From the NCBI RefSeq assembly GCF_000156375.1, contig NZ_DS996354.1, positions 1 to 64,000 on the forward strand: a stretch of DNA of 64,000 nt. The letters are read 5' to 3'. How positions within the stretch are numbered: the stretch's first letter is position 1; each line of letters starts with the position of its first letter. This DNA comes from Desulfovibrio piger ATCC 29098. Its GTDB lineage: Bacteria; Desulfobacterota; Desulfovibrionia; Desulfovibrionales; Desulfovibrionaceae. The notes under the pieces are model-generated. The model was given only the letters and a program-made list of their open reading frames with translations. It searched no databases and was not told the origin of the DNA. Positions 1 to 64,000 of the stretch are shown piece by piece. The position numbers and the translations under genes are program-made.

Positions 1-40
1 CTACAGCCGGGGATTTTTTTGTTTTGGTGGAAAAGCTTGC

Positions 41-79
41 GGGGAGGGCAACCTTTTTGGAAAAAGGTTCTCCCTCCCC
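41..79. repeat. Intergenic inverted repeat, G/A-rich arm type
   Basis: Arms of about 18 bases (41-58 and 61-79) read GGGGAGGG, one unpaired base, AACCTTTTT, and are answered by AAAAAGGTT..CCCTCCCC. The right arm is followed by a C-rich stretch and then CCAAAAACTTTT. A similar element lies after rnc at 42812-42866, so this looks like a dispersed intergenic hairpin family and not just a single terminator. No gene can be assigned on its left because the window starts here. Confidence 0.6.
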
Positions 80-83
80 GTGC

Positions 84-598
84 CCCACCCTTCCAAAAAC
101 TTTTACCGGTGGGCCTGTGCAAGGATGGAAAGTCTGTGGCGTGGCCGGGATGACTGTGACCTTGGGAAAGACCATATAATCGAGATACAAGCCTCGTGGC
201 TGCGTTGCAGCAGTTTAGCCGTGGAAGGTACGGACGGAGTCGTGGTAGATCTGGAATCCCGGGCAATGCCAGTCGTTTGGGGAGATGTCCTCTGGCGTAA
301 AGCGGTGTTGTTATCATCCGTAATCCACTGCTCTCAAAAGGCTGACGCTGCGACAGAGGGGGAAAGCACAGACTGTGCGCTGTGAGTGCTCGTTTGTTTT
401 CTGACTGTCTGTCTCCATGAGAAGAAGTGTCCGTCACAGCAGGCAGAGCCTGAGCCTTCCAGTTGGATGGTGAGCCGGGCCTGTCGTCGGGGGAGTTTGG
501 CGCGCGCAGGAATACTTTTCACCGTATGCCTTTCATGAAAAAGTGGGCTTGCGGAAAGTGCTCTTTATATATATTGAAAATAATAACTATTACATTAA
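84..598. other. Non-coding stretch before the TSUP gene
   Basis: About 500 bases hold no open frame with credible start, ribosome site and protein character. The last 60 bases before the TSUP gene are strikingly A/T-rich (around 560-600), which fits a promoter region, but I could not fix a well-spaced -35/-10 pair. Nothing else recognisable was seen. Confidence 0.4.
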
Positions 599-610
599 TA
601 AGGAGGCTCC

Positions 611-1744
611 ATGAAAAAAAGTATTCTGGCGATCCCCCTGAGTATAGCCAGCATCGCTCTTTATGCCGGCCTTGCGCTGGCGGCGGAAACGAGCCCGCTC
701 GCGGATGCCATTGCCAAGCAGCTTGAAACGGCGCCGCAATCCATCGACATGCAGGCGGCCCCCGGTTATCTTGGTATTCCCGGTGGGCCGCAGACCAATA
801 TGTTGCTGGCTTTTGGCTGGGCCCTCTGGGTAGGCTGGATCTTCTCCATGGTAGGGGCTTTTGGTGGCGTCATGGCTGGTGTGGGGCACATGAGCGTGCA
901 CGGACTGGGAGCCTACGCCAAATCCTTTGGACAGACGCCCCTCAACAAGTCCATCACCGACTCCGTCCGGGCTTCCAACCAGATGCTGGCCGGGCTTTCC
1001 GCAGCCCTGAGCACCTTCAGCTATTATCGCCTGAAGCGTATCGTGCTGCCGCTGGGGATCGCTCTAGGCCTGGGCTCCATCGTGGGCGCCTTCATGGCCG
1101 TCAAGCTGACGGCCGGAAAACTGAATTTTTCCTCTTATCAGGGTTATTTTGGTCTCTTTGTCCTGCTGCTGGGCTGCTATCTGATGTGGGAGACCTCTCC
1201 GGCCGGCCAGCGTTCCAAAGCCAAGGCCAAGGAAGCGGCCAAAGCTTTTGAAGCGTCAATCAAAAACAAGAACTCCGGTGAGGCCGTGGAGACCGGTGTC
1301 CGCCTGCGCAGCTTCAGCCTGGGGCGCTGCGTTTTCACCTTCTGTGGCGTGGAATTTTCCTTCAATCCCATACTGCCGTTCGTGGGCGGCATCGTCATTT
1401 CTTCCATTGCCGCCTTCCTGGGCGTGGGCGGTGGTTTCCTGCTGGTCCCTTTCCTGACCAGCATCACCCAGCTGCCCATGTATCTGGCCGCCGGGACGTC
1501 AGCTCTGGCCGTGCTGGTGAGCATGATTACCGGCATCACGACCCTGCTGCTGCACGGCGTGACCGTGGACTGGTCTCTGGTGGGGCTGGAGCTGGTGGGC
1601 ATCGCTGTGGGGTCGCTTATCGGCCCCTATACCTCCCGTTTCTTCTCCGACATCTGGCTGAAGCGCCTTTTCATCGTCCTTGCCTTGTATGTGGGCACGG
1701 ATTACGTCTTGCGCGGCTTCTTTAATTACCGTATTTTCGGCTAA
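611..1744 (+). CDS. TSUP-family (TauE/SafE) sulfite/organosulfonate exporter
   Basis: Predicted inner-membrane anion exporter of 377 residues. The family moves sulfite, sulfoacetate, thiosulfate or similar small sulfur anions. An N-terminal hydrophobic segment (about residues 4-25) is followed by several membrane helices. A charged, Lys/Ala-rich cytoplasmic loop (about 195-225) splits the two halves. The second half carries the glycine-rich stretch FLGVGGGFLLVPFL typical of TSUP proteins. The start is well supported by AAGGAGG just before the ATG. A strong terminator follows at 1753-1782. Its position before a sulfur-type molybdoenzyme unit suggests sulfite or thiosulfate handling, but the substrate is inference. 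Confidence 0.88.
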   Translation: MKKSILAIPLSIASIALYAGLALAAETSPLADAIAKQLETAPQSIDMQAAPGYLGIPGGPQTNMLLAFGWALWVGWIFSMVGAFGGVMAGVGHMSVHGLGAYAKSFGQTPLNKSITDSVRASNQMLAGLSAALSTFSYYRLKRIVLPLGIALGLGSIVGAFMAVKLTAGKLNFSSYQGYFGLFVLLLGCYLMWETSPAGQRSKAKAKEAAKAFEASIKNKNSGEAVETGVRLRSFSLGRCVFTFCGVEFSFNPILPFVGGIVISSIAAFLGVGGGFLLVPFLTSITQLPMYLAAGTSALAVLVSMITGITTLLLHGVTVDWSLVGLELVGIAVGSLIGPYTSRFFSDIWLKRLFIVLALYVGTDYVLRGFFNYRIFG

Positions 1745-1752
1745 CTACCGGA

Positions 1753-1782
1753 GGGCAGGGGCTTTCCCTGCCCTGTTTTTTG
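1753..1782 (+). terminator. Rho-independent terminator of the TSUP gene
   Basis: An 8-bp perfect stem GGGCAGGG/CCCTGCCC with a GCTTT loop is followed at once by a T-rich run. It ends only a few bases before the next possible start codon, so the next unit must get its transcripts by read-through or from a promoter not recognised here. Confidence 0.85.
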
Positions 1783-2316
1783 ATGGGTATGGAAAGTTTT
1801 TTGTTATGGATGGATCCCTGGTGCATCGCTCCATACCGCTGGCTCCCGGACCTGCCGGAATGGGGCTACATGGTGGGAACATGCGTGCTGGCGGTCCAGA
1901 CCGTGGTGCTGGGCCTGCTGACCTTGCGGCTCGGGCAGCGCATGCATGCGGCCCGGCTCAAGGAGTTGCGCGCCGAGATGCAGCATTATCACAAGCTGAG
2001 TGAGCGCGCGTTGCGCGAGAGCGGCAAGGAGGCTTACAAGGCTGTCAATCGCCAGGGGCATGAAGCCTTTGGCTATTACTTTTCCCTCAATGGGGCCTTG
2101 TGGGTCGCGTCGCTGTGGCCGGTCCCCCTGGCTCTGGCCTGGATGCAGACCCGTTTCGGTACGGTCAGCCCCTCTCTTCCTTTTTCTTTGCCCCTGCTGG
2201 GTCCCGAACCGGGCTTCGTCTTCTGGTTCGTGCTGGCCTACATCCCCTTGCGCCTGCTGCTGGGACGCGTGCTGTGTCCCGTCATGCAGGAAGGTCAGGG
2301 GACGATCCTCGATTAA
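1783..2316 (+). CDS. Three-helix membrane protein, likely partner of the molybdoenzyme; unknown function
   Basis: A protein of about 177 residues with one membrane helix near residues 28-47, a highly charged helical stretch (about 50-95, rich in Arg, Glu, Lys, Gln), then two further helices (about 98-118 and 145-165). This order (helix, charged helix, two helices) resembles the Oxa1/EMC3 (DUF106) layout, but I see no diagnostic motif, so that is only a structural resemblance. The start is uncertain: ATG at 1783, 1789 or 1810 is possible and none has a strong ribosome site. It sits 32 bases upstream of the Mo subunit in the same direction and may anchor the complex to the membrane. Confidence 0.7.
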   Translation: MGMESFLLWMDPWCIAPYRWLPDLPEWGYMVGTCVLAVQTVVLGLLTLRLGQRMHAARLKELRAEMQHYHKLSERALRESGKEAYKAVNRQGHEAFGYYFSLNGALWVASLWPVPLALAWMQTRFGTVSPSLPFSLPLLGPEPGFVFWFVLAYIPLRLLLGRVLCPVMQEGQGTILD

Positions 2317-2348
2317 TACACGCCCGCTTTGCGGGCAGGAGTCCATAT

Positions 2349-4448
2349 ATGGCGTCATCCATCGTCTACTCCCTGTGCGGCATGTGCAATACACGCTGCC
2401 CTGTGGAGATCCATTGTGAAAATGGCGTGCCGCGCTGGATATGCGGCAATAGCCACAGTGCCTCCGGCGCGGCCCTGTGCCCCCGGGGGGCCGCGTCCCT
2501 AGCCCTCTATGCTGATGACGAACGCCCGCAGGGGCCGCTGATTCGTGCCGGAGAGCGCGGAGCAGGGCAGTGGCGTTCCGTGAGCTGGGACGAGGCCCTG
2601 GATTATGTGGCGGAACGGTTGAAAACGATCATGGCCACCTACGGGCCGCGCAGTGTGCTCTGGTCCGAGCGGCCCGGGCCGTTCTCCGACATGAGCAAGG
2701 CCCTGATGCGCGGCCTGGGCTCGCCCAACTACTGCACCCATGATGATGCCTGTGCCCATAACGTCAATCAGGCCTCCTATTCCCTGACCGGTCACGGGCG
2801 CGGCAAATGGATCTATGATTTCAAGAATTGCCGCCATATCGTCGTACAGGGGCGTAACCTGCTGGAATCCCTCAAGGTAGGGGAGCTCAATCAGGTGATG
2901 GATGCGCTGGACAAGGGCTGCCGTCTGACCTGTGTGGACGTTCGCCCCACGGTGACGGGTCTCAAGGCACAGCAGAATATCTGCATCCGTCCCGGCACGG
3001 ACCTGGCCCTCAACCTGGCCGTGCTCCATGTCCTGATCGAAGAAAAGCTCTACGATGCCGCCTACGTGGAGCGTTATGTCCAGGATTTTGAAGCTCTGGC
3101 GGACTTCGTGCGTCCCTATTCGCCGCAATGGGCCGAAAAAGAGTGCGACATCCCGGCAGATGTCATGGTGGAGCTGGCGCGTTCCCTGGCGGCAGCGGCG
3201 CCGCAGGTCATCTGGCATGGCGGCTGGATGAGCACGCGCTATCCCCAGTCCTTCATGGTCTGCCGTACGGCCTATCTCATCGATGCGCTGCTGGGGGCTT
3301 TCGGCAGCAAGGGGGGCCTGTTGCTGGCGGCGGGGCCCAAGGATGCGGGGCGCAAAGGGCTGCGTTCCTTCTCCTCGCTGTATGCTGCCCCCAAAGAAAA
3401 GCGGGCGGACGGCGTCGGTTGGTCGGAACCGGCTTTTGCCCCCGGTGCCAGCCTGCTGCACAAGGCTTTTCGGGCCGTGGAAAGCGGGGATCCGTATCCC
3501 GTCAAGGCGTACTTTACTCTCAAGCACGACCCTTTGTCCGCCATGCCGGATCCTGAACAGCAAAAGGCCCAGCTGGCCGGTCTGGATCTGATGGTCTCGC
3601 TGACGTTTTCCTGGTCGGATACGGCCTGGTTCAGCGATGTGGTGCTGCCCATGCCGTCCTTCGTGGAGCGGGGATCCTTGCTCCAGGTCAAGAACGGCAG
3701 CAAGCCTGCCTTCATCATGCGCAGCCCGGCTGCTGATGTCCGTTTCAATACCCGTCCGGACTGGTGGATCCTGGGGCAGCTGGCCCGTCGGCTGGGACTG
3801 GAGGACCTGGCATGCGAGACGCTGGAAGATGTCTGGCGTTTCCAGCTGGAAGGCACGGGTGTCGCCGTGGAGGATTTCCGCCATGGTTCCGTCTCCCTCT
3901 CCGACGCTCCCATCGATCTTGGACCCCGTTTCGCGACGTCTTCCGGTAAGATAGAGGTCCTTTTCGGCCCCTGGCAGGATGCCGGACTGCCTTCGCTCAC
4001 CCCCTGGCAGGACGTGCCCCGGCCGGGGAAGGGACAGTTTCGTCTGATCGTGGGCCGCAATGCGCGCCACACCCACTCGCACACCCAGAACAATCCTTTG
4101 CTGCACGACAGTCTGCCGGAGAACCGCGCCTGGATCGCCCCTGAACGGGCCCGGGAACTGGGCGTGGAGGATGGGGATACCGTCCGTATGGAAGGCGTTG
4201 ACGGCAAAGGAGGCGAGATCCGGGTGCGTGTCGTCCCGGGCATGCATCCCGATGCCGTGTTCATGCTGCATGGTTTCGGGCATCGTTTGCCGGTGGAAAG
4301 CCGGGCCCGCGGCAAGGGACTGGCGGACCAGGAATTCATGCGAGGCGGGCTGGACAAGGAAGATACCATGGTCCATGGCCTTGCCCTGCAGGAACATTTT
4401 GTGACCTTGCGCCCTGTCCACAATGAGCATGCCCGGGAGGAAAAGTGA
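2349..4448 (+). CDS. Molybdopterin (Mo-bisPGD) oxidoreductase catalytic subunit, thiosulfate/polysulfide-reductase-like
   Basis: A 699-residue member of the DMSO-reductase superfamily closest in feel to PhsA/PsrA. A [4Fe-4S] site is visible as Cys10-x2-Cys13-x3-Cys17-x26-Cys44. Cys135 in HDDACAHN lies where the family places its Mo ligand. A C-terminal molybdopterin-dinucleotide-binding domain begins near residue 555 (RLIVGRNARHTHSHTQNN). The frame is open further upstream, but ATG 2349 after GGCAGGAG fits the N-terminal cluster. Unlike periplasmic PhsA/PsrA enzymes there is no twin-arginine signal, so it should face the cytoplasm. The stop overlaps the next start. The substrate (thiosulfate, polysulfide or other) is not shown by sequence. 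Confidence 0.88.
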   Translation: MASSIVYSLCGMCNTRCPVEIHCENGVPRWICGNSHSASGAALCPRGAASLALYADDERPQGPLIRAGERGAGQWRSVSWDEALDYVAERLKTIMATYGPRSVLWSERPGPFSDMSKALMRGLGSPNYCTHDDACAHNVNQASYSLTGHGRGKWIYDFKNCRHIVVQGRNLLESLKVGELNQVMDALDKGCRLTCVDVRPTVTGLKAQQNICIRPGTDLALNLAVLHVLIEEKLYDAAYVERYVQDFEALADFVRPYSPQWAEKECDIPADVMVELARSLAAAAPQVIWHGGWMSTRYPQSFMVCRTAYLIDALLGAFGSKGGLLLAAGPKDAGRKGLRSFSSLYAAPKEKRADGVGWSEPAFAPGASLLHKAFRAVESGDPYPVKAYFTLKHDPLSAMPDPEQQKAQLAGLDLMVSLTFSWSDTAWFSDVVLPMPSFVERGSLLQVKNGSKPAFIMRSPAADVRFNTRPDWWILGQLARRLGLEDLACETLEDVWRFQLEGTGVAVEDFRHGSVSLSDAPIDLGPRFATSSGKIEVLFGPWQDAGLPSLTPWQDVPRPGKGQFRLIVGRNARHTHSHTQNNPLLHDSLPENRAWIAPERARELGVEDGDTVRMEGVDGKGGEIRVRVVPGMHPDAVFMLHGFGHRLPVESRARGKGLADQEFMRGGLDKEDTMVHGLALQEHFVTLRPVHNEHAREEK

Positions 4449-4960
4449 TGAGCCGTTCCACCTGCATCGTTTTTGACGAAAATCGCTGTGTCAATTGCAA
4501 GGCCTGCGAGATCCACTGCCGTCAGTGGCATGGGCTTTCCGTGCCCCTATGCCGTCAGCTGGGGGGCACGCCCGCTCTGTCCGAGGGCAAGGTCAGCCTG
4601 CCCCTGGGCTTCGTGACCTGTGTACATTGTGCACGGCCCGCCTGTCTTCGTGCCTGTGAGCATGACGCCATGTGGCTGGACGAGGAGAACATCGTCCATA
4701 TCGATGCCGACCGTTGCACGGGGTGCGGTGCCTGCGTGACGGCCTGCCCCTATCATGTGCCCCATCTGGATGCCGTTACCGGCAAGGCCCTCAAGTGCGA
4801 TCTGTGCCATGACCGGCGCAAGGCCGGACTGGAGCCTGTTTGTGTGGCCGGTTGCTTGGCCCGGGCCCTGCATGTGAGCAATGATGAGGACATGCATCGA
4901 AAAATGAGCCGTCAGACCATCCGCTGGATCAAGGATCTGGCAGGGAGTCCGCAGGATTGA
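4448..4960 (+). CDS. Four-cluster 4Fe-4S ferredoxin-type electron-transfer subunit (PhsB/DmsB-like)
   Basis: A 170-residue iron-sulfur protein with sixteen well-placed cysteines in four groups: CVNCKACEIHC, CVHCARPACLRAC, CTGCGACVTAC and the pair CDLC/CVAGC. That pattern is typical of the B subunit of DMSO-reductase-family enzymes, which carries electrons between a membrane or soluble donor and the Mo subunit. ATG 4448 overlaps the upstream stop (TGATG) and has GGGAGG upstream, so the two are translationally coupled. No signal peptide, matching the cytoplasmic prediction for its partner. Confidence 0.9.
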   Translation: MSRSTCIVFDENRCVNCKACEIHCRQWHGLSVPLCRQLGGTPALSEGKVSLPLGFVTCVHCARPACLRACEHDAMWLDEENIVHIDADRCTGCGACVTACPYHVPHLDAVTGKALKCDLCHDRRKAGLEPVCVAGCLARALHVSNDEDMHRKMSRQTIRWIKDLAGSPQD

Positions 4961-5000
4961 TCCGTACGGTCTTCGGCCGATCCGCAGGGGATTTCCATGC

Positions 5001-5041
5001 AGCAGGGAGGCGTTGCCGCAGCGACGGCAGGCCTCCCTGCT
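5001..5041 (+). terminator. Hairpin terminator after the molybdoenzyme unit
   Basis: An 11-bp perfect stem AGCAGGGAGGC/GCCTCCCTGCT encloses a G/C-rich inner loop. The trailing T-run is short, so termination may be partial. Confidence 0.55.
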
Positions 5042-5075
5042 GGCGTTTGGGCCGGAAGAGGATGGGACGAAGCGG

Positions 5076-5104
5076 TTGACAGGAGAAGGAGGGGAGCATA
5101 GAGA
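5076..5104 (+). promoter_or_regulatory. Sigma-70 promoter of the marR-RND operon
   Basis: TTGACA at 5076-5081, a 17-base spacer and TAGAGA at 5099-5104. The -35 is a perfect match and the -10 moderate. The MarR operator candidate begins at the last base of the -10, so a bound repressor would cover the transcription start. Confidence 0.6.
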
Positions 5105-5128
5105 AATAGTTTAGTAACTAAACTATTT
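5104..5128. promoter_or_regulatory. Palindromic operator, probable MarR autoregulatory site
   Basis: A perfect 25-base palindrome: 12-base arms AAATAGTTTAGT and ACTAAACTATTT around a central A. It lies 27 bases before the marR start codon and at the presumed transcription start. The core TTTAGT-A-ACTAAA has the A/T-rich form common for MarR-family operators. Control of the efflux operon by the adjacent repressor is inference from position. Confidence 0.75.
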
Positions 5129-5154
5129 TTTAAATAAATAATTGCGAGGCTAAA

Positions 5155-5616
5155 ATGGAATGGACGCAGATTCCGGATCTTTCGGAGATCCTGTTATCGT
5201 TGGGCAAGCACCCTACCCAGGGGCCGGACATGCCTGAAGGGACGCTGCCTACGGCCCCGGGGCGGATCATCGAAGCTCTGGTGGCCTGTGCCCCCAAGGG
5301 GCTCATGGTCAAGGAACTGGCCCAGTTGCTGTACCTTTCGCCGGGCTGCATCTCCCAGACGGTGCAAGGCCTGGTCTTGGAAGGTCTCGTGGTACGGGAG
5401 CCTTCGGAAAAAGACCGGCGGGCTGTCTCCATCCGCATGACGGATAAGGGCATGGAGCGCTACCGCTACCATCACGACAAGATCAACGGCATCCTGGATC
5501 ATTTGCTGCGTGACGTGTCGGCGGAAGACAGGGCCACCTTCGAGCGGGTCCTTGCCATCGCCCTGGAGGAAGGCAAGAAATTGCGGGCAGAACAGGCGCA
5601 GGGAGCGGGCAAATGA
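5155..5616 (+). CDS. MarR-family transcriptional regulator
   Basis: A 153-residue winged-helix regulator. Residues about 45-105 hold the helix-turn-helix and wing, with the family signature EKDRRAVSIRMTDKG in the wing. Helical dimerisation segments flank it. It is the first gene of an operon with an RND efflux system; its stop overlaps the next start (ATGA). The perfect palindrome just upstream is the obvious operator. Such regulators usually lose DNA binding on meeting a toxic small molecule, which would then switch on the pump; the ligand is unknown. Confidence 0.9.
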   Translation: MEWTQIPDLSEILLSLGKHPTQGPDMPEGTLPTAPGRIIEALVACAPKGLMVKELAQLLYLSPGCISQTVQGLVLEGLVVREPSEKDRRAVSIRMTDKGMERYRYHHDKINGILDHLLRDVSAEDRATFERVLAIALEEGKKLRAEQAQGAGK

Positions 5617-6737
5617 AAAGATCCGTCCTGTTGTCCCTGCTGTTGCTCCTGTGTGCTGTTCCGCTTGTCCGGGCGGCCATGCCGGGACCGGGCATGCCGC
5701 CGCCGGCGCCTGTGGTGGAAGTGGGGGAAGTCCTTGCCGTGCAGGACACCCAGAGCCGCCGCTATACGGGCCGGGTGGTCTCGCCTGCCACGGTATCGCT
5801 GGTGCCCCGGGTGGCGGGCGAGATCCTGGAGGTGGGCTTTCGCGACGGCGACACGGTCCAGGCTGGCCAGATGCTCTACCGCATCGATCCGGTACGCTAT
5901 GAGGCCGCGGTAAAGAATGCCCGGGGCAAGGTCGTGCAGTACAAGGCGGAACACGCCTATGCCCGGGCGGATCTGGCCCGCAATCGCAGCCTGTTCAAAA
6001 AGCAGGCCGTCAGCCGTGATGTGCTGGAAAGCGCCGAGCGGACGGAGCAGGTGGCCTATGGTGAGCTGCTGGCTGCGGAGGCAGATCTTGTGACGGCCCA
6101 GGACGACTTGCGCAATACCCAGATAGTGGCGCCCATGGCCGGGCGCATCGGGGTCACGGCATTCACGGCCGGGAATTATGTGACCACGTCGTCCGGCACG
6201 CTGGTGACGCTGGTCAGGACGGATCCTGTGCGGGTACGCTTTGGTCTGAGCGTTCGCGATATGCAGGCTGTTTTCGGCTCTGAGGAAGAGCTGCGCTCGC
6301 TGGGGCGAGTGCGGGTACGCCTTGCCGACGGCACGGAATACGGGACCGAAGGCCGGGTGACCATCGTGGACAACACGGCGGAGGGCAGGACGGACACGGT
6401 CCTGGTCTATGCCGAACTGGCCAACCCCCAGAGCCGTCTTGTGCCCGAGAGCACCGTCGTGGTGACCCTGTACCGGCAGACGGACAGCGTCGTGCCTGCG
6501 GTGCCCCCGTCGGCCGTGCAGCATGACGTGCAGGGAGCGTTCGTCTATGTGGTGCAGGAGGACGACCGGGTGAGCCTGCGCCGTGTGACGCTGGGGAATC
6601 TGGTGGGCGAATCCCAGGCGGTCCGCTCGGGGTTGAACGTCCATGAGCGGGTCGTCACGGATGGCACGCACAAGGTCGTTGACGGGATGAAGGTGGACTA
6701 CGCCCGCAAGGGTACGGATGCCGGAGTGCAGGACTAG
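5613..6737 (+). CDS. RND efflux periplasmic adaptor (membrane fusion protein, HlyD/AcrA type)
   Basis: A 374-residue periplasmic adaptor joining the inner-membrane pump to the outer-membrane channel. A signal peptide (about 1-22) precedes a barrel-sandwich half RVAGEILEVGFRDGDTVQAG, a helical hairpin (about 105-165), the second lipoyl half (QIVAPMAGRIGVTAFTAGNYV) and beta-barrel and membrane-proximal domains. The length is normal. It starts inside the marR stop (ATGA overlap) and ends in TAG two bases before the permease start, so the three genes form one transcript. The gene itself is intact even though the following permease frame is interrupted. Confidence 0.93.
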   Translation: MKRSVLLSLLLLLCAVPLVRAAMPGPGMPPPAPVVEVGEVLAVQDTQSRRYTGRVVSPATVSLVPRVAGEILEVGFRDGDTVQAGQMLYRIDPVRYEAAVKNARGKVVQYKAEHAYARADLARNRSLFKKQAVSRDVLESAERTEQVAYGELLAAEADLVTAQDDLRNTQIVAPMAGRIGVTAFTAGNYVTTSSGTLVTLVRTDPVRVRFGLSVRDMQAVFGSEEELRSLGRVRVRLADGTEYGTEGRVTIVDNTAEGRTDTVLVYAELANPQSRLVPESTVVVTLYRQTDSVVPAVPPSAVQHDVQGAFVYVVQEDDRVSLRRVTLGNLVGESQAVRSGLNVHERVVTDGTHKVVDGMKVDYARKGTDAGVQD

Positions 6738-6738
6738 C

Positions 6739-9700
6739 ATGTTCTCGCGCATTTTCATCGAACGTCCCCGCCTGGCCGCTGTGGTGAGCCTGATCCTGCT
6801 GCTGGCCGGCGGCATTTCCCTGGCCAACCTGCCGGTGGCGGAATATCCCGAGATCGCGCCCCCCACGCTCTTCGTTTCGGCGACCTATTCCGGGGCCAGT
6901 GCCGACGTGGTGGCCCAGACCGTGGCCATGCCGCTGGAGAACGAGATCAACGGCGTGGAGGATCTGCTGTATTTTTCTTCCACCAGCAGCAACTCCGGCT
7001 CCTATTCCTGTTCCGTGACCTTCCGGTCCGGCACGGATTCGGACATCGCCCTCGTCAATCTGCAGAATGCCGTCAAACGGGCGGAAGCCCAGCTGCCCAG
7101 TGAAGTGACCAAGGTCGGCATCACGGTGGAGAAGCGCGGCAACGACATCCTGGCCATGCTGGCCTTCCAGACTGACGGCACCTCCCTGAGCCTGAACGAG
7201 CTGGTCAACTACGTGAACAACAACGTCAAGGATGCCCTGGCCCGTCTGGAGGGGGTCTCCTCCTCGGACATGATGTCGCAGCAGGAATACGCCATGCGCA
7301 TCTGGATGGATCCCTTGCGCATGTCCGGGCTCGGCATCTCGTCCAGCGAGATCAGGAGCGCCGTGGAGGCGCAGAACGTGCAGGCGGCCGCGGGTACGCT
7401 GGGGGCCGAAGGCAGCAACCGCTACGTTTCCTACAAGCTCAATGTGCAGGGGCGCCTCAAGACGGCGGAGGAATTCGGCGAGATCGTCGTCCGTTCCGAT
7501 GCCGACAGCGGCCGGATCGTGCGTTTGCGGGACGTGGCCACCGTGGAGCTGGGCTCCAGCAGCTATGCCGGCAGTTCCACCTTCAACGGCAAGGAAAGCG
7601 TGGGCTTGTCCCTGTACAGGAGCTCCGATGCCAATGCTCTGGCGACCATGAACCGCATCAAGGCCGAGCTGGCCACCTAGGAGCAGCGCTTCCCGCCCGG
7701 TGTGAGCTATTCCATCGCCTATGACCCGACCAAGTTCATCGTCGCGTCCATGCGGGAGATGGTGTCCACCCTGGTGGTGGCCCTGATCCTGGTCGTCCTG
7801 GTGACGTGGCTCTTCATCCAGGACTGGCGGGCCACGCTCATCCCGGCGGTGGCCATCTCCGTATCGCTGGTGGGGACCTTCAGCGTCATGTACGCTCTGG
7901 GATACAGCATCAATACCCTGACCATGTTCGGCCTGATCCTCGTCATCGGTTCCCTGGTGGACGATGCCATCGTGGTGGTGGAGAACACGCAGGGCATCAT
8001 GGAGCGCGAAGGCCTGTCCGCCCGGGAGGCGGCCATAAAAAGCATGCGGCAGATCACCGGGGCGGTCATCGCCACGACCCTGGTCACGGTGGCCTGCTAT
8101 GCGCCCCTGGCTTTTTACGGCGGCATGGTGGGGGCCATCTACCGCCAGTTCGCGGTGAGCATGTGTGTGGCTCTCTGTCTTTCCACCGTGGTGGCGCTGA
8201 CGCTCAGCCCGGCCTTGTGTGCCCTGGTCTTGCGTCGGTCGGGCGGGCAGTGCGCGCCCATCTTCCTGCCCGTCAACAGGTTCCTGGACGCCCTGCGCGG
8301 CCGCTATCTGGGCATGACGGGGCGTCTTGTCCGGCGCGGCGGGCTGACGCTGGGCATACTGGGCGGGACCTTCCTCGGCGTATGGCTCCTGTACGGGCAT
8401 ATCCCGCCGTCGTTTCTGCCCATGGAAGACAAGGGCGTCATCTTCTGCAATGTGGAATTGCCCGGCGATGCCGTCCAGGCGCGTACCGATGCGGTGCTGG
8501 CCACGGTGCGCGAGCGTCTGTCGGCCATCCCCGGCATCCATTCCGTCATGCAGGTCTCGGGCATGAGCATGCTCAGCGGCAGCGGGGAGAATGCGGCCAT
8601 GTGCATCGTGGAGCTGGATCCCTGGGAGGAGCGCACCACGCCGCCGACCCGTCTTTCGGCCATCATGGGACAGATCCAGGGCCGGACGCACGATATCGCC
8701 GCCGCCAGCATCGTGGCCTTCACACCGCCGGCCATCATGGGCCTGGGCGCCACGGGCGGGGCCTCGTTCGACATCTGCGGCATCGGAGACATCGAAGCCT
8801 CCGCGCTGGCCACCGTCACGGATTCCTTTGTCCGTGATCTGTCGGCGCGGCCCGAGACCATGTTCGCCATGACGGCCTATGATGCGGCCACGCCGCAGCT
8901 CCGTCTGCGTCTGGACCGTGAGAAGGCCGAACTGCTGGGCGTGCAGGCCGGGACCGTCTTCTCCACGCTCCAGGATGTGCTGGCATCCTATTATATCAAT
9001 GACTTCACCCTGAGCGGCAATAATTTCGAGGTCAAGCTCCAGGCCGGGGCCGACGCCCGCTCGTCGCTGCATCATGTGGAAGAATTGCTCATCCCCAACA
9101 GCAGCGGTGACATGGTGCCCCTGAGCGCCCTTGGCACGCTCCAGTATGAAGTGGGGCCGCGCCAGATCACGCGCTTCAACAAGATGATCGCGGCGGAGAT
9201 CAACGCCCAGAGCGCTCCCGGTGTCAGCTCCGGCGATCTGTACGCGGCCATCGAGGGCATCGAGCTGCCTGAAGGATACCATATCGAATAGACGGGCCTC
9301 AGCTATCAGGAAAAGCAGAACACCGGGCAGATAGTCTTCCTTATGGGGTTGGCCTTGCTGTTCGCCTATCTTTTCCTGGTGGCGCAGTACGAGAGCTGGA
9401 CGATCCCCGTACCGGTGATGCTGACCGTCAGCTTTGCCGTACTGGGGGCCCTGCTGGGGCTGACCGTCTGCGGAGAATCCATGAGCATCTATGCCCAGCT
9501 GGGCCTGGTCATGCTCATCGGTCTTGCGGCCAAGAACGCCATCCTGATGGTGGAGTTTTCCAAACAGGAGCGCGAGGGCGGCAAAGGCATCGAGGAAGCG
9601 GCCCTTTCGGGAGCCAATCTGCGTTTCCGCGCCGTGATGATGACGGCCTGGAGCTTCCTCTTCGGCGTTTTGCCTCTGGTGTTCGCGGACGGTGCGGGTG

Positions 9701-9840
9701 CCGCCAGCCGTCAGGCCATCGGCATCACCACCTTTTCGGGCATGCTGGCGGCCACATGCGTGGGCATCGTGTTCACTCCGGCCCTGTACGCCGTTTTCCA
9801 GCGCCTGCGCGAAAAGGCCACACGAAAGTTCCGCGGCGGT
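6739..9840 (+). pseudogene. RND (HAE-1/AcrB-type) efflux permease, interrupted by two in-frame TAG codons
   Basis: The frame from ATG 6739 encodes a full-size permease (about 1030 codons) with normal landmarks: N-terminal RIFIERPRLAAVVSLI, the proton-relay aspartates in GSLVDDAIVVVENTQ, and the relay lysine in GLAAKNAILMVEF. Two TAG codons break it, at 7678-7680 (codon 314, after NRIKAELAT) and 9289-9291 (codon 851, within GYHIE-stop-TGLSYQE, where homologs have Trp). No frameshift occurs and both sides remain well conserved, so the lesions look recent or are read through. TAG is the normal stop of many intact genes here, including the adaptor just upstream, so general amber decoding is unlikely. 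There is no separate stop codon at its natural C-terminus. Confidence 0.8.
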
Positions 9841-11229
9841 CGCGCGGCCCTGTGCCTGCTGCTGGCCGTTGGTCTGTCCGGCCTGGGCGGCTGTACCCTG
9901 GGGCCTGATTTCAAGCGGGCTGACGTGGACGTGCCGGAAAACTTCCTGCCCGGCACGCTTGCCGGTACGGGAGCGCCCCTGCGTCCTTCCTGGTGGGAGG
10001 ACTTCCATGATCCGTTGCTGACGGCTCTGGTGCTCGAAGCGCAGGAGGGCAGCCTTTCCGTCCGGCAGGCCGTGCAGCGGGTGGCCCAGTCGCGGGCGGC
10101 ACGCATGGAGGCCCGTGCGGAATTCCTGCCGGATGCCACGGGGGCGGGCGAGCTGGCCCGTTCCCGGAACTACGCGCCCGACGGGACAGCCACCAAGCTG
10201 GACGCTTCCGTGCAGCTGGCGCTGGCCGTGGATGTGTTCGGCGGGCTGCGGCGCAGTCTGGAAGCGGCCGGTGCCGATTTGGAGGCCGCGGGCATAAGCC
10301 TTGCCGACGCACGCGCCTCTCTGGCCGTGGAAGTGGCCACAGGCTACGTGGACCTGCGGCTGGCACAGGAAAAACTCCGCATCGCGCTGGAGAATGTGGC
10401 GGTGCAGCGGGATACGGTACGCATCATACAGGCCCGTGCCGATGCCGGTACGGTGGCCATGCTCGACCTGCACGCCGCCCGGGCCCAGATGGAGACCACA
10501 CAGGCCTCCGTGCCGTCGGCGGAAGCGGAGGTCGTGTCGGCCATCCGCGGACTGGAGGCCCTGGCCGGCCGCAATCCCGGCATGTTCGATGCCCGTCTGT
10601 CTTCTTATGGGCCCATACCGGAATTGCGCAGCCTGCCTTCGGCCGTGCCTTCCGATCTGCTGCGCCGCAGGCCGGACGTCCGCAAGGCCGAAGCCGAGCA
10701 TCATGCAGCCACGGCGCGTATCGGGGTGGCCGAGGCTTCGTTCTTCCCCAGCTTTTCCCTTGTGGGCAGCGGGGCCGTCACTTCCTCGGACTTCGTCTCC
10801 TGGAGCGAGGCCATGAAGAGCCTGGGCGCGGGGCCCATGGTGAACTGGAACATCTTTTCGTTCGGCCGCACCCAGGCCGCCGTGGACCAGGCACGGGCCG
10901 CCGCGGCAGAGGCCGCCCTCGTATACCGTCAAACGGTCCTGGAGGCCCTGCATGACGTGGAGACCTCCTGGTCGGCCCATGAAAAGGAATCACGCCGGGA
11001 GGACGGTTTGCGCGCGGCCAGGGACCACCAGAGGCAGGCCCTGCTGCTTTCCCGCGATCTGTACGCGGGGGGCAAGGGGGACTATCTGGACGTGCTGACG
11101 GCCCAGGCATCCAGCCTGAGCGCCGAAACGGAATACGCCTCGCACCGGGCGGCCATGGCCAAGGACGCTGTCGCTCTTATTAGGGCCCTTGGCGGCGGCT
11201 GGACGGGTGAAGACATGACGCGGCCCTGA
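9343..11229 (+). CDS. Open frame: C-terminal RND permease segment fused to a NodT/OprM-type outer-membrane factor lipoprotein
   Basis: After the second TAG the same frame runs 628 codons. The first 165 or so complete the permease (ending near QRLREKATRKFRGGR). Without any stop it passes into a lipoprotein signal (RAALCLLLAVGLSGLGGC, lipobox Cys codon at 9892) and a full outer-membrane factor of about 445 residues, with two repeated helical OEP segments (for example SVRQAVQRVAQSRAARMEAR and LRRRPDVRKAEAEHHAATAR). No ATG, GTG or TTG lies in frame at the junction, so the channel seems to depend on the permease's translation. Topology permits it: the permease C-terminus is cytoplasmic, and the signal could insert and be cleaved by lipoprotein signal peptidase. 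Expression is uncertain because of the upstream TAGs. Confidence 0.75.
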   Translation: MGLALLFAYLFLVAQYESWTIPVPVMLTVSFAVLGALLGLTVCGESMSIYAQLGLVMLIGLAAKNAILMVEFSKQEREGGKGIEEAALSGANLRFRAVMMTAWSFLFGVLPLVFADGAGAASRQAIGITTFSGMLAATCVGIVFTPALYAVFQRLREKATRKFRGGRAALCLLLAVGLSGLGGCTLGPDFKRADVDVPENFLPGTLAGTGAPLRPSWWEDFHDPLLTALVLEAQEGSLSVRQAVQRVAQSRAARMEARAEFLPDATGAGELARSRNYAPDGTATKLDASVQLALAVDVFGGLRRSLEAAGADLEAAGISLADARASLAVEVATGYVDLRLAQEKLRIALENVAVQRDTVRIIQARADAGTVAMLDLHAARAQMETTQASVPSAEAEVVSAIRGLEALAGRNPGMFDARLSSYGPIPELRSLPSAVPSDLLRRRPDVRKAEAEHHAATARIGVAEASFFPSFSLVGSGAVTSSDFVSWSEAMKSLGAGPMVNWNIFSFGRTQAAVDQARAAAAEAALVYRQTVLEALHDVETSWSAHEKESRREDGLRAARDHQRQALLLSRDLYAGGKGDYLDVLTAQASSLSAETEYASHRAAMAKDAVALIRALGGGWTGEDMTRP

Positions 11230-11235
11230 TGGAAG

Positions 11236-11268
11236 AAGAGCCCTGCCGGAGACCGGCAGGGCTCTTTT
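11236..11268. terminator. Terminator between the efflux operon and the minus-strand lipoprotein gene
   Basis: A 13-bp perfect stem, AAGAGCCCTGCCG with its complement and a 5-base loop, ends in TTTT. It lies 7 bases after the efflux stop and 23 bases from the end of the convergent gene, so it may serve both strands. Confidence 0.85.
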
Positions 11269-11290
11269 ATGGCGATGGATCGGCTCCATG

Positions 11291-11971
11291 TCAGTTGGCC
11301 GTGACTTCCTTTTCTTCCACCACAGGTGGTTCATCCTCGTCCAGCGTCACGACGAAATAGCGCCGTCCGCTGGTATCCTTGCCCAGATGTTGCTGTAAAA
11401 CGGGCAGCATGGCCTGCAGCAGGGTGCGAAAATCATCATCCTGTGCCGTACAGCGGATCTCTGTCCGCCAGAGGTTCTTGCCGCGGCCGCCGTCCGGCGC
11501 CCGTGTGCAGCCTTCCAGCAGCAGCCCGGCATGGAAAAAGACCTTGGTCCGGGTGTCTTCCTCGCGTACCCAGCGGGTATGGCGAAAATGCCCCCGGCCC
11601 CAGGTGTAGGGCACATAGCTGACCGTGGTGTAGATGCGCACGTCGGGCTCGCTGATGCCGAAGCTGATGAAGACCAGGTTATCGCCCTTGTCCTGCGTCT
11701 GTTCGTCCAGTTTCAGGGTGTAGCCCCGGGCCGTGAAGCAAGGTTCCAGTTGTGCGGCCACATCCCGGAACAGCAGATCGTCCTCGGCCATGCCTTCCAC
11801 GCCGGGGCGGGGCACATAGACGGTGCCCGCGCTGTCGGCCTGGGGGCCGCGCAGGGAATCCACGCTCACACCGTACTGGGGGGCGCAGGCGCCCAGCCAG
11901 GGCAGGAGCAGCAGGCAGCACAGGATCAGGCAGCGAGGACTGCCGATATGACGGAAGCGGGGACGGATCAT
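11291..11971 (-). CDS. Putative outer-membrane or periplasmic lipoprotein, DUF4136-like
   Basis: About 226 residues from ATG 11971. A basic start (MIRPRFRHIG) and hydrophobic stretch lead to the lipobox LGAC, so the mature protein starts at the Cys of CAPQYG and should be lipid-anchored. The body alternates predicted strands (VFISFGISEPDVRIYTTVSYVP) and resembles the loosely defined DUF4136 lipoproteins. A short acidic tail (LDEDEPPVVEEKE) ends it. An in-frame ATG at 12025 is further out but would spoil the signal peptide. Function unknown; it follows the Pst genes on the same strand, with a gap. Confidence 0.7.
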   Translation of the reverse strand: MIRPRFRHIGSPRCLILCCLLLLPWLGACAPQYGVSVDSLRGPQADSAGTVYVPRPGVEGMAEDDLLFRDVAAQLEPCFTARGYTLKLDEQTQDKGDNLVFISFGISEPDVRIYTTVSYVPYTWGRGHFRHTRWVREEDTRTKVFFHAGLLLEGCTRAPDGGRGKNLWRTEIRCTAQDDDFRTLLQAMLPVLQQHLGKDTSGRRYFVVTLDEDEPPVVEEKEVTAN

Positions 11972-12078
11972 GCGATACCCCATTGGGATGCCGAGGCTCA
12001 GGAACTGCCCGCCTGTACTAGGCAAGACCGGCAGGCAGCCCCCTTCTGTTCCCGGACGCTTTGTCTGTTGGGGCCTGT

Positions 12079-12654
12079 TTACAGGGTCGCGCCGAGGGCG
12101 GCGAGACAGGAGACCCCGGCCAGCAGCACGGCCAGCAACAGGGTCAGCAGCTTGCCGCCCGTGGAGATGCGGCGCGGGGCTACCTGCATCTTCAGGGCCA
12201 CCATGCCCTGGAGGATACGCTGCAGGGGCCAGAGCACGCTCAGCAGGAGCCCGCCGGCGCAGATGAGGATCATGCCTTTGACGCCCTGGACTTCCAGCAG
12301 CTGGACGAAGGCGTCCTTCCAGGGCATCTGCTGCTGGCTCATGGCGGCGCTGATCTCGTTGATGCGTTGCTGGGACTCCGCTCCGATCAGGGTCGAGCTG
12401 GCGGTGGCCATGCCGCCGATGAGCAGGAAGACCAGCAGAAGGAAGAGACCGGCCGAGCCCATGATCCAGGAGGCGTGCTGGGCCTCGTCCTCAAGGCCTT
12501 CTTTACGGGCGCTGTTGCGGATCGTCAGGGCCAGCAGGGGGGCGATGATCCAGAGCAGGAAACTCAGGTTGGACAGGGGCGTGGCGAACATGGCCACGAG
12601 CAGCAAAAAGTACAATCCCCACAGCGGCATGGGATTGCGGATGGCAGCAGACAT
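12079..12654 (-). CDS. Uncharacterised inner-membrane protein with four predicted helices
   Basis: About 191 residues from ATG 12654, chosen because AAGGATCC lies upstream; an in-frame ATG at 12723 would add a polar tail without a ribosome site. Hydrophobic segments lie near residues 10-45 (two), 65-85, 125-145 and 165-188, with a polar helical region (IGAESQQRINEISAAMSQQQ) between the third and fourth. No family recognised. It is downstream of pstB on the same strand by 137 bases and could be co-transcribed, but nothing in it points to phosphate. Confidence 0.65.
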   Translation of the reverse strand: MSAAIRNPMPLWGLYFLLLVAMFATPLSNLSFLLWIIAPLLALTIRNSARKEGLEDEAQHASWIMGSAGLFLLLVFLLIGGMATASSTLIGAESQQRINEISAAMSQQQMPWKDAFVQLLEVQGVKGMILICAGGLLLSVLWPLQRILQGMVALKMQVAPRRISTGGKLLTLLLAVLLAGVSCLAALGATL

Positions 12655-12791
12655 GACGGATCCTTGCAAGGGGTTAGACGATCTGCCCGTCACGGGCAGG
12701 GGTTCCTCATTTCTGGATAGCATGATGCCTGACGCCCTGCCAGAGGAAAAACGGCCCGCCGGACGTGGTGCCCGGCTGCGAGCTTTTCGTC

Positions 12792-13550
12792 TCAGGCCTG
12801 TTCCGCCGCGTCCTCATGGGGGAAGATGCGGGCCAGCTCTTCCGGCGGGAAGGGGCCGCGGGCATGGCCATCCTCAAACAGCAGCAGACGGGACGCCAGA
12901 CGGCGAGCCTGGGCGATCCCGTGTGAGACGAGGATGATGGCGTAACGCTCCGAAAGCTGCAGGAGAAGATCCTCGATGCGGCGGGTACTGGCCGGGTCGA
13001 GGGACGCCGTGGGCTCGTCCAGCAAGAGGATCTGTGGTTCCAGGGCCAGGGTGCGGGCCAGGCAGAGGCGTTGCTGCTGGCCGCCGGAAAGGGAGCCGGC
13101 AGGATCGCCCAGCCTGTCGCGGACTTCCGGCCACAGGCCCACGTCCTCCAGACTGCGCCGGGCCCGGGAGCGGGCCTCGCCCATATCCAGTCCGGCAGCC
13201 AGTTGCAGGGGCAGCAGCAGGTTCTGTCCGATGCTGGCCGGCAGCACGTTGGGGGTCTGGAAGACCATGCCCACCTGACGCCGCAGGCGGGAGAGGGCCT
13301 CTTCGCCTTGCAGACGGCTGATGTCCTGCATCTTCCCGTCCAGCAAAAGTTCCACCTGTCCCTGCATGCGGCTGTCTCCGGTACAGTCGTGCAAACGGTT
13401 CAGGCAGCGCAGGAAACTGGTCTTGCCGGAACCGGAGCGCCCCAGCAGGACGCTGATGCCGTGGCGCGGCAGTTCAAGATCCACATGGTGCAGGATGGCA
13501 CGGCCGTTGAGGTGCAGGCACAGGTCATGGATGCGGACCAGAGGGGTCAT
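12792..13550 (-). CDS. pstB: Phosphate ABC transporter ATP-binding protein PstB
   Basis: A 252-residue ABC ATPase energising high-affinity phosphate uptake. Walker A is GRSGSGKTS (about residues 36-44), the signature LSGGQQQR, Walker B ILLLDEPTASLDPAS, and the switch His in LVSHGIAQARR. The spacing and the FLRCLNRLHDC stretch after Walker A match PstB. Its start overlaps the stop of the fused permease (4 bases), so they are translationally coupled. No phoU follows, unlike many pst operons. Confidence 0.9.
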   Translation of the reverse strand: MTPLVRIHDLCLHLNGRAILHHVDLELPRHGISVLLGRSGSGKTSFLRCLNRLHDCTGDSRMQGQVELLLDGKMQDISRLQGEEALSRLRRQVGMVFQTPNVLPASIGQNLLLPLQLAAGLDMGEARSRARRSLEDVGLWPEVRDRLGDPAGSLSGGQQQRLCLARTLALEPQILLLDEPTASLDPASTRRIEDLLLQLSERYAIILVSHGIAQARRLASRLLLFEDGHARGPFPPEELARIFPHEDAAEQA

Positions 13551-15331
13551 TGCGGTCCTCCCGAAAACGTCAGGGGCGTCATGCCCGGCTGCCGTTCCCG
13601 GCGGAAACGTTCATGCAGCCACCAGGCCAGCAGGAGCAGGCCGCCGGAAAGGGCCAGCAGGGTCAGGGCGGCGCCGAAGCCCCGCTGCAGCTCTTCCGGT
13701 GTCTGGTATTGGGCAGCCGTGTAATAGATGAAAAAGGGCAGGGCTTCGAAACGCAGGCCCAGACCGGCGGGGAGCCCGGCGTTGGCCACCACGCCGGTGA
13801 GCAGGATGACGGCCGTATCTTCGGCGGAGCGGCCCAGGGCCAGCATGACGCCGCTCAGGATGCCGCGGCTGGCCTGGGGCAGTAGCAGATGCCGCACGAT
13901 CTGTCCGTGGCGCAGTCCCAGGGCGGCCCCGCTCAGGCGCAGGGAGGCGGGCAGGCTCTCCAGGGCGGTGCGCGTGGTCACCACCAGCGCCGGCAGGACC
14001 AGCAGGGCCAGGCAGCCCCCGGCCAGCAGCAGGCCGGAACTGGCCCCGGCAAAGCCCAGACGGTGCAGGAACAGGATGAGGGTGAAGCCGAAGATGCCCA
14101 TCACGATGGACGGGACGCCGGACAGGATGTCCATCAGGCTGTTGAGCAGGCGCTGCATGCGCGGCGGGGCGTATTCCGCCAGGTAGATGCCGCAGCCGAT
14201 ACCGGGCACAAGGGCCAGGGCCATGGTGATGCCCAGCAGGCACAGGGTGCCCAGACAGGCGGGCCAGATGCCGTCCCAGATGGGGAAGCGCCCCAGCAGG
14301 GCGGGCCAGAACGGCGCGTCGCCCACCAGCAGGGCGGCATCCAGCACCGGCAGCCCCCGCCAGAGCAAAAAGCCCAGCAGCGCGAGGACACAGGCGCTGC
14401 ACAGGAGACCGGCGCCGCGCGCCAGCAGGTGCAGGCCCGCGGGGGCATGGCGGCGCCAGAAGGCGGGCACGGGCGGCAGGAGCATGTCCTGCTTTTTTTC
14501 CAGACGCCGCAGCACCAGACTGACGCCGGTACTGATGCAGAGCAAAAGCCCCCCGGCCACGAACAGGGAATTGTAGGCCGGGCCGCCCACGTCCGTGGCC
14601 GTGACCAGGCCCATGTGGGCGGTCAGGGTCCGCAGCCCGGCGAACAGGTTGTGCGGGACGTTGGGCGCATTGCCGCTGAGCATGAGCGGGATGAGGGTAT
14701 CCCCGATGGCCCGGCCAAAGCCCAGCAGTCCGGCGGTCAGCAGCCAGCGGCGGACGGCGGGCAGGGCAAGGCAGGCAAGGACGGTATCCCTGCTCATGCC
14801 CAGGGAAAGAGCGGGCAGGAGCAGGCGGCGCATCTGTTCGCGCAGGGCCACGTCCATGACCAGCACCATGGTGGGGCTGATGAGCAGGGCCAGGACACAG
14901 GCGGCGGAGAGCCAGCACAGGCCGGAGCCCTGTCCGGCGGCCTCCCTGACCAGAGGAGTGAGCAGGAACACGGCGGCAAAGCCGTAGACCACCGTGGGGA
15001 TGGCGGTCATGAAGCGGATGAGGCCCGTGAGCCATTTTTGCCAGAACGCCGGGGTGGGATCCTGCAGGGCGCAGGCCAGCCCCAGGGACAGGGGCCAGGC
15101 CAGCAGCAGGGCGGAAAAGGACAGGATAAGGGAGCCCGCCAGCATGGGCAGGATGCCGAAGTCCGCAGGGGGGCGCCACGTCCAGGAAAAGATCAGGCTG
15201 CCTTGGGCGCTCCAGAGCACGGGCAGGGCAAAGCAGCCCACCAGGGCGAACAGCGCGCCCGTGGCAAGGATGACGAGCAGGCCGCACAGGCGGGGCAGGG
15301 TACCGCTGTGCCGCAGGAAAGGAAGTGCCAT
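13547..15331 (-). CDS. Fused phosphate ABC transporter permease PstC-PstA
   Basis: A 594-residue inner-membrane protein joining the two Pst permeases, normally separate polypeptides of about 290 residues each. The first half (to about residue 295) has the PstC-like transport motif region FGRAIGDTLIPLMLSGNAP. The second half (from about 305) has the PstA-like LGRSAEDTAVILLTG and the segment MDILSGVPSIVMGIFG. A charged linker (LRRLEKKQDMLLPPVPAFWRRH) joins them. ATG 15331 is preferred: the ATG at 15355 lies in a strong hairpin. Both permease lobes look complete, so a single chain should supply the whole channel for PstB. Confidence 0.88.
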   Translation of the reverse strand: MALPFLRHSGTLPRLCGLLVILATGALFALVGCFALPVLWSAQGSLIFSWTWRPPADFGILPMLAGSLILSFSALLLAWPLSLGLACALQDPTPAFWQKWLTGLIRFMTAIPTVVYGFAAVFLLTPLVREAAGQGSGLCWLSAACVLALLISPTMVLVMDVALREQMRRLLLPALSLGMSRDTVLACLALPAVRRWLLTAGLLGFGRAIGDTLIPLMLSGNAPNVPHNLFAGLRTLTAHMGLVTATDVGGPAYNSLFVAGGLLLCISTGVSLVLRRLEKKQDMLLPPVPAFWRRHAPAGLHLLARGAGLLCSACVLALLGFLLWRGLPVLDAALLVGDAPFWPALLGRFPIWDGIWPACLGTLCLLGITMALALVPGIGCGIYLAEYAPPRMQRLLNSLMDILSGVPSIVMGIFGFTLILFLHRLGFAGASSGLLLAGGCLALLVLPALVVTTRTALESLPASLRLSGAALGLRHGQIVRHLLLPQASRGILSGVMLALGRSAEDTAVILLTGVVANAGLPAGLGLRFEALPFFIYYTAAQYQTPEELQRGFGAALTLLALSGGLLLLAWWLHERFRRERQPGMTPLTFSGGPQ

Positions 15332-15343
15332 GTGAGTATCCCG

Positions 15344-15366
15344 GCGGGGCGGCATGGCCGCCCCGC
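15344..15366 (-). other. Strong hairpin between pstS and pstCA
   Basis: A perfect 10-bp stem GCGGGGCGGC with its complement around a 3-base loop lies between the pstS stop and the permease start. No T-run follows, so it is more likely an RNA-stabilising or processing hairpin, or a partial terminator, that keeps pstS message above that of the permease genes. Confidence 0.6.
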
Positions 15367-15382
15367 ATAGTACGATGACGGA

Positions 15383-16216
15383 TTACTTGCGGCCGGTGGG
15401 GATGTAGCCGCTCTTTTCGATGATGGCGCTGCCTTCAGGCGAGTAGATGTAGTCGATGAAGGCCTTGGTCAGGCCGGAAGGCGCGCCCTTGGTGTTCATG
15501 TAGAGCAGGCGGGTCAGGGTGTAGGCACCGGAGGCGGCGTTTTCCTGCGAGGGGACCATCTTGTCGAAGGTCAGGGCAGCCACGCTCTTGTCCACATGGC
15601 CGATGCCCACATAGCCGATGCCCAGCTTGTCCTGGCCGATGGCCGTCTTCATGGCGCCGTTGGAGTTCACCACGTTGGCGGAAGCCACGATGGGGCCTTT
15701 CTTCAGGGCCTTTTCCACAAAGACTTCACGGGTGCCGCTGCCGTCTTCGCGGGTGTAGACCGTGATGGGGGCGTCAGCGCCGCCCAGGGCCTTCCAGTTG
15801 GTGATCTTGCCGGCAAAGATGTCCTGGGCCTGCTGGGCCGTGATGGCCCGCACCTTGTTGGCAGGGTTGACCACCAGGGCCACACCGTCGATGGCGAAGG
15901 GGAAGCTCTGCAGGCCGTACTTGGCGATCTCTTTTTCCTTGAGGGCGCGGCCGGTATTGCCGATCTGCACCAGACCTTCGCCCACCTGCTGCACGCCCAC
16001 GCCGGAACCGCCGCCGGCCACGGTGATGCGGATGTCGGGGTTGGCGGTCATGATGTTTTTGGCAGCGCCTTTCATGACCGGGATGTGGGCCGTGCCGCCG
16101 GCGATATCAAGCGTGCCGGAAAGGCCCTTGAAGTTGTCCAGGGGAGCGGCATGGGACGTCATGGCAAAGATCAGGCCCGCCATCAGGGCGGGCAGCAGGA
16201 AACGGCAGGTTTTCAT
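15383..16216 (-). CDS. pstS: Periplasmic phosphate-binding protein PstS
   Basis: A 277-residue substrate-binding protein that captures phosphate in the periplasm and delivers it to the Pst permease. Signal peptide about residues 1-24 (MKTCRFLLPALMAGLIFAMTSHA). Phosphate-loop segments are visible: ITVAGGGSGVGVQQV, then NTGRALKEKE and YTREDGSGTREVF, which in PstS supply the Ser, Arg and Asp ligands. ATG 16216 follows GAGAGG at good spacing; the long in-frame extension upstream is not real. First gene of the pst unit. Confidence 0.93.
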   Translation of the reverse strand: MKTCRFLLPALMAGLIFAMTSHAAPLDNFKGLSGTLDIAGGTAHIPVMKGAAKNIMTANPDIRITVAGGGSGVGVQQVGEGLVQIGNTGRALKEKEIAKYGLQSFPFAIDGVALVVNPANKVRAITAQQAQDIFAGKITNWKALGGADAPITVYTREDGSGTREVFVEKALKKGPIVASANVVNSNGAMKTAIGQDKLGIGYVGIGHVDKSVAALTFDKMVPSQENAASGAYTLTRLLYMNTKGAPSGLTKAFIDYIYSPEGSAIIEKSGYIPTGRK

Positions 16217-16769
16217 GATGACCTCTCGTACGGAAAATGTGGGCTGTTGCAGCAACAGCGGGAAACGCGCCACCAGGCGCGTCGCCTCGAGCCGGGAACA
16301 CCGGCAGAGGACGGGGTGCGCGTGTGCGGTACGGGACCACGACAGCACGCCCCGGGAGCATATCGGGACACATCATCCAGGAAAGGTGCAGGAAAGCGAC
16401 AGGCGGGCGATGCTGGGCAGCATCTTACCTCGAAGGCATCGCCCGGAAAGGTCTTGCGCTGTCTGGGAGCCGCCAGGACCATCCGTTTCCGGCACACATG
16501 CCTGAACGCACAGATCTCCCCACGGGAGTCCGGCGCATGCGTCAGCAGAAACGGATATGCATGGTGACCTCCAGCCATTGCCGCCCAAAGACGGCGGTGT
16601 TCACAAGAATGCCCTAGTGTAAGAAGAAAGGAAGGCGGGGTCAATACGATGCCCTGCATACGGCAACACCTTCTTGCCTTGGAGCGGGGAGCATGACTAT
16701 AGTCTGTCCCCGTTGCCGCAAGACGGCAGCGCGGCGGGATCACTGCGGAACATGTTCGGGAGGTGCACC
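16217..16769. other. Non-coding region between pstS and the zinc-finger gene
   Basis: Some 550 bases without a credible gene. On the minus strand a well-formed promoter lies at 16616-16644; if it drives pstS, the transcript would have a leader of nearly 400 bases. I see no Pho-box repeat that I would defend. The long frames here are extensions of frames from neighbours. Confidence 0.45.
16616..16644 (-). promoter_or_regulatory. Sigma-70 promoter pointing toward pstS
   Basis: On the minus strand TTGACC (16639-16644), a 17-base spacer and TACACT (16616-16621). The start would be near 16609, giving an unusually long pstS leader. Confidence 0.55.
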
Positions 16770-17036
16770 ATGGCGGTAGGCTGGGCGGGCGACAATGCCG
16801 TGCAGGACCAGATCCAGGATTCCATAGCTGACGAGGTACGGCGGGCCAGGGCCTGTCTGCCCCGGGGCGAGAGCCGTGCTTTTTGCGAAGAATGCGGCGA
16901 ACCCATCCCCGAAGCCCGTCGTCGGGCCCTGCCCGGTGTGCGGCTGTGTCTGGAATGCCAGCAGGAAGCCGACAGGGAACAGCACGCCGTGCATCTGTAC
17001 AACCGCAAAGGCAGCAAGGACAGCCAGCTGCGCTGA
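16770..17036 (+). CDS. DksA/TraR-family C4 zinc-finger protein (YbiI-like)
   Basis: A small protein of 88 residues. A helical N-terminus (AVQDQIQDSIADEVRRAR) is followed by a four-Cys zinc finger CEECGEPIPEARR...CLECQQEAD. This is the DksA/TraR C-terminal finger without the long coiled coil of DksA, as in YbiI or TraR-like proteins, which act at the RNA polymerase secondary channel. The second finger pair is C-x2-C as expected. ATG 16770 is preceded by GGGAGG; in-frame codons upstream are not used. It sits 24 bases before the DMT exporter. Confidence 0.87.
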   Translation: MAVGWAGDNAVQDQIQDSIADEVRRARACLPRGESRAFCEECGEPIPEARRRALPGVRLCLECQQEADREQHAVHLYNRKGSKDSQLR

Positions 17037-17060
17037 TCCTGAGCATGAGAGGAAGCTAGT

Positions 17061-17990
17061 ATGTCGGGCTTGCTGGCGCGCCTGCGGGCGCGCATCCCCC
17101 TGGAGGAAGGTTCACTGGTCCTGATCACCATGATCTGGGGCGCCACCTTTATCATCATCCGCAGCGCCCTGGAGGCCACGGGGCCCTTCTTTTTCGTGGG
17201 CGTGCGTTTCGCTTTCGCCGCCCTGGCCCTGATCCTGTTCTCTCTGCCGCTGCTCAAGGATTTCACCTGGCGGGAAGTCTGGGCGGGCATGAGCATCGGC
17301 CTGTGCATCTTTGGCGGCTATGCCCTGCAGACCTGCGGCCTGCAGACCATCACGGCCAGCAAATCGGCCTTCATCACGGCCTTCTATGTGCCGCTGGTGC
17401 CCCTGCTGCAATGGCTGGTCATGAAGCGGCCGCCGCATTTGATGGCCTGGGTGGGCATCGCGCTGGCCTTCCCCGGCGTCCTGTTGCTCTCGGGGCCCGA
17501 TGACAGCAGCGCAGGCTTTGGCTGGGGCGAGATGCTGACGGCCATCAGCGCGCTGGCCATCGCCATGGAGATCATCCTCATCGGCCTGGTGGCTCGCAGC
17601 GTCAATGCCCGGCGCGTCACCATCGTACAGGTGCTCATGGCGTCCTTGCTCAGTTTCGCCACCATGCCCCTGGTGGGCGAAAGCGTTCCGCCGCCTTCCT
17701 GGCTGGTGCTGGGCAGCGCCTTTGCCCTGGGCGTCTCCACGGCGGGCATCCAGTACGCCATCAACTGGGCGCAGAAAAAAGTCTCGCCCACCCGTGCCAC
17801 GCTCATCTATTCTTGCGAGCCGGTCTGGGCGGGCATCTTCGGCCGTATGGCCGGGGAGCGCCTGCCGGGGCTGGCGCTGCTGGGCGGTGCCATGATCCTG
17901 GCCGGGGTGCTGGTCAGCGAGCTGAAGCCGGGCAGCCGCAAAAAGGGAAAGGACGCGGCGCGGGAAAAACAGGATGCCCGCAGTTCCTAG
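17061..17990 (+). CDS. EamA/DMT-superfamily transporter
   Basis: A 309-residue inner-membrane transporter with ten predicted helices in two five-helix EamA repeats (about residues 14-145 and 155-295). Typical motifs are LITMIWGATFIIIRSALE at the start and AINWAQKKVSPTRATLIYSCEPVWAGIFG in the second repeat. A short basic C-terminal tail is cytoplasmic. The family exports amino acids, nucleosides or metabolites; the substrate cannot be told from sequence. ATG preceded by GAGAGGAAG, directly behind the zinc-finger gene and probably co-transcribed. Confidence 0.88.
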   Translation: MSGLLARLRARIPLEEGSLVLITMIWGATFIIIRSALEATGPFFFVGVRFAFAALALILFSLPLLKDFTWREVWAGMSIGLCIFGGYALQTCGLQTITASKSAFITAFYVPLVPLLQWLVMKRPPHLMAWVGIALAFPGVLLLSGPDDSSAGFGWGEMLTAISALAIAMEIILIGLVARSVNARRVTIVQVLMASLLSFATMPLVGESVPPPSWLVLGSAFALGVSTAGIQYAINWAQKKVSPTRATLIYSCEPVWAGIFGRMAGERLPGLALLGGAMILAGVLVSELKPGSRKKGKDAAREKQDARSS

Positions 17991-18267
17991 CAGGGGACCG
18001 GGCCCGAAGTCCTTGGGGAAGGCTGGGGACTATAGCCATGCAGGGCGAAAGGGAGTACCATCCACAAAGCTCGAAGTTCCCTGTCTTCGGCTTATGATGT
18101 ATGTGGACGTCCGGCCCGGCCTGTTTCGCGCGCATGGGGGCAGCCGTTTGTGATGGCTGCCTGCTGGTCATCTCTTTCGGAGAGGGGCTTCGGCAGGGCG
18201 GACCAGGAAAAGGGCCCACGGGCGCATGGGGGATCGCTACCGGCAATGCAGACAAGGGGGTGCCCGG

Positions 18268-19278
18268 ATGCAGCCTGCCTCTCTGACGGACGATGCGAAA
18301 AAAAGGAAAGTCGCGGAACTGACGCGTCTTTTTTTGCATAAGCACTACTGCGAGAACGATACGGAGCTCCTGCTCTCCCATCTTGATGATGCGTTCAGCT
18401 GGTTCGGTGCCGGAGAGCATGAGTACGCCGTCGAGCCGGAGACCGTCGTCAAAACGTTCAGGACCTTCGCGGGCAAGGTACCCCGCTGCGAGATAGGCGA
18501 GGAGCGGTATGATGTCATCCGGCCCATGCCGGGCATGTTCATCTGCACGGGCATGCTCTGGGTCGCCACGGCTCCAGATTCCGGCATCTGTCTGCGCGTC
18601 CACCAGCGCGTCACTATGGTGTTCCGCTGGACGGCGCAGGGGCCCCGCTGCTGTCATCTCCATCTTTCCAATCCTTACAGCGAAATGGACGCGAGCGACA
18701 GCGGATTTCCTGAAAAGATGGCTGAGGAGTCCCGCCGGTATCTTCAGGAACAGATCGAGCTCCAGAAAAGGAAGATCGCCGAGCAGCACGAGGTCATCGC
18801 CCATATGTACGTGGAGGATCTTTCCACCGGGCTGTATAACAGAAACAGGTACAACCAGGTCTGTGACGCCCTGTCCGGAAAGGATTGCGGCAGCCTGGGC
18901 ATCGCCTACTTCGACCTGAACGGGCTGAAGAAGATCAATGACCTCCAGGGCCATCAGGCCGGTGATGCCCTTATCCGCCGCACAGCGGAGTGTCTCCTCC
19001 GGGCCTTTGGCAAAAAGGCCTACCGCATAGGCGGTGATGAGTTCATCGTCATCGATCGCGAATCCGGCCGGGAGGCTTTCGAGGCCTGTGTCCGTGATGC
19101 GCTCCGGGCCATGGAGGAAAGCCGTATCTCCATTTCCTGCGGCACGTCCTGGCGCGCTGAACATGGCAGTATCGACGAGCAGATCAACGAAGCTGACAAA
19201 AAGATGTATCTGGCCAAGCGGGATTTCTACGCCTGCAAGGAGCATGACCGCAGGCACTGCTGGCCGGAACCGGACTGA
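18268..19278 (+). CDS. Diguanylate cyclase with an NTF2/SnoaL-like N-terminal domain
   Basis: A 336-residue soluble protein. Residues about 1-145 form an alpha+beta domain of SnoaL/NTF2-like character (ending CCHLHLSNPYSEM). A coiled-coil linker (about 150-185, EEQIELQKRKIAEQHEVIAHMY) leads to a GGDEF domain with an intact active site YRIGGDEFIVI. I see no RxxD inhibitory site five residues before GGDEF, so product inhibition may be absent. No membrane segments, so the signal sensed is probably cytoplasmic. ATG 18268 is the likely start. It would make c-di-GMP from two GTP. Confidence 0.85.
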   Translation: MQPASLTDDAKKRKVAELTRLFLHKHYCENDTELLLSHLDDAFSWFGAGEHEYAVEPETVVKTFRTFAGKVPRCEIGEERYDVIRPMPGMFICTGMLWVATAPDSGICLRVHQRVTMVFRWTAQGPRCCHLHLSNPYSEMDASDSGFPEKMAEESRRYLQEQIELQKRKIAEQHEVIAHMYVEDLSTGLYNRNRYNQVCDALSGKDCGSLGIAYFDLNGLKKINDLQGHQAGDALIRRTAECLLRAFGKKAYRIGGDEFIVIDRESGREAFEACVRDALRAMEESRISISCGTSWRAEHGSIDEQINEADKKMYLAKRDFYACKEHDRRHCWPEPD

Positions 19279-19404
19279 TCCGGGAATTTTTCATTTTTGC
19301 CCGCAGGGCGGGGCTGTCCGAGGGAGGCTACGCCTTCTCCATGGCGGCCGATGCGTCTTTTCCGGCATTCTTTTATTTTTTTGAAAAATTCTTTTGCTAA
19401 ACGC

Positions 19405-19433
19405 TTGACTCCGTGAGCTGTTTTCTATACATA
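19405..19433 (+). promoter_or_regulatory. Promoter of the tRNA-Arg gene
   Basis: TTGACT (19405-19410), a 17-base spacer and TACATA (19428-19433), 12 bases upstream of the mature tRNA 5' end. Confidence 0.6.
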
Positions 19434-19445
19434 GCTTCTCACGAC

Positions 19446-19522
19446 GCGCTCGTAGCTCAGCTGGATAGAGCAACAGGCTACGAACCTGTAGGCCAGGAGT
19501 TCGAATCTCTTCGGGCGCACCA
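19446..19522 (+). tRNA. tRNA-Arg (anticodon ACG)
   Basis: A full cloverleaf of 77 bases including an encoded CCA. Acceptor GCGCTCG pairs with CGGGCGC (one G-U). The anticodon stem ACAGG/CCTGT carries loop CTACGAA, so the anticodon is ACG, read as ICG, decoding CGU, CGC and CGA. The T loop is GTTCGAATC-like. A terminator follows 11 bases on, so it is a single-gene unit. Confidence 0.97.
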
Positions 19523-19532
19523 TGCAAATTCA

Positions 19533-19562
19533 GGCGATCAGTTTTACTGGTCGCCTTTTTTG
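19533..19562 (+). terminator. Terminator of tRNA-Arg
   Basis: Stem GGCGATCAG/CTGGTCGCC (one G-U) with a short TTTTA loop and six Ts. Confidence 0.88.
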
Positions 19563-19772
19563 CTTTGTGTAATGGCGTTGTCAGGGACCTGTATCAGTGC
19601 ATCCGGCATCCTTTCGCGCTGTGCCGCAAAGCACGAGAGGGCCGTTTGTCAGAGCTCTTTTCAGGCCGCGGGCTCTGTGCTACAAGGCAGACGTCGGCCC
19701 GGGCCCGTCTTCCCGGACAGGTCAGAGCCCCCCGCAACGTGCATACGCACATCTCAAGGAGGAAAACAGCCC

Positions 19773-19946
19773 ATGGAAAATAAGGTACTGGAAGTCCTGG
19801 TCAATGCCGGCAAGCCCCTGCGTCCTGGTGATATCGCCAAGGAACTGGGGGTGGACTCCAAGGAAGTCAGCAAGGCCATTGCCGAACTGAAGAAGGAAGG
19901 CAAGGTCATGTCGCCCAAGCGTTGCTACTACGCTCCGGCGGAATAA
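19773..19946 (+). CDS. Small stand-alone winged-helix (MarR/ArsR-fold) protein
   Basis: Only 57 residues and all of it one winged helix: MENKVLEVLVNAGKPLRPGD begins the first helix, DIAKELGVDSKEVSKAIAELKKEG is the helix-turn-helix, and KVMSPKRCYYAPAE the wing. Excellent ribosome site (AAGGAGG, 17 to 10 bases before the ATG) and a strong terminator after it support a real gene. It lacks any dimerisation or ligand domain, so it may dimerise through the fold or serve a partner protein. Target unknown. Confidence 0.85.
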   Translation: MENKVLEVLVNAGKPLRPGDIAKELGVDSKEVSKAIAELKKEGKVMSPKRCYYAPAE

Positions 19947-19968
19947 TCCCTCGCAACGTCGCGTATGA

Positions 19969-19999
19969 AAAAGGGCGGGCCCGAAAGGGTCCGCCCTTT
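19969..19999. terminator. Terminator between the small winged-helix gene and plsC-like gene
   Basis: AAAGGGCGG..GAAA..CCGCCCTTT stem of about 13 pairs with a short mismatch; A-run on one side and T-run on the other suit both convergent genes. Confidence 0.8.
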
Positions 20000-20033
20000 G
20001 TGTATCGACCGCCTGCCGCGCAGAGGCACACGG

Positions 20034-20855
20034 CTAGGCGTTGACGCCGTCTTCCTTGCGCCAGCGGGCCAGATGGGAGCTGATGAAATCGCAGATGAAG
20101 GCCTGCTCCTCGCGGCCATTGCCGTGGATGTCCATGGGCGCGGCAAACTTGTACCGTACCGGCAGGCCGCTCTTGATGGGGCCCAGTTCCTTGAGCTTTT
20201 TCCCCGTGCCCCAGGCATCGGTCTTGAGGGCCAGCGGCACCACGGGCACACCGGCCTTGCGGGCCAGCTTGACCCCGATGGTGTTGAAGTGCTGGGGATC
20301 GAAATCCGGGGTGCGGGTGCTCTGGGGGAAGACGATGATGGAGATACCTTTCTTCAGGCGTTCCACGCCGCCTTCCAGCACGGCGGTCAGGTCTTCGCGG
20401 GGATTGGTGCGGCCCACCACGATGGGATCGCGGGAACGCATGACGGCCCCGAAGACGGGCAGGCTGACTAGGCTCTTTTTCACCACGAAGGTCACGGCCC
20501 GGTGGGGCCGGATGATGCCGGGCAGCATGAAGGTCTCCAGCGTGCTCATGTGGTTGGCCACGAAGACGCAGGGGCCGCGCGTGGCGGAGATGTTCTCCAT
20601 GCCTTCGATGCTCACCGGGCAGCCCACGCGCTCGATGAGCTCCGTCACACGCAGGCTGGCGTGGACCCAGGCGCTGTCATCACACAGACCTTTGGCGGCT
20701 TTGCGGCACAGCCAGAGCACGGGGCCCGCCAGCAGGCTGCTATAGAATTTCAGGGCCGGGAAACGGGCGGGAGCGCCCAGCTGCGGGGCCGTGCTGACAT
20801 AGGTGGAAAGATCGCCGAACGGGGCCTCTACGACCCCTTCTTGATACTGCTGCAT
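20034..20855 (-). CDS. PlsC-type lysophospholipid/1-acylglycerol-3-phosphate acyltransferase
   Basis: A 273-residue acyltransferase of the LPLAT family, expected on the inner-membrane face and transferring an acyl chain to a lysophosphatidate-like acceptor. Motif I reads NHMSTLE, i.e. H-x4-E in place of the usual H-x4-D. The block that is normally EGTRS reads FPQSTRT. The following region VPVVPLAL is the usual motif IV. One hydrophobic segment (about 38-55) may bind the membrane. The start overlaps the rarA stop (TGATG). The altered motifs suggest a side branch of the family; the substrate is uncertain. Confidence 0.82.
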   Translation of the reverse strand: MQQYQEGVVEAPFGDLSTYVSTAPQLGAPARFPALKFYSSLLAGPVLWLCRKAAKGLCDDSAWVHASLRVTELIERVGCPVSIEGMENISATRGPCVFVANHMSTLETFMLPGIIRPHRAVTFVVKKSLVSLPVFGAVMRSRDPIVVGRTNPREDLTAVLEGGVERLKKGISIIVFPQSTRTPDFDPQHFNTIGVKLARKAGVPVVPLALKTDAWGTGKKLKELGPIKSGLPVRYKFAAPMDIHGNGREEQAFICDFISSHLARWRKEDGVNA

Positions 20856-22081
20856 CAGGATTCTTCCGTTTTTCTGATTTTATGGATCTTGCGCCACCAC
20901 TGGCTCAGGCGGGCTTCGTCGCCCATGTCGCGGGGCTGGTAAAAGCGTCGTCCCACGAGCTCGGCGGGCAGGTAGTCCTGCTCCACCCAGCCGTCGGGGT
21001 AATTGTGGGGATATTTGTATTCCTTGCCGTAGCCCCATTCCTTTTGCAACTGCGTGCTGGCATTGCGCAGGTGCAGGGGCACGGGCCGCGCTCCGTTGTA
21101 TTTGACCTCGCGGGCGGCGGTCAGATAGGCGGCATAGCTGCTGTTGCTCTTGCGGGCCAGGGCCAGATAGACCACCGTTTCGGCCAGAGGGATGAAACCT
21201 TCGGGCATGCCCACGAATTCCACGGCCTGCTGGCAGGAAACGGCCAGGGGCAGGGCATTGGGGTCGGCCAGGCCCACATCCTCCGAGGCGGAAAGGATGA
21301 GACGGCGACAGATGAAGCGCGGGTCCTCGCCGCCTTCCAGCAGGCAAGCCAGATAATACAGAGCCGCGTCGGGATCGCTGCCGCGGATGGATTTGATGAG
21401 GGCCGAGGCCAGCTCGTAATGGCTGTCGCCGTCCTTGTCATGACGCATCATGACTTCGGGCAGGGCCGACTTGAGCTGCTCGGGCTCGCGCATCTCCTCG
21501 GGCAGGGAAGCGGCGTATTCCACCAGGTTGAGCAGGGTACGGGCATCCCCGTGAGCCGCGGCGGTGATGATGTCCAGCACCTCGTCGCCAAGCGTCACGC
21601 CCGTCTGTTCGGCACCGCGCCGGGCCAGTTCCATCAGTTCCGAGCGTCCCAGGGGGCGCAGGCGCAGCACGTGCAGGCGCGAGAGCAGCTGCCGGGTGAC
21701 GCTGAACGACGGGTTCTCCGTCGTGGTGGCCAGCAGGGTCAGCTCGCCCGATTCCACCAGCGGCAGGAAAAAATCCTGCTGCGCTTTGGAAAAGCGGTGC
21801 AGTTCGTCGAGCACCAGGATCTCGATGCCGTTGAGGGAACGGCGCAGGTGCTGCAAGCCCGCTTCCGGCGCGCTGAGACGCAGATAGGGGCGCTTGCGGG
21901 AACGTGCCAGCAGCAGGGCCAGTGTGGACTTGCCGCAGCCCGGCGGGCCGAAAAGCAGCAGGCTGGGCAGGCGCTCCGCCGCCATGAGCGACTTGAGACG
22001 GCTTGCCAGATGGCTCTGCCCGAGAAAAAGATCGGGATCGTCGGGGCGCATGCGCTCCGGCAGGGGCTTCTGTGCGGTCAT
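20855..22081 (-). CDS. rarA: Replication-associated recombination protein A (RarA/MgsA AAA+ ATPase)
   Basis: A 408-residue clamp-loader-like AAA+ ATPase acting at stalled forks. N-terminal MRPDDPDLFLGQSHL matches the family. Walker A is GPPGCGKST (about 45-53), Walker B ILVLDELHRF, sensor 1 TTTENPSF with the RarA-typical ATTENPSF form. The C-terminal region has the conserved LPLAVSCQQAVEFVGMPEG and YKYPHNYPDGWVEQDYLP. Length is slightly short of the E. coli protein but all domains are present. Lies between rsmE (9 bases upstream) and the plsC-like gene. Confidence 0.93.
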   Translation of the reverse strand: MTAQKPLPERMRPDDPDLFLGQSHLASRLKSLMAAERLPSLLLFGPPGCGKSTLALLLARSRKRPYLRLSAPEAGLQHLRRSLNGIEILVLDELHRFSKAQQDFFLPLVESGELTLLATTTENPSFSVTRQLLSRLHVLRLRPLGRSELMELARRGAEQTGVTLGDEVLDIITAAAHGDARTLLNLVEYAASLPEEMREPEQLKSALPEVMMRHDKDGDSHYELASALIKSIRGSDPDAALYYLACLLEGGEDPRFICRRLILSASEDVGLADPNALPLAVSCQQAVEFVGMPEGFIPLAETVVYLALARKSNSSYAAYLTAAREVKYNGARPVPLHLRNASTQLQKEWGYGKEYKYPHNYPDGWVEQDYLPAELVGRRFYQPRDMGDEARLSQWWRKIHKIRKTEES

Positions 22082-22090
22082 GGCTGTCCT

Positions 22091-22828
22091 TTATTCCGCC
22101 GGATCCGCCAGATGGGAGGCCCACCAGTGCAGGCCTAGGCACAGGGTAGCGGCGGTCTCGCAACGGAGCACACGGGCCCCCAGGCTGACGAAGGTGAACT
22201 GCGCCGCCCGCAGGCTGTCCAGCTCCCGCTGGGAAAAGCCGCCTTCGGGACCGATGACGTACACGGTGGTACCGGGGCGTCCGGCCAGCCGGGGCGTGAG
22301 CATGTTCACGGTGTCCTGCATCTCCCAGGGCAGGATGCGGCAGTCGACAGTGGCGGCGCGGCGGACCAGTTCGTCCACGCCGCCGGTCAGGGCCTCCACC
22401 TGCGGCAGCCAGGGATTGCCGCACTGTTTGGCGCCGGCGATGAGCTGCCCCCGGCAGGACTCGGCGGCGTCGGCGGGCAGTTTGCCCTGGCTGTGATCGC
22501 CCTGCCAGAGCCAGATGGCATGGGCGCCCAGCTCTACGGCCTTTTCCATGAAGAAGCCGCGGCGCACGGCCTTGCTGAAGGCCAGCGCCATGACGGCACG
22601 GGATTCCGGCGCGGGGGCCATCTGTTCTTCCTGCAGGATAAGACGGGCCTTTTTCTTGGCGGTCTCGGCGATGGCGAAACGGCCGCTGCGGCCCTGGCCG
22701 TCGAGCAGCAGGACTTCCTCGCCCGGGGCCAGTCGCAGCACCTGGACCAGATGCTTGGCTTCCTGGCCTTCCAGCCAGAGATCGTGGGCCCATTGTTCGG
22801 GAGGAAGATAAAAGCGGTGCAGACTCAT
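22091..22828 (-). CDS. rsmE: 16S rRNA (uracil-1498-N3)-methyltransferase RsmE
   Basis: A 245-residue SPOUT methyltransferase that methylates U1498 of 16S rRNA with SAM. An N-terminal PUA-like domain (MSLHRFYLPPEQWAHDL) and the C-terminal knotted SPOUT domain are both visible; the SAM-loop reads YVIGPEGGFSQRELD and the end LGARVLRCETAATLCLGL. Its start overlaps the stop of the upstream unknown gene (ATGA), so the two are coupled. Confidence 0.93.
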   Translation of the reverse strand: MSLHRFYLPPEQWAHDLWLEGQEAKHLVQVLRLAPGEEVLLLDGQGRSGRFAIAETAKKKARLILQEEQMAPAPESRAVMALAFSKAVRRGFFMEKAVELGAHAIWLWQGDHSQGKLPADAAESCRGQLIAGAKQCGNPWLPQVEALTGGVDELVRRAATVDCRILPWEMQDTVNMLTPRLAGRPGTTVYVIGPEGGFSQRELDSLRAAQFTFVSLGARVLRCETAATLCLGLHWWASHLADPAE

Positions 22829-24543
22829 GATGCGTTGGATCCTTTTGCCGTCCGCGCGCGGCGCACGGCCTTGAAGCCGTCCTGCAGCGAGACGAGACGG
22901 CCGTAATTCTTGCGTATCTCCAGACCGGCCTTGGTCAGCCGGGACTCGGGAGGTTCCATGTAGGTGCGGCGCAGGTAGGCATCGGAAAGGATGCGTTCCA
23001 CGCTGTCCACGATGCCGTCCACCAGTGCCGGGAAAAAGTTGACGATCTCGAATTTCAGGTCCGTCAGCAGTTCGAGGGCCTCGCGCATCATCTGGCGGTA
23101 GCCCATGCGGCCCACCTTGGCCTTGCGCTGGGCCAGGTCCTCGAGGATGCGGACGCGCCGTGCCTGCTGGATATAGCTGAAGCGGGTGCAGACCTCGCGG
23201 TGCAGCTCGCGCATGTTGCTGAAGGCATCGTCATTGTCCGGCGAATAGAGGTAGCCGTTGAGCACACGGCTGACCTTGGCGAAAAAGTCGTCGCTGTAGC
23301 CTATCATGCGCCGCTGGTGCTTGGTGAGCCAGGCATAGAGGAACTTGAGGCGCTTCTCGTCGGTATCGGTGTTCTCCACGATCTCCGTGCGCTTGAAGAC
23401 GATGCGGCCGGTATACTCGCCGCGCACGATGTCGTTGAGGCGCAGGAACATGTTGGAGGTATCCTTGATGATGTTCAGGCCGGGCAGGGGCGCGCCGGTG
23501 AGCGGATGCAGGATCTCCTGCCAGGCCACGGACAGGGCGCGGTCCTGCTGCACGTTGCTGGCATCGAAGCGGTGCTGCCGGTAGGTGACGCGGATGATGA
23601 CGACCCGGCGGTCACGGTCCAGGAAGTAGCCGCCCTTTTCCAGGGTCTCGAGAGCCTCTTCCTGGTCCTCGTCCACGGAGATGAGGGCGATCTTTTCCAG
23701 CAGGGGATAGCGGGTGCTCTGGCCCGTGGACGTATAGGTGGTGATGGTACGGTCCGTCTGGCCCAGGACGCGCAGCATGAAATGCTCGCCCAGCTTGTGC
23801 AGCTTGCGGGCAAAGAGCGCGCTGGAGGTGCGGCGTTCCGAGACGATGGGGAAACCGTAGAGCTCCATCAGGTACTGGTAGACGAACATGCGGTTGCGTT
23901 CGTAGATCTCGCTGTCGCCGTAGACGAATTTGCCGATGCGCATGCCGAAGCGCTTGAGCTCGCTGTCGATGTCCGACGGGAAGGAGGCGAAGACCCCGGC
24001 CAGATGGAACTGCCGGTCCGCATCGAGGGCGAGCACCTGGGCCCTGTCCATGGCCAGCAGATAGGGCATGAGCGAGGGGTAATTGTCCAGGATCACGGTG
24101 TCGGCATTGGCGAACTGCTGGCGGAAGATGTCCTGGTGCATGCGCGGCAGGCGGGATGCCAGGGTCTGCACGTTGCGGGCAAGGACCTGGTTTTCCAGCG
24201 GGCAGCAGGCGCCGTCGGCTTCCATGACGATGGGATGCAGTTTGTCGAACTGGAAAGTCTCGGAAAAATAGTCCAGCTGGCGGGCAAAGGCCACCATGGA
24301 GAAGCCCGGCAGGTCCTTGTATTCGAACATGTCGTTGTCGAACGAGGGCAACAGCTCGCGGCCTTCCACCAGCGGATAGTTCTTGTGTTCCTGGTAGGGC
24401 TTGACCAGGCAGAAGCGGATATGCACGGCATCGAGGAAGCGCTTGAGCTCGTCAAGACGCGCGATGACGACCGGCTCGGATGTCGTATAGGCATCCTGCC
24501 AGTGAAAGCCGTCCTTGCTGAAGATCTCCTGCCACTTGATCAT
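22825..24543 (-). CDS. Conserved-looking 572-residue cytoplasmic protein of unknown function
   Basis: No family recognised. No signal peptide or membrane helix; the composition is that of a folded soluble protein rich in Arg, Asp, Phe and Tyr. It is probably mixed alpha/beta for about 1-400 and mostly helical after that (RELHREVCTRFSYIQQARRVRILEDLAQRK). Stretches with low variability such as PIVSERRTSSALFARKLHKL and IIKDTSNMFLRLNDIVRGEY may be landmarks. ATG 24543 has AAGG at good spacing; the TTG two codons earlier is less likely. It is first in a unit with rsmE, rarA and the acyltransferase and overlaps rsmE by 4 bases. Confidence 0.75.
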   Translation of the reverse strand: MIKWQEIFSKDGFHWQDAYTTSEPVVIARLDELKRFLDAVHIRFCLVKPYQEHKNYPLVEGRELLPSFDNDMFEYKDLPGFSMVAFARQLDYFSETFQFDKLHPIVMEADGACCPLENQVLARNVQTLASRLPRMHQDIFRQQFANADTVILDNYPSLMPYLLAMDRAQVLALDADRQFHLAGVFASFPSDIDSELKRFGMRIGKFVYGDSEIYERNRMFVYQYLMELYGFPIVSERRTSSALFARKLHKLGEHFMLRVLGQTDRTITTYTSTGQSTRYPLLEKIALISVDEDQEEALETLEKGGYFLDRDRRVVIIRVTYRQHRFDASNVQQDRALSVAWQEILHPLTGAPLPGLNIIKDTSNMFLRLNDIVRGEYTGRIVFKRTEIVENTDTDEKRLKFLYAWLTKHQRRMIGYSDDFFAKVSRVLNGYLYSPDNDDAFSNMRELHREVCTRFSYIQQARRVRILEDLAQRKAKVGRMGYRQMMREALELLTDLKFEIVNFFPALVDGIVDSVERILSDAYLRRTYMEPPESRLTKAGLEIRKNYGRLVSLQDGFKAVRRARTAKGSNAS

Positions 24544-24658
24544 GTGCAACCTTACCCGATTCTCTGTAAAGAGTAACTGCTTTTGTGGGGAATTTCCAGA
24601 GGCGCCCCCGGTATTTGTCGTTTTTGCCCGCCGGTCCGCCGGTGCGGACGAAAAGCTG

Positions 24659-24687
24659 TTGCGGGCGCTATGCGGCTTTGGTACACT
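24659..24687 (+). promoter_or_regulatory. Promoter of the GAF-mreB operon
   Basis: TTGCGG (24659-24664), a 17-base spacer and TACACT (24682-24687), some 55 bases before the GAF start codon. Confidence 0.55.
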
Positions 24688-24742
24688 TCCGTGCGTCAGT
24701 CCCGGAGCTGTTGCCCGGGCCCACCATCAAACGCGTACCGAC

Positions 24743-25777
24743 ATGACTGCCAATACTCTTGAACAACACATCCTCAGCATCGTCTGCAGTGTTTTCGATG
24801 CCTACTCCGCCGTCCTTTTCCTGCCCTCCGAAAATGGCGAGGAGCATTATCTCGCGGCTTCTTTCAGCCTTGGCGAAGGGGTGGAGCAGGGGGCCATGCT
24901 CTCTTCGGGGAGCCTGGTAGACTGGATCATCCGCAACCGCCAGCAGATGCTGGTCCCCAATTTCGACCAGCACAAGCACAAGCTCGGCTATTACCGGGAA
25001 GGCGAGGAAGCCGGCATCAAGGCATTCATGGGTTGTCCCGTGCCCACGGGCGGCGCCCTGTGCGTGGACAGCAAGCGGCAGTATTCCTTTACTGACAGGG
25101 ACTACAAGCTGCTGCAACTTTTTGCCGAGCTGGTCTCCCGCCAGCAGGCCAGCAAGGGCCGGCAGGAGATGGCCGGTGACATCCCCCGCTATTTCGCCGA
25201 GCTGGCCGTGATTCAGGAGCTGCGCTTCCGCTATCGCCGCTGGTCGCAGTTCATCCAGAACTATGTGCGCACCATGGTCGATGCCACGGGCTTCGACTAC
25301 TGTGCCTTCGCTTCGGTGGACGTCCCCGGCGAGAGCTATTGCGTGGAATGTGAATCCGCCCGTCTGGTGCTGGAGAACGGCGAACCCATGGTCCTGCCCG
25401 TGGGCAGCGGCATCGCCGGCTGGGTCTTCAGCAACGACCAGCCCGTCATCAACGAAGGGCTGGAAGGCGCTCCGTCCACCATGCTGTTCGGCAAGCTGCC
25501 GGGCATGCCCGATTTCCAGGCCATCATCTGCCTGCCCGTACAGATCAACAAGAGCACGCGTGGCGTGCTGTGCCTGGCCCATACGTCCACGCGCAGCATC
25601 GACGAGTCCCTGCGCTCCTTCGTGCGTCAGGCCGTGGACCACCTGGCGCTGTTCCTCGAAAATCTGTACCTGCGGGTGCGTCTGCGTTCCCTGCTGCCGC
25701 AGGGCACGGTCCACAGCCAGGGCCCCCGCCGTTACGATCCTGATACCGCTCCGGTGCCGCCCGTCAAGAATCCTTAA
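24743..25777 (+). CDS. Tandem GAF-domain protein
   Basis: A 344-residue soluble protein with two GAF-like sensor domains (about residues 8-140 and 160-310) and no output domain. The first has CPVPTGGALCVDSKRQYSFTDRDYKLLQLFAEL, the second VGSGIAGWVFSNDQPVINEG and ICLPVQINKSTRGVLCLAH. ATG 24743 is chosen from the domain boundary; its ribosome site is poor, and the upstream in-frame codons are low-complexity. It ends three bases before the mreB ATG, so the two are very probably co-transcribed; a role in sensing linked to cell shape is inference only. Confidence 0.8.
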   Translation: MTANTLEQHILSIVCSVFDAYSAVLFLPSENGEEHYLAASFSLGEGVEQGAMLSSGSLVDWIIRNRQQMLVPNFDQHKHKLGYYREGEEAGIKAFMGCPVPTGGALCVDSKRQYSFTDRDYKLLQLFAELVSRQQASKGRQEMAGDIPRYFAELAVIQELRFRYRRWSQFIQNYVRTMVDATGFDYCAFASVDVPGESYCVECESARLVLENGEPMVLPVGSGIAGWVFSNDQPVINEGLEGAPSTMLFGKLPGMPDFQAIICLPVQINKSTRGVLCLAHTSTRSIDESLRSFVRQAVDHLALFLENLYLRVRLRSLLPQGTVHSQGPRRYDPDTAPVPPVKNP

Positions 25778-25780
25778 GCC

Positions 25781-26806
25781 ATGCTGTCCCGATTTTTCAG
25801 CAGGTTCCTGACCCAGGACATTGCCATGGATCTTGGTACAGCCAACACGCTGCTGTACACCAGGAAGCATGGCATTTTCATCAATGAGCCCTCGGTGGTG
25901 GCTGTCGACGCGTCCAGCCGCAAAGTGCTGGCCGTGGGGGCCGCCGCCAAGGAGTACCTGGGCCGCACGCCCCAGAACATCTGCGCCATACGCCCCATGA
26001 AGGACGGCGTCATCGCCGACTTCGACATCACCCGCGAGATGATCGCTCATTTCGTGGGCAAGTGCATCTCCGGCCTGCGTCTGGTCAAACCGTCCATGGT
26101 GATCTGCATCCCCACGGGCATCACCCAGGTGGAGAAAAAAGCCGTCATCGATGCGGCCATGCTGTCGGGAGCACGTTCTGTGTCCCTGGTGGAAGAACCC
26201 ATGGCCGCGGCCATCGGGGCGGGCATGCCCGTGCAGGAGCCCCTGGGCAACCTGGTGCTGGATATCGGCGGCGGCACCAGCGAAGTGGCGCTCATCAGCA
26301 TGACGGGCATAGCGGTCTCGCAGTCGGTACGCGTGGCCGGTGATGCCATGAACCTGGCCGTGCAGCATTACCTGCGTGAGGTCTTTCGTCTCGAAGTGGG
26401 CGAGAACACGGCGGAGAACGTCAAAAAGATCCTTGGTGCGGCCCTGCCCCAGAACAACAGCCTGCGGCTGGAAGTGTCCGGCAAGGATCTGGTCTACGGC
26501 GGCCCCCGGGTGGTGACCGTGACCGAGGGCGACATCTGCGAGGCCCTGCACGATCCCGTCCAGGCCGTGGTGGATACCGTGCTGCGCGCGCTGGAGAAGG
26601 CGCCGCCGGCACTGGCCGCCGATGTTTACGACAACGGGCTGCTCATGGCCGGAGGCGGGGCCCTGCTGCGCGGTCTGGATCAGTGTATCGCCCGGGCGAC
26701 GCATCTGAAGGTCACGGTGGACAAGGATCCCCTGACCACGGTGTTGCGCGGGACGGCCCAGGCCATGTTGTACCGCGAGGATTACGAAGGGATTTTCATC
26801 AATTAG
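25781..26806 (+). CDS. mreB: Rod-shape actin homolog MreB
   Basis: A 341-residue bacterial actin that forms membrane-bound filaments directing lateral wall synthesis. Phosphate-1 loop DIAMDLGTANTLLY, phosphate-2 LVLDIGGGTSEVALIS, adenosine motif MAGGGALLRGLD, and the central LVEEPMAAAIGAGMPV are all intact. The N-terminal MLSRFFSRFL can serve as an amphipathic membrane helix. Unlike many loci, mreC and mreD do not follow; an inositol-phosphatase gene does. It may be a second, stand-alone MreB in this genome. Confidence 0.95.
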   Translation: MLSRFFSRFLTQDIAMDLGTANTLLYTRKHGIFINEPSVVAVDASSRKVLAVGAAAKEYLGRTPQNICAIRPMKDGVIADFDITREMIAHFVGKCISGLRLVKPSMVICIPTGITQVEKKAVIDAAMLSGARSVSLVEEPMAAAIGAGMPVQEPLGNLVLDIGGGTSEVALISMTGIAVSQSVRVAGDAMNLAVQHYLREVFRLEVGENTAENVKKILGAALPQNNSLRLEVSGKDLVYGGPRVVTVTEGDICEALHDPVQAVVDTVLRALEKAPPALAADVYDNGLLMAGGGALLRGLDQCIARATHLKVTVDKDPLTTVLRGTAQAMLYREDYEGIFIN

Positions 26807-26962
26807 GACAGGGACGGGCGTCTGCCCTGGTTCTTGCGGCCGTGGCGCGTGCCATGCCAGAAGGGCGGGCGTGTTTTCGGCCGGGATGGCCGCCGTGCGT
26901 CCTGTCCTCGCAACTGCCGTGCGCCCCTGCCGGGCAGGGGGCCGGTCTTGGGATATCGTTTC

Positions 26963-27772
26963 ATGCTGACAGCCCGATTTTTGCAGGATGTGGTGGACGT
27001 CGTGCGCGAGAGCGGCGACATCATCCGCCGCCAGTGGGAAAAAACGCATGCCGTCAGGCACAAGGGCAGTATCGACCTGGTGACGGAAACGGACGTGGCC
27101 GTGGAGGCTTTCCTCAAGGAACGTCTGGGAGAACTGCTGCCGCAGGCCGAATTCCTGGCCGAGGAAAGCTGTGTGGCCGGGCAGGAGCCGTCGCCCCTGT
27201 GCTGGATCATCGACCCCGTGGACGGCACCACCAATTTCGTGCACCGCATCCCCCAGGTGGGGACGTCCGTGGCCCTTTGGGCGGACGGTCATGTGGTGCT
27301 GGGCGTGGTGAACGTGCCCATGATGGATGAATGTTTCTGGGCCGGCCTGGGCATGGGCGCCTTTCGCAACGGCGAGCCCATCCATGTGAGCACGGCCGGG
27401 ACCCTGTCCGATGCCGTGGTGGCCACGGGCTTCCCCTATGCCATCGCCGAACGTCTGGACGATGTGCTGGCCCGTCTGGCCCTGGTGCTGCCCAAGGCCC
27501 AGGGCGTGCGCCGTCTCGGGGCCGCCTCGGTGGATCTGGCCTATGTGGCCGCCGGACGGCAGGATGCCTTTTACGAGATGCTGCTCAAGCCCTGGGATGT
27601 GGCTGCCGGCTGGCTGCTGGTGGAAGAAGCCGGCGGACGCGTCACGACGCTGGATGGCCGCCCGTATTCCTTCGGGGACGAGATCATGGCCAGCAACGGC
27701 CTGGTGCACAAGGAACTCCGCCATCTGCTGGCTGGCGTGACGCCCGTGCAGGCGGAAAGGCGCCCCGCATGA
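26963..27772 (+). CDS. Inositol monophosphatase family protein (SuhB-like)
   Basis: A 269-residue Mg-dependent phosphatase. Metal-binding motifs are clear: the acidic pair in FLAEESC, WIIDPVDGTTNFVHRIP, and WDVAAGWLLVEEAGGRVT. Family members act on inositol-1-phosphate, fructose-1,6-bisphosphate or PAP, and SuhB also works in rRNA antitermination; the substrate here is open. ATG 26963 begins the domain; codons upstream in the same frame are low-complexity Arg/Pro. The end overlaps the rimI start (ATGA). Confidence 0.9.
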   Translation: MLTARFLQDVVDVVRESGDIIRRQWEKTHAVRHKGSIDLVTETDVAVEAFLKERLGELLPQAEFLAEESCVAGQEPSPLCWIIDPVDGTTNFVHRIPQVGTSVALWADGHVVLGVVNVPMMDECFWAGLGMGAFRNGEPIHVSTAGTLSDAVVATGFPYAIAERLDDVLARLALVLPKAQGVRRLGAASVDLAYVAAGRQDAFYEMLLKPWDVAAGWLLVEEAGGRVTTLDGRPYSFGDEIMASNGLVHKELRHLLAGVTPVQAERRPA

Positions 27773-28236
27773 GCCTGCCTGCCGGGGATACGGCCCCCCG
27801 CCGTCTGACGGCCGGGGATGCCGCCGCCATGCAGGCGCTGGAGGCGGCCTGTTTTTCCCTGCCGTGGAGCGAGGAGCAGTGCCGTGCCGCCTTTGGCCAG
27901 CAGGCCTTCGTGGCCTACGGGCTGGAAGACGCGGGCGTGTTGCAGGGCTATATTTCGCTCTACCAGGCGGCGGACGAGCTGGAAGTGCTCAACCTGGCCG
28001 TCCTGCCCGGTGCACGGCGGCAGGGATTGGGCGAACGGCTTTTGCGCACAGCCTTGCAAGAAGCCGAAAAAACAGGTATCAACAGGGCTTTGCTTGAAGT
28101 CCGTACCGGGAATGCCCCGGCCATCGCCTTATATGAGAAATGCGGCTTCGTCCGGGTGGGCAAACGGCCCCGCTATTATGCGGACACCGGCGAGGATGCC
28201 CTGATCTACCAGTGTGATCTGGCACCGCAGGACTGA
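27769..28236 (+). CDS. rimI: Ribosomal-protein-alanine N-acetyltransferase RimI
   Basis: A 155-residue GNAT acetyltransferase, proposed to acetylate the N-terminus of ribosomal protein S18. The acetyl-CoA loop is RRQGLGERLL; the motif ALLEVRTGNAPAIALYEKCGFVRVGKRPRYY is the RimI signature. Start overlaps the phosphatase stop by 4 bases; the stop lies 16 bases before tpiA. Confidence 0.9.
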   Translation: MSLPAGDTAPRRLTAGDAAAMQALEAACFSLPWSEEQCRAAFGQQAFVAYGLEDAGVLQGYISLYQAADELEVLNLAVLPGARRQGLGERLLRTALQEAEKTGINRALLEVRTGNAPAIALYEKCGFVRVGKRPRYYADTGEDALIYQCDLAPQD

Positions 28237-28252
28237 CAGAGAGGATATTTCC

Positions 28253-28999
28253 ATGCAGAAGATCATCGCTGCCAACTGGAAAATGTACAAGACCCGGCAG
28301 GAAGCCCGCGAAACGGCCGCTGCCGTGGCTGCTGCCCTGAACGAACAGCCGGCCCCGCACGAGGTCGTGGTGTTCGCGCCCTTCACGGCCATCGCCGACG
28401 TGGCGGATGCCTTTGCCGCTTCGCAGGCGCAGGCCGGTGCGCAGGACGTGTGGCCTGCTGTGGAAGGGGCGTTCACCGGCGAGATCTCGCCGCGCATGCT
28501 GCAGGACGCCGGTGCGGTTTGGGTGCTGACCGGGCATTCCGAGCGCCGTCATGTGCTGGGCGAATCCGATGAGCTGGTGGGCCGCAAGACGGCCTTTGCC
28601 CTGGAGCAGGGCCTCAAGGTCATGCTCTGCATCGGAGAAAAGCTGGAAGAGCGCGAATCCGGCCAGCTGGAAGACGTGCTGCGCCGTCAGCTGGACAGCG
28701 GCCTGCCCGCCGGGGAAAACGCGCTGGAAGGCCGCTTTGCCGTGGCTTATGAGCCCGTGTGGGCCATCGGTACCGGCAAGGTGGCCGGTCCCGACGAAGT
28801 GCTGGCCACCCATGCCGTGGTGCGCCGCCTGCTGTGCGAGCGCCTGGGCGAGACCGGCAACAGGATCCCGATCCTGTATGGTGGGAGCGTCAAACCGGCC
28901 AATGCCGGTAACCTTATCGGACTTGACAATGTGGATGGTCTTCTGATAGGTGGCGCTTCTTTGGACGCGCAAAGTTTTGTGCAGATTATCCGGGCCTAG
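28253..28999 (+). CDS. tpiA: Triose-phosphate isomerase
   Basis: A 248-residue TIM barrel that interconverts DHAP and glyceraldehyde-3-phosphate. Catalytic residues are visible: Lys in AANWKMYKT (about residue 10), His in TGHSERRHVLGES, Glu in AYEPVWAIGTGK. The phosphate-binding YGGSVKPANAGNL and GGASLD end are normal. Good ribosome site GAGGATATTTCC before ATG. The product of glycerol uptake by GlpF/GlpK, encoded 4 kb on, would enter here after oxidation. Confidence 0.97.
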   Translation: MQKIIAANWKMYKTRQEARETAAAVAAALNEQPAPHEVVVFAPFTAIADVADAFAASQAQAGAQDVWPAVEGAFTGEISPRMLQDAGAVWVLTGHSERRHVLGESDELVGRKTAFALEQGLKVMLCIGEKLEERESGQLEDVLRRQLDSGLPAGENALEGRFAVAYEPVWAIGTGKVAGPDEVLATHAVVRRLLCERLGETGNRIPILYGGSVKPANAGNLIGLDNVDGLLIGGASLDAQSFVQIIRA

Positions 29000-29041
29000 G
29001 CCTGAAGTTCTTCATTTACGTCGTGCCCTTGGGAGGCTCTT

Positions 29042-29512
29042 GTGCAGACCCTTATTCTGACGCTTCATATCATTGTTTGTGTGGTGCTCGTCATTCTCAT
29101 TCTCTTGCAGGCCGGCAAGGAAGGTATGGGCGTCATTTTCGGTGGCGGCAATACCTCTGTGTTCGGCAGCAGCGGTGCCGGCGGCATGCTGGCCAAGATG
29201 ACCGCCTTCATGGCCGTGGTCTTCGTGGTGACCTCGCTGAGCTACACCTATGTGACCAGCTCGCGTCCCAGCGATGAATCCGCCGTGCTCAAGGTGGAAC
29301 CCCTGACCATCGAAGATGTGCCTGCCAAGCCCGCGGCCGCTCCCGAAGCTGCCGCTCCGGCTCAGCCTGCCGCCAGCAGCGAAGCTCCTGCGGCTGCTCC
29401 GGCTGATGCTGCCGCCCCTGCCGATGCTCCTGAGGCCCCTGCGGCTTCCGAAGCTCCCGCCGCTGAGGCTCCTGCTGCGGACGCTCCTGCGGCCCAGCCT
29501 GCCCAGCAGTAG
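29042..29512 (+). CDS. secG: Preprotein translocase subunit SecG with long Ala/Pro tail
   Basis: A 156-residue inner-membrane subunit of the SecYEG channel. Two membrane helices (about 3-23 and 53-72) flank the typical loop EGMGVIFGGGNTSVFGSSGAGG. About 80 further residues are almost all Ala, Pro, Glu and Ser, a low-complexity tail absent from short SecG proteins. GTG start behind GGGAGG. A strong terminator closes the gene. Confidence 0.92.
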   Translation: MQTLILTLHIIVCVVLVILILLQAGKEGMGVIFGGGNTSVFGSSGAGGMLAKMTAFMAVVFVVTSLSYTYVTSSRPSDESAVLKVEPLTIEDVPAKPAAAPEAAAPAQPAASSEAPAAAPADAAAPADAPEAPAASEAPAAEAPAADAPAAQPAQQ

Positions 29513-29533
29513 ACGTTTTTTTGATCCAATGAG

Positions 29534-29564
29534 AAAAGCCGCGGTCCTGCCGCGGCTTTTTTTT
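29534..29564 (+). terminator. Terminator after secG
   Basis: Eleven-bp stem AAAAGCCGCGG/CCGCGGCTTTT with a 5-base loop and a run of eight Ts. Confidence 0.9.
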
Positions 29565-29582
29565 CAGCAACAGGGGGCTCCC

Positions 29583-30578
29583 ATGACCGACGACAACAGC
29601 TTCAAGAACAATCCTTTCAAGGCGCTGGAAAAAGGACGTTTCCCGCAGCAGAAAAAAACGGGTGCCCCGGCGGCGCCGGAAAAACGCGGCAAGCGCATTA
29701 CACGCCAGGCTGCCGCGCCTGCGGACGATGAGGACGCCTCCCTGTTCCTGTCCGCCATGAGCAATGTGGAGCGCCAGTCGGCTCATGGCAGTGCCGTCCG
29801 CGGCAAGGGAGCGGGGCAGAGCGGCTTTGCCATGGAAGAGCAGTGCGCCATGCCGCAGGTGAAGAAGCTCAAGGAAAAGAAGAAAAAAGGCAATGCCCCC
29901 CACAAGGAGAACGGGACCGCGGCTCCGGCAGCGCCCGTCACTGCCGCTCCGTCCACCGGCAAGGCGGAGGATGCGGCAGCCGGGCTGGAAGCCGTGGTGG
30001 CGGCTTCGGAGGAAGACGACTTTTTGCTGGCCATGAAGCAGGTGACGCCCCTGCAGGGCAAGGGGCGGGACGTGCCTCCTGCCGTGGCCCAGAGCACCCC
30101 GCCGCCGTCCGCGGATACCAGCCTGCAGGACTTTCTGGACGGCAAGCTGGAGTTCGCCCTGTCCATGACCGACGAATACATGGAAGGCCATGTGGTGGGG
30201 CTGGACCAGATGATCATGAACAAGCTGCGTGCCGGCGGCCTGAGCCCCGAGGCGCATCTCGACCTGCACGGCCTCAATGCCCAGCAGGCTTTCGAGACCT
30301 TGCGCGGCTTCATGCGCGGCAGCTGGTACAAGGGCCTGCGGACCATCTTGGTGGTGCCCGGCCGCGGCAAGAACTCCCCGGATGGTGTGGGCGTACTGCG
30401 CGGCAAGTTGCAGTCCTGGCTCACCCAGGATCCCTTCAAGCGTGTGGTGCTGGCCTTCTGCACGGCCCAGCCGCATGACGGCGGCCCCGGCAGTGTCTAT
30501 GTGCTGTTGCGCAAATACAAGAAAAAGGGCCGCGTCTACTGGGAGCGGATGCCAGCTGACGCGGATCTTTACGAATAG
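29583..30578 (+). CDS. Smr-domain protein with long disordered N-terminus
   Basis: A 331-residue protein. The first ~190 residues are low-complexity and highly charged (KKLKEKKKKG, Ala/Pro-rich), probably disordered. The C-terminal third (about 225-320) is an Smr domain with LDLHGLNAQQAFETLRGFM and the nucleic-acid/catalytic loop VVPGRGKNSPDGVGVLRGKL (normally HGKG). Smr domains bind or nick nucleic acids, and in SmrB-like proteins cut mRNA at collided ribosomes. ATG follows GGGGGCTCCC. Role here unproven. Confidence 0.85.
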   Translation: MTDDNSFKNNPFKALEKGRFPQQKKTGAPAAPEKRGKRITRQAAAPADDEDASLFLSAMSNVERQSAHGSAVRGKGAGQSGFAMEEQCAMPQVKKLKEKKKKGNAPHKENGTAAPAAPVTAAPSTGKAEDAAAGLEAVVAASEEDDFLLAMKQVTPLQGKGRDVPPAVAQSTPPPSADTSLQDFLDGKLEFALSMTDEYMEGHVVGLDQMIMNKLRAGGLSPEAHLDLHGLNAQQAFETLRGFMRGSWYKGLRTILVVPGRGKNSPDGVGVLRGKLQSWLTQDPFKRVVLAFCTAQPHDGGPGSVYVLLRKYKKKGRVYWERMPADADLYE

Positions 30579-30624
30579 GCCGCCGCTGTACGGACTGCGC
30601 GGCCATCGATGACAGGCATGAAAG

Positions 30625-30651
30625 AAGGACGTCTTCGGACGTCCTTTTTTT
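30625..30651 (+). terminator. Terminator after the Smr gene
   Basis: Perfect 9-bp stem AAGGACGTC/GACGTCCTT with a TTCG loop and a T-run. Confidence 0.92.
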
Positions 30652-30846
30652 ATGCCTGTTTTTTGTTCCCGCAGGCACAGGCATGCAGGATGTAAAGGGC
30701 TGGCAAGAGCGGGGAGCGCATGCCTGCCGGCATATGCGCAGGAGAGGGGCCGCCTTTTATCTCTTCGTATCCTGGGCGTGGAGGCGGCAGGGGGCGCCTG
30801 CCGTTTCCGCAGGAGACCGGATAGGTTGGCCGAAGAAGGCTGCGTT

Positions 30847-31791
30847 TTAGCGTTGCTCCCGGGGCGTGCCGTCTTCCAGCAGGGCGGCCGCATCTCCGAA
30901 GCTGCGGACCCAGGCACGCAGTTCCGGTTCGCTGCGGGTGGTCAGGGTCAGGATGAGGCCGCCGTCTTCGCAGTCTTCGATTTGCTGGTTGGCGGTCCAG
31001 ATGCGCTCCCGTACATAATCGGCGGCACTGGGGGCCACACGGATGCGGAACGTTCGCGGTTCGTGCCAGGGCAGGCCAAAACCGCCGTGTTCGTCATCGT
31101 CACGGCTGTAACGGACATGGTCCCCGGTCAGCTCCATATGCTGGATGCGGTGGACGGCCAGGGTGCAGGGATGTTCGACTTCGAGCCCCTCTTCGCCCAG
31201 CTGGCCGCCCAGCACATACAGGGCATTGTTCATGGCGGCCATGCGCACGGGGATGAAGCGGTGGACCCGTGGTTCCGTCTTGCCTACGGCCTTGTAGCGG
31301 ATCCGGCAGACGGTCTGGCAGCGGGCGGCCTGGACGAGGCGCTCGATGGTGTCCGCAAAGGGCGTGTAGTTGATGCGTCCCTTGATGTAGAAGGCGAAAT
31401 CGTCCTGATCCTGGAAATGCGGATCCGCCATATGCATGGCCAGGCGCTGGATGGTCCTGTCCACACGCTGCAGGGTCTGTTCCGGCAGGATGCCCCCCGC
31501 CATGCGACGGCACAGGGTCAGGAAGCGCAGCTCCTCGAAGTCGAGGCCCAGATGCCCCTTTTCCCCGGGATCCAGGCGATACCAGCGGCGGCGCTGTTCC
31601 GTGCCCATCTCCAGGGCGATGCCCACGGCGCTTTCGATCTGTTCCATCAGGCGGATGACCGTCTGGGGCGAGCAGTTGAGCTCCCGGGCCAGATCTTGCT
31701 GGAAGTGGCGCCTGTTATCGAAGAGCAGCTTGCGGAAAAGACGCAGCAGTTTGTCACCGGTACGGGCATCGGGATCCAGTTTGCTGGGCAT
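30847..31791 (-). CDS. WYL-domain transcriptional regulator (YafY type)
   Basis: A 314-residue regulator with an N-terminal winged helix (FQQDLARELNCSPQTVIRLMEQIESAVG, about 30-60) and a WYL ligand domain (about 140-230, with CRIRYKAVGKTEPRVHRFIPVRMAAMNNALYVLGG), followed by the usual WCX-like C-terminus. WYL proteins often bind nucleic acid or nucleotides and control stress or defence genes. It is divergent from glpF; a strong ribosome site AGGAGG supports ATG 31791. Whether it regulates the glycerol genes is not shown. Confidence 0.87.
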   Translation of the reverse strand: MPSKLDPDARTGDKLLRLFRKLLFDNRRHFQQDLARELNCSPQTVIRLMEQIESAVGIALEMGTEQRRRWYRLDPGEKGHLGLDFEELRFLTLCRRMAGGILPEQTLQRVDRTIQRLAMHMADPHFQDQDDFAFYIKGRINYTPFADTIERLVQAARCQTVCRIRYKAVGKTEPRVHRFIPVRMAAMNNALYVLGGQLGEEGLEVEHPCTLAVHRIQHMELTGDHVRYSRDDDEHGGFGLPWHEPRTFRIRVAPSAADYVRERIWTANQQIEDCEDGGLILTLTTRSEPELRAWVRSFGDAAALLEDGTPREQR

Positions 31792-31812
31792 GGCGAACCT
31801 CCTGTCCGGCCT

Positions 31813-31841
31813 ATGCTAGATGCTGACATGCCGTGAAGCAA
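31813..31841 (-). promoter_or_regulatory. Promoter of the WYL regulator
   Basis: On the minus strand TTGCTT (31836-31841), a 17-base spacer and TAGCAT (31813-31818). The transcript would start about 15 bases before the start codon. Confidence 0.5.
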
Positions 31842-31947
31842 GGCCAATATTGCACAGACAGGTGTTTTTTTGTAGGTTCTGGCTGTTTTTTGTGACCTGT
31901 ACATGCGATGCGGAATGATGTGACAAATAAAAGACAATCATTCCTCT

Positions 31948-31967
31948 TTGTTACAGAATCGTCACAA
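31948..31967. promoter_or_regulatory. Inverted repeat upstream of glpF, possible CRP/FNR-family operator
   Basis: TTGTTAC, 6 bases, GTCACAA: seven-base arms with one mismatch. A second half-site TGTGACAAA lies about 30 bases upstream. The half-site resembles CRP/FNR-family or Rex sites, but the spacing is two bases longer than the usual TTGTGA-N6-TCACAA. Confidence 0.35.
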
Positions 31968-32082
31968 TAGCGTGGTAGATGTGCTGCCACAGAACAACTG
32001 GTGATCCTGAAAGAGCGGTAAGAGCATTATGGAGAAAGCGTTCGCTCTCTTGCAGGAATTGGGAAACAATGGTGGAGAGTTT

Positions 32083-32898
32083 ATGAAAAAAACAGGTAAT
32101 ACGCACATTTATCTTTCAGAATTTCTGGGCACCTTCATCTTCCTGCTGTGCGGCATCGGCTGCGTGGGGGCGCTCAAGCTGGCGGGGGCCAGCTTTGGCC
32201 AGTGGGAGATCAGCATCGTCTGGGGCCTTGCCGTGGCCATGGGCGTCTATGTTTGCGGCGGCGTGTGCGGCGCGCACCTCAATCCGTCCGTGACTATCGC
32301 CCTGGCGCTGTTCGGGGATTTCGACAAGCGCAAGGTCGTGCCCTACATCCTGGTGCAGATGCTGGCCGGTTTTTGCGCTGCGGCTCTGGCCTATGCCATG
32401 TATTACAACCTGTTTGTCGATGCCGTGGCCGCCACGGCGGGCGATCCTGCCAAGATGACGGCGCTGGCCGGGGTCTTCTGTACGTTCCCCCATCCCAAGA
32501 TCACCTTTTTCCAGGCCTTTTTCGTGGAGCTCGTCATCACGGCCGTGCTCATGTGCCTGATCTATGCCTTGGTGGATGGTCGCAATACGGCTCCCAAGGG
32601 CAACCTGGGCGGTCTGCTCATCGGTCTGCTGGTGGCGCTCATCGGCGCCAGCTTCGGCCCGCTGACGGGTTTTGCCATGAATGCCGCGCGTGACTTCGGC
32701 CCGCGCCTGTTCGCCGCTCTGGCGGGCTGGGGCACGGATGTGATGACCGGCTATCCGCTTAATGACAATCTGAGCCTGCCGTACTTCCTGGTGCCGCTCA
32801 TCGCGCCCATCATCGGGGCCTGTATCGGCGGCTGGATCTACAAGCGCATCATCGTGGTGGCCCTGGATCGCAACGCGGCCGCCGAGGACAAGGCCTAA
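32083..32898 (+). CDS. glpF: Glycerol facilitator GlpF with altered NPA motifs
   Basis: A 271-residue aquaglyceroporin with six membrane helices and two half-helices, letting glycerol diffuse in for GlpK. It matches GlpF closely (FDKRKVVPYILVQ, GPLTGFAMN, LPYFLVPLIAPIIGA). Both pore motifs differ from the near-invariant NPA: the first is NPS (HLNPSVTIAL), the second NAA (FAMNAARDFGPR); the selectivity-filter Arg after the second motif is kept. ATG 32083 follows GGTGGAG; an ATG 18 codons upstream is possible but adds a non-homologous tail. Operon with glpK, 102 bases on. Confidence 0.9.
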   Translation: MKKTGNTHIYLSEFLGTFIFLLCGIGCVGALKLAGASFGQWEISIVWGLAVAMGVYVCGGVCGAHLNPSVTIALALFGDFDKRKVVPYILVQMLAGFCAAALAYAMYYNLFVDAVAATAGDPAKMTALAGVFCTFPHPKITFFQAFFVELVITAVLMCLIYALVDGRNTAPKGNLGGLLIGLLVALIGASFGPLTGFAMNAARDFGPRLFAALAGWGTDVMTGYPLNDNLSLPYFLVPLIAPIIGACIGGWIYKRIIVVALDRNAAAEDKA

Positions 32899-34509
<1,611 letters not shown>

Positions 34510-34560
34510 ACGACAGCCATCAGACAACGTCTGTGATGCGCGGTGCTAGCCGCGCTGGAC

Positions 34561-34602
34561 AAGAGGAAGGGAAGCCCCGGCTTTCCTTCCTCTTCGTTTT
34601 TT
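34561..34602 (+). terminator. Terminator of glpFK
   Basis: A 16-bp stem, AAGAGGAAGGGAAGCC with its complement (one G-U), then CG and six Ts. Confidence 0.88.
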
Positions 34603-35006
34603 CAGGGGCAGGGCAGGGGAGGGCGTGGGATCCGTTCCGACGGGGCACGAGGGGCAGCAATACCGGATGACTGTTTGCTGTGCCGCAGGATGGTCATATG
34701 GCGCGGCAACGGCATCCTCATGGAACCGGGACAGGGGCGCAGTGGAACAAGGGGGCAGAACGCCTCTGCGGCAAGGCAAAAAACTATGCCGTCCGCATCG
34801 GGAAAAGGGGAGGGGGAAACAAGCTCCGAACGTCAGGACCTGGGGGCAGGAGAGCCGGCCAGGTGCGGATCTTGGGCGGCCGGGGAGCGGGAACGGACCT
34901 TCTGAAGAAGGTCAAAGCATGAGGAGGGGCCGAAAGGGCGCAGGGACGACCGGGACGCGAGCATTCGGGAGGGGCGGCAGCAGACATGCCGCAGGGCCAT
35001 GGGCAC
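34603..35006. other. Non-coding stretch between glpK and tRNA-Lys array
   Basis: About 400 bases rich in G runs. Open frames are present on both strands but have no homology-like character or ribosome sites. No RNA gene or repeat recognised. Confidence 0.4.
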
Positions 35007-35038
35007 AAAAAAAAGCCCTTGCAGTTTCCTGCAAGGGC
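35007..35038 (-). terminator. Terminator of the tRNA-Lys array
   Basis: On the minus strand GCCCTTGCAG/CTGCAAGGGC, a 10-bp perfect stem with a 4-base loop and eight Ts. Confidence 0.92.
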
Positions 35039-35044
35039 GAAATA

Positions 35045-35120
<76 letters not shown>

Positions 35121-35151
35121 ATGATGTCCGCAAAAGGCGGTTGATATCTTG

Positions 35152-35227
<76 letters not shown>

Positions 35228-35259
35228 ACGATATCCGCAAAAGGCGGTTAGTATCATGG

Positions 35260-35335
<76 letters not shown>

Positions 35336-35366
35336 ACAAGCGTGGAAATATATGCGATTTTCAGGA

Positions 35367-35442
<76 letters not shown>

Positions 35443-35456
35443 ATCCGCGAAAAAGA

Positions 35457-35485
35457 GACCTACCCTTTTGTGCCCTCTCTGTCAA
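35457..35485 (-). promoter_or_regulatory. Promoter of the tRNA-Lys array
   Basis: On the minus strand TTGACA (35480-35485, perfect), a 17-base spacer and TAGGTC (35457-35462), 14 bases before the first tRNA. Confidence 0.65.
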
Positions 35486-35535
35486 CACTTTTAAAAGAAA
35501 AAAAAGATTTTATAGTGCCTTCCCAGAGGTATTTG

Positions 35536-37452
35536 ATGAAAAAAACACGGAACTTTGCTGCCCTGATAGGGGTGCTTGTTTTATTTTTGTTTATATTTCA
35601 TATGGATACGAAAGAATCCGCTGCGGCGGACATCGTATCCGTGCAACCGCATTTTGCTGAAGGTCCTGACGGCATCGTCATGGCTTTGGAGATGGGATTC
35701 CCGCAGGGCTATCATGCCTATGCCCATGAATCAGGGGATGCCGGACGTCCGACCACGCTTTCCATCCGTCTGGATGACGGCAGCGGTCTGCCTGTCTGGT
35801 ATTCGCAGGGCTTCATGCAGCGGGATCTGTTCGATCCTGATGCGACCGTCTATGTCTACGAAAGCCCCACGACCCTGTTCGTCCTTTTGCCGCACGAAGC
35901 CCGGCATCGCAGCTTTGAGGCCGTCCTGAGCATGTTGCTCTGTTCCTCGCGCAATTGCCTCCCGGTCTCGCAGGGCATCAGTGGCCAGGTGCCGGATACC
36001 TTGCCCGTGCTGGACGAGATGCCCTGGAAGGCCCGCTGGGAAGAGATGCGGCAATTGCCGCCCGTGCTCTCCAAAGGCACGGCCCCTGTTTCCGGCCTGC
36101 CTTTTACCATGGATGAGGGAGGAGCGGGCGGCCTGAGCGCCGTCACGGACCCCGCGCAGGATCCGCTGGCCGCCCTGCAGGATGAGGGCAGCGAAAAGCC
36201 CCTGCCGCCCCCAGACGGATTTGCCCTGGAGCTGACGCCGCAATATGCTGACGGCTCCGTGGAGATATCGGGGTTCGGCATGGCGCTTGCCGTGGGCATC
36301 CTGGCGGGCCTGCTGCTCAACGCCATGCCCTGCGTCCTGCCGGTGCTGACCTTCAAGATCAGCGGCCTGCTGCTCATGGGCGGCAGGGGAGACAAGGAGA
36401 GCCTGCGGCGTTTTCGCGAGCACAACCTCTTTTTCTCCGCAGGCATCATGACCCTGTTCACCCTGCTGGCTCTGGTATTGGGCGCCGCCGACATGATCTG
36501 GGGGCAGCTCTACCAGCAGCAGAGCCTGTTGCTGGGCCTGGTGATGCTGGTCTTTCTCATGGGCCTTTCCATGCTGGGGGTCTTCACCCTGCCGGTCATC
36601 GATCTCAAGGCCGGTGCCAACAGCAAGAATCCGCGTCTGCAGCCCTATCTGACCGGTCTGGTCTCCACCTTTCTGGCCACGCCGTGCAGCGGTCCGCTGC
36701 TGGGCGGGGTGCTGGGATGGGCCTTCACGCAGCCGCTGCTGGTCCTGATGGTGGTCTTCTGGGCCGTGGGCCTGGGCATGGCCCTGCCGTACATCCTGTT
36801 CAGCATCTGGCCCCAGCTGGCCCGCATCCTGCCGCGTCCGGGCAACTGGATGAAAGTCTTTGAACGCATCCTGGGCTTCTGCCTGCTGGGCACGGCCCTG
36901 TATCTGCTCTCCATCCTGCCGGTGGAAAAGCACATGCAGGTCCTGTGCGTGCTGCTGGTGCTTTCGCTGGTGGCCTGGCTCTGGGGCCAGTTCTGCGGCC
37001 CTGCCTCCCCCCGTCTGCGCTGCCGCATCATCGGGGCCCTGACGGTCCTGATCCTGGTAGGCTCCTTCATCTGGGTCCTGCGTCCTGCCACACCGCTGGT
37101 GCAGTGGCGGGAATTCAGCCCCGAACAGTTCCAGGCCGATCTTGGCCAGAAGGCCATGCTGCTGGAGTTCACGGCTGATTCCTGCCCCAACTGCAAGGTG
37201 CTGGAGGCTACGGTGCTGACCGATGAACGGATGCGCAAGCTGCGTGCGCGCTACGGCATGGAACTGATCCGGGTGGACCTGACGGGCGTCAATGCCTACG
37301 GCATCCGCCTGCTGGAGGCCCTGGGCAGCAAGAGCATACCGCTGACGGCCCTGTTTCCTGCGGGAGAGCAGGCCTCTTCTCCGCTGGTGCTGCGTGACGT
37401 TTACACAGCCGGGACCCTGGAAGACGCCATGGAGAAGGCGTTTGGGCAATAG
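35536..37452 (+). CDS. DsbD/DipZ-like thiol:disulfide interchange protein
   Basis: A 638-residue inner-membrane reductant transporter. Residues about 1-30 are a signal/anchor, about 30-240 an N-terminal periplasmic domain (with LCSSRNCLPVS in the usual DsbD-alpha redox position), about 250-540 the eight-helix CcdA-like core with the cysteines of NAMPCVLPVL and ATPCSGPLLGG, and about 545-638 a thioredoxin domain whose active site reads CPNC. It passes electrons from cytoplasmic thioredoxin to periplasmic proteins, for instance in cytochrome c maturation, which fits a cytochrome-rich sulfate reducer. ATG 35536 has AGAGG upstream. Confidence 0.9.
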   Translation: MKKTRNFAALIGVLVLFLFIFHMDTKESAAADIVSVQPHFAEGPDGIVMALEMGFPQGYHAYAHESGDAGRPTTLSIRLDDGSGLPVWYSQGFMQRDLFDPDATVYVYESPTTLFVLLPHEARHRSFEAVLSMLLCSSRNCLPVSQGISGQVPDTLPVLDEMPWKARWEEMRQLPPVLSKGTAPVSGLPFTMDEGGAGGLSAVTDPAQDPLAALQDEGSEKPLPPPDGFALELTPQYADGSVEISGFGMALAVGILAGLLLNAMPCVLPVLTFKISGLLLMGGRGDKESLRRFREHNLFFSAGIMTLFTLLALVLGAADMIWGQLYQQQSLLLGLVMLVFLMGLSMLGVFTLPVIDLKAGANSKNPRLQPYLTGLVSTFLATPCSGPLLGGVLGWAFTQPLLVLMVVFWAVGLGMALPYILFSIWPQLARILPRPGNWMKVFERILGFCLLGTALYLLSILPVEKHMQVLCVLLVLSLVAWLWGQFCGPASPRLRCRIIGALTVLILVGSFIWVLRPATPLVQWREFSPEQFQADLGQKAMLLEFTADSCPNCKVLEATVLTDERMRKLRARYGMELIRVDLTGVNAYGIRLLEALGSKSIPLTALFPAGEQASSPLVLRDVYTAGTLEDAMEKAFGQ

Positions 37453-37478
37453 CCTGAAGTAGTGACCTGAAAACGATG

Positions 37479-37510
37479 AAAGGCCTGTGGTGATGCCACA
37501 GGCCTTTTTT
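37479..37510 (+). terminator. Terminator after the dsbD-like gene
   Basis: AAAGGCCTGTGG/CCACAGGCCTTT, 12-bp stem, 5-base loop, six Ts. Confidence 0.92.
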
Positions 37511-37883
37511 ATGGCTTTTGGCTGCGAGGACCCAGGTGCGGCCCGATATCCCGAGGGCTGCCATGAGGGATCCAGGGGGCTGCGAATGCAGGAGGCTTCT
37601 GGAAAGAAAGGTGGGCGACTTGAGGTGCAAGGCTGCGGAAGCAGGCTGTACGTTCTCCCATTTGCGAACAGGAAACGGGAGCGGGGCTTCGTGGGACGCA
37701 GGCTTGCGGAAAGACGAAGGCCGGCCCCGCAAGGGGACCGACCTGAGAACGCCTGTTTGAGAGAATGTGGGGACTGGAGGTCTCGCCTTCCTGCGCCAGT
37801 ACGACCGCATGACGGCCGCAGCCCGTACCCGTCAACGCAAGGGCTTTTCGGGCATCGGCGCAACGTCCTCCCAAAAATGCACG
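37511..37883. other. Non-coding stretch
   Basis: About 370 bases between a plus-strand terminator and the end of a minus-strand operon. No convincing gene; small frames on both strands lack ribosome sites. No repeat or known RNA recognised. Confidence 0.4.
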
Positions 37884-38105
37884 CTAGCGGACGTGCAGCA
37901 AAGCCCTGTTGCTGCGCAGCTGCAGCTCACTGACGATGAGACGCTCGTACTCGGGGGCCATGGCAAGGTCGGTCTGCATCTGGGTGCGCAGCAGGTCTTC
38001 CAGCTGCTGGGTCTCTTCCCAGATCTCCAGCAATTCATTGTCGGCAAGCGTCTTCACGCGCTTGTCGAAAGGTTCATCATCGACGAAAGGCTGGCAGGAG
38101 CCCAT
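37884..38105 (-). CDS. Small hypothetical protein
   Basis: About 73 residues, acidic then helical (TLADNELLEIWEETQQLEDLLRTQMQTDLAMAPEYERLIVSELQLRSNRALL), likely one or two helices able to form a coiled coil. No family recognised. ATG 38105 has AGGA upstream within the end of the preceding gene; ATG 38114, three codons earlier, would overlap the upstream stop. Translationally coupled to the SGNH hydrolase gene, so it is probably real. Confidence 0.6.
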   Translation of the reverse strand: MGSCQPFVDDEPFDKRVKTLADNELLEIWEETQQLEDLLRTQMQTDLAMAPEYERLIVSELQLRSNRALLHVR

Positions 38106-38106
38106 A

Positions 38107-38733
38107 TCAATCATCCTGTTTGGCGGTCAGAAAAAAGCGGCGTACGGCCGGGTCTTCGGCCAGCAGACGGGCCATCAGGGCAGCGCCCCGCGGGCCGGGA
38201 TGCAGGCCATCCTCAAGATCATCCATGTACTCGGGCGAGGCCGCCAGAGCGGCGTGCACATCAGCACAGGGATGTCCCTTGCGGGCACATGCCGTCACAT
38301 AGGCTTCGCAAAGCGAGGCGATGCGCTGGCGCATGGCGGGCTCTTTAACAGGAGGCGGGCAGATAAGCAAGACCGGACCCAAGGCCGAGGCCTGATCCAG
38401 CATCTGCATGACCGTGGCGCAGACTTCGTCCACCGGCCGCATCTGGGCAGGGGACATGTCCACCACGCCCGGGCAGAAGGCCAGATGGTTGATGGTGCCG
38501 GGGATCTGCCGGGACGCCACTTCGGCCTGCCAGCGGACGGCGATGTCCGTGGAGGTATGGCGGCGCACGCCCATATTGTAGAACGTGGCGGGCGGCATGT
38601 CGTACCAGCCGGCCTGGGAGCCCAGCAGCACAAGGCGGCTGACCCAGCCGCCGGGCATGGCATTGTCATTGACGCCCAGGGTCAGGGAATCACCGAAAAA
38701 GAAGAACGTTTCCGTAGTGGAACGGGGAGCCAT
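38107..38733 (-). CDS. SGNH/GDSL-family hydrolase
   Basis: A 208-residue cytoplasmic esterase/lipase-like protein. Block I is FFGDSLTLG (nucleophile Ser, about residue 16) and block V DGLHPG supplies the catalytic Asp and His. The Gly and Asn blocks are less standard (NMGVRRHTS; the usual GxND appears as FCPGVVD), so the oxyanion hole may be atypical. No signal peptide. Strong ribosome site (AGGAGG). Substrate unknown. Confidence 0.85.
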   Translation of the reverse strand: MAPRSTTETFFFFGDSLTLGVNDNAMPGGWVSRLVLLGSQAGWYDMPPATFYNMGVRRHTSTDIAVRWQAEVASRQIPGTINHLAFCPGVVDMSPAQMRPVDEVCATVMQMLDQASALGPVLLICPPPVKEPAMRQRIASLCEAYVTACARKGHPCADVHAALAASPEYMDDLEDGLHPGPRGAALMARLLAEDPAVRRFFLTAKQDD

Positions 38734-38808
38734 GATGCCTCCTGGTATGAGCAGAACACGTTGGGCGGCATGCTTTCCGGCACGACGGCACGGCCGGCGC
38801 AGAGCCGC

Positions 38809-38855
38809 AAAAAAAGGCCTTCCGCAGCCGGATGGGCATCCATCCGCGGAAGGCC
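38809..38855 (-). terminator. Terminator of the radical SAM gene
   Basis: On the minus strand GGCCTTCCGC is the 3' arm of a 10-bp stem with a smaller internal GGATG/CATCC stem; seven Ts follow. Confidence 0.85.
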
Positions 38856-38868
38856 CTGGAATGATTCG

Positions 38869-41511
38869 TTACGGGCAGACCTGGCCGTCCGCGAAATGCT
38901 GGGCCGTCTTGCTCAGGCGCAGCAGCGCCCGCAGGCGGGACTCATCGCCCAGCGAAGCACAGATGCTGGTGCAGAGCAGCAGGGGAGAGAGGTAACCGTC
39001 GCTCCAGTCCAGGCTGAATTCCAGGCTGCCGTCCTCCAGTTCCTTCCAGCGCAGCAGGTGGCGGCGGATGTCGCTGGTACGCGGGCCCTTCTTGGTCTCG
39101 CGGGTCAGCATGACGCTCTCCTGGGCGGCAAAGGCCGCGAAGCAATCACGTACGGCCTCCAGCGAAAGGCCTTCACCGTCGATGCTGCCGGTACGCAGGC
39201 GGAAGGTCTCGGCCACGGACTGTTCCGTGCGGCGGCTCTTGTCCACCTCTTCCACGCGGATGACGGCCATGCCTGTGGGCAGGGCCGCGGCCAGACGGGT
39301 ATGGACCTCGGCGGCGGACATGGACGTGCGCAGAGTGATGGCGAACCATTCGGCCCGGCTTTCCATGCCCACCGGCAGGGCCCGGCCAAAGGACATCAGC
39401 GGCATGGGATGGAAGCCCTGCGAGAAGGCCATGGGCAGGTCGGCACGGCGCAGCGCGCGGTCGAGGATGGCCTGGAGCTCCAGCTGGCTGAGGTAGGAGC
39501 TGCCGCCGGTCTTGGTATGCCAGATGCGGTACTGGACGGCCTTGACGGCCAGTTCCGGCGCGATCTGCGGCGGTTTGTTCTCGTGGGTGCGGCAGATGAT
39601 GCGGCCTTCCTCGTCACGGGCGGGCTGGTGGGCCTGCTGGTCACGCTGGGGGAAGACCAGACGGTTGTGGTGTTCCAGCGGCTGGCCGTCCTCGCCCAGG
39701 CTGGCGTGGGGCATGCGCGAAGGCTCGGCCTTGGTATCGCAGGCACCGCACTGGCGGCAGGCATGGTAACGGCAGTCTTCCGTGACCTTTCCCGCCAGGG
39801 CGCGCTCGTATTCGCGGCGCAGGAATTCGGGCGAGATGCCGGCCTCCAGATGTTCCCAGGGCAGGTATTCGTCCATGCTGCGGGCCCGGGTGAACTCGTC
39901 GGCGGTCAGGCCGCATTCTTCCAGGGCTTCCAGCCAGGGGGCCAGATCGAAACCTTCGATCCAGCTGGTGAAGATACCACCCTTGCGGTAGACCTTTTCC
40001 ACCACATCGGCCAGACGGCGGTCAGCGCGGGAAAGGATGCCCTCCAGATGGCTCATGGCCGGTTCGTGCCAGCGCAGCTTGAGGAATTTCTGGCCCTTGA
40101 ATTCGTTGCGCACCACCTGCACACGGCGCTGGATCTCTTCCTGGCTGATCTGTTCCACCCACTGGAAGGGCGTGAAGGGCTTGGGCACGAAGGGCGAGAG
40201 CGCAGCCGTGACCTGCAGGCGGGGGTTACCCTTGCCCGCGGCATCGCGCACCTTGCGGCAGAGATCGGCGATGGCTTTGAGGTCCTCGTCGGTCTCGGTG
40301 GGCAGGCCGATCATGAAATAGAGTTTGACCTGACGCCAGCCGTATTCCAGCAGCTTCTGCACATGCAGCAGCACCTGTTCTTCGGTGACGCCCTTGTTGA
40401 TGACGTCGCGCAGGCGCTGGCTGCCCGCTTCGGGGGCCAGGGTACAGCCCGTGCGGCGCAGGCCGGACATGCGCTGCATGATCTCGTCGTCGATGGAGCC
40501 CACGCGCAACGACGGCAGCGAAAGGCTGATCTGTTCCTGGGCGCAGCGGCCCAGCACGCCGTGGCTCAGGGTCTTGAGCGCGGAAAAGTCGCCCGTGCTC
40601 AGCGAAAGGAAGGAGATCTCGTCGAAGCCCGTTTTTTTCAGGCAGTCGTCCAGCAGGCCGGTGATGGTGTCCAGCGAACGCTCACGCACGGGACGGTAGA
40701 CCATGCCCGCATGGCAGAAGCGGCAACCGCGCGTACAGCCGCGGGCGATCTCCAGCGACAGGCGGTTGTGCACCGCGCCGATGGGCACCACCTGGCTGGT
40801 GGGGTAGGCCACCTTGTCGAAGTCGGCCACGATGCGGCGCGAGGGTCGGGCATGGTCGGCAAAACGGGGCTGCAGACGGCCTTCCGCATCAGGCGTGAAA
40901 AACGACGGGATGTAGACGCCGGGGATGTGGCGGGCCTCCTCCAGGCAGCGGTCACGCGTCCAGCCTTCATCCAGAGCCTGTTCCAGCAGGCGCAGCACGT
41001 CGGGCAGGGACTCTTCGCCGTCGCCCAGCACCATCAGGTCGATAAAGGGGGCCAGCGGCTCGGCGCTCAGCAGGGCGCCGCCACCGGCGATGACCAGCGG
41101 GCACTGGCGCAGATCCTGAGGCCTGTCGGCCGTGCGCAGGGGGATGTTGCCCAGCTCCAGCATGTAGAGCACGTTGGTGTAGCACAGCTCATGGGTGATG
41201 GAGAAGGAAAGGCAGTGCAGGTCGCGCAGCGGCGTGCCGGATTCCAGCGTGCCCAGCGGACAGCCGTGTTGCCGCAGGATGTCGCCTGCTTCTCGTTCCG
41301 GGGCCATGACCCGTTCGGCCCACCAGTGTTCGTGGCTGTTGACGATACCGTAAAGGATCTTCTGTCCCAGATAGGACATGCCGACTTCATAGGTATCGGG
41401 AAAGGCCAGGCCCACACGCAGGCGAACCTGGGCAGGGTCTTTGTGGCAGGCGCCCTCTTCGATACCGGCGTAGCGGCTGGGGCGGGGCAGAATGGGGAGC
41501 AGTGCGCGCAT
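38869..41511 (-). CDS. B12-binding-type radical SAM protein fused to DUF2344 (TIGR03960/TIGR03936 type)
   Basis: A protein of about 880 residues. The radical SAM site is ARGCTRGCRFCHAGMVYRP (Cys-x3-Cys-x2-Cys, about residues 255-275). Upstream is a cobalamin-binding-like Rossmann region (VRLRVGLAFPDTYEVGMSYLG) without an obvious His ligand. From about residue 650 a DUF2344 domain begins (YRIWHTKTGGSSYLSQLELQAILDRALRRADLPMAFSQGFHPMPLMSFGRALPVG), preceded by a Cys group CRYHACRQCGACD. These fusions are common in Desulfovibrio and Firmicutes relatives but unassigned in function; tRNA or cofactor modification is a guess. Confidence 0.87.
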   Translation of the reverse strand: MRALLPILPRPSRYAGIEEGACHKDPAQVRLRVGLAFPDTYEVGMSYLGQKILYGIVNSHEHWWAERVMAPEREAGDILRQHGCPLGTLESGTPLRDLHCLSFSITHELCYTNVLYMLELGNIPLRTADRPQDLRQCPLVIAGGGALLSAEPLAPFIDLMVLGDGEESLPDVLRLLEQALDEGWTRDRCLEEARHIPGVYIPSFFTPDAEGRLQPRFADHARPSRRIVADFDKVAYPTSQVVPIGAVHNRLSLEIARGCTRGCRFCHAGMVYRPVRERSLDTITGLLDDCLKKTGFDEISFLSLSTGDFSALKTLSHGVLGRCAQEQISLSLPSLRVGSIDDEIMQRMSGLRRTGCTLAPEAGSQRLRDVINKGVTEEQVLLHVQKLLEYGWRQVKLYFMIGLPTETDEDLKAIADLCRKVRDAAGKGNPRLQVTAALSPFVPKPFTPFQWVEQISQEEIQRRVQVVRNEFKGQKFLKLRWHEPAMSHLEGILSRADRRLADVVEKVYRKGGIFTSWIEGFDLAPWLEALEECGLTADEFTRARSMDEYLPWEHLEAGISPEFLRREYERALAGKVTEDCRYHACRQCGACDTKAEPSRMPHASLGEDGQPLEHHNRLVFPQRDQQAHQPARDEEGRIICRTHENKPPQIAPELAVKAVQYRIWHTKTGGSSYLSQLELQAILDRALRRADLPMAFSQGFHPMPLMSFGRALPVGMESRAEWFAITLRTSMSAAEVHTRLAAALPTGMAVIRVEEVDKSRRTEQSVAETFRLRTGSIDGEGLSLEAVRDCFAAFAAQESVMLTRETKKGPRTSDIRRHLLRWKELEDGSLEFSLDWSDGYLSPLLLCTSICASLGDESRLRALLRLSKTAQHFADGQVCP

Positions 41512-41534
41512 AAACATCCCTGTTGTCTGGATAC

Positions 41535-41558
41535 AAAAAAGGGCGGCAGATGCCGCCC
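41535..41558 (-). terminator. Terminator of the 111-aa protein gene
   Basis: On the minus strand GGGCGGCA/TGCCGCCC, 8-bp stem with six Ts, between this gene and the radical SAM start. Confidence 0.85.
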
Positions 41559-41580
41559 CGGAAACCTGATGGAAAACGGG

Positions 41581-41916
41581 CTACTTGATGAGGCCGCTGC
41601 CGGTCTGCACGGAGGGACCGAAGCTCAGCTTGCCCAGGCCGCCGGCCACGGTGAGGTTGGTGCAGGCTTCGATGTACTTGTCCTGCAGTTCCTTGGGGGT
41701 GTCGGCGTAGCGGTACAGGAAGTGACGGCCTTCCAAGGTGCCGGTGAAGTTGGGTTCGAAAGGATAGCCGTAGGGCAGGAGCATCATCTGCATGCCCTGC
41801 TGGGTGGGGATGCTCTGCAGGCTGGCCACTTCGTTGAGGCAGTCCTTTTCGGCGTCGTACTTGCCGATGACCATCTCACCGGTCACCAGCTTCATGAGGC
41901 GGATATCGTAAGCCAT
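41581..41916 (-). CDS. Conserved small protein, possible Sm-like fold
   Basis: A 111-residue protein from ATG 41916 (ribosome site GAGGAGA). The beginning MAYDIRLMKLVTGEMVIGKY and the strand-rich middle (GMQMMLLPYGYPFEP) are compatible with a small beta-barrel of Sm/LSm type, seen in some deltaproteobacterial hypothetical proteins. That fold is a guess from pattern alone. Own promoter and terminator, so a single-gene unit. Confidence 0.7.
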   Translation of the reverse strand: MAYDIRLMKLVTGEMVIGKYDAEKDCLNEVASLQSIPTQQGMQMMLLPYGYPFEPNFTGTLEGRHFLYRYADTPKELQDKYIEACTNLTVAGGLGKLSFGPSVQTGSGLIK

Positions 41917-41984
41917 AATGTCTCCTCGCAGCATGGGGCCGTATGACGGCCGGACATGCGGAAGTCTCTGAATTTTGCTCCAAA

Positions 41985-42013
41985 TAGGTAGGCGCTGAAA
42001 GGCCGGGTGTCAA
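41985..42013 (-). promoter_or_regulatory. Promoter of the 111-aa protein gene
   Basis: On the minus strand TTGACA (42008-42013, perfect), a 17-base spacer and TACCTA (41985-41990), a weak -10. Confidence 0.4.
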
Positions 42014-42059
42014 GAAAATTTCTGTTGCCTTGCGCCCCGAAGTGACTAGACTGCTGCGC

Positions 42060-42791
42060 ATGGAACACAGCAAGAAACTCGACCTCAGCATCTCGGCGGC
42101 GGATCTGGAACGTATCGAACGGATCCTGGACTATCATTTTTCACGCCCAGAACGGGTGGCCCTGGCCCTGACCCACAGCTCGTGGGCCAATGAACACGGA
42201 CTGGGGCAGGCGCACAACGAGCGTCTGGAGTTCCTGGGCGATGCCGTCCTTGAACTGTGCATCTCGTGGGAGCTGTTCACGCGCTTCCCGCAGGCCCGCG
42301 AAGGCGACATGACCCGTGTGCGCTCCCAGCTGGTGGGCACCACCAGCCTGGCCCAGCGGGCCCGGGAAACGGGCATCGACCAGCTGTTGCGTCTGGGGCG
42401 CGGCGAGGAACAGCAGGGCGGTCGCAGCCGTGACGCCGTGCTCAGCGACGTGTTCGAAGCCGTGCTGGCCTCCGTGTACGAAGATGGCGGCTATGCCGCG
42501 GCCCAGAAGGTCGTGGCCCGCATCTTCGGGACATTGCTGGACGAGGTCAGCGTGGGCAAGCCCAAGACCAAGGATTTCAAGACCAGTTTGCAGGAACGCT
42601 CGGTGGCCCTTTTCCACGACCGCCCCGTCTATACGACCCTGGCCTGTGAAGGCCCGGAACACGCCCGGCACTTCACCGTGCAGGTCTCCCTGCCTTCGGG
42701 GCAGCAGTTCACGGCCAGCGGCAGCAGTTGCAAGAAGGCCGAACAGGAGGCCGCCCGCCTGGCCCTGTGCGCGCTGGATGCACGGGACTAG
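42060..42791 (+). CDS. rnc: Ribonuclease III
   Basis: A 243-residue double-strand-specific endoribonuclease that processes rRNA and mRNAs. Catalytic signature HNERLEFLGDAVLELC (about residues 50-65), second acidic site in DVFEAVLASVYEDGG, and a C-terminal dsRNA-binding domain (KTSLQERSVALFHDRP ... SGSSCKKAEQEAARLAL). ATG 42060 chosen from the domain boundary. It stands alone; era and lepB, its usual partners, are not adjacent. Confidence 0.95.
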   Translation: MEHSKKLDLSISAADLERIERILDYHFSRPERVALALTHSSWANEHGLGQAHNERLEFLGDAVLELCISWELFTRFPQAREGDMTRVRSQLVGTTSLAQRARETGIDQLLRLGRGEEQQGGRSRDAVLSDVFEAVLASVYEDGGYAAAQKVVARIFGTLLDEVSVGKPKTKDFKTSLQERSVALFHDRPVYTTLACEGPEHARHFTVQVSLPSGQQFTASGSSCKKAEQEAARLALCALDARD

Positions 42792-42811
42792 GCTGCGGGA
42801 TGGATATATTT

Positions 42812-42866
42812 TGAGGGGGGAAGGGGACCTTTTGGCTGGCGCACAAAAGGTCCCCTTCCCCCCTCA
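42812..42866. repeat. Intergenic inverted repeat after rnc, perfect 22-base arms
   Basis: The arms at 42812-42833 and 42845-42866 are exact reverse complements (TGAGGGGGGAAGGGGACC plus TTTT). The 11-base loop is followed by C-rich sequence. Form and flanks resemble the element at 41-79. It may also end the rnc transcript, but there is no T-run. Confidence 0.8.
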
Positions 42867-42968
42867 AGCTCCCCTCATCCCTCCCAAACGCGCTTTGCTA
42901 TGGAGGATGACGGATGGCTGCTTGCGGCAAGGCAGCCTGTTCTGATGGTCCCCCGAAAAAATGTTGAG

Positions 42969-42996
42969 CCTGGCCTGTGCTGGTCAGGTTTTTTGT
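42969..42996 (+). terminator. Rho-independent terminator downstream of rnc
   Basis: CCTGGCC/GGTCAGG stem (one G-U) followed by a T-rich run. Confidence 0.65.
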
Positions 42997-43048
42997 TTTT
43001 TCTCTTTCCTTCTTTTTTGCTGGCAGTAGCCGATGGATGGAAGGCCAT

Positions 43049-43080
43049 AAAAAAGGACAGCCGTACGGCTGTCCTTTTTT
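43049..43080. terminator. Symmetric bidirectional terminator
   Basis: A perfect 32-base palindrome with core GGACAGCCGTACGGCTGTCC between six As and six Ts; functional on either strand. Confidence 0.85.
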
Positions 43081-43212
43081 ATGGCTTTGGGGAAAGCGTA
43101 TTGGGAAGAGGGCGGCAGGGCTGTACCCGTTCGTCGCAGACCTCACAGGCGGCAAGAGCGTATGGCCCTGGGGGAGGCCCCTTCACGCGAGGAAGAGGGA
43201 TCCCTTGCCGTC

Positions 43213-43704
43213 TTAAAGATACAGATGCGGCAGCACCTCGCGGGAGTCCAGCCAGATGGTCACGGGGCCCCAGTTGACGAGGTAGACGCGCATGTCCGCG
43301 CCGAACACGCCCGTAGGTACGGGACGGCCGCTTTCCTCGCTGACTTTTTGGGCGAAACGGTCGAACATCTCGCGGGACCAGGCAGGATCGCCGGCATGGG
43401 AGAAGGAAGGACGGCGGCCCTTGCGGCAGTCGGCATACAGCGTGAACTGCGGCACCAGCAGGACATCGGCCCCGTGATCCCGGGCGGAGCGGTCGAACTT
43501 GTCGCAGCGGTCTCCTTCGCCGGGGAAGATGCGCAGATCCAGCAGCTTGCGCGCCATGCCTTCGAAAACAGGGCTGTGGTGGAAGTCCGGGCCGTCCTCA
43601 TCACCAAAACCGGTCATGACCAGCAGGCCCTTGCCGATGGCCCCGGTGGTCTGTCCGTCCACAGTGACGGCCGCTTCAAGGACACGTTGGACCAGGAGTC
43701 GCAT
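43213..43704 (-). CDS. dtd: D-aminoacyl-tRNA deacylase
   Basis: A 163-residue proofreading enzyme that removes D-amino acids (and glycine mischarged on tRNA-Ala) from tRNA. Family motifs are present: the N-terminal MRLLVQRVLEAAVTVDGQ, VPQFTLYADCRKGRRPSF (in place of SQFTL) and the Gly-cisPro motif NWGPVTIWLDS. Last gene of the ispDF-fadD-dtd unit; its start overlaps the fadD stop (TGATG). Confidence 0.93.
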   Translation of the reverse strand: MRLLVQRVLEAAVTVDGQTTGAIGKGLLVMTGFGDEDGPDFHHSPVFEGMARKLLDLRIFPGEGDRCDKFDRSARDHGADVLLVPQFTLYADCRKGRRPSFSHAGDPAWSREMFDRFAQKVSEESGRPVPTGVFGADMRVYLVNWGPVTIWLDSREVLPHLYL

Positions 43705-45443
43705 CAGTCCTCCTTGGCGGTCGCGGCACCGTCCTGCCGGGCGGCATGGCGGGCTGCTTTCTTGGCCTGCTTGGCCATCTCTTCTTCACGCAGGGCACGA
43801 CGCAGGACCTTGCCCACGATGGTCTTGGGCAGTTCCTCGCGGAATTCCACCAGGCGGGGCACCTTGTAGGAGGCCAGACGCTGGCGACACCAGCCCACGA
43901 TGTCGGCCTTGGTCAGTTCCACGCCGGGACGGGGCACGATATAGGCCTTGAGGGCCTCGCCGCGCACACCGTCGGGGATGCCGACGCTCACGCCTTCCAG
44001 CACGTCGGGATGCTCCAGCAGGACTTCGTCCACTTCACGCGGATAGACGTTGTAGCCGCCCACGATGACCATGTCCTTCTTGCGGTCCATGATGAAGAAG
44101 TAACCTTCCTCGTCCATGACGGCCAGGTCGCCGGTATAGAGCCAGCCGTTGCGCAGGGCGCTGGCGGTCTCGTCGGGCAGGTGCCAGTAGCCCTGCATGA
44201 CCTGGGGCCCGCGGATGACCAGTTCCCCCAGCTTGCCCACAGGCAGGGGGGCGGTGCCGCTCTCGCTGTCCACGATGCGGGCATCGGTGCCGGGCAGGGG
44301 CATGCCGATGGAGCCTTCCTTCTGCTTGCTGTCCTCGCGGGGATTGATGTGGGTGATGGGCGAGGCTTCCGTCAGGCCGTAGCCTTCAAGGATGATGGCG
44401 CCGGTCAGCTCCTGGAAGCGGCGGAAGGTATCACGGGGCAGGGGAGCGGAGCCCGAGATGCAGAGCTTGATGCAGGTCAGGTCGTACTGCCCCAGGGTCT
44501 TCTGCTGCAGCAGCGAGCTGTAGACCGCGGGCGCACCGGGGAAGACCGTGGGACGGTGCTTGCCGATAAGGTGCAGCACGTCCTGGGGTACATAGCGGGG
44601 CAGGGGCAGCACCGTGGCGGCCAGGGCGGCCGGGATGGTCAGGCCCGTGGTCAGACCGTAGACGTGGAAGAAGGGCAGCAGGCCCACGAAGCGGTGCTCC
44701 GTCTCGGCGGTCTCCTGGATGATGCTCAGGATCTGGCGGCAGTTGGTGCCCAGATTGCTGTGGGTCAGGGCCACGCCCTTGGGGATGCCGGTGGTGCCGC
44801 CGGTATATTGCAGCAGCGCGGGCGTGTTCTGCGGGTCGGCGATGGGTTCGCTCAGGGGCTGGGCGCCCTTGCTGAAGTCCTTCCAGGCGATGACCGTGTC
44901 ATCATAGGGGATGGGGACGGCCTTCTGGCGGCCCTTGGTGAAACGGTAGATGAGGTTCAGCGGGAAGGAGAGGGCGTCGGCGATACCGGTGACCACATAG
45001 GTCTTGATGGGCAGACGGTCACGCAACGGCGCCACGCGGGGCCAGAGCATGTCCAGCAGGACAAGGCATTCGGCACCGGCGTCATTGAGGTTCTGGAGCA
45101 GCTCCCGTTCCATGTAGAGGGGGTTGACCATCACGGCCACGGCCCCGCATTTGACCACGCCCCAGAAGGCGATCATGGTCTGGGGCAGGTTGGGCAGCAT
45201 GACGGCCACGCGCTGGCCCGGCTGGATGCCCGCACGGCGCAGGGCACCGGCAAAGCGTTCCGCGGCCTCATGCAGGGCCTTGTAGCTCATGCGGGTGTTC
45301 TGGAAGATCAGGGCCGGACGCTTGGGGTAGCGCGCGGCGGCCTCATCCAGCAGGCTGTACAGGGGCTGGTCGAAGACGGTGACGGTACGGGGAACGGACG
45401 GTTCGTAATGGGAGAACCAGGGACGGTGCAGCTCGGGGGTCAT
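43704..45443 (-). CDS. Long-chain fatty acid-CoA ligase (FadD-like)
   Basis: A 579-residue AMP-forming acyl-CoA synthetase. The ATP/AMP loop is YTGGTTGIPKGVALTH, motif ILEGYGLTEASP, then LYTGDLAVMDEEGYFFIMDRKKDMVIVGGYNVYPREVDE, and the C-terminal Lys in ELPKTIVGKVLRRALRE. A Lys/Ala-rich tail of about 25 residues ends it. It activates fatty acids for use or degradation. It begins in the ispDF stop (ATGA overlap). Chain-length preference is inference. Confidence 0.92.
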   Translation of the reverse strand: MTPELHRPWFSHYEPSVPRTVTVFDQPLYSLLDEAAARYPKRPALIFQNTRMSYKALHEAAERFAGALRRAGIQPGQRVAVMLPNLPQTMIAFWGVVKCGAVAVMVNPLYMERELLQNLNDAGAECLVLLDMLWPRVAPLRDRLPIKTYVVTGIADALSFPLNLIYRFTKGRQKAVPIPYDDTVIAWKDFSKGAQPLSEPIADPQNTPALLQYTGGTTGIPKGVALTHSNLGTNCRQILSIIQETAETEHRFVGLLPFFHVYGLTTGLTIPAALAATVLPLPRYVPQDVLHLIGKHRPTVFPGAPAVYSSLLQQKTLGQYDLTCIKLCISGSAPLPRDTFRRFQELTGAIILEGYGLTEASPITHINPREDSKQKEGSIGMPLPGTDARIVDSESGTAPLPVGKLGELVIRGPQVMQGYWHLPDETASALRNGWLYTGDLAVMDEEGYFFIMDRKKDMVIVGGYNVYPREVDEVLLEHPDVLEGVSVGIPDGVRGEALKAYIVPRPGVELTKADIVGWCRQRLASYKVPRLVEFREELPKTIVGKVLRRALREEEMAKQAKKAARHAARQDGAATAKED

Positions 45444-46678
45444 GCCATTTCCTTGGTGTTGCGCGTGTGAGGGGGAAGCTGGAACGCCGTGGCCACGGCA
45501 TAGGCCTTGATGCCTTCACAGGCACCGGTAAAGCCCAGCTTTTCTTCCGTGGTGGCCTTGATGTTGACCGAATCCGTGCCCAGGCCCAGCAGGCGGGCCA
45601 CGTTCTTGCGGATCTCTTCACGATGGGGAGCCAGCTTGGGGGTCTGGGCCACGACGGTCAGATCCACGTGGCAGAGGGTCAGACCGGCATCCCGGAAGCG
45701 TTCCAGCACGTCGTCCAGGAGGACGGCAGAGGAAATATTGTCGAAACGGGCGTCCGCGTCAGGGAAAAGGCGGCCGATGTCGCCCAGGGCCGCACAGCCC
45801 AGCAGGGCATCCATCAGGGCATGGAGCAGGACGTCGCCGTCGGAATGGGCGATGACCTCGGGAGCATTGGGGATGATGATGCCGCCCAGCTTCATGGGGC
45901 GGCCGCTGCCGTAACGATGGACGTCATAGCCCATGCCCACGCGCGGCACCGGTATGACGGGGGAGCGTTCTTCCAGCAAGGCAAGGTCCTCGGGATGGGT
46001 GATCTTGATATTGGCGGCTTCGCCCGGCACCACCAGCACGGGGTGCCCGTTGGCTTCCATCAGGGCCGCATCGTCCGTGGCCGCGCGTCCGGCGGCACTT
46101 TCCTGCCGGGCGGCATGGTGGGCGGCCAGCAGGGGAGGCAGGGCAAAGCCCTGGGGGGTCTGCACGGCACGCAGCCGGGCACGGGGCGGCGTATCCGTCA
46201 CAAGATCGTCGCAGACGACCTTTATGGTGTCCGTGACGGCAAGGCCCGGGATGACGGCCACAGCCCCTGCGGCGAGCGCATCACAAATGCGGTGGACCAG
46301 GGCCGCGCTCATGAAGGGGCGCGCGCTGTCGTGCACCAGCACGTGCGTGGCTTCCTTGGGCAAGGCGGCCAGTCCGTGGCGCACGGAGTCCTGCCGTTCC
46401 GCCCCGCCGGCCACGGCCAGCCAGGGGATGCCGGGATCCTCGTCGCGGACAAGCTGGGCCAGGCGCTGCCCTTCTTCTTCCAGACAATCCTGGGGAAAGA
46501 CAAAAACAAGGCCCGCCACGGCCCCGGAACGGGCCAGAGTGCGGGCTGAATGCCAGTAAAGGGGAACCCCTTTCCAGAGCAGGAACTGTTTGGAATAGCC
46601 GCCTGTAGCGGCGGACAGGCGCTTGCCCTGTCCTGCGGCCAGAACGAGGGCCCAGGGACGGACGGGAATTCGTGTCAT
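45440..46678 (-). CDS. ispDF: Bifunctional IspD-IspF (MEP isoprenoid pathway)
   Basis: A 412-residue fusion of two steps of non-mevalonate isoprenoid synthesis: MEP cytidylyltransferase and MECDP synthase. The N-terminal IspD half has ALVLAAGQGKRLSAATGGYSKQ and VLVHDSARPFMS. The IspF half (from about 240) has GMGYDVHRYGSGRPMKLGG and AHSDGDVLLHALMDALLG, with the metal-binding DVH. ATG 46678 lies 19 bases past the RNase P RNA 3' end; the frame is open further but overlaps that RNA. Fusion of these two enzymes is common in this group. Confidence 0.94.
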   Translation of the reverse strand: MTRIPVRPWALVLAAGQGKRLSAATGGYSKQFLLWKGVPLYWHSARTLARSGAVAGLVFVFPQDCLEEEGQRLAQLVRDEDPGIPWLAVAGGAERQDSVRHGLAALPKEATHVLVHDSARPFMSAALVHRICDALAAGAVAVIPGLAVTDTIKVVCDDLVTDTPPRARLRAVQTPQGFALPPLLAAHHAARQESAAGRAATDDAALMEANGHPVLVVPGEAANIKITHPEDLALLEERSPVIPVPRVGMGYDVHRYGSGRPMKLGGIIIPNAPEVIAHSDGDVLLHALMDALLGCAALGDIGRLFPDADARFDNISSAVLLDDVLERFRDAGLTLCHVDLTVVAQTPKLAPHREEIRKNVARLLGLGTDSVNIKATTEEKLGFTGACEGIKAYAVATAFQLPPHTRNTKEMA

Positions 46679-46696
46679 GCTGTACTCGCAAAAAAA

Positions 46697-47068
46697 CAGG
46701 CAGGAGTCGAACGATAAGCCGGGTTCTGTTCGCGCCGGGGCGCGCGATCGCCATTCCTCTAGAAGAGCAGTTACCTGCCCTCTCAAGCAGCCTACCCGGA
46801 AGGTATGGCCGGGCCAGCCTCCTTCCCTATTTGGCCTTGCTCCAGACGGGGTATGCCGAGCATGCCGTGTCACCACGGCATCTGGTGGTCTCTTACTCCA
46901 CCGTTTCACCCTTACCCGGCCGGTACGGGACCGGCCGGGCGGTTTGCTTTCTGTGGCGCTGTCCGAAGGTCGCCCTTCCTGGACGTTATCCAGCGTCCTG
47001 CCCTGTGGAGCCCGGACTTTCCTCTCCGGGCCAATGCCCGCAGCGGCGATCTGTCCGACTCCTGCCTG
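46697..47068 (-). ncRNA. rnpB: RNase P RNA, bacterial type A
   Basis: The catalytic RNA of RNase P, which trims 5' ends of pre-tRNAs, about 372 bases. P1 ends are exact complements (CAGGCAGGAGTCG and CGACTCCTGCCTG). Conserved blocks on the minus strand include GAGGAAAGTCCGGGCTCCAC near the 5' end, ACAGAAAGCAAACCGCC, GGTAAGGGTGAAACGGTG, and AACAGAACCCGGCTTATC near the 3' end. Six Ts follow the 3' end. It lies 7 bases after the zinc-ribbon stop codon and 19 before ispDF, so it is flanked by coding genes on the same strand. Confidence 0.97.
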
Positions 47069-47075
47069 TTGATTT

Positions 47076-47852
47076 TTAGTCCACCAGAGTCTTGGGTTTG
47101 GCCGGAGCGGCCTGCAGTTCCATATCCGGGAAGTGTTCGTTCCAGAAGATCAGGCGCTGGCAGTTGGGACAGCTCAGGATCTGCTGGCCGCGCTGCAGCT
47201 CGATGAAGGACTGCGGCGGGATGGCGATGTGGCAGCCGGAGCAGATGCCTTCGCGCACACCGACGATGACGGGATGCTCAAGACGCTTGCGGATGAATTC
47301 GTAACGCACGAAGACGGGCTGGGGGATGACGCTGGCGGCATGCTGGCGCTTTTCTTCCAGTTCGGCCAGCTTGACCTGGGCCAGCTGGATCTTTTCTTCC
47401 AGGCCGTCGCGGCGCACTTCCAGTTCGGCCTGGAGGGCACCGTGGGTCAGGTCCAGTTCGGCCAGGGCTTCGTTCTGGCGCTGCACCTCTTCCATGAGGG
47501 TCATCTTTTCTTCCTCACGGGAGCGGTTGATCTTTTCCATGCTGTCCATTTCGCGCATCATGGCATGGTATTCGCGCGTGTTCTCCACCTGCATGAGCTT
47601 GTTCTTGCTCTTCTTGATGCGGGCGGAGTCGTCGTCGATCTCCATGGCGAGGCGCTTCTGCTGTTCCTGCAGGTGGGTCAGCTTTTCCACGATGCGTTCG
47701 CGCTGGGCGTTGCTGGCATCGAATTTGGCCTGCAGCTCGTCCAGCTGGCGGGGAGCGGATTCCAGTTCCTGACGCACGGCAAAGATGGCGTCGTCCACTT
47801 TCTGCAGCTCGACAAGCTGGCGGATCTGGTCAAGATAGACAGCGGTGCTCAT
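47076..47852 (-). CDS. Coiled-coil zinc-ribbon protein (C4-type, CdsZ-like)
   Basis: A 258-residue protein. Residues about 8-180 are a long coiled coil (QLDELQAKFDASNAQRERIV, MDSMEKINRSREEEKMTLMEE). The C-terminal zinc ribbon has Cys pairs in EGICSGCHIAIPPQ and ILSCPNCQRLIFW. Proteins of this type pair with nif3 in many bacteria; a related one acts in chlamydial biology, but the general role is unclear. ATG 47852 has GGAGG upstream. Ten bases downstream of nif3 and just upstream of rnpB. Confidence 0.87.
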   Translation of the reverse strand: MSTAVYLDQIRQLVELQKVDDAIFAVRQELESAPRQLDELQAKFDASNAQRERIVEKLTHLQEQQKRLAMEIDDDSARIKKSKNKLMQVENTREYHAMMREMDSMEKINRSREEEKMTLMEEVQRQNEALAELDLTHGALQAELEVRRDGLEEKIQLAQVKLAELEEKRQHAASVIPQPVFVRYEFIRKRLEHPVIVGVREGICSGCHIAIPPQSFIELQRGQQILSCPNCQRLIFWNEHFPDMELQAAPAKPKTLVD

Positions 47853-47862
47853 GAGGTTCCTC

Positions 47863-48657
47863 CTAAAGAACGCGGGGATGGACAGGCTGGAAAGGAGAGG
47901 CCGAAGGCACGAAGACGACTTCGAGCATCGGGCAGGCGTGCTGCAGGTGGATGGCGGCACGCCGCATCATTTCTTCTTCCAGGCTGTGATGGCCCACGTC
48001 GAAAAGACAAAGTTGCGTATCCAGCGCCGTATGGTATTTGACGTCGCCGGTGATGAAAATGTCGGCACCCGCGGCGCGGGCCTCCTCCAGCAAGGAGGAT
48101 CCCGAACCGGTGCAGTAGGCCACACGCCGGATGTTTTCCGGGCAGGGGCCGCTGACGGTGGCGGTGCTCAGGTCGATGTGCGCTGCCAGCATGCCGGCCA
48201 GCTGCGGCAGGTCCACAGGTTCGGCCAGATCGCCGGCCAGGCCGAAGCCGTGCGGCAGTTCCCCCGTGCCGGGGCCGGTGGGCTCCAGCACGGCTAGATT
48301 GTCCAGATGCAGCTCGCGGGCCAGCCAGGACGCCGGGCCGTCGCTGTTGACATCCAGCGAGGTATGCGCGGCGTAGAGCGGCACATCGCTGGTCAGCAGC
48401 AGGCGCAGGACTTCATGGTAATGGTCGATGCGGTTGGGCAGCGAAGGTTTGAGCGCCAGCGGATGATGGCTGAGGATGCACTGCGCGCCGAGTTCGAGCG
48501 CGGCCGTGATGGAAGCCGGGCTCGGATCGAGGCAGACAGCCAGACGCGTGGCGTCGGTCCTGTGCGCGGCCACCTGCAGGCCCGAGGCGTCCCAGGACGC
48601 GGCGCCCTGCAGGGGGGCCATCTGTTCTATGATGGTAATGATCTCTGCTATATGCAT
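47863..48657 (-). CDS. Nif3-family dinuclear-metal protein
   Basis: A 264-residue NIF3/YqfO-type protein, in this family a toroidal hexamer with a two-metal site. The metal-binding motifs LSHHPLALKPSLP, YAAHTSLDV, ITGDVKYHTAL and the late VGHHSLEEE are visible. Proposed roles include GTP cyclohydrolase-like activity or metal handling; none is firm. The middle regulatory insert of larger members is absent. ATG follows GAGGGA. It follows a terminator-bearing leader. Confidence 0.88.
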   Translation of the reverse strand: MHIAEIITIIEQMAPLQGAASWDASGLQVAAHRTDATRLAVCLDPSPASITAALELGAQCILSHHPLALKPSLPNRIDHYHEVLRLLLTSDVPLYAAHTSLDVNSDGPASWLARELHLDNLAVLEPTGPGTGELPHGFGLAGDLAEPVDLPQLAGMLAAHIDLSTATVSGPCPENIRRVAYCTGSGSSLLEEARAAGADIFITGDVKYHTALDTQLCLFDVGHHSLEEEMMRRAAIHLQHACPMLEVVFVPSASPFQPVHPRVL

Positions 48658-48673
48658 ATCGATCCCTCACAGT

Positions 48674-48708
48674 AAAAAAGCACTTCCCTGAAACCAGAAA
48701 AGTGCTTT
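48674..48708 (-). terminator. Terminator or attenuator upstream of nif3
   Basis: On the minus strand AAGCACTT/AAGTGCTT stem, a loop of about 14 bases and six Ts. It lies between the promoter at 48796-48824 and the nif3 start codon. Confidence 0.75.
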
Positions 48709-48789
48709 CAAAAGCAAAGGGCGGCAGGCTCGCTGCAAATGATCGACACCTGTGTCTGCGACCACTGGGGCCGTAACCAGCAAAATGGT
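48674..48789 (-). ncRNA. Candidate small RNA or attenuated leader of about 115 bases
   Basis: A strong promoter and a Rho-independent terminator bracket about 115 non-coding bases. Local hairpins are visible: AACCA/TGGTT near the 5' end and a TCGC..GACAC/GTGTC..GCGA stem-loop in the middle. It does not match 6S, SRP, tmRNA, T-box or the riboswitch classes I know. Either a free small RNA or the attenuated leader of the nif3-zinc-ribbon-rnpB unit. Confidence 0.5.
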
Positions 48790-48795
48790 TCAAAG

Positions 48796-48824
48796 AATCT
48801 AGCTGGCCCTGAGCCCGCTGTCAA
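48796..48824 (-). promoter_or_regulatory. Strong sigma-70 promoter upstream of nif3
   Basis: On the minus strand TTGACA (48819-48824, perfect), a 17-base spacer and TAGATT (48796-48801). Confidence 0.75.
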
Positions 48825-48851
48825 GCGGGAAGTCGCCCTCTCTTCCTTATA

Positions 48852-49664
48852 TTAAAGGGCGCGCAGGTAGCGCACGGCGTTGGAGAACAGCTGGGTGGCC
48901 GGGGGCACGTCGATGGAGCCGCGGGTCCAGGTGGGATAGTTGGTCACATGGTGGAACGCTTCGGGGTGGGGCATGAGGCCCAGCACGCGCCCGCTGGGAT
49001 CCGTCAGGCCGGCGATGGCCAGGCTGGAACCGTTGGGGTTGAGCGGATATTCCATGGTCGCCTTGCCGGTCTCGGGATCGGCGTACTGCAGGGCGATGAG
49101 GTTCTCATCGGCCAGGCGCTGCAGGGTGGCGTCGTCGCGGGCGATGAGCTTGCCTTCGCCGTGGCGCACGGGCATGGCCATCATGGGCAGGTCCTTGGTG
49201 AAGACGCAGGGGCTCTTGGGGTTGGGCAGCAGATGCACCCAGCGGTCTTCGTAACGGGCGGAGTCGTTGTGGCTCAGGGAGACCTGGCGTTCGAAACGGT
49301 TGTTGTCCAGAGCGGGCAGCACGCCCAGCTTGACCAGCAGCTGGAAGCCGTTGCAGATGCCCAGGATCAGCTTGCCGTCATTGATGAATTCGGTCAGGGA
49401 CTGGAGCAGGGGAGTGCCCGTGCTGTCCTTCAGATAGCGCCAGCGCATGCTGGCAGCCTGGGCGGCGCCCAGGTCGTCACCATCCAGGAACCCGCCGGGG
49501 AACACGAGGAAGTGGTAATCGCTCAGGCGGACTTTGGCGGCCACGATGTCGGAAAAATGCACGACGTCAGCGCGGTCGGCACCCGCGAGACGGGCGGCGT
49601 GGGCGGTTTCGAGATGGGAATTGGTGCCATAGCCGGTGATGACGAGAGTATTGACTGTGCCCAT
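48852..49664 (-). CDS. purQ: Phosphoribosylformylglycinamidine synthase, glutamine amidotransferase subunit PurQ
   Basis: A 270-residue class I glutaminase subunit of FGAM synthase in purine synthesis, passing ammonia to PurL. Nucleophile Cys in LILGICNGFQLLVKLG (about residue 107) and the His/Glu in GLMPHPEAFHHV. Longer than small Bacillus-type PurQ (about 227), like versions used with large PurL. ATG 49664 has AAGGAGG 10 bases upstream; the longer frame is not used. Single gene, divergent from pyrG. Confidence 0.9.
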   Translation of the reverse strand: MGTVNTLVITGYGTNSHLETAHAARLAGADRADVVHFSDIVAAKVRLSDYHFLVFPGGFLDGDDLGAAQAASMRWRYLKDSTGTPLLQSLTEFINDGKLILGICNGFQLLVKLGVLPALDNNRFERQVSLSHNDSARYEDRWVHLLPNPKSPCVFTKDLPMMAMPVRHGEGKLIARDDATLQRLADENLIALQYADPETGKATMEYPLNPNGSSLAIAGLTDPSGRVLGLMPHPEAFHHVTNYPTWTRGSIDVPPATQLFSNAVRYLRAL

Positions 49665-49723
49665 GCGGCAGAAGCCTCCTTGCAAGCGGTAGCCACAAAG
49701 GGCCACTATAGAAATGGAAAAAG

Positions 49724-49752
49724 AGACTACCTGCAAAGTTTATAATAGTCAA
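49724..49752 (-). promoter_or_regulatory. Promoter of purQ
   Basis: On the minus strand TTGACT (49747-49752), a 17-base spacer and TAGTCT (49724-49729). The plus strand carries a TATAAT at 49741-49746 that might serve pyrG, but without a matching -35. Confidence 0.45.
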
Positions 49753-49866
49753 TGCTGGTAAAATGATTCGGATTGGTGTAAAACCTCCCGATTGCGCAAG
49801 GGCGGTTTGCCCGGGCGCAGCACATGCGGTCCGGACCACGGTCCGCTGTATGTCATCAAAAGGTAG

Positions 49867-51516
<1,650 letters not shown>

Positions 51517-51541
51517 GGCTTTTGTGCAAGAAAAGCCGTTC

Positions 51542-51575
51542 AGGACGCTCCGCTGGCGCGGGGCGTCCTTTTTTT
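51542..51575 (+). terminator. Terminator of pyrG
   Basis: A 12-base stem of AGGACGC..CCGC with its complement (one mismatch) and seven Ts. Confidence 0.88.
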
Positions 51576-51645
51576 ATGCAATGACTTGAAATATTCCCTT
51601 TTTTGTGCTCTCAGGCCAGCCTCCCTTGCCTATTGGTGCAGCATG

Positions 51646-51661
51646 TGGCATGGTATTTGAA
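51646..51661 (+). promoter_or_regulatory. Sigma-54-like (-24/-12) promoter in front of rpoN
   Basis: TGGCATGGTATTTGAA differs from the consensus TGGCAC-R-N4-TTGCW at two positions (T for C in the -24 block, A for C in the -12 GC). A start near 51672 would leave about 24 bases before the rpoN ATG. Autoregulation is inference. Confidence 0.4.
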
Positions 51662-51695
51662 ACGTAGAAAATTTTTACTGACAGGATAGCACCCC

Positions 51696-53126
51696 ATGGC
51701 ATTGGAACTTCGTCAACAACTCAAATTGTCGCAGCAGCTGGTCATGACCCCCCAGCTGCAGCAGGCCATCAAGCTGTTGCAGCTTTCTCGTGTCGAACTT
51801 CTGGAGACCGTCCAGCAGGAGCTGCTGGAAAACCCCTTCCTGGAAGAGGCCCCGGCCAATGAGCCCGTGGCTCCGCAGGATCAGGAAGAGTCGCGGCACG
51901 AGAAGCCCCAGGACGAAGTCTATGACGAGGATCTTTCCCGCAATGCCGACTGGGAGGAATACCTCGGCGAATTCGCCAGCACGCCGCGCACTTCGCAGGG
52001 GCGGGAACTGGAGATCGCGGAAGAGATCTCTCCCCTGGAGGCCCGCTATTCGGCCAAACCCACGCTGGAAGGGCATCTGCTCTGGCAGCTGCATCTTTCG
52101 ACCCTGACGGACGAGCAGAAGGAGATCGGCGAGATCATCATCGGCAATCTGGGCTCGTCGGGCTATCTGCGCGCCAGTGTGGAAGAGATCGCCGAGATGG
52201 CGTCCACCACGCCGGAGGCCGTCCAGACCGTGCTGGAACGCGTGCAGCTTTTCGACCCCGTGGGCGTGGCGGCCCGGGATGCCCGCGAATGCCTGCTGGT
52301 GCAGCTGAAGAACCTGCGCTACGACCGTGATCCCATCCTGCTGGAGCTGGTGCAGTCGCATCTGGAAGATCTGGAGGCCCACCGCTACAAGCCCCTGCTG
52401 CGCAAGTTCAAGCTGGATATGGAAGGCCTGCGCGAGTACCTGGACATCATCCAGTCCCTGGAGCCCCTGCCCGGGGCCAGCTTCGACGGCAGCGAGCCCA
52501 CCTATGTGAGTCCTGACGTCTTCGTGTACAGCGTCGGCGACGAATTCGTCATCCTGCTCAATGAAGATGGTTTGCCGCATCTGCAGCTCTCCAGCATGTT
52601 GCGTGATGGCGTTCCCTCCTGTAATGAAAAAGAGAAGGACTACGTTTCGGAAAAAGTACGTTCCGCCTCCTGGCTCATCCGCAGTCTGTACCAGCGGCAG
52701 CGGACGCTGTATAAAGTGGTGGAGAGCATCGTCAAACATCAGCAGCCCTTTTTCCGTGACGGCGTCACCAAGCTCGCACCGCTCATCCTCAAGGATATCG
52801 CCGACGATATCGGGATGCATGAGTCCACGGTCAGCCGCATCACCACCAACAAGTATGTGGCGACGCCGCACGGCATCTTCGAACTCAAATTTTTCTTCAA
52901 CAGCGGGCTTGAACTGGACGATGGAAGTCAGGTAGGCTCAGAGAGCGTCAAGGCACTGATCAAAAAGTTCATCGCTGGCGAAGATCCCAAATCGCCCCTG
53001 AGCGACGAGCGGCTCGGCGAGCTGCTCAAGGAACAGTTGAAGGTCAATATCGCACGGCGCACGGTGGCCAAGTACCGCACGGCGCTGAACATCCCCTCAT
53101 CCTCAAAGCGCAAGGAACATTTCTGA
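51696..53126 (+). CDS. rpoN: RNA polymerase sigma-54 factor RpoN
   Basis: A 476-residue sigma-54. Gln-rich region I (MALELRQQLKLSQQLVMTPQLQQAIKLLQLSR), an acidic linker (about 50-90), the core-binding domain, the HTH near DIADDIGMHESTVSRITTNKYV, and the RpoN box ARRTVAKYR near residue 460. It directs activator-dependent transcription at -24/-12 promoters. It starts a cluster with hpf, rapZ and PTS genes, the standard rpoN neighbourhood. Confidence 0.96.
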   Translation: MALELRQQLKLSQQLVMTPQLQQAIKLLQLSRVELLETVQQELLENPFLEEAPANEPVAPQDQEESRHEKPQDEVYDEDLSRNADWEEYLGEFASTPRTSQGRELEIAEEISPLEARYSAKPTLEGHLLWQLHLSTLTDEQKEIGEIIIGNLGSSGYLRASVEEIAEMASTTPEAVQTVLERVQLFDPVGVAARDARECLLVQLKNLRYDRDPILLELVQSHLEDLEAHRYKPLLRKFKLDMEGLREYLDIIQSLEPLPGASFDGSEPTYVSPDVFVYSVGDEFVILLNEDGLPHLQLSSMLRDGVPSCNEKEKDYVSEKVRSASWLIRSLYQRQRTLYKVVESIVKHQQPFFRDGVTKLAPLILKDIADDIGMHESTVSRITTNKYVATPHGIFELKFFFNSGLELDDGSQVGSESVKALIKKFIAGEDPKSPLSDERLGELLKEQLKVNIARRTVAKYRTALNIPSSSKRKEHF

Positions 53127-53148
53127 TTCCTGCACCACGGGAGGTTCT

Positions 53149-53688
53149 ATGAACATTGCTTTCACTTTCAAGAACTTCGAGGCCTCCGATCATCTGAAGA
53201 AGTATGCCCGTCGCCGTATGGAAAAGATGGGACGCTTTTTTGGCAAGGCTTCCGGACTGGAAGTCGGTGTTGTGCTTACTGTGGACAAGTTCCGGCATCG
53301 CTGTGAAGTGACCATCGCCGGCGAGGGGCTGCACCTGAGCGCTTCCGAGCAGTCGTCCGATATGTACGCTGCCATCGACCTTGTGGTGGACAAGGTCGAG
53401 GCCCAGATCAAGAAGCACGTCTCGCGCGTCAAGGAACAGCGCCGTCAGGCCCGCAACGCCAACGTGGACGTCTTCACCTACAACCTGGAAGCCGATCCCG
53501 ATGAGGAACCCACCGTGGTGGGCACCGAGCGCTTCGCGCCCAAGCCCCTGCATCTGGATGAAGCCCTGATGCAGCTGGAATCCATCGGCAGCGAGTTCCT
53601 GGTCTTCATCAATGCCGAGACCGACCGCGTCAATGTGGTGTACCGCCGCCGCATCGGCGGCTATGCCGTCATCGACCCTGTCCTGTAA
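53149..53688 (+). CDS. hpf: Ribosome hibernation-promoting factor, long form
   Basis: A 179-residue protein that dimerises 70S ribosomes in slow growth. The N-terminal YfiA-like domain (about 1-100, [58 protein letters not shown]) is joined to the C-terminal dimerisation domain (about 120-179, [39 protein letters not shown]). Good ribosome site GGGAGG. Confidence 0.93.
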
Positions 53689-53695
53689 AGACTTC

Positions 53696-53717
53696 GGGGC
53701 CCCCGCAAGGGGGCCCC
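53696..53717 (+). other. Hairpin between hpf and rapZ
   Basis: Perfect 9-bp stem GGGGCCCCC/GGGGGCCCC with a GCAA tetraloop and no T-run; likely stabilises or pauses the transcript instead of ending it. Confidence 0.6.
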
Positions 53718-53729
53718 TTCGAGATTGCC

Positions 53730-54632
53730 ATGAGCCAGACACCATCCGAGGGCGCGGCGGCGCCTGTCCAGGTCTGTATAGTCACCGGCCTTTCGGGGGC
53801 CGGTAAAAGTACGGCGCTACGGGTCTTTGAAGACCTGCGCTATTTCACTGTGGACGGATTGCCCGCCGGGCTGGCCGTCGAGATGGTGGAGATGATGCGG
53901 CGCGGATCCATGGAACGGTTTCGGGGCATGGCCCTGGGCATGGACATGCGCCAGCAGGATTTTCTGGAAGAGCTCAACGTGGCCCTTGCCCAGCTTTCCG
54001 AGCACGGCGTCCGGCCCGTGCTGCTTTTTCTGGAAGCCGGGGCGCAGGAGCTCATGCGCCGCTATGCCACCACCCGCCGGCCCCATCCGCTAGAGCGTGA
54101 AGGCATGGGCCTTGAGGATGCCCTGCGCGAGGAACGCACGCGCCTGGCTCCTGTGCGCGAGATGGCGGATCTGGTCATCGATACCAGCCGCTTTTCCATC
54201 CATGACCTGCGCCGCGCCATCCAGAAGCGCTGGAGCAGGACGTCGGGCAAGTTGCGGGCCATCCGGGTCAACGTCATCTCGTTCGGCTTCAAATATGGTG
54301 TCCCGCGCGAGGCGGATTTCGTCTTTGACCTGCGCTTTTTGCCCAATCCCTATTTCGTAGAAAAATTGCGTCCCCTCAGCGGCAAGGACAAGGCCGTCCG
54401 TGACTATGTCTTTGCCTCCGAGGCCGCGCAGGAATTCGAGAAGAAGCTTTTCGACCTGGTGCGCTTCATGCTGCCGCAGATGGAAGCGGAAGGCCGCTAC
54501 CGGGTGGCCATAGCCGTGGGCTGTACCGGTGGCCGCCACCGTTCCGTCGCCACGGCCGAGGCCCTGTTCCAGATGCTGCGCCAGGCGGATTATCCGGCCA
54601 GTATCGAGCACAGGCACCTTGAACTTGGCTAG
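53730..54632 (+). CDS. rapZ: RNase adapter protein RapZ
   Basis: A 300-residue P-loop protein; in enteric bacteria it binds glucosamine-6-phosphate and guides RNase E to the GlmZ small RNA. Walker A is [11 protein letters not shown]. The C-terminal domain has [25 protein letters not shown] and the signature [14 protein letters not shown]. Enteric targets are probably absent here, so its role may differ. It sits between hpf and PTS genes as in other rpoN clusters. Confidence 0.93.
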
Positions 54633-54700
54633 GAAAGCTGGCACTCTTGGCCTTACGTGCTGCATTTTGCAGAAATTTCAGTTCCAGCGCGAGGTATGTC

Positions 54701-55144
54701 ATGTCGGAACAGCAATCTTCCACCCAGGTCGGCATCATCGTTGTCGCCCATGCCGACTATGGCTCTGCCATGTTGCGCACGGCGGAGTTCATCCTTGGTA
54801 CCCTGAGCGACTGCACCTCCATCAGCGTGGACATCGCCCAGGAAGTGCCCGAGACCGTGCGCCGTCTGGATGATGCCGCCCAGCGGCTGGACAAGGGCGC
54901 AGGGGTCATCATCCTCACCGACATGTTCGGCGGCACCCCCACCAACCTGGCCCTCTCCCTGCTGGGGAGCCATAATGTGGAAGTCGTCACCGGCGTCAAC
55001 CTGCCCATGCTGCTCAAGGTCTTCACCTGTCGCGAAAAGCCCCTGGCCGAGCTGGCCAAGCTGGCCGGAGAGGCCGGTACCAAGGGCATCGTCGTGGCCG
55101 GCAGCATGCTGCGTTCCCGGAACAAAGAAAAAACAGGCGATTGA
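54701..55144 (+). CDS. PTS mannose-family EIIA component
   Basis: A 147-residue cytoplasmic phosphocarrier. The phospho-His lies in VGIIVVAHADYGSAML (about residue 20), and VIILTDMFGGTPTNLALSL is the family hallmark. ATG 54701 begins the domain after GCGAGG. It is stand-alone, not fused to IIB. The stop is four bases from a possible TTG start of IIB. Confidence 0.9.
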   Translation: MSEQQSSTQVGIIVVAHADYGSAMLRTAEFILGTLSDCTSISVDIAQEVPETVRRLDDAAQRLDKGAGVIILTDMFGGTPTNLALSLLGSHNVEVVTGVNLPMLLKVFTCREKPLAELAKLAGEAGTKGIVVAGSMLRSRNKEKTGD

Positions 55145-55149
55145 TCCGT

Positions 55150-55611
55150 ATGCTCTGGTTCAGAGTGGACAACCGTCTGGTGCACGGGCAGGTCATCGAA
55201 GGCTGGTTGCCCTATGTGGCCGCCCGGCACCTGATAGTTGCCAATGACGCCATGTCCGCGGACCTTCTGCAGCAGCAGATCGTCTCTCTGGCGGTACCGG
55301 AACAGGTGGCCATCCACTTTGTGCCGGTGGATGCCCTGCTCGAGACGCTGGCCTGTTGCGGCGAGAGCAGCCTTGTCCTTTTTGCCGACTGTCAGGATGC
55401 CCGCAGGGCCCTGGAAAGCGGCGTCGCCATCCGGGCCCTCAATATCGGCAATCTGCATTACGCACCGGGCAAGATCCAGATCTTCCCGCATGTGGCCCTC
55501 TCCGAACAGGACAGGGAAGACCTGCGGGCCATGCTGCAGCAGCAGGTGGAGCTGGATTTCCGTTGTGTGCCTTCCGACAAAATCCGGGATGCTTATGAGC
55601 AGCTTCTCTGA
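55150..55611 (+). CDS. PTS mannose-family EIIB component
   Basis: A 153-residue phosphocarrier with the phospho-His in WFRVDNRLVHGQVIEGWLPY (about residue 12). ATG 55150 is preferred; TTG 55141, overlapping the IIA stop, is possible. It passes phosphate from IIA toward a sugar through IIC. Its stop overlaps the IIC start (TGATG). Confidence 0.9.
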   Translation: MLWFRVDNRLVHGQVIEGWLPYVAARHLIVANDAMSADLLQQQIVSLAVPEQVAIHFVPVDALLETLACCGESSLVLFADCQDARRALESGVAIRALNIGNLHYAPGKIQIFPHVALSEQDREDLRAMLQQQVELDFRCVPSDKIRDAYEQLL

Positions 55612-56294
55612 TGCCCTCTGGCTGGGCGTGCACTACGCTTTTTTTTGTCCTCGCGGGGATAGCCCGTTCTTCCTTTGTCTTCAGGCTGGCTGACAGGCCC
55701 CTGTTCTGGGCCCTGCTGCTGGGCGCCATCTCCGGCCAGTGGCAACCCGCGCTCTCGCTGGGGATCGTGGTGGAGCTGCTCTGGCTCGACGTCATCGCCC
55801 TGGGCAGTGTGGTCCCGCCCTTCGGGACGCTGGCCTTCCTGCTGCTTTTCCCCCTGTCCATCATCCCGGGCTGGTCTGAGGCCCATCAATTCCTTGCGCC
55901 CCTGATGTTCGCGGTATTCGCGGCCTATGGCGCCAGCTACGCGGAACGTTACCAGCGGGTGGCGCTCAATCCGCTGGTGGATCTGGTCACGGCATCGTTC
56001 TCTTCCGGTCGCGGCTGTACGCCGGGGCAGGCCGTGGCACTGGGGGCCGTGGTGCGTGCCGGTTGGCAGTTCTCGCTCTACATGCTGTGCTATGTGGTCT
56101 TGTGGCTGGCCTGTGAGCTGCTGGGGGACGCGATCTTCCTTTTTGAAGGGCAGATGAGCTGGCCCATGCTGTTTGCGGCTAGTATGGTGGGCGGCATCCT
56201 TTCCCTGCGCACACGCCGGGCATACGCCTGCCTCGTGGGGATGTTCGTGGCGGTCTGGAGCTTTCTGGCCGTGACCAGGCTGGACATCTTTTAG
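55611..56294 (+). CDS. PTS mannose/sorbose-family EIIC permease-like protein
   Basis: A 227-residue membrane protein with about six or seven helices, somewhat shorter than usual IIC (about 250-265). The stretch QWQPALSLGIVVELLWLDVIALGSVVPPFGTLAF is typical of the mannose/sorbose IIC group. A terminator follows, and no IID gene is seen. Without IID transport should not work, so the set may serve regulation or borrow a IID encoded elsewhere. Confidence 0.82.
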   Translation: MPSGWACTTLFFVLAGIARSSFVFRLADRPLFWALLLGAISGQWQPALSLGIVVELLWLDVIALGSVVPPFGTLAFLLLFPLSIIPGWSEAHQFLAPLMFAVFAAYGASYAERYQRVALNPLVDLVTASFSSGRGCTPGQAVALGAVVRAGWQFSLYMLCYVVLWLACELLGDAIFLFEGQMSWPMLFAASMVGGILSLRTRRAYACLVGMFVAVWSFLAVTRLDIF

Positions 56295-56338
56295 GTGCTG
56301 CCGGGATCCCTCGGCACAGTTCTTTCCTCATTTTGCAT

Positions 56339-56388
56339 AAAAAAGCTGCGTCGTGCATGGCATCACCATGCGGACGCAGCTTTTTTTC
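56339..56388. terminator. Terminator of the rpoN-PTS cluster
   Basis: AAAAGCTGCGTC and its complement GACGCAGCTTTT with an inner GCATGG-type stem, ending in seven Ts. Confidence 0.88.
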
Positions 56389-56429
56389 GGTCATCGCCGT
56401 TGGGCCAGCGCCGGAATATCCCGAGTCCG

Positions 56430-57395
56430 TCATCCATGGAAAGCCCGCATCCAGGCTAGCGCGGGCACTGCCAGAGCCAGCAGGGCGGACAGCCATTGCG
56501 GCAGGGCCGGCCAGCCGCGTCTGGTACGCAGGGCCTCTCCAAAACCGAGAGCCGTTCCGGCCGCCAGACCGCAGATGTGGGCCAGGTAGTCCACGTTCCC
56601 TTCTCCCATGCCCCACATGGCCAGGATGCCCACACCGGCCGCCAGCGGCAGATAGCGCTTGCTTTCATGATGCAGGACCATATAGCCGGCCAGGGCCCCG
56701 ATAGCTGCGAAGACAGCCGTGGAAAAGCCCAGGCTGAGGACGAATTCCCGACGCAGCACCACAGTGAGTAGATTGCCGAGCCCGCCGCCCAGCACCGTCA
56801 GCAGCAGGGCCCGCCCCGGCCCCGTCAGCCGGGCCAGCAGGGGCAGCATGATGCCGCCCAGCAGGACATTGCCCGTCAGATGGGCCGCGTCGGCATGGAG
56901 GGTAAGGGCCGTGAACAGGCGATGCCATTCGCCGTAGATGCGCAGACGGACATTGTCCAGCGCTCCGGCCTGTTCCCAGCTCACCGGAAGGGGCAGCCCG
57001 TCGGGCAGCGGCCACCAGCCGCAACGTAAGCCGTGCCAAAAAACGAGCAGTAGCAGGGGCAGGGCGGCCAGCCAGCAGCAGGCATGGAGCGCGGGCGGCA
57101 GGCCCCGGGGGGCCGGGGGGCGCTGCTTTTCCGCATGGAAGTGCTGCAATTCCTGCCGGGCCAGATCTTCCAGCAGGGCAGGGACATAGATGTATTCTTT
57201 TTGGCGGAAGCGCCAGAGCTGGTGGGGAAGACCGCAGGCGCTGAGCACAAGGATCATTTCCTGGCGCTGGCCGTAGGAGCTGATGCCCTCGGCGCCGGTG
57301 AGGGAACGCCAGTGGGACGGCAGGGGACGCGGGCGACGCTGGACGTGCCAGTATCCCGCAAAAGGGGCGGGCAGACGCAGAAGGCGGGGCTTCAT
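56430..57395 (-). CDS. Rhomboid-family intramembrane serine protease
   Basis: A 321-residue membrane protease. A soluble N-terminal part (about 1-95) precedes six or seven helices. The catalytic Ser lies in LSLGFSTAVFAAIGALAGY (GxS, about residue 225) and the His in YLAHICGLAAG. The tail has positive charges on the cytoplasmic side. It cuts membrane proteins within the bilayer; targets are unknown. Convergent with the PTS genes. Confidence 0.88.
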   Translation of the reverse strand: MKPRLLRLPAPFAGYWHVQRRPRPLPSHWRSLTGAEGISSYGQRQEMILVLSACGLPHQLWRFRQKEYIYVPALLEDLARQELQHFHAEKQRPPAPRGLPPALHACCWLAALPLLLLVFWHGLRCGWWPLPDGLPLPVSWEQAGALDNVRLRIYGEWHRLFTALTLHADAAHLTGNVLLGGIMLPLLARLTGPGRALLLTVLGGGLGNLLTVVLRREFVLSLGFSTAVFAAIGALAGYMVLHHESKRYLPLAAGVGILAMWGMGEGNVDYLAHICGLAAGTALGFGEALRTRRGWPALPQWLSALLALAVPALAWMRAFHG

Positions 57396-57398
57396 AGC

Positions 57399-57433
57399 AA
57401 AAAAGCCCCGATTGCAGATGCAACCGGGGCTTT
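57399..57433 (-). terminator. Terminator of rpmB
   Basis: On the minus strand AAAGCCCCG..TTGCA with complement, ending in six Ts, just before the rhomboid start. Confidence 0.9.
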
Positions 57434-57449
57434 GCGGGCAAAAAACAAG

Positions 57450-57662
57450 TTAGTCCTGCTTGGCGCGGGCGGCGGGCTTGGTCACCACACCGGAACGCAG
57501 GCAGCGGGTGCACACGGTCAGGGTGCGCACGGTGCCGTCAGCGAACTGATGACGCACGCGCTGCAGGTTGGGGTTGAAGCGACGCTTGGTCTTGATGTTG
57601 GAATGGCTGACAAGATTGCCGACCTGGGGCTTTTTGCCGCAGAAATCGCATTCTTTGCTCAT
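57450..57662 (-). CDS. rpmB: 50S ribosomal protein L28
   Basis: A 70-residue protein of the large ribosomal subunit. [21 protein letters not shown] and the later CTRC show the zinc-binding (C+) form. Ribosome site GGAGG before ATG 57662. Single-gene unit; rpmG is not next to it. Confidence 0.96.
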
Positions 57663-57799
57663 GATGTCCTCCGTATATGCAGAAAACTGTGTGTATCGTT
57701 TATGCGGCAAAGCCGGGTAACAGCGGCCGCGCATTGCGCAGGCAATGAGCCATGCATCCAGCATGGCCGCGCAAGCAGTTCCTTTACCCAAGCTTTGCC

Positions 57800-57817
57800 A
57801 AAAAGGCAAGCCTTTTT
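57800..57817 (-). terminator. Short hairpin, possible terminator of the Cys-rich protein gene
   Basis: AAAAAGG-CAAG-CCTTTTT, a small symmetrical stem about 30 bases after the stop of the gene at 57849. Confidence 0.4.
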
Positions 57818-57848
57818 CCGGGAAAAGCCCAAATTTCTTTGCTGCGGG

Positions 57849-58328
57849 CTACTTTTGGGGCGTCAGGCACGGGCAGAGCATCCCGCGCCGGGGCAGATCG
57901 TCTCCTTTGACGGGGGAGCACCCCGCCTGTCGGGCGTCCTTGTGTGACAGCAGGCGGGCATGGACCCGGCAGCCGATGGCATAGGGGGGCAGCCACTGCC
58001 GCCACTGCGGTGTCATGGCGTCGATGGAAAGGTGCTCCAGATCCGGGCAGGCGGTGCAGGAAGCGCAAGGGGCCTCCGGCAGTTCCAGCACGCAGCAGGC
58101 ATCAGGGCACTGTTCCAGCGTGGCCATGAGGCTGACGGTACGGTGGCGCAGATCCAGCTCGGCATCCATGGCCGTGGCGCAGGTCTCGGCATCATAGCCC
58201 AGTTCTTCATAGGCCACCCAGATCACTTCGCCGTTCATGCGTCCGTACAGGGGATGGCTGTTCCGCAGGCGTTTTTTTTCAGCATCGGACAGCGTGGCGC
58301 TGTCCACCAGGGGAAGGGTGTCGTCCAT
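57849..58328 (-). CDS. Cys-rich protein of unknown function
   Basis: A 159-residue soluble protein. An acidic N-terminal half (LSDAEKKRLRNSHPLYGRMNGEVIWVAYEELGYDAETCATAMDAELDLRHRTV) precedes a region with several cysteines, CPDACCVLELPEAPCASCTACPDL, and a C-terminal pair CPC near the end. The clustered cysteines suggest metal or iron-sulfur binding, but no known motif fits. Good ribosome site (TGGAGG). No family recognised. Confidence 0.7.
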   Translation of the reverse strand: MDDTLPLVDSATLSDAEKKRLRNSHPLYGRMNGEVIWVAYEELGYDAETCATAMDAELDLRHRTVSLMATLEQCPDACCVLELPEAPCASCTACPDLEHLSIDAMTPQWRQWLPPYAIGCRVHARLLSHKDARQAGCSPVKGDDLPRRGMLCPCLTPQK

Positions 58329-58342
58329 GGTCCTCCAGGGGC

Positions 58343-58370
58343 AAAAAAAGGGGCCGGCAGGGCCGGCCCC
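58343..58370 (-). terminator. Terminator of the nitronate monooxygenase-like gene
   Basis: On the minus strand GGGGCCGGC/GCCGGCCCC, nearly perfect stem, then seven Ts. Confidence 0.9.
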
Positions 58371-58392
58371 GGGATGGCAGATGTGACGGGGT

Positions 58393-59523
58393 TTACTTCA
58401 GCAGACCTTGCAGGGTCTGCTTGCCCTTGCTGATGGTCTGGTCGAATTCCTGCTGCAGGGATTCCATCAGTTCCTTGACGGAGACGATGCTGTTGACCCT
58501 GGCCACGTTGGCACCGCAGAAGGCGAAGCCGCGCTCCAGGTTGCCTTTCATGGCGCTGATGAGGGCCTGGGCGATGCAGTAGGGCGTCTTTTCCTGGTCG
58601 CAGGTATGTACGCAGTGGAAGACGCATTTGAAGGGTTTTTTGTTGCCCTGGCGGGCAGCCTCGATAAAGTCGTTTTGCAGGGCGCGGCCGGGCATGCCCA
58701 CCGGGCTCTTGATGATGGTGATGTCTTCTTCCCGGGCAGAGATATAGCTCTGTTTGAAGCGCTCATCGGCATCACATTCCTTGGTGGCCACGAAGCGGGT
58801 CCCCATCTGGACGCCGGAAGCGCCGAGGTCGAGGAATTTTTTGATGTCTTCGCCGGTGTAGATGCCGCCGGCGGCGATGACGGGCACGGCGCGGCCTTTC
58901 TGGTCTTCAAGGCGCTTGGCGGCCTCGACCACCTGGGGGACCAGGACTTCCAGGGCGAAGTTCGGGTCGTTGATCTCTTCACGCTTGAAGCCGAGATGAC
59001 CGCCGGCCTTGGGGCCTTCCACCACGAAGGCGTCAGGCAGGTAATCGAAACGGGAGAGCCACTTGCGGGCGATCAGGGTCGCCGCGCGGGCGGAAGAGAC
59101 GATGGGGACCAGCTTGGTCTTGAACTCTTCCTTTTTCTCTTCGCAGGCCTGCAGGAGATGCTTGGGCATCTCCAGGGGCAGACCGGCACCGGAAAAGATG
59201 ATGTCGGCACGATTTTCGATGGCCGTGCGCACCATCTGGCTGAAGGTGGTCAGCGCCACCATGATGTTGACGCCGATGATGCCCTGGGTCTTTTCACGGG
59301 CCTTGATCAGCTCCTGGCGCAGGGCGCGCAGGTTGGCTTCGATGGGGTTCTTGGCCACATCGGGTTCTTTCATCCCGATCATGGCTCCGGCGATGACGCC
59401 GATGCCGCCCTGATTGGCAACAGCAGAGGCGAGGCCGGAAAGGGAAATGCCAACACCCATGCCGCCTTGGACGATGGGCATTTTAGCGGTCAGGTCTCCA
59501 ATGGACAAAGAAGGAAAAGCCAT
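58393..59523 (-). CDS. Nitronate monooxygenase-like (2-nitropropane dioxygenase family) flavoprotein
   Basis: A 376-residue FMN TIM-barrel protein. The start IVQGGMGVGISLSGLASAVANQGGIGVI and the FMN-phosphate motifs VIAAGGIYTGEDIKKFLDLGASGVQMGTRFVATKEC are clear. Members oxidise nitronates, or act as enoyl-ACP reductase (FabK); a long C-terminal region with Cys residues (CVFHCVHTCDQEKTPYC) is a feature of a subgroup. The true substrate is not decided. ATG follows TGGAGG. Confidence 0.88.
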   Translation of the reverse strand: MAFPSLSIGDLTAKMPIVQGGMGVGISLSGLASAVANQGGIGVIAGAMIGMKEPDVAKNPIEANLRALRQELIKAREKTQGIIGVNIMVALTTFSQMVRTAIENRADIIFSGAGLPLEMPKHLLQACEEKKEEFKTKLVPIVSSARAATLIARKWLSRFDYLPDAFVVEGPKAGGHLGFKREEINDPNFALEVLVPQVVEAAKRLEDQKGRAVPVIAAGGIYTGEDIKKFLDLGASGVQMGTRFVATKECDADERFKQSYISAREEDITIIKSPVGMPGRALQNDFIEAARQGNKKPFKCVFHCVHTCDQEKTPYCIAQALISAMKGNLERGFAFCGANVARVNSIVSVKELMESLQQEFDQTISKGKQTLQGLLK

Positions 59524-59603
59524 GATGCAACCTCCAACATGGCGCTATAAGGTAAAGCCCTCGAGGGGCGGTATTGAAATCAGTTTTCGGAAATCAGTAC
59601 CAG

Positions 59604-59623
59604 AAAAAACTTGTTTTCACAAG
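59604..59623 (-). terminator. Terminator of the AddAB-like operon
   Basis: On the minus strand CTTGT-GAAA-ACAAG then six Ts, 14 bases after the stop codon. Confidence 0.65.
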
Positions 59624-59636
59624 GCTGCTGTCTTTA

Positions 59637-62618
59637 TCAGGCATGGCAAAGTGCCTGATAATCGCACCAGCGGCAGCCTTCGCCCGGGCGGCCGGTGAAA
59701 TCCGGGCCGTGCTCCATATGCCAGAGCAGCAGGGAGAGGACGTCGAAGCATTGACGGATGCGTTCGTCATTGTCCAGATCCAGCCTGGGGCCGAACAGCC
59801 AGTATTCCCGCCCCTTGTCGCGCAATTCCACCAGGGCGGCGTCGTGCAGTTCCGTGAAACCGGCGGCGTGCAGCATGCACAGATAGGCGGGCAGCTGGAT
59901 CATTCGCAGCTTCTCGGCCAGCTGGTCGAAAACCACGGCGGCCAGCCGGCGGCGATCCTCCAGAGGAAGCCGTGCGTCCCTGACCTGTGCCATCTGGAGG
60001 AACAGGGCTTCATCATCCCAAAGGGCCCCGGCAGGGCTGTTGATGATGCCGGTCTTGTAGTCCACGATGCAAAGGCCGTCTTCCCGTCTGTCCAGCCTGT
60101 CCAGACGTCCCTTGAACGTATACTCCCGGCCGTTGCAGCGGATGACCTGGGTCAGGGGATATTCCAGCTCCAGGATGGTGGCGGCCGGCTGGTTGCAGAG
60201 GTATTCCTCCAGACGGCGCGGGGCCGCCATGGAGAACATCATCAGGCTGTCGGGAGGCAGCTGGGTCCGCAGGTCGTGCTTTTCTATCTGATGCTGCAGC
60301 TCGGCGCGCATGACGGCCATGTCGAAGGTCCCGGCCCCCACCGGTTTGCCGCGATACGGGCGGTAGAGCTGTTGCAGCACATCGTGCAGCACAGAGCCCA
60401 CTTCTGCCGGGTCGTCCTTTTCGTTGACCTCCTGGACAGGCCGGAAACGGCACAGATGTTTCCAGACGAAGGACAACGGGCACCGCAAATAGGTATCCAG
60501 GGCTGTGGGAGAGATGGGCGCGGCCAAAAAGTCCCGCATGGCATCCTGCAGGGCCTGGTTGCGTTTCAGGGACAGCTCGCGGGGCGGCATGGGGGCCACG
60601 GCACAGGTGGCCACAGCCAGCGGCGGCGTGCCCGGCTTGAGGATGGCCCCGGTACGCTGTTCGTGCGCCCAGATGAGCTGTTCCACAAAACGGCTGCGGG
60701 CCTTCTTGCTGTCCATGAGCCCCGAGCGTCCCTGGCTTTCCTGCCAGTAAAAGCGCACTTCGCGGGCGCAGGCGCACAGGCGGTAGAGCGTGTGGGAGGC
60801 CGCCCGTTCCCGGCGGCGGGCATCGGGCAGGCCGAGGATGCGGCGCAGGCTGTCCGGCAGCAGGGGATCCTGACCGGGGGCACCGGGCAGGACGTCATCG
60901 GTGGCATCGACGATGAAGATGCGGTCGAACTGGAGCAGACGGCTTTCCAGCATGCCCAGTACCTGCACGCCGCCCAGCGGGTCGGCCTCGAAGGGGATGC
61001 GCTGCTGTTGCAGCAGCTGGCGGGCCAGACCGTGCAGGAGGCGGGGGAGCATCTCCTCGCCGGACAGGGCATTGTGCTGCAATTCCGGCACGCAGTGGCG
61101 CACCAGCCGGTACAGGGCCTCGGCATCCAGGGGAAAGCGTTCCCAGACGGCTTGGCCGTGCCGGGTCAGGAAGTCGCTCAGGCGCAGCAGGGCCCCGGCC
61201 AGACCGGCCAGCGTGGCGACGTCGCCGAAATCTTCCAGCAGCAGGTGCAGCAGCTCTTCCAGCAAGGCGCGTTCGGGGCTGGGGGGCGGAAGGGGCCCGT
61301 CCGGGCCGGTCGTTTCATCCGCGCATCCTTCACCTTCCGCCAGAGTATCCAGCAGGTCATCCAGGGCCACCAGACGCCTGCCGCTGCGGATGCGGCGTTC
61401 CAGACGGCGCAGCAGGGGGCGCAGGGGCTGTCCCGTGCCTGTTTCCCCTTCGGGAGCGGAGGCCTGCAGCATGCCCAGATAGGGATGGCGCAGGCAGGCC
61501 AGCAGATGTCGCCAGTAAAAGAGCCCGTCCTTGTCCCGGCCTTCATGCAGGCGGAACAGGCTGTCCAGCAGATGGAAAAGGGGTGAGCGGTCCAGGGGAT
61601 AGCCCATGGAGATGTTGACTTCCTTGTCCGGCAGGTGATGCAGCACGGGCAGCAGAAGGTCACCGTGGGTCAGCAGGATGGCCGTGGAAGCCTCCGATGG
61701 GGCATCCAGATCCCGTTGCAGGGCCTTGAGCTGGGAGTGGAGGTCGTAGCCCGCGAAATAATGCCATTTTTGCCCGTCATCCGCCGGGGAGGGCGTGTCC
61801 TCCTCCCAGGGGCGGGCCGTGGCCTGCCAGCGCTGCAACCACTGGACGTGTTCTTGGCAGGCCCAGTGTACGGCCGACCGGCCGTCCTCGTCATGCCGGG
61901 CCAGGGCGGGATCCGTATGCAGGCAGACGCGGGCCCCGGCCTGCCAGAGGCTGCGGAGCAGGATGTCCTCGGTCTCGGTGAGCAGGGAAAAACCGGCCAG
62001 CAGCACGGGGTGCCCGTCCGCAGGGCGTAGCAGATCGGGGATGTCCTCCGCATGGCGGGCGGCCAGCCAGAAGTCATGGCCCGGCGTGGTCCAGCCCTTT
62101 TGGGCCAGCGCGGCTACATAGGCATCACGGATGCGCCCCAGGGCGCCCAGCAGGGCCGCGGCCGGGGGGCTCACCTCGTCGATGAAAGGCAGGTCGTCGG
62201 TGACCATGTTCTGGCCCAGCAGCTCTTCCAGCAGGTTGGCCAGGCGGATGCCCCAGGGCAGGAAGGCGCCCGGGGCCAGATCGCCGAAGCGCTTTTCCAG
62301 CTCGTGGTCTTCATCGGCCAGATCGAGGACGCAGTCCCGCAGCAGGGCCACCCTGTCCAGCAGGCAGGCCGTGCGCAGCGGCACGGGGCTGGCGTGCATG
62401 CGCCACAGGCGCACCATGTCCGGCAGGGAAAGGACCTTGGGCAGCAGGCCGGTGGCCCCGGCAGCGGCATAGATGTCCACAAGATACCGCCACGGACGGT
62501 TGTGGGGGACGATGATGACGGCATCACCGGGCCGCCCGCCGCTCCAGAGGTCGGTGGCCTGTTTCAGGGCAGGCAGGAAAGGGTGCTGCCAGGAAAAGAT
62601 ATGGAAGGGGCTGCTCAT
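59637..62618 (-). CDS. AddB-like nuclease/inactivated-helicase subunit with PD-(D/E)XK and Fe-S staple
   Basis: A 993-residue protein. The C-terminal nuclease (from about residue 830) has FKGRLDRLDRREDGLCIVDYKTG, the PD-(D/E)XK motif. The cysteines expected to hold a [4Fe-4S] cluster are Cys in YLRCPLSFVW and the late CRWCDYQALC. The first two thirds resemble a helicase fold without intact Walker motifs. It should work with the upstream UvrD-type subunit in double-strand-break repair. Its start overlaps that gene's stop by 4 bases. Confidence 0.87.
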   Translation of the reverse strand: MSSPFHIFSWQHPFLPALKQATDLWSGGRPGDAVIIVPHNRPWRYLVDIYAAAGATGLLPKVLSLPDMVRLWRMHASPVPLRTACLLDRVALLRDCVLDLADEDHELEKRFGDLAPGAFLPWGIRLANLLEELLGQNMVTDDLPFIDEVSPPAAALLGALGRIRDAYVAALAQKGWTTPGHDFWLAARHAEDIPDLLRPADGHPVLLAGFSLLTETEDILLRSLWQAGARVCLHTDPALARHDEDGRSAVHWACQEHVQWLQRWQATARPWEEDTPSPADDGQKWHYFAGYDLHSQLKALQRDLDAPSEASTAILLTHGDLLLPVLHHLPDKEVNISMGYPLDRSPLFHLLDSLFRLHEGRDKDGLFYWRHLLACLRHPYLGMLQASAPEGETGTGQPLRPLLRRLERRIRSGRRLVALDDLLDTLAEGEGCADETTGPDGPLPPPSPERALLEELLHLLLEDFGDVATLAGLAGALLRLSDFLTRHGQAVWERFPLDAEALYRLVRHCVPELQHNALSGEEMLPRLLHGLARQLLQQQRIPFEADPLGGVQVLGMLESRLLQFDRIFIVDATDDVLPGAPGQDPLLPDSLRRILGLPDARRRERAASHTLYRLCACAREVRFYWQESQGRSGLMDSKKARSRFVEQLIWAHEQRTGAILKPGTPPLAVATCAVAPMPPRELSLKRNQALQDAMRDFLAAPISPTALDTYLRCPLSFVWKHLCRFRPVQEVNEKDDPAEVGSVLHDVLQQLYRPYRGKPVGAGTFDMAVMRAELQHQIEKHDLRTQLPPDSLMMFSMAAPRRLEEYLCNQPAATILELEYPLTQVIRCNGREYTFKGRLDRLDRREDGLCIVDYKTGIINSPAGALWDDEALFLQMAQVRDARLPLEDRRRLAAVVFDQLAEKLRMIQLPAYLCMLHAAGFTELHDAALVELRDKGREYWLFGPRLDLDNDERIRQCFDVLSLLLWHMEHGPDFTGRPGEGCRWCDYQALCHA

Positions 62619-64000
62619 GCCTCGTCCTCACAGAAATAACGGGGATAGGCTCCAAGATCCGTAAACAGTTCCGAAGCGTTTTCGGGTTCCACCAGGCGGA
62701 AGGACTGTTTGTCCAGATAGATGAGCAGACCGCGGGCCACCGCCGTACCGCTCTGTTCCAGACAGCGCAGGTAGCGTTGCACCTGCCGGACATGTTCGTC
62801 CATGACCCTGCCGCTCTTGTAGTCCACCACCAGGGTCCCCCAGGACAGCGGGACGATGAGGTCGGCACGCAAGAGCTCCCTGCGGGGGCCGTCGGCGGCC
62901 AGCATGGATTGCTCCGGGACGCCGCGCTGCTGCCAGAGGCCGAACTGGGGCAGGCGCAGCAGCCAGAGCAGGCAGGATTCCATATCGGCGGTGACGCTTT
63001 CCCTGTCAGGGGCATCCTGACCGTCGGCAAGGGGGATGGTGGCAAGCACCTCCCGCACGGCTGCCCTGATATTGTCCTCACTAAGGCCGCCCAGGGGCAG
63101 CTGTTCCAGGCAGGCATGGAGCAGGGTGCCGCGATCCCGTGCGGAAAAGTGCATCCGTTCCAGCGGGTTGCGGTAGATCTTGAGCCGGGGCAGCCATTGC
63201 ATGGGCCGCCAGTCCTCTTCCGGCACGGAGGGGGCCGCCCGCCCGCCGGAAAGTCGATCGGGAACGGTATCGGCCTCTGCGGCTTCCGGTGCCGGGGCCG
63301 TATCTTCCTCTTCATCCTCCGCCACCGGGGGCTGGACAGGATGCAGCACATCGTCCCCGCCTTCCAGCTGGTAGGGGACGTCGAGCCCGGCCTGTTGCCA
63401 AAGGACATCCAGGGCGTCGCTGCCGCAGCCCTTGCGCACGGTGGCGGCACTGGTGCGGAAGACAAGGAGCTCTTCCCGTGCCCGGGTGAAGGCCACATAG
63501 AACTGGTTGAGCAGTTCCATGGCCTGCCGCAACAGGGCCTCGTAGTAGACCCTGCCGCAATGCGGCCCGTTCTTGCAGACCATGCGCAGGCCGTCTTCTT
63601 CCATGAGCACCGGATCGCTCGCCTTCAGGGACGCGTCGGTCCAGGGCAGGAGGACCACAGGGGCCTCGAGACCCTTGGATTTGTGGACGGTCATGATGCG
63701 CACGGCGTCGATGCCTTCGGGCATGGGGACTTTTTCTTCCTCGCCCTTTTCCTGCCAGTGGGCCAAAAAGTCGGGCAGGGTGGCCAGCCCCTGGTCCTCG
63801 GCATTCTTGAGCACTTCGAGGAAGCAGCGCAGGAAGACATCGGCATCGGGATAACGTTCGAAGACCCGGAGGCGGTCGTACCATTCCATGACCGTGTCGT
63901 ACGGTGTCATGAGCCCGGCCTGATTGTGGAAAGGCGCCAGCACCGCGGTCCAGAACTCGGGGAAGCCCTGCTGCAGATGCTGGACCAGGGGGATACTGCC
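62615..64000 (-). CDS. AddA-like UvrD-family helicase/nuclease, partial (runs off right edge)
   Basis: The C-terminal 461 residues of a larger protein; the frame is open to the last base, so the N-terminus with Walker A lies outside. Visible are UvrD motif V/Va (VRIMTVHKSKGLEAPVVLLP), motif VI (NQFYVAFTRAREELLVF) and a C-terminal PD-(D/E)XK nuclease (ELLRADLIVPLSWGTLVVDYKSGR). It is upstream of the AddB-like gene, the reverse of the usual addB-addA order. Role: RecBCD-like processing of broken ends. Confidence 0.88.
   Translation of the reverse strand, partial: GSIPLVQHLQQGFPEFWTAVLAPFHNQAGLMTPYDTVMEWYDRLRVFERYPDADVFLRCFLEVLKNAEDQGLATLPDFLAHWQEKGEEEKVPMPEGIDAVRIMTVHKSKGLEAPVVLLPWTDASLKASDPVLMEEDGLRMVCKNGPHCGRVYYEALLRQAMELLNQFYVAFTRAREELLVFRTSAATVRKGCGSDALDVLWQQAGLDVPYQLEGGDDVLHPVQPPVAEDEEEDTAPAPEAAEADTVPDRLSGGRAAPSVPEEDWRPMQWLPRLKIYRNPLERMHFSARDRGTLLHACLEQLPLGGLSEDNIRAAVREVLATIPLADGQDAPDRESVTADMESCLLWLLRLPQFGLWQQRGVPEQSMLAADGPRRELLRADLIVPLSWGTLVVDYKSGRVMDEHVRQVQRYLRCLEQSGTAVARGLLIYLDKQSFRLVEPENASELFTDLGAYPRYFCEDEA

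What the first reader, a model, noticed from the sequence alone, without database searches (positions are those of the whole stretch)
9800..11229. Permease runs without a stop into the outer-membrane factor: a pump-channel fusion
There is no stop and no in-frame ATG/GTG/TTG between the RND C-terminus and the OMF lipoprotein signal. As the RND C-terminus is cytoplasmic, the lipobox segment could act as a thirteenth helix cleaved by signal peptidase II, giving pump and channel in fixed ratio from one polypeptide. Fusions of CusA-type pumps to TolC domains are known in Bacteroidetes; an HAE-1 type fused through a lipoprotein signal is, to my knowledge, not standard.
Basis: partly seen in the sequence, partly recalled or inferred. 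Interest (0 to 1): 0.72.

Follow-up and report, generated by a model that had tools for sequence, protein, structure and literature searches.

The report
Efflux pump fused to lipoprotein channel
A drug-efflux pump gene runs straight into its outer-membrane channel gene through a built-in lipoprotein cleavage signal, an arrangement that has arisen several times in bacteria and probably makes two proteins from one chain, although the copy in this genome is broken by two stop codons.

Summary
The junction is as described: no stop and no ATG/GTG/TTG between the RND permease and the lipoprotein OMF, lipobox Cys codon at 9892. The fusion is older than the damage: two sister genomes (one matches Desulfovibrio piger PG-251-APC-1) have the same junction in one intact frame, under purifying selection (omega 0.06-0.10). 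The permease nests among unfused Lentisphaerota/Victivallaceae-type permeases, so it was probably acquired. Searches of samples of three phyla gave 49 more RND-OMF fusions, 38 full length in one frame. All 52 junctions have a Cys with Gly/Ala/Ser before it behind a hydrophobic stretch; 45 of 52 fit a standard lipoprotein pattern. Fusion arose repeatedly (one clade rejected, p-AU 0.0002). Best reading: a pump-channel polyprotein whose OMF lipoprotein signal follows TM12 and is cut by signal peptidase II, giving permease and channel 1:1. Cleavage itself is inferred. I saw no earlier report in the open papers searched. New variant of a known kind.

The parts
5155..5616 (+). MarR-type regulator, first gene of the operon
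   Evidence: Pfam MarR_2 4.9e-9; 98-99% identical and in the same order in both sisters
5613..6737 (+). Periplasmic adaptor (MFP) of the pump; ends in TAG
   Evidence: TIGR01730 217.5 bits over cut-off 94.9; the same TAG stop in all three genomes
6739..9801 (+). HAE-1 type RND permease part of the fused frame (ATG 6739 to the end of TM12)
   Evidence: ACR_tran 1-1020 of 1021, 987 bits with 2 TAG; the intact copy of sister L047 scores TIGR00915 1053 bits over cut-off 940
7678..7680 (+). In-frame TAG stop in the permease
   Evidence: a sense codon in both sisters; the residue there is the same in 10 of 10 related permeases
9289..9291 (+). Second in-frame TAG stop in the permease
   Evidence: a sense codon in both sisters; the residue there is the same in 10 of 10 related permeases
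9802..9846 (+). Cytoplasmic linker and n-region of the internal lipoprotein signal, RLREKATRKFRGGRA (7 K/R, 1 E)
9847..9891 (+). Hydrophobic h-region ALCLLLAVGLSGLGG, mean Kyte-Doolittle 2.05, no ATG/GTG/TTG; proposed cleaved helix 13
   Evidence: helix 167-182 in a low-confidence model
9892..11226 (+). OMF of the NodT/OprN lipoprotein type, 445 aa from the lipobox Cys
   Evidence: TIGR01845 316.4 bits over cut-off 210.05; OprN 5iuy 3.5e-51, aligned Cys1 to Cys1
11227..11229 (+). TGA stop of the fused frame
11238..11269 (+). Terminator-like hairpin with T tail after the fused frame
   Evidence: read in the sequence; the consensus scan did not list it

Best explanation
In the intact relatives this is a pump-channel polyprotein. 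One chain carries a 12-helix HAE-1 RND permease (C-terminus in the cytoplasm), a short basic linker, a hydrophobic lipoprotein signal and a NodT/OprN-type channel. The signal inserts as a thirteenth helix with its lipobox at the periplasmic face; Lgt lipidates the Cys and signal peptidase II (LspA) cuts before it. The permease stays in the inner membrane with a short extra tail and the channel is sorted to the outer membrane as an ordinary lipoprotein. This gives permease and channel in a 1:1 ratio, as two trimers need, while the hexameric adaptor is translated separately. Shown: the one-frame architecture, its conservation, its lipobox-like junction and its recurrence. Inferred: insertion, lipidation, cleavage and use of the ratio. 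In the window's own genome two stops in the permease have probably inactivated the gene recently.
For: Same junction in two sister genomes in an uninterrupted 1512-codon frame. Omega 0.058-0.102 for G000 against the sisters over permease and OMF parts, dS 0.19-0.30. 31 of 288 genomes of a PVC class carry the join in one frame; 7 more in 387 genomes of that phylum, 5 more in 395 of the window's phylum, 6 in 392 of the phylum of a genome titled Planctomycetota. 52 of 52 fused junctions have Gly/Ala/Ser-Cys behind a hydrophobic stretch; 45 of 52 fit a PROSITE-type lipoprotein pattern (recalled). In the 34 scored the linker has more K/R than D/E in 34, is 29-33 aa long in 29, and the 15 residues before Cys average 1.3-2.5 Kyte-Doolittle. 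5 of those 34, this window included, have no ATG/GTG/TTG between TM12 and residue -7, so a second initiation there cannot be the general solution. The OMF begins at the Cys that is residue 1 of OprN in the solved structures, with no extra linker, so an uncut chain could hardly span from the inner membrane to the outer. Fusion is polyphyletic on permease trees.
Against: No protein evidence: insertion, lipidation and cleavage are all inferred, and no lipoprotein predictor was run. The search profiles contain lipobox-bearing sequences and NodT-type OMFs are generally lipoproteins, so 52 of 52 is partly ascertainment. Only 11 of 52 fit the strict pattern [LVI][ASTVI][GAS]C, and 7 of 52 fail the PROSITE-type one; the window's own LGGC fails the strict pattern. 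11 of the 49 outside fusions are not full length in one frame: 9 start at a contig edge, 2 (L184, L257) have the rest of the permease elsewhere. The operon looks weakly kept in this group: the window's permease has two stops and the adaptor of sister G051 has a one-base frameshift; only G071 has adaptor and fusion both intact. 29 of 34 junctions contain some start codon (in the sisters one GTG at -8), so reinitiation is not excluded there. Most relatives are unnamed or draft genomes. The structure model is too weak to inform.
Confidence: 0.73

Rival explanations
1. The open junction is an accident of decay: the permease lost its stop codon in a dying gene and nothing functional reads through it.
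For: This copy does carry two in-frame stops in the permease and the adaptor is frameshifted in one sister.
Against: Both sisters have the same junction in an intact frame, omega is about 0.06-0.10, and the architecture recurs in 49 further genomes.
Confidence: 0.06
2. The OMF is made separately by internal initiation or translational reinitiation, and the lack of a stop is incidental.
For: 29 of 34 junctions contain at least one ATG/GTG/TTG between TM12 and residue -7.
Against: 5 of 34 have none, including this window, and the two sisters have only one at -8, too short for a signal; losing the stop would then bring no benefit, yet deeply diverged clades stay fused.
Confidence: 0.13
3. The chain is never cut and works as a covalent trans-envelope pump-channel.
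For: Fused in one frame; no direct evidence of cleavage; 7 of 52 junctions miss the PROSITE-type lipoprotein pattern.
Against: The OMF starts at OprN Cys1 without a spacer, and in OprN-type channels that Cys lies at the outer membrane (recalled), so a linker of about 30 residues cannot bridge the periplasm; a Cys with Gly/Ala/Ser before it is kept in 52 of 52.
Confidence: 0.05
4. The two TAG codons are read as sense in this genome, so the full-length fusion is made here too.
For: Both interruptions are TAG, both at the same kind of residue, and there is no indel in 4.5 kb.
Against: No pyrrolysyl-tRNA synthetase over cut-off; the 9 places matching a CUA-anticodon pattern are other tRNAs, though the pattern could miss an unusual tRNA; the adaptor in the same operon ends in TAG in all three genomes; 9 of 35 long frames in the window end in TAG, though some of those 35 are not genes.
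Confidence: 0.03

Closest known systems
HAE-1 RND tripartite pumps (AcrAB-TolC, MexEF-OprN, CmeABC)
   Same: Permease, adaptor and OMF families are all present in one operon
   Different: Permease and OMF are one frame instead of two genes. In plasmid records, 12 of the 30 rows listed (of at least 5000 matching records) name permease and OMF as two features; the other 18 name no gene or only a resistance-gene prediction, so they do not tell
CusA/CzcA-type pump fused to a TolC domain in Bacteroidetes
   Same: Pump-channel fusion in one chain
   Different: Here the permease passes the HAE-1 model (1053 bits over 940) and not the CusA/CzcA model (320 bits under 701), and the join is a lipoprotein signal
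FbcH cytochrome b/c1 polyprotein of Bradyrhizobium (recalled; the listings showed no open paper on it)
   Same: A polytopic inner-membrane protein and a following secreted subunit made as one chain and separated at the second protein's signal (recalled)
   Different: Signal peptidase I there (recalled), a lipobox for signal peptidase II here; both products there serve one inner-membrane complex, here one product goes to the outer membrane

Membership tests
HAE-1 RND permease (TIGR00915) | Whole-protein score over the curated cut-off | tested here: met
   Intact sister copy 1053.4 bits, cut-off 940.35; the window copy in pieces: ACR_tran matches on all three
HAE-1 RND permease (TIGR00915) | Proton-relay residues in TM4 (DD), TM10 (K), TM11 (R) (recalled) | tested here: met
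   SLVDDAIVVVEN, AAKNAILMVEF and RFRAVMMTA are present in the translation; assignment to the relay is recalled
HAE-1 RND permease (TIGR00915) | Uninterrupted reading frame | tested here: not met
   Two in-frame TAG in the window copy; met in G051 and G071
NodT/OprN-type OMF lipoprotein (TIGR01845) | Score over cut-off and near full-length match | tested here: met
   316.4 bits against 210.05, profile 7-460 of 460
NodT/OprN-type OMF lipoprotein (TIGR01845) | Lipobox with Cys as residue 1 of the mature protein | tested here: met
   Cys 9892 aligned with Cys1 of OprN 5iuy and 5azo; LGGC fits the PROSITE-type pattern but not the strict [LVI][ASTVI][GAS]C
NodT/OprN-type OMF lipoprotein (TIGR01845) | Own start codon and N-terminal signal peptide | tested here: not met
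   No ATG/GTG/TTG in the 30 codons between TM12 and the Cys in this copy
Periplasmic adaptor (TIGR01730) | Score over cut-off | tested here: met
   217.5 bits against 94.9
Polyprotein matured by a signal peptidase | Cleavage at the internal signal | not testable with these tools
   Needs protein data; a lipobox-like Cys is present in 52 of 52 fused junctions
CusA/CzcA fusion (TIGR00914) | Permease over the CusA/CzcA cut-off | tested here: not met
   320 bits against 701.45

The most novel reading that the evidence does not exclude
Signal peptidase II serves as a general polyprotein-processing enzyme: in at least three phyla, RND pumps have repeatedly and independently been fused to their lipoprotein outer-membrane channels, each fusion keeping the channel's lipoprotein signal as a built-in cleavage site that yields permease and channel in fixed ratio.
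Probability: 0.6. Interest if true: 0.74.

Novelty: new variant of a known kind. Interest (0 to 1): 0.6.

Why it matters
If right, lipoprotein maturation can separate a polytopic pump from an outer-membrane channel made as one chain, so inhibitors of signal peptidase II would disable such pumps directly. It also suggests a simple evolutionary rule: losing the stop between a polytopic protein with a cytoplasmic C-terminus and a following lipoprotein gene is survivable, because the lipobox restores two proteins. The recurrent fusions in the three phyla sampled make this testable in cultured members.

Tried and rejected
Pyrrolysine or suppressor reading of TAG: no synthetase over cut-off and no CUA-anticodon tRNA found by pattern (one search used a wrong spacing and was repeated).

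Slips that were redone: OMF search in a wrong frame (redone); junction print on the wrong RND repeat (redone in 61); a motif scan that missed 12 loci (redone by alignment in 41).

Long open frames around OMF matches in the third phylum were suspected to be further fusions; 9 of 15 fetched regions (L261-L269) have no RND in the frame and were dropped. One more suspect in the PVC class (G597, 1226-codon frame) also shows an OMF but no RND match in the region fetched. They act as a control on frame length alone.

AlphaFold2 on the 628-aa piece: mean pLDDT 61.7, junction residues 132-214 under 50; a separate helix at 167-182 before Cys184, not used as evidence. No fold search was run. Origin of the OMF part left open: best 38% to a Lentisphaeraceae OMF, about 33-38% to the other top 24 rows listed, 30-33% to the six best of its own genus. 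Tandem repeats: none. The promoter and terminator scan was not clearly above shuffles.

Literature: ten searches, listings seen. Aimed at pump-channel fusions: 15 of 58 listed; 15 of 32 listed; at lipobox polyproteins: 49; at FbcH: 23, 37, 77 (10 of 1804 listed); at D. piger efflux: 75. No report of an RND-OMF fusion through a lipoprotein signal seen. Passages read only in PMC8277102 and PMC4827864.

Full report
WHAT IS THERE. The window is G000:C43:1-64000 of a 2.87-Mb genome. The operon reads MarR regulator (5155-5616), adaptor (5613-6737), then one frame from ATG 6739 to TGA 11227-11229 holding an RND permease and a complete OMF. The adaptor's TAG stop is followed one base later by the permease ATG. 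Between the end of TM12 and the OMF there is no stop and no ATG/GTG/TTG; the join is RLREKATRKFRGGRA-ALCLLLAVGLSGLGG-C(9892)TLGPDF.

WHAT WAS MISSED. The permease itself has two in-frame TAG codons, at 7678-7680 and 9289-9291. In both sister genomes these positions are sense codons for a residue that is the same in 10 of 10 related permeases. Reading TAG as sense is unlikely: no pyrrolysyl-tRNA synthetase over cut-off, 9 of 9 pattern hits for a CUA anticodon are other tRNAs, and the adaptor in the same operon ends in TAG in all three genomes. This copy is therefore probably dead. The damage looks recent: no indel in 4512 nt, and permease changes that can be polarised against 10 related permeases are not enriched in G000 (4 against 9 in the sisters' stem, 7 undecided; at sites invariant in the 10, G000 deviates at 2 and the sisters at 1).

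THE FUSION IS OLDER THAN THE DAMAGE. Of 79 genomes of the genus, G000, G051 and G071 have the fusion (a fourth match, G068, has a stop between permease and OMF). G051 and G071 have a stop-free frame of 1512 codons. G051's contig has the same length and match as a contig of Desulfovibrio piger PG-251-APC-1 in the named collection. Between G000 and the sisters dS is 0.19-0.30 and omega 0.058-0.102 in both the permease and the OMF part. Against this, the adaptor of G051 has a one-base insertion, so only G071 has adaptor and fusion both intact.

WHERE IT CAME FROM. The sister's permease is 64-69% identical to its ten closest outside permeases, all Victivallaceae/Lentisphaeria-type or untitled bacteria, and 39% to the closest of the four other RND permeases of the window's genome. 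On a tree of 103 permeases the three D. piger-group rows sit in a starred set of 25 rows whose other 22 are loci, none fused; a 29-row IQ-TREE agrees. Transfer from a Lentisphaerota-like source is the natural reading; direction is inferred, and the sample was chosen by similarity. The 11 closest of those have no OMF match next to them by a profile of fused OMFs, so the channel was probably joined from elsewhere; its origin is open.

THE ARCHITECTURE RECURS. Of the 79 loci, the D. piger one (L047) and L097, a Kiritimatiellae MAG, are fused; 76 have the permease ending 6-28 codons after the matched region and one has an OMF match only. With a profile of these, 297 genomes of the window's class gave only the same three fusions and 6 genomes with a stop between permease and OMF (strict threshold, so diverged fusions could be missed). 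In the class of L097's genome, 48 of 288 genomes matched at 1e-100; I fetched 42 of the 48 (and L097): 31 are fused, 10 are separate neighbours and 1 shows an OMF without RND. The 6 not fetched are five OMF-only matches and one contig edge. For L097 and L173-L175 the OMF part was recognised by the profile span, not by BLAST. A wider profile found 7 further stop-free fusions in 387 genomes of that phylum, 5 further in 395 genomes of the window's phylum (the match list was cut) and 6 in 392 genomes of the phylum of a genome titled Planctomycetota. Nine other long frames there proved not to contain an RND.

COMPLETENESS. Of these 49 outside fusions 38 hold permease and OMF full length in one frame: 22 of 31, 11 of 12 and 5 of 6. 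Nine begin at a contig edge (L097, L180, L186, L192, L197-L199, L208, L234) and two (L184, L257) have only the C-terminal part of the permease in the frame. The L234 genome is listed with 8% contamination. L241-L244 score 453-469 bits with my permease profile against 1055-1221 for the other full-length members of that set, and L255, L258 and L259 are low as well; these may be another RND subtype and were not typed.

THE JUNCTION. All 52 fused junctions (3+31+7+5+6) have a Cys preceded by Gly, Ala or Ser behind a hydrophobic stretch. 45 of 52 fit a PROSITE-type lipoprotein pattern and 11 of 52 the strict [LVI][ASTVI][GAS]C (patterns recalled); failures of the first are Asn, His or Tyr near the Cys, or further Cys residues. 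K/R outnumber D/E in the linker in 34 of 34 scored. Cys184 and Gly183 are invariant in the 18-row alignment A2. The bias: the search profiles contain the lipobox. What bias does not explain is that the signal stays in clades that have been fused long enough for permeases to diverge deeply, and that five of 34 junctions have no alternative start codon.

INDEPENDENT ORIGINS. Fusion needs five changes of state on the 103-row tree. Holding all nine fused rows of the 29-row set together is rejected (p-AU 0.00024), and so is holding D. piger with the L173/L175 clade (p-AU 0.00007; this second grouping was chosen after seeing the first tree).

MECHANISM. RND permeases have 12 helices with both ends in the cytoplasm (established). 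A following positively charged, hydrophobic segment would insert with its far end in the periplasm, where the lipobox is the normal substrate of Lgt and LspA. The OMF then starts exactly at OprN's Cys1, and residue +2 is Thr, not the Asp that would retain it in the inner membrane (recalled rule). Permease and OMF are both trimers and the adaptor a hexamer (established), so the two 3-fold parts are the ones fused and the 6-fold part stays separate. No step of processing has been shown.

PRIOR KNOWLEDGE. Eleven passages of a 2021 review of tripartite systems mention no RND-OMF fusion (PMC8277102, first 300,000 characters held). [quoted passage not shown] Ten searches of open papers showed nothing closer in their listings (only five of them aimed at pump-channel fusions); most subscription papers are not held. 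CusA-TolC fusions in Bacteroidetes and the FbcH polyprotein are recalled, not checked.

VERDICT. In this window: a probably inactivated copy. In its lineage and beyond: a real, recurrent pump-channel fusion joined by a lipoprotein signal, best explained as a polyprotein cut by signal peptidase II. On checking, the strict-pattern count led me to lower the confidence from 0.74 to 0.73 and to raise the uncut rival from 0.04 to 0.05.

Noticed in passing
L039 about 11954-11967 (G051), counterpart of window 5613-6737: The adaptor gene of sister G051 carries a one-base insertion that shifts its frame; real or a draft error.
   Followed up: partly
window 6655-10980, minus strand: A 1441-aa open frame runs antisense through nearly the whole fused gene; most likely a by-product of GC-rich codon use.
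   Followed up: no
   Followed up: no
L177-L179, L205, L207, L209-L211: Relatives of fused genes in which permease and OMF are separate neighbours in the same frame, the OMF frame opening right after the permease stop (8 of the 9 separate pairs measured; the search favours in-phase neighbours), the likely starting state for fusion.
   Followed up: partly
L048-L125: The permeases nearest to the D. piger-group one mostly have no OMF match beside them in the stretch fetched, so their channel is probably encoded elsewhere or too diverged for the profile.
   Followed up: no
window 11291-12025, minus strand: The convergent neighbour encodes a protein with an ordinary N-terminal lipobox (LGAC by eye), kept in both sisters.
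   Followed up: no
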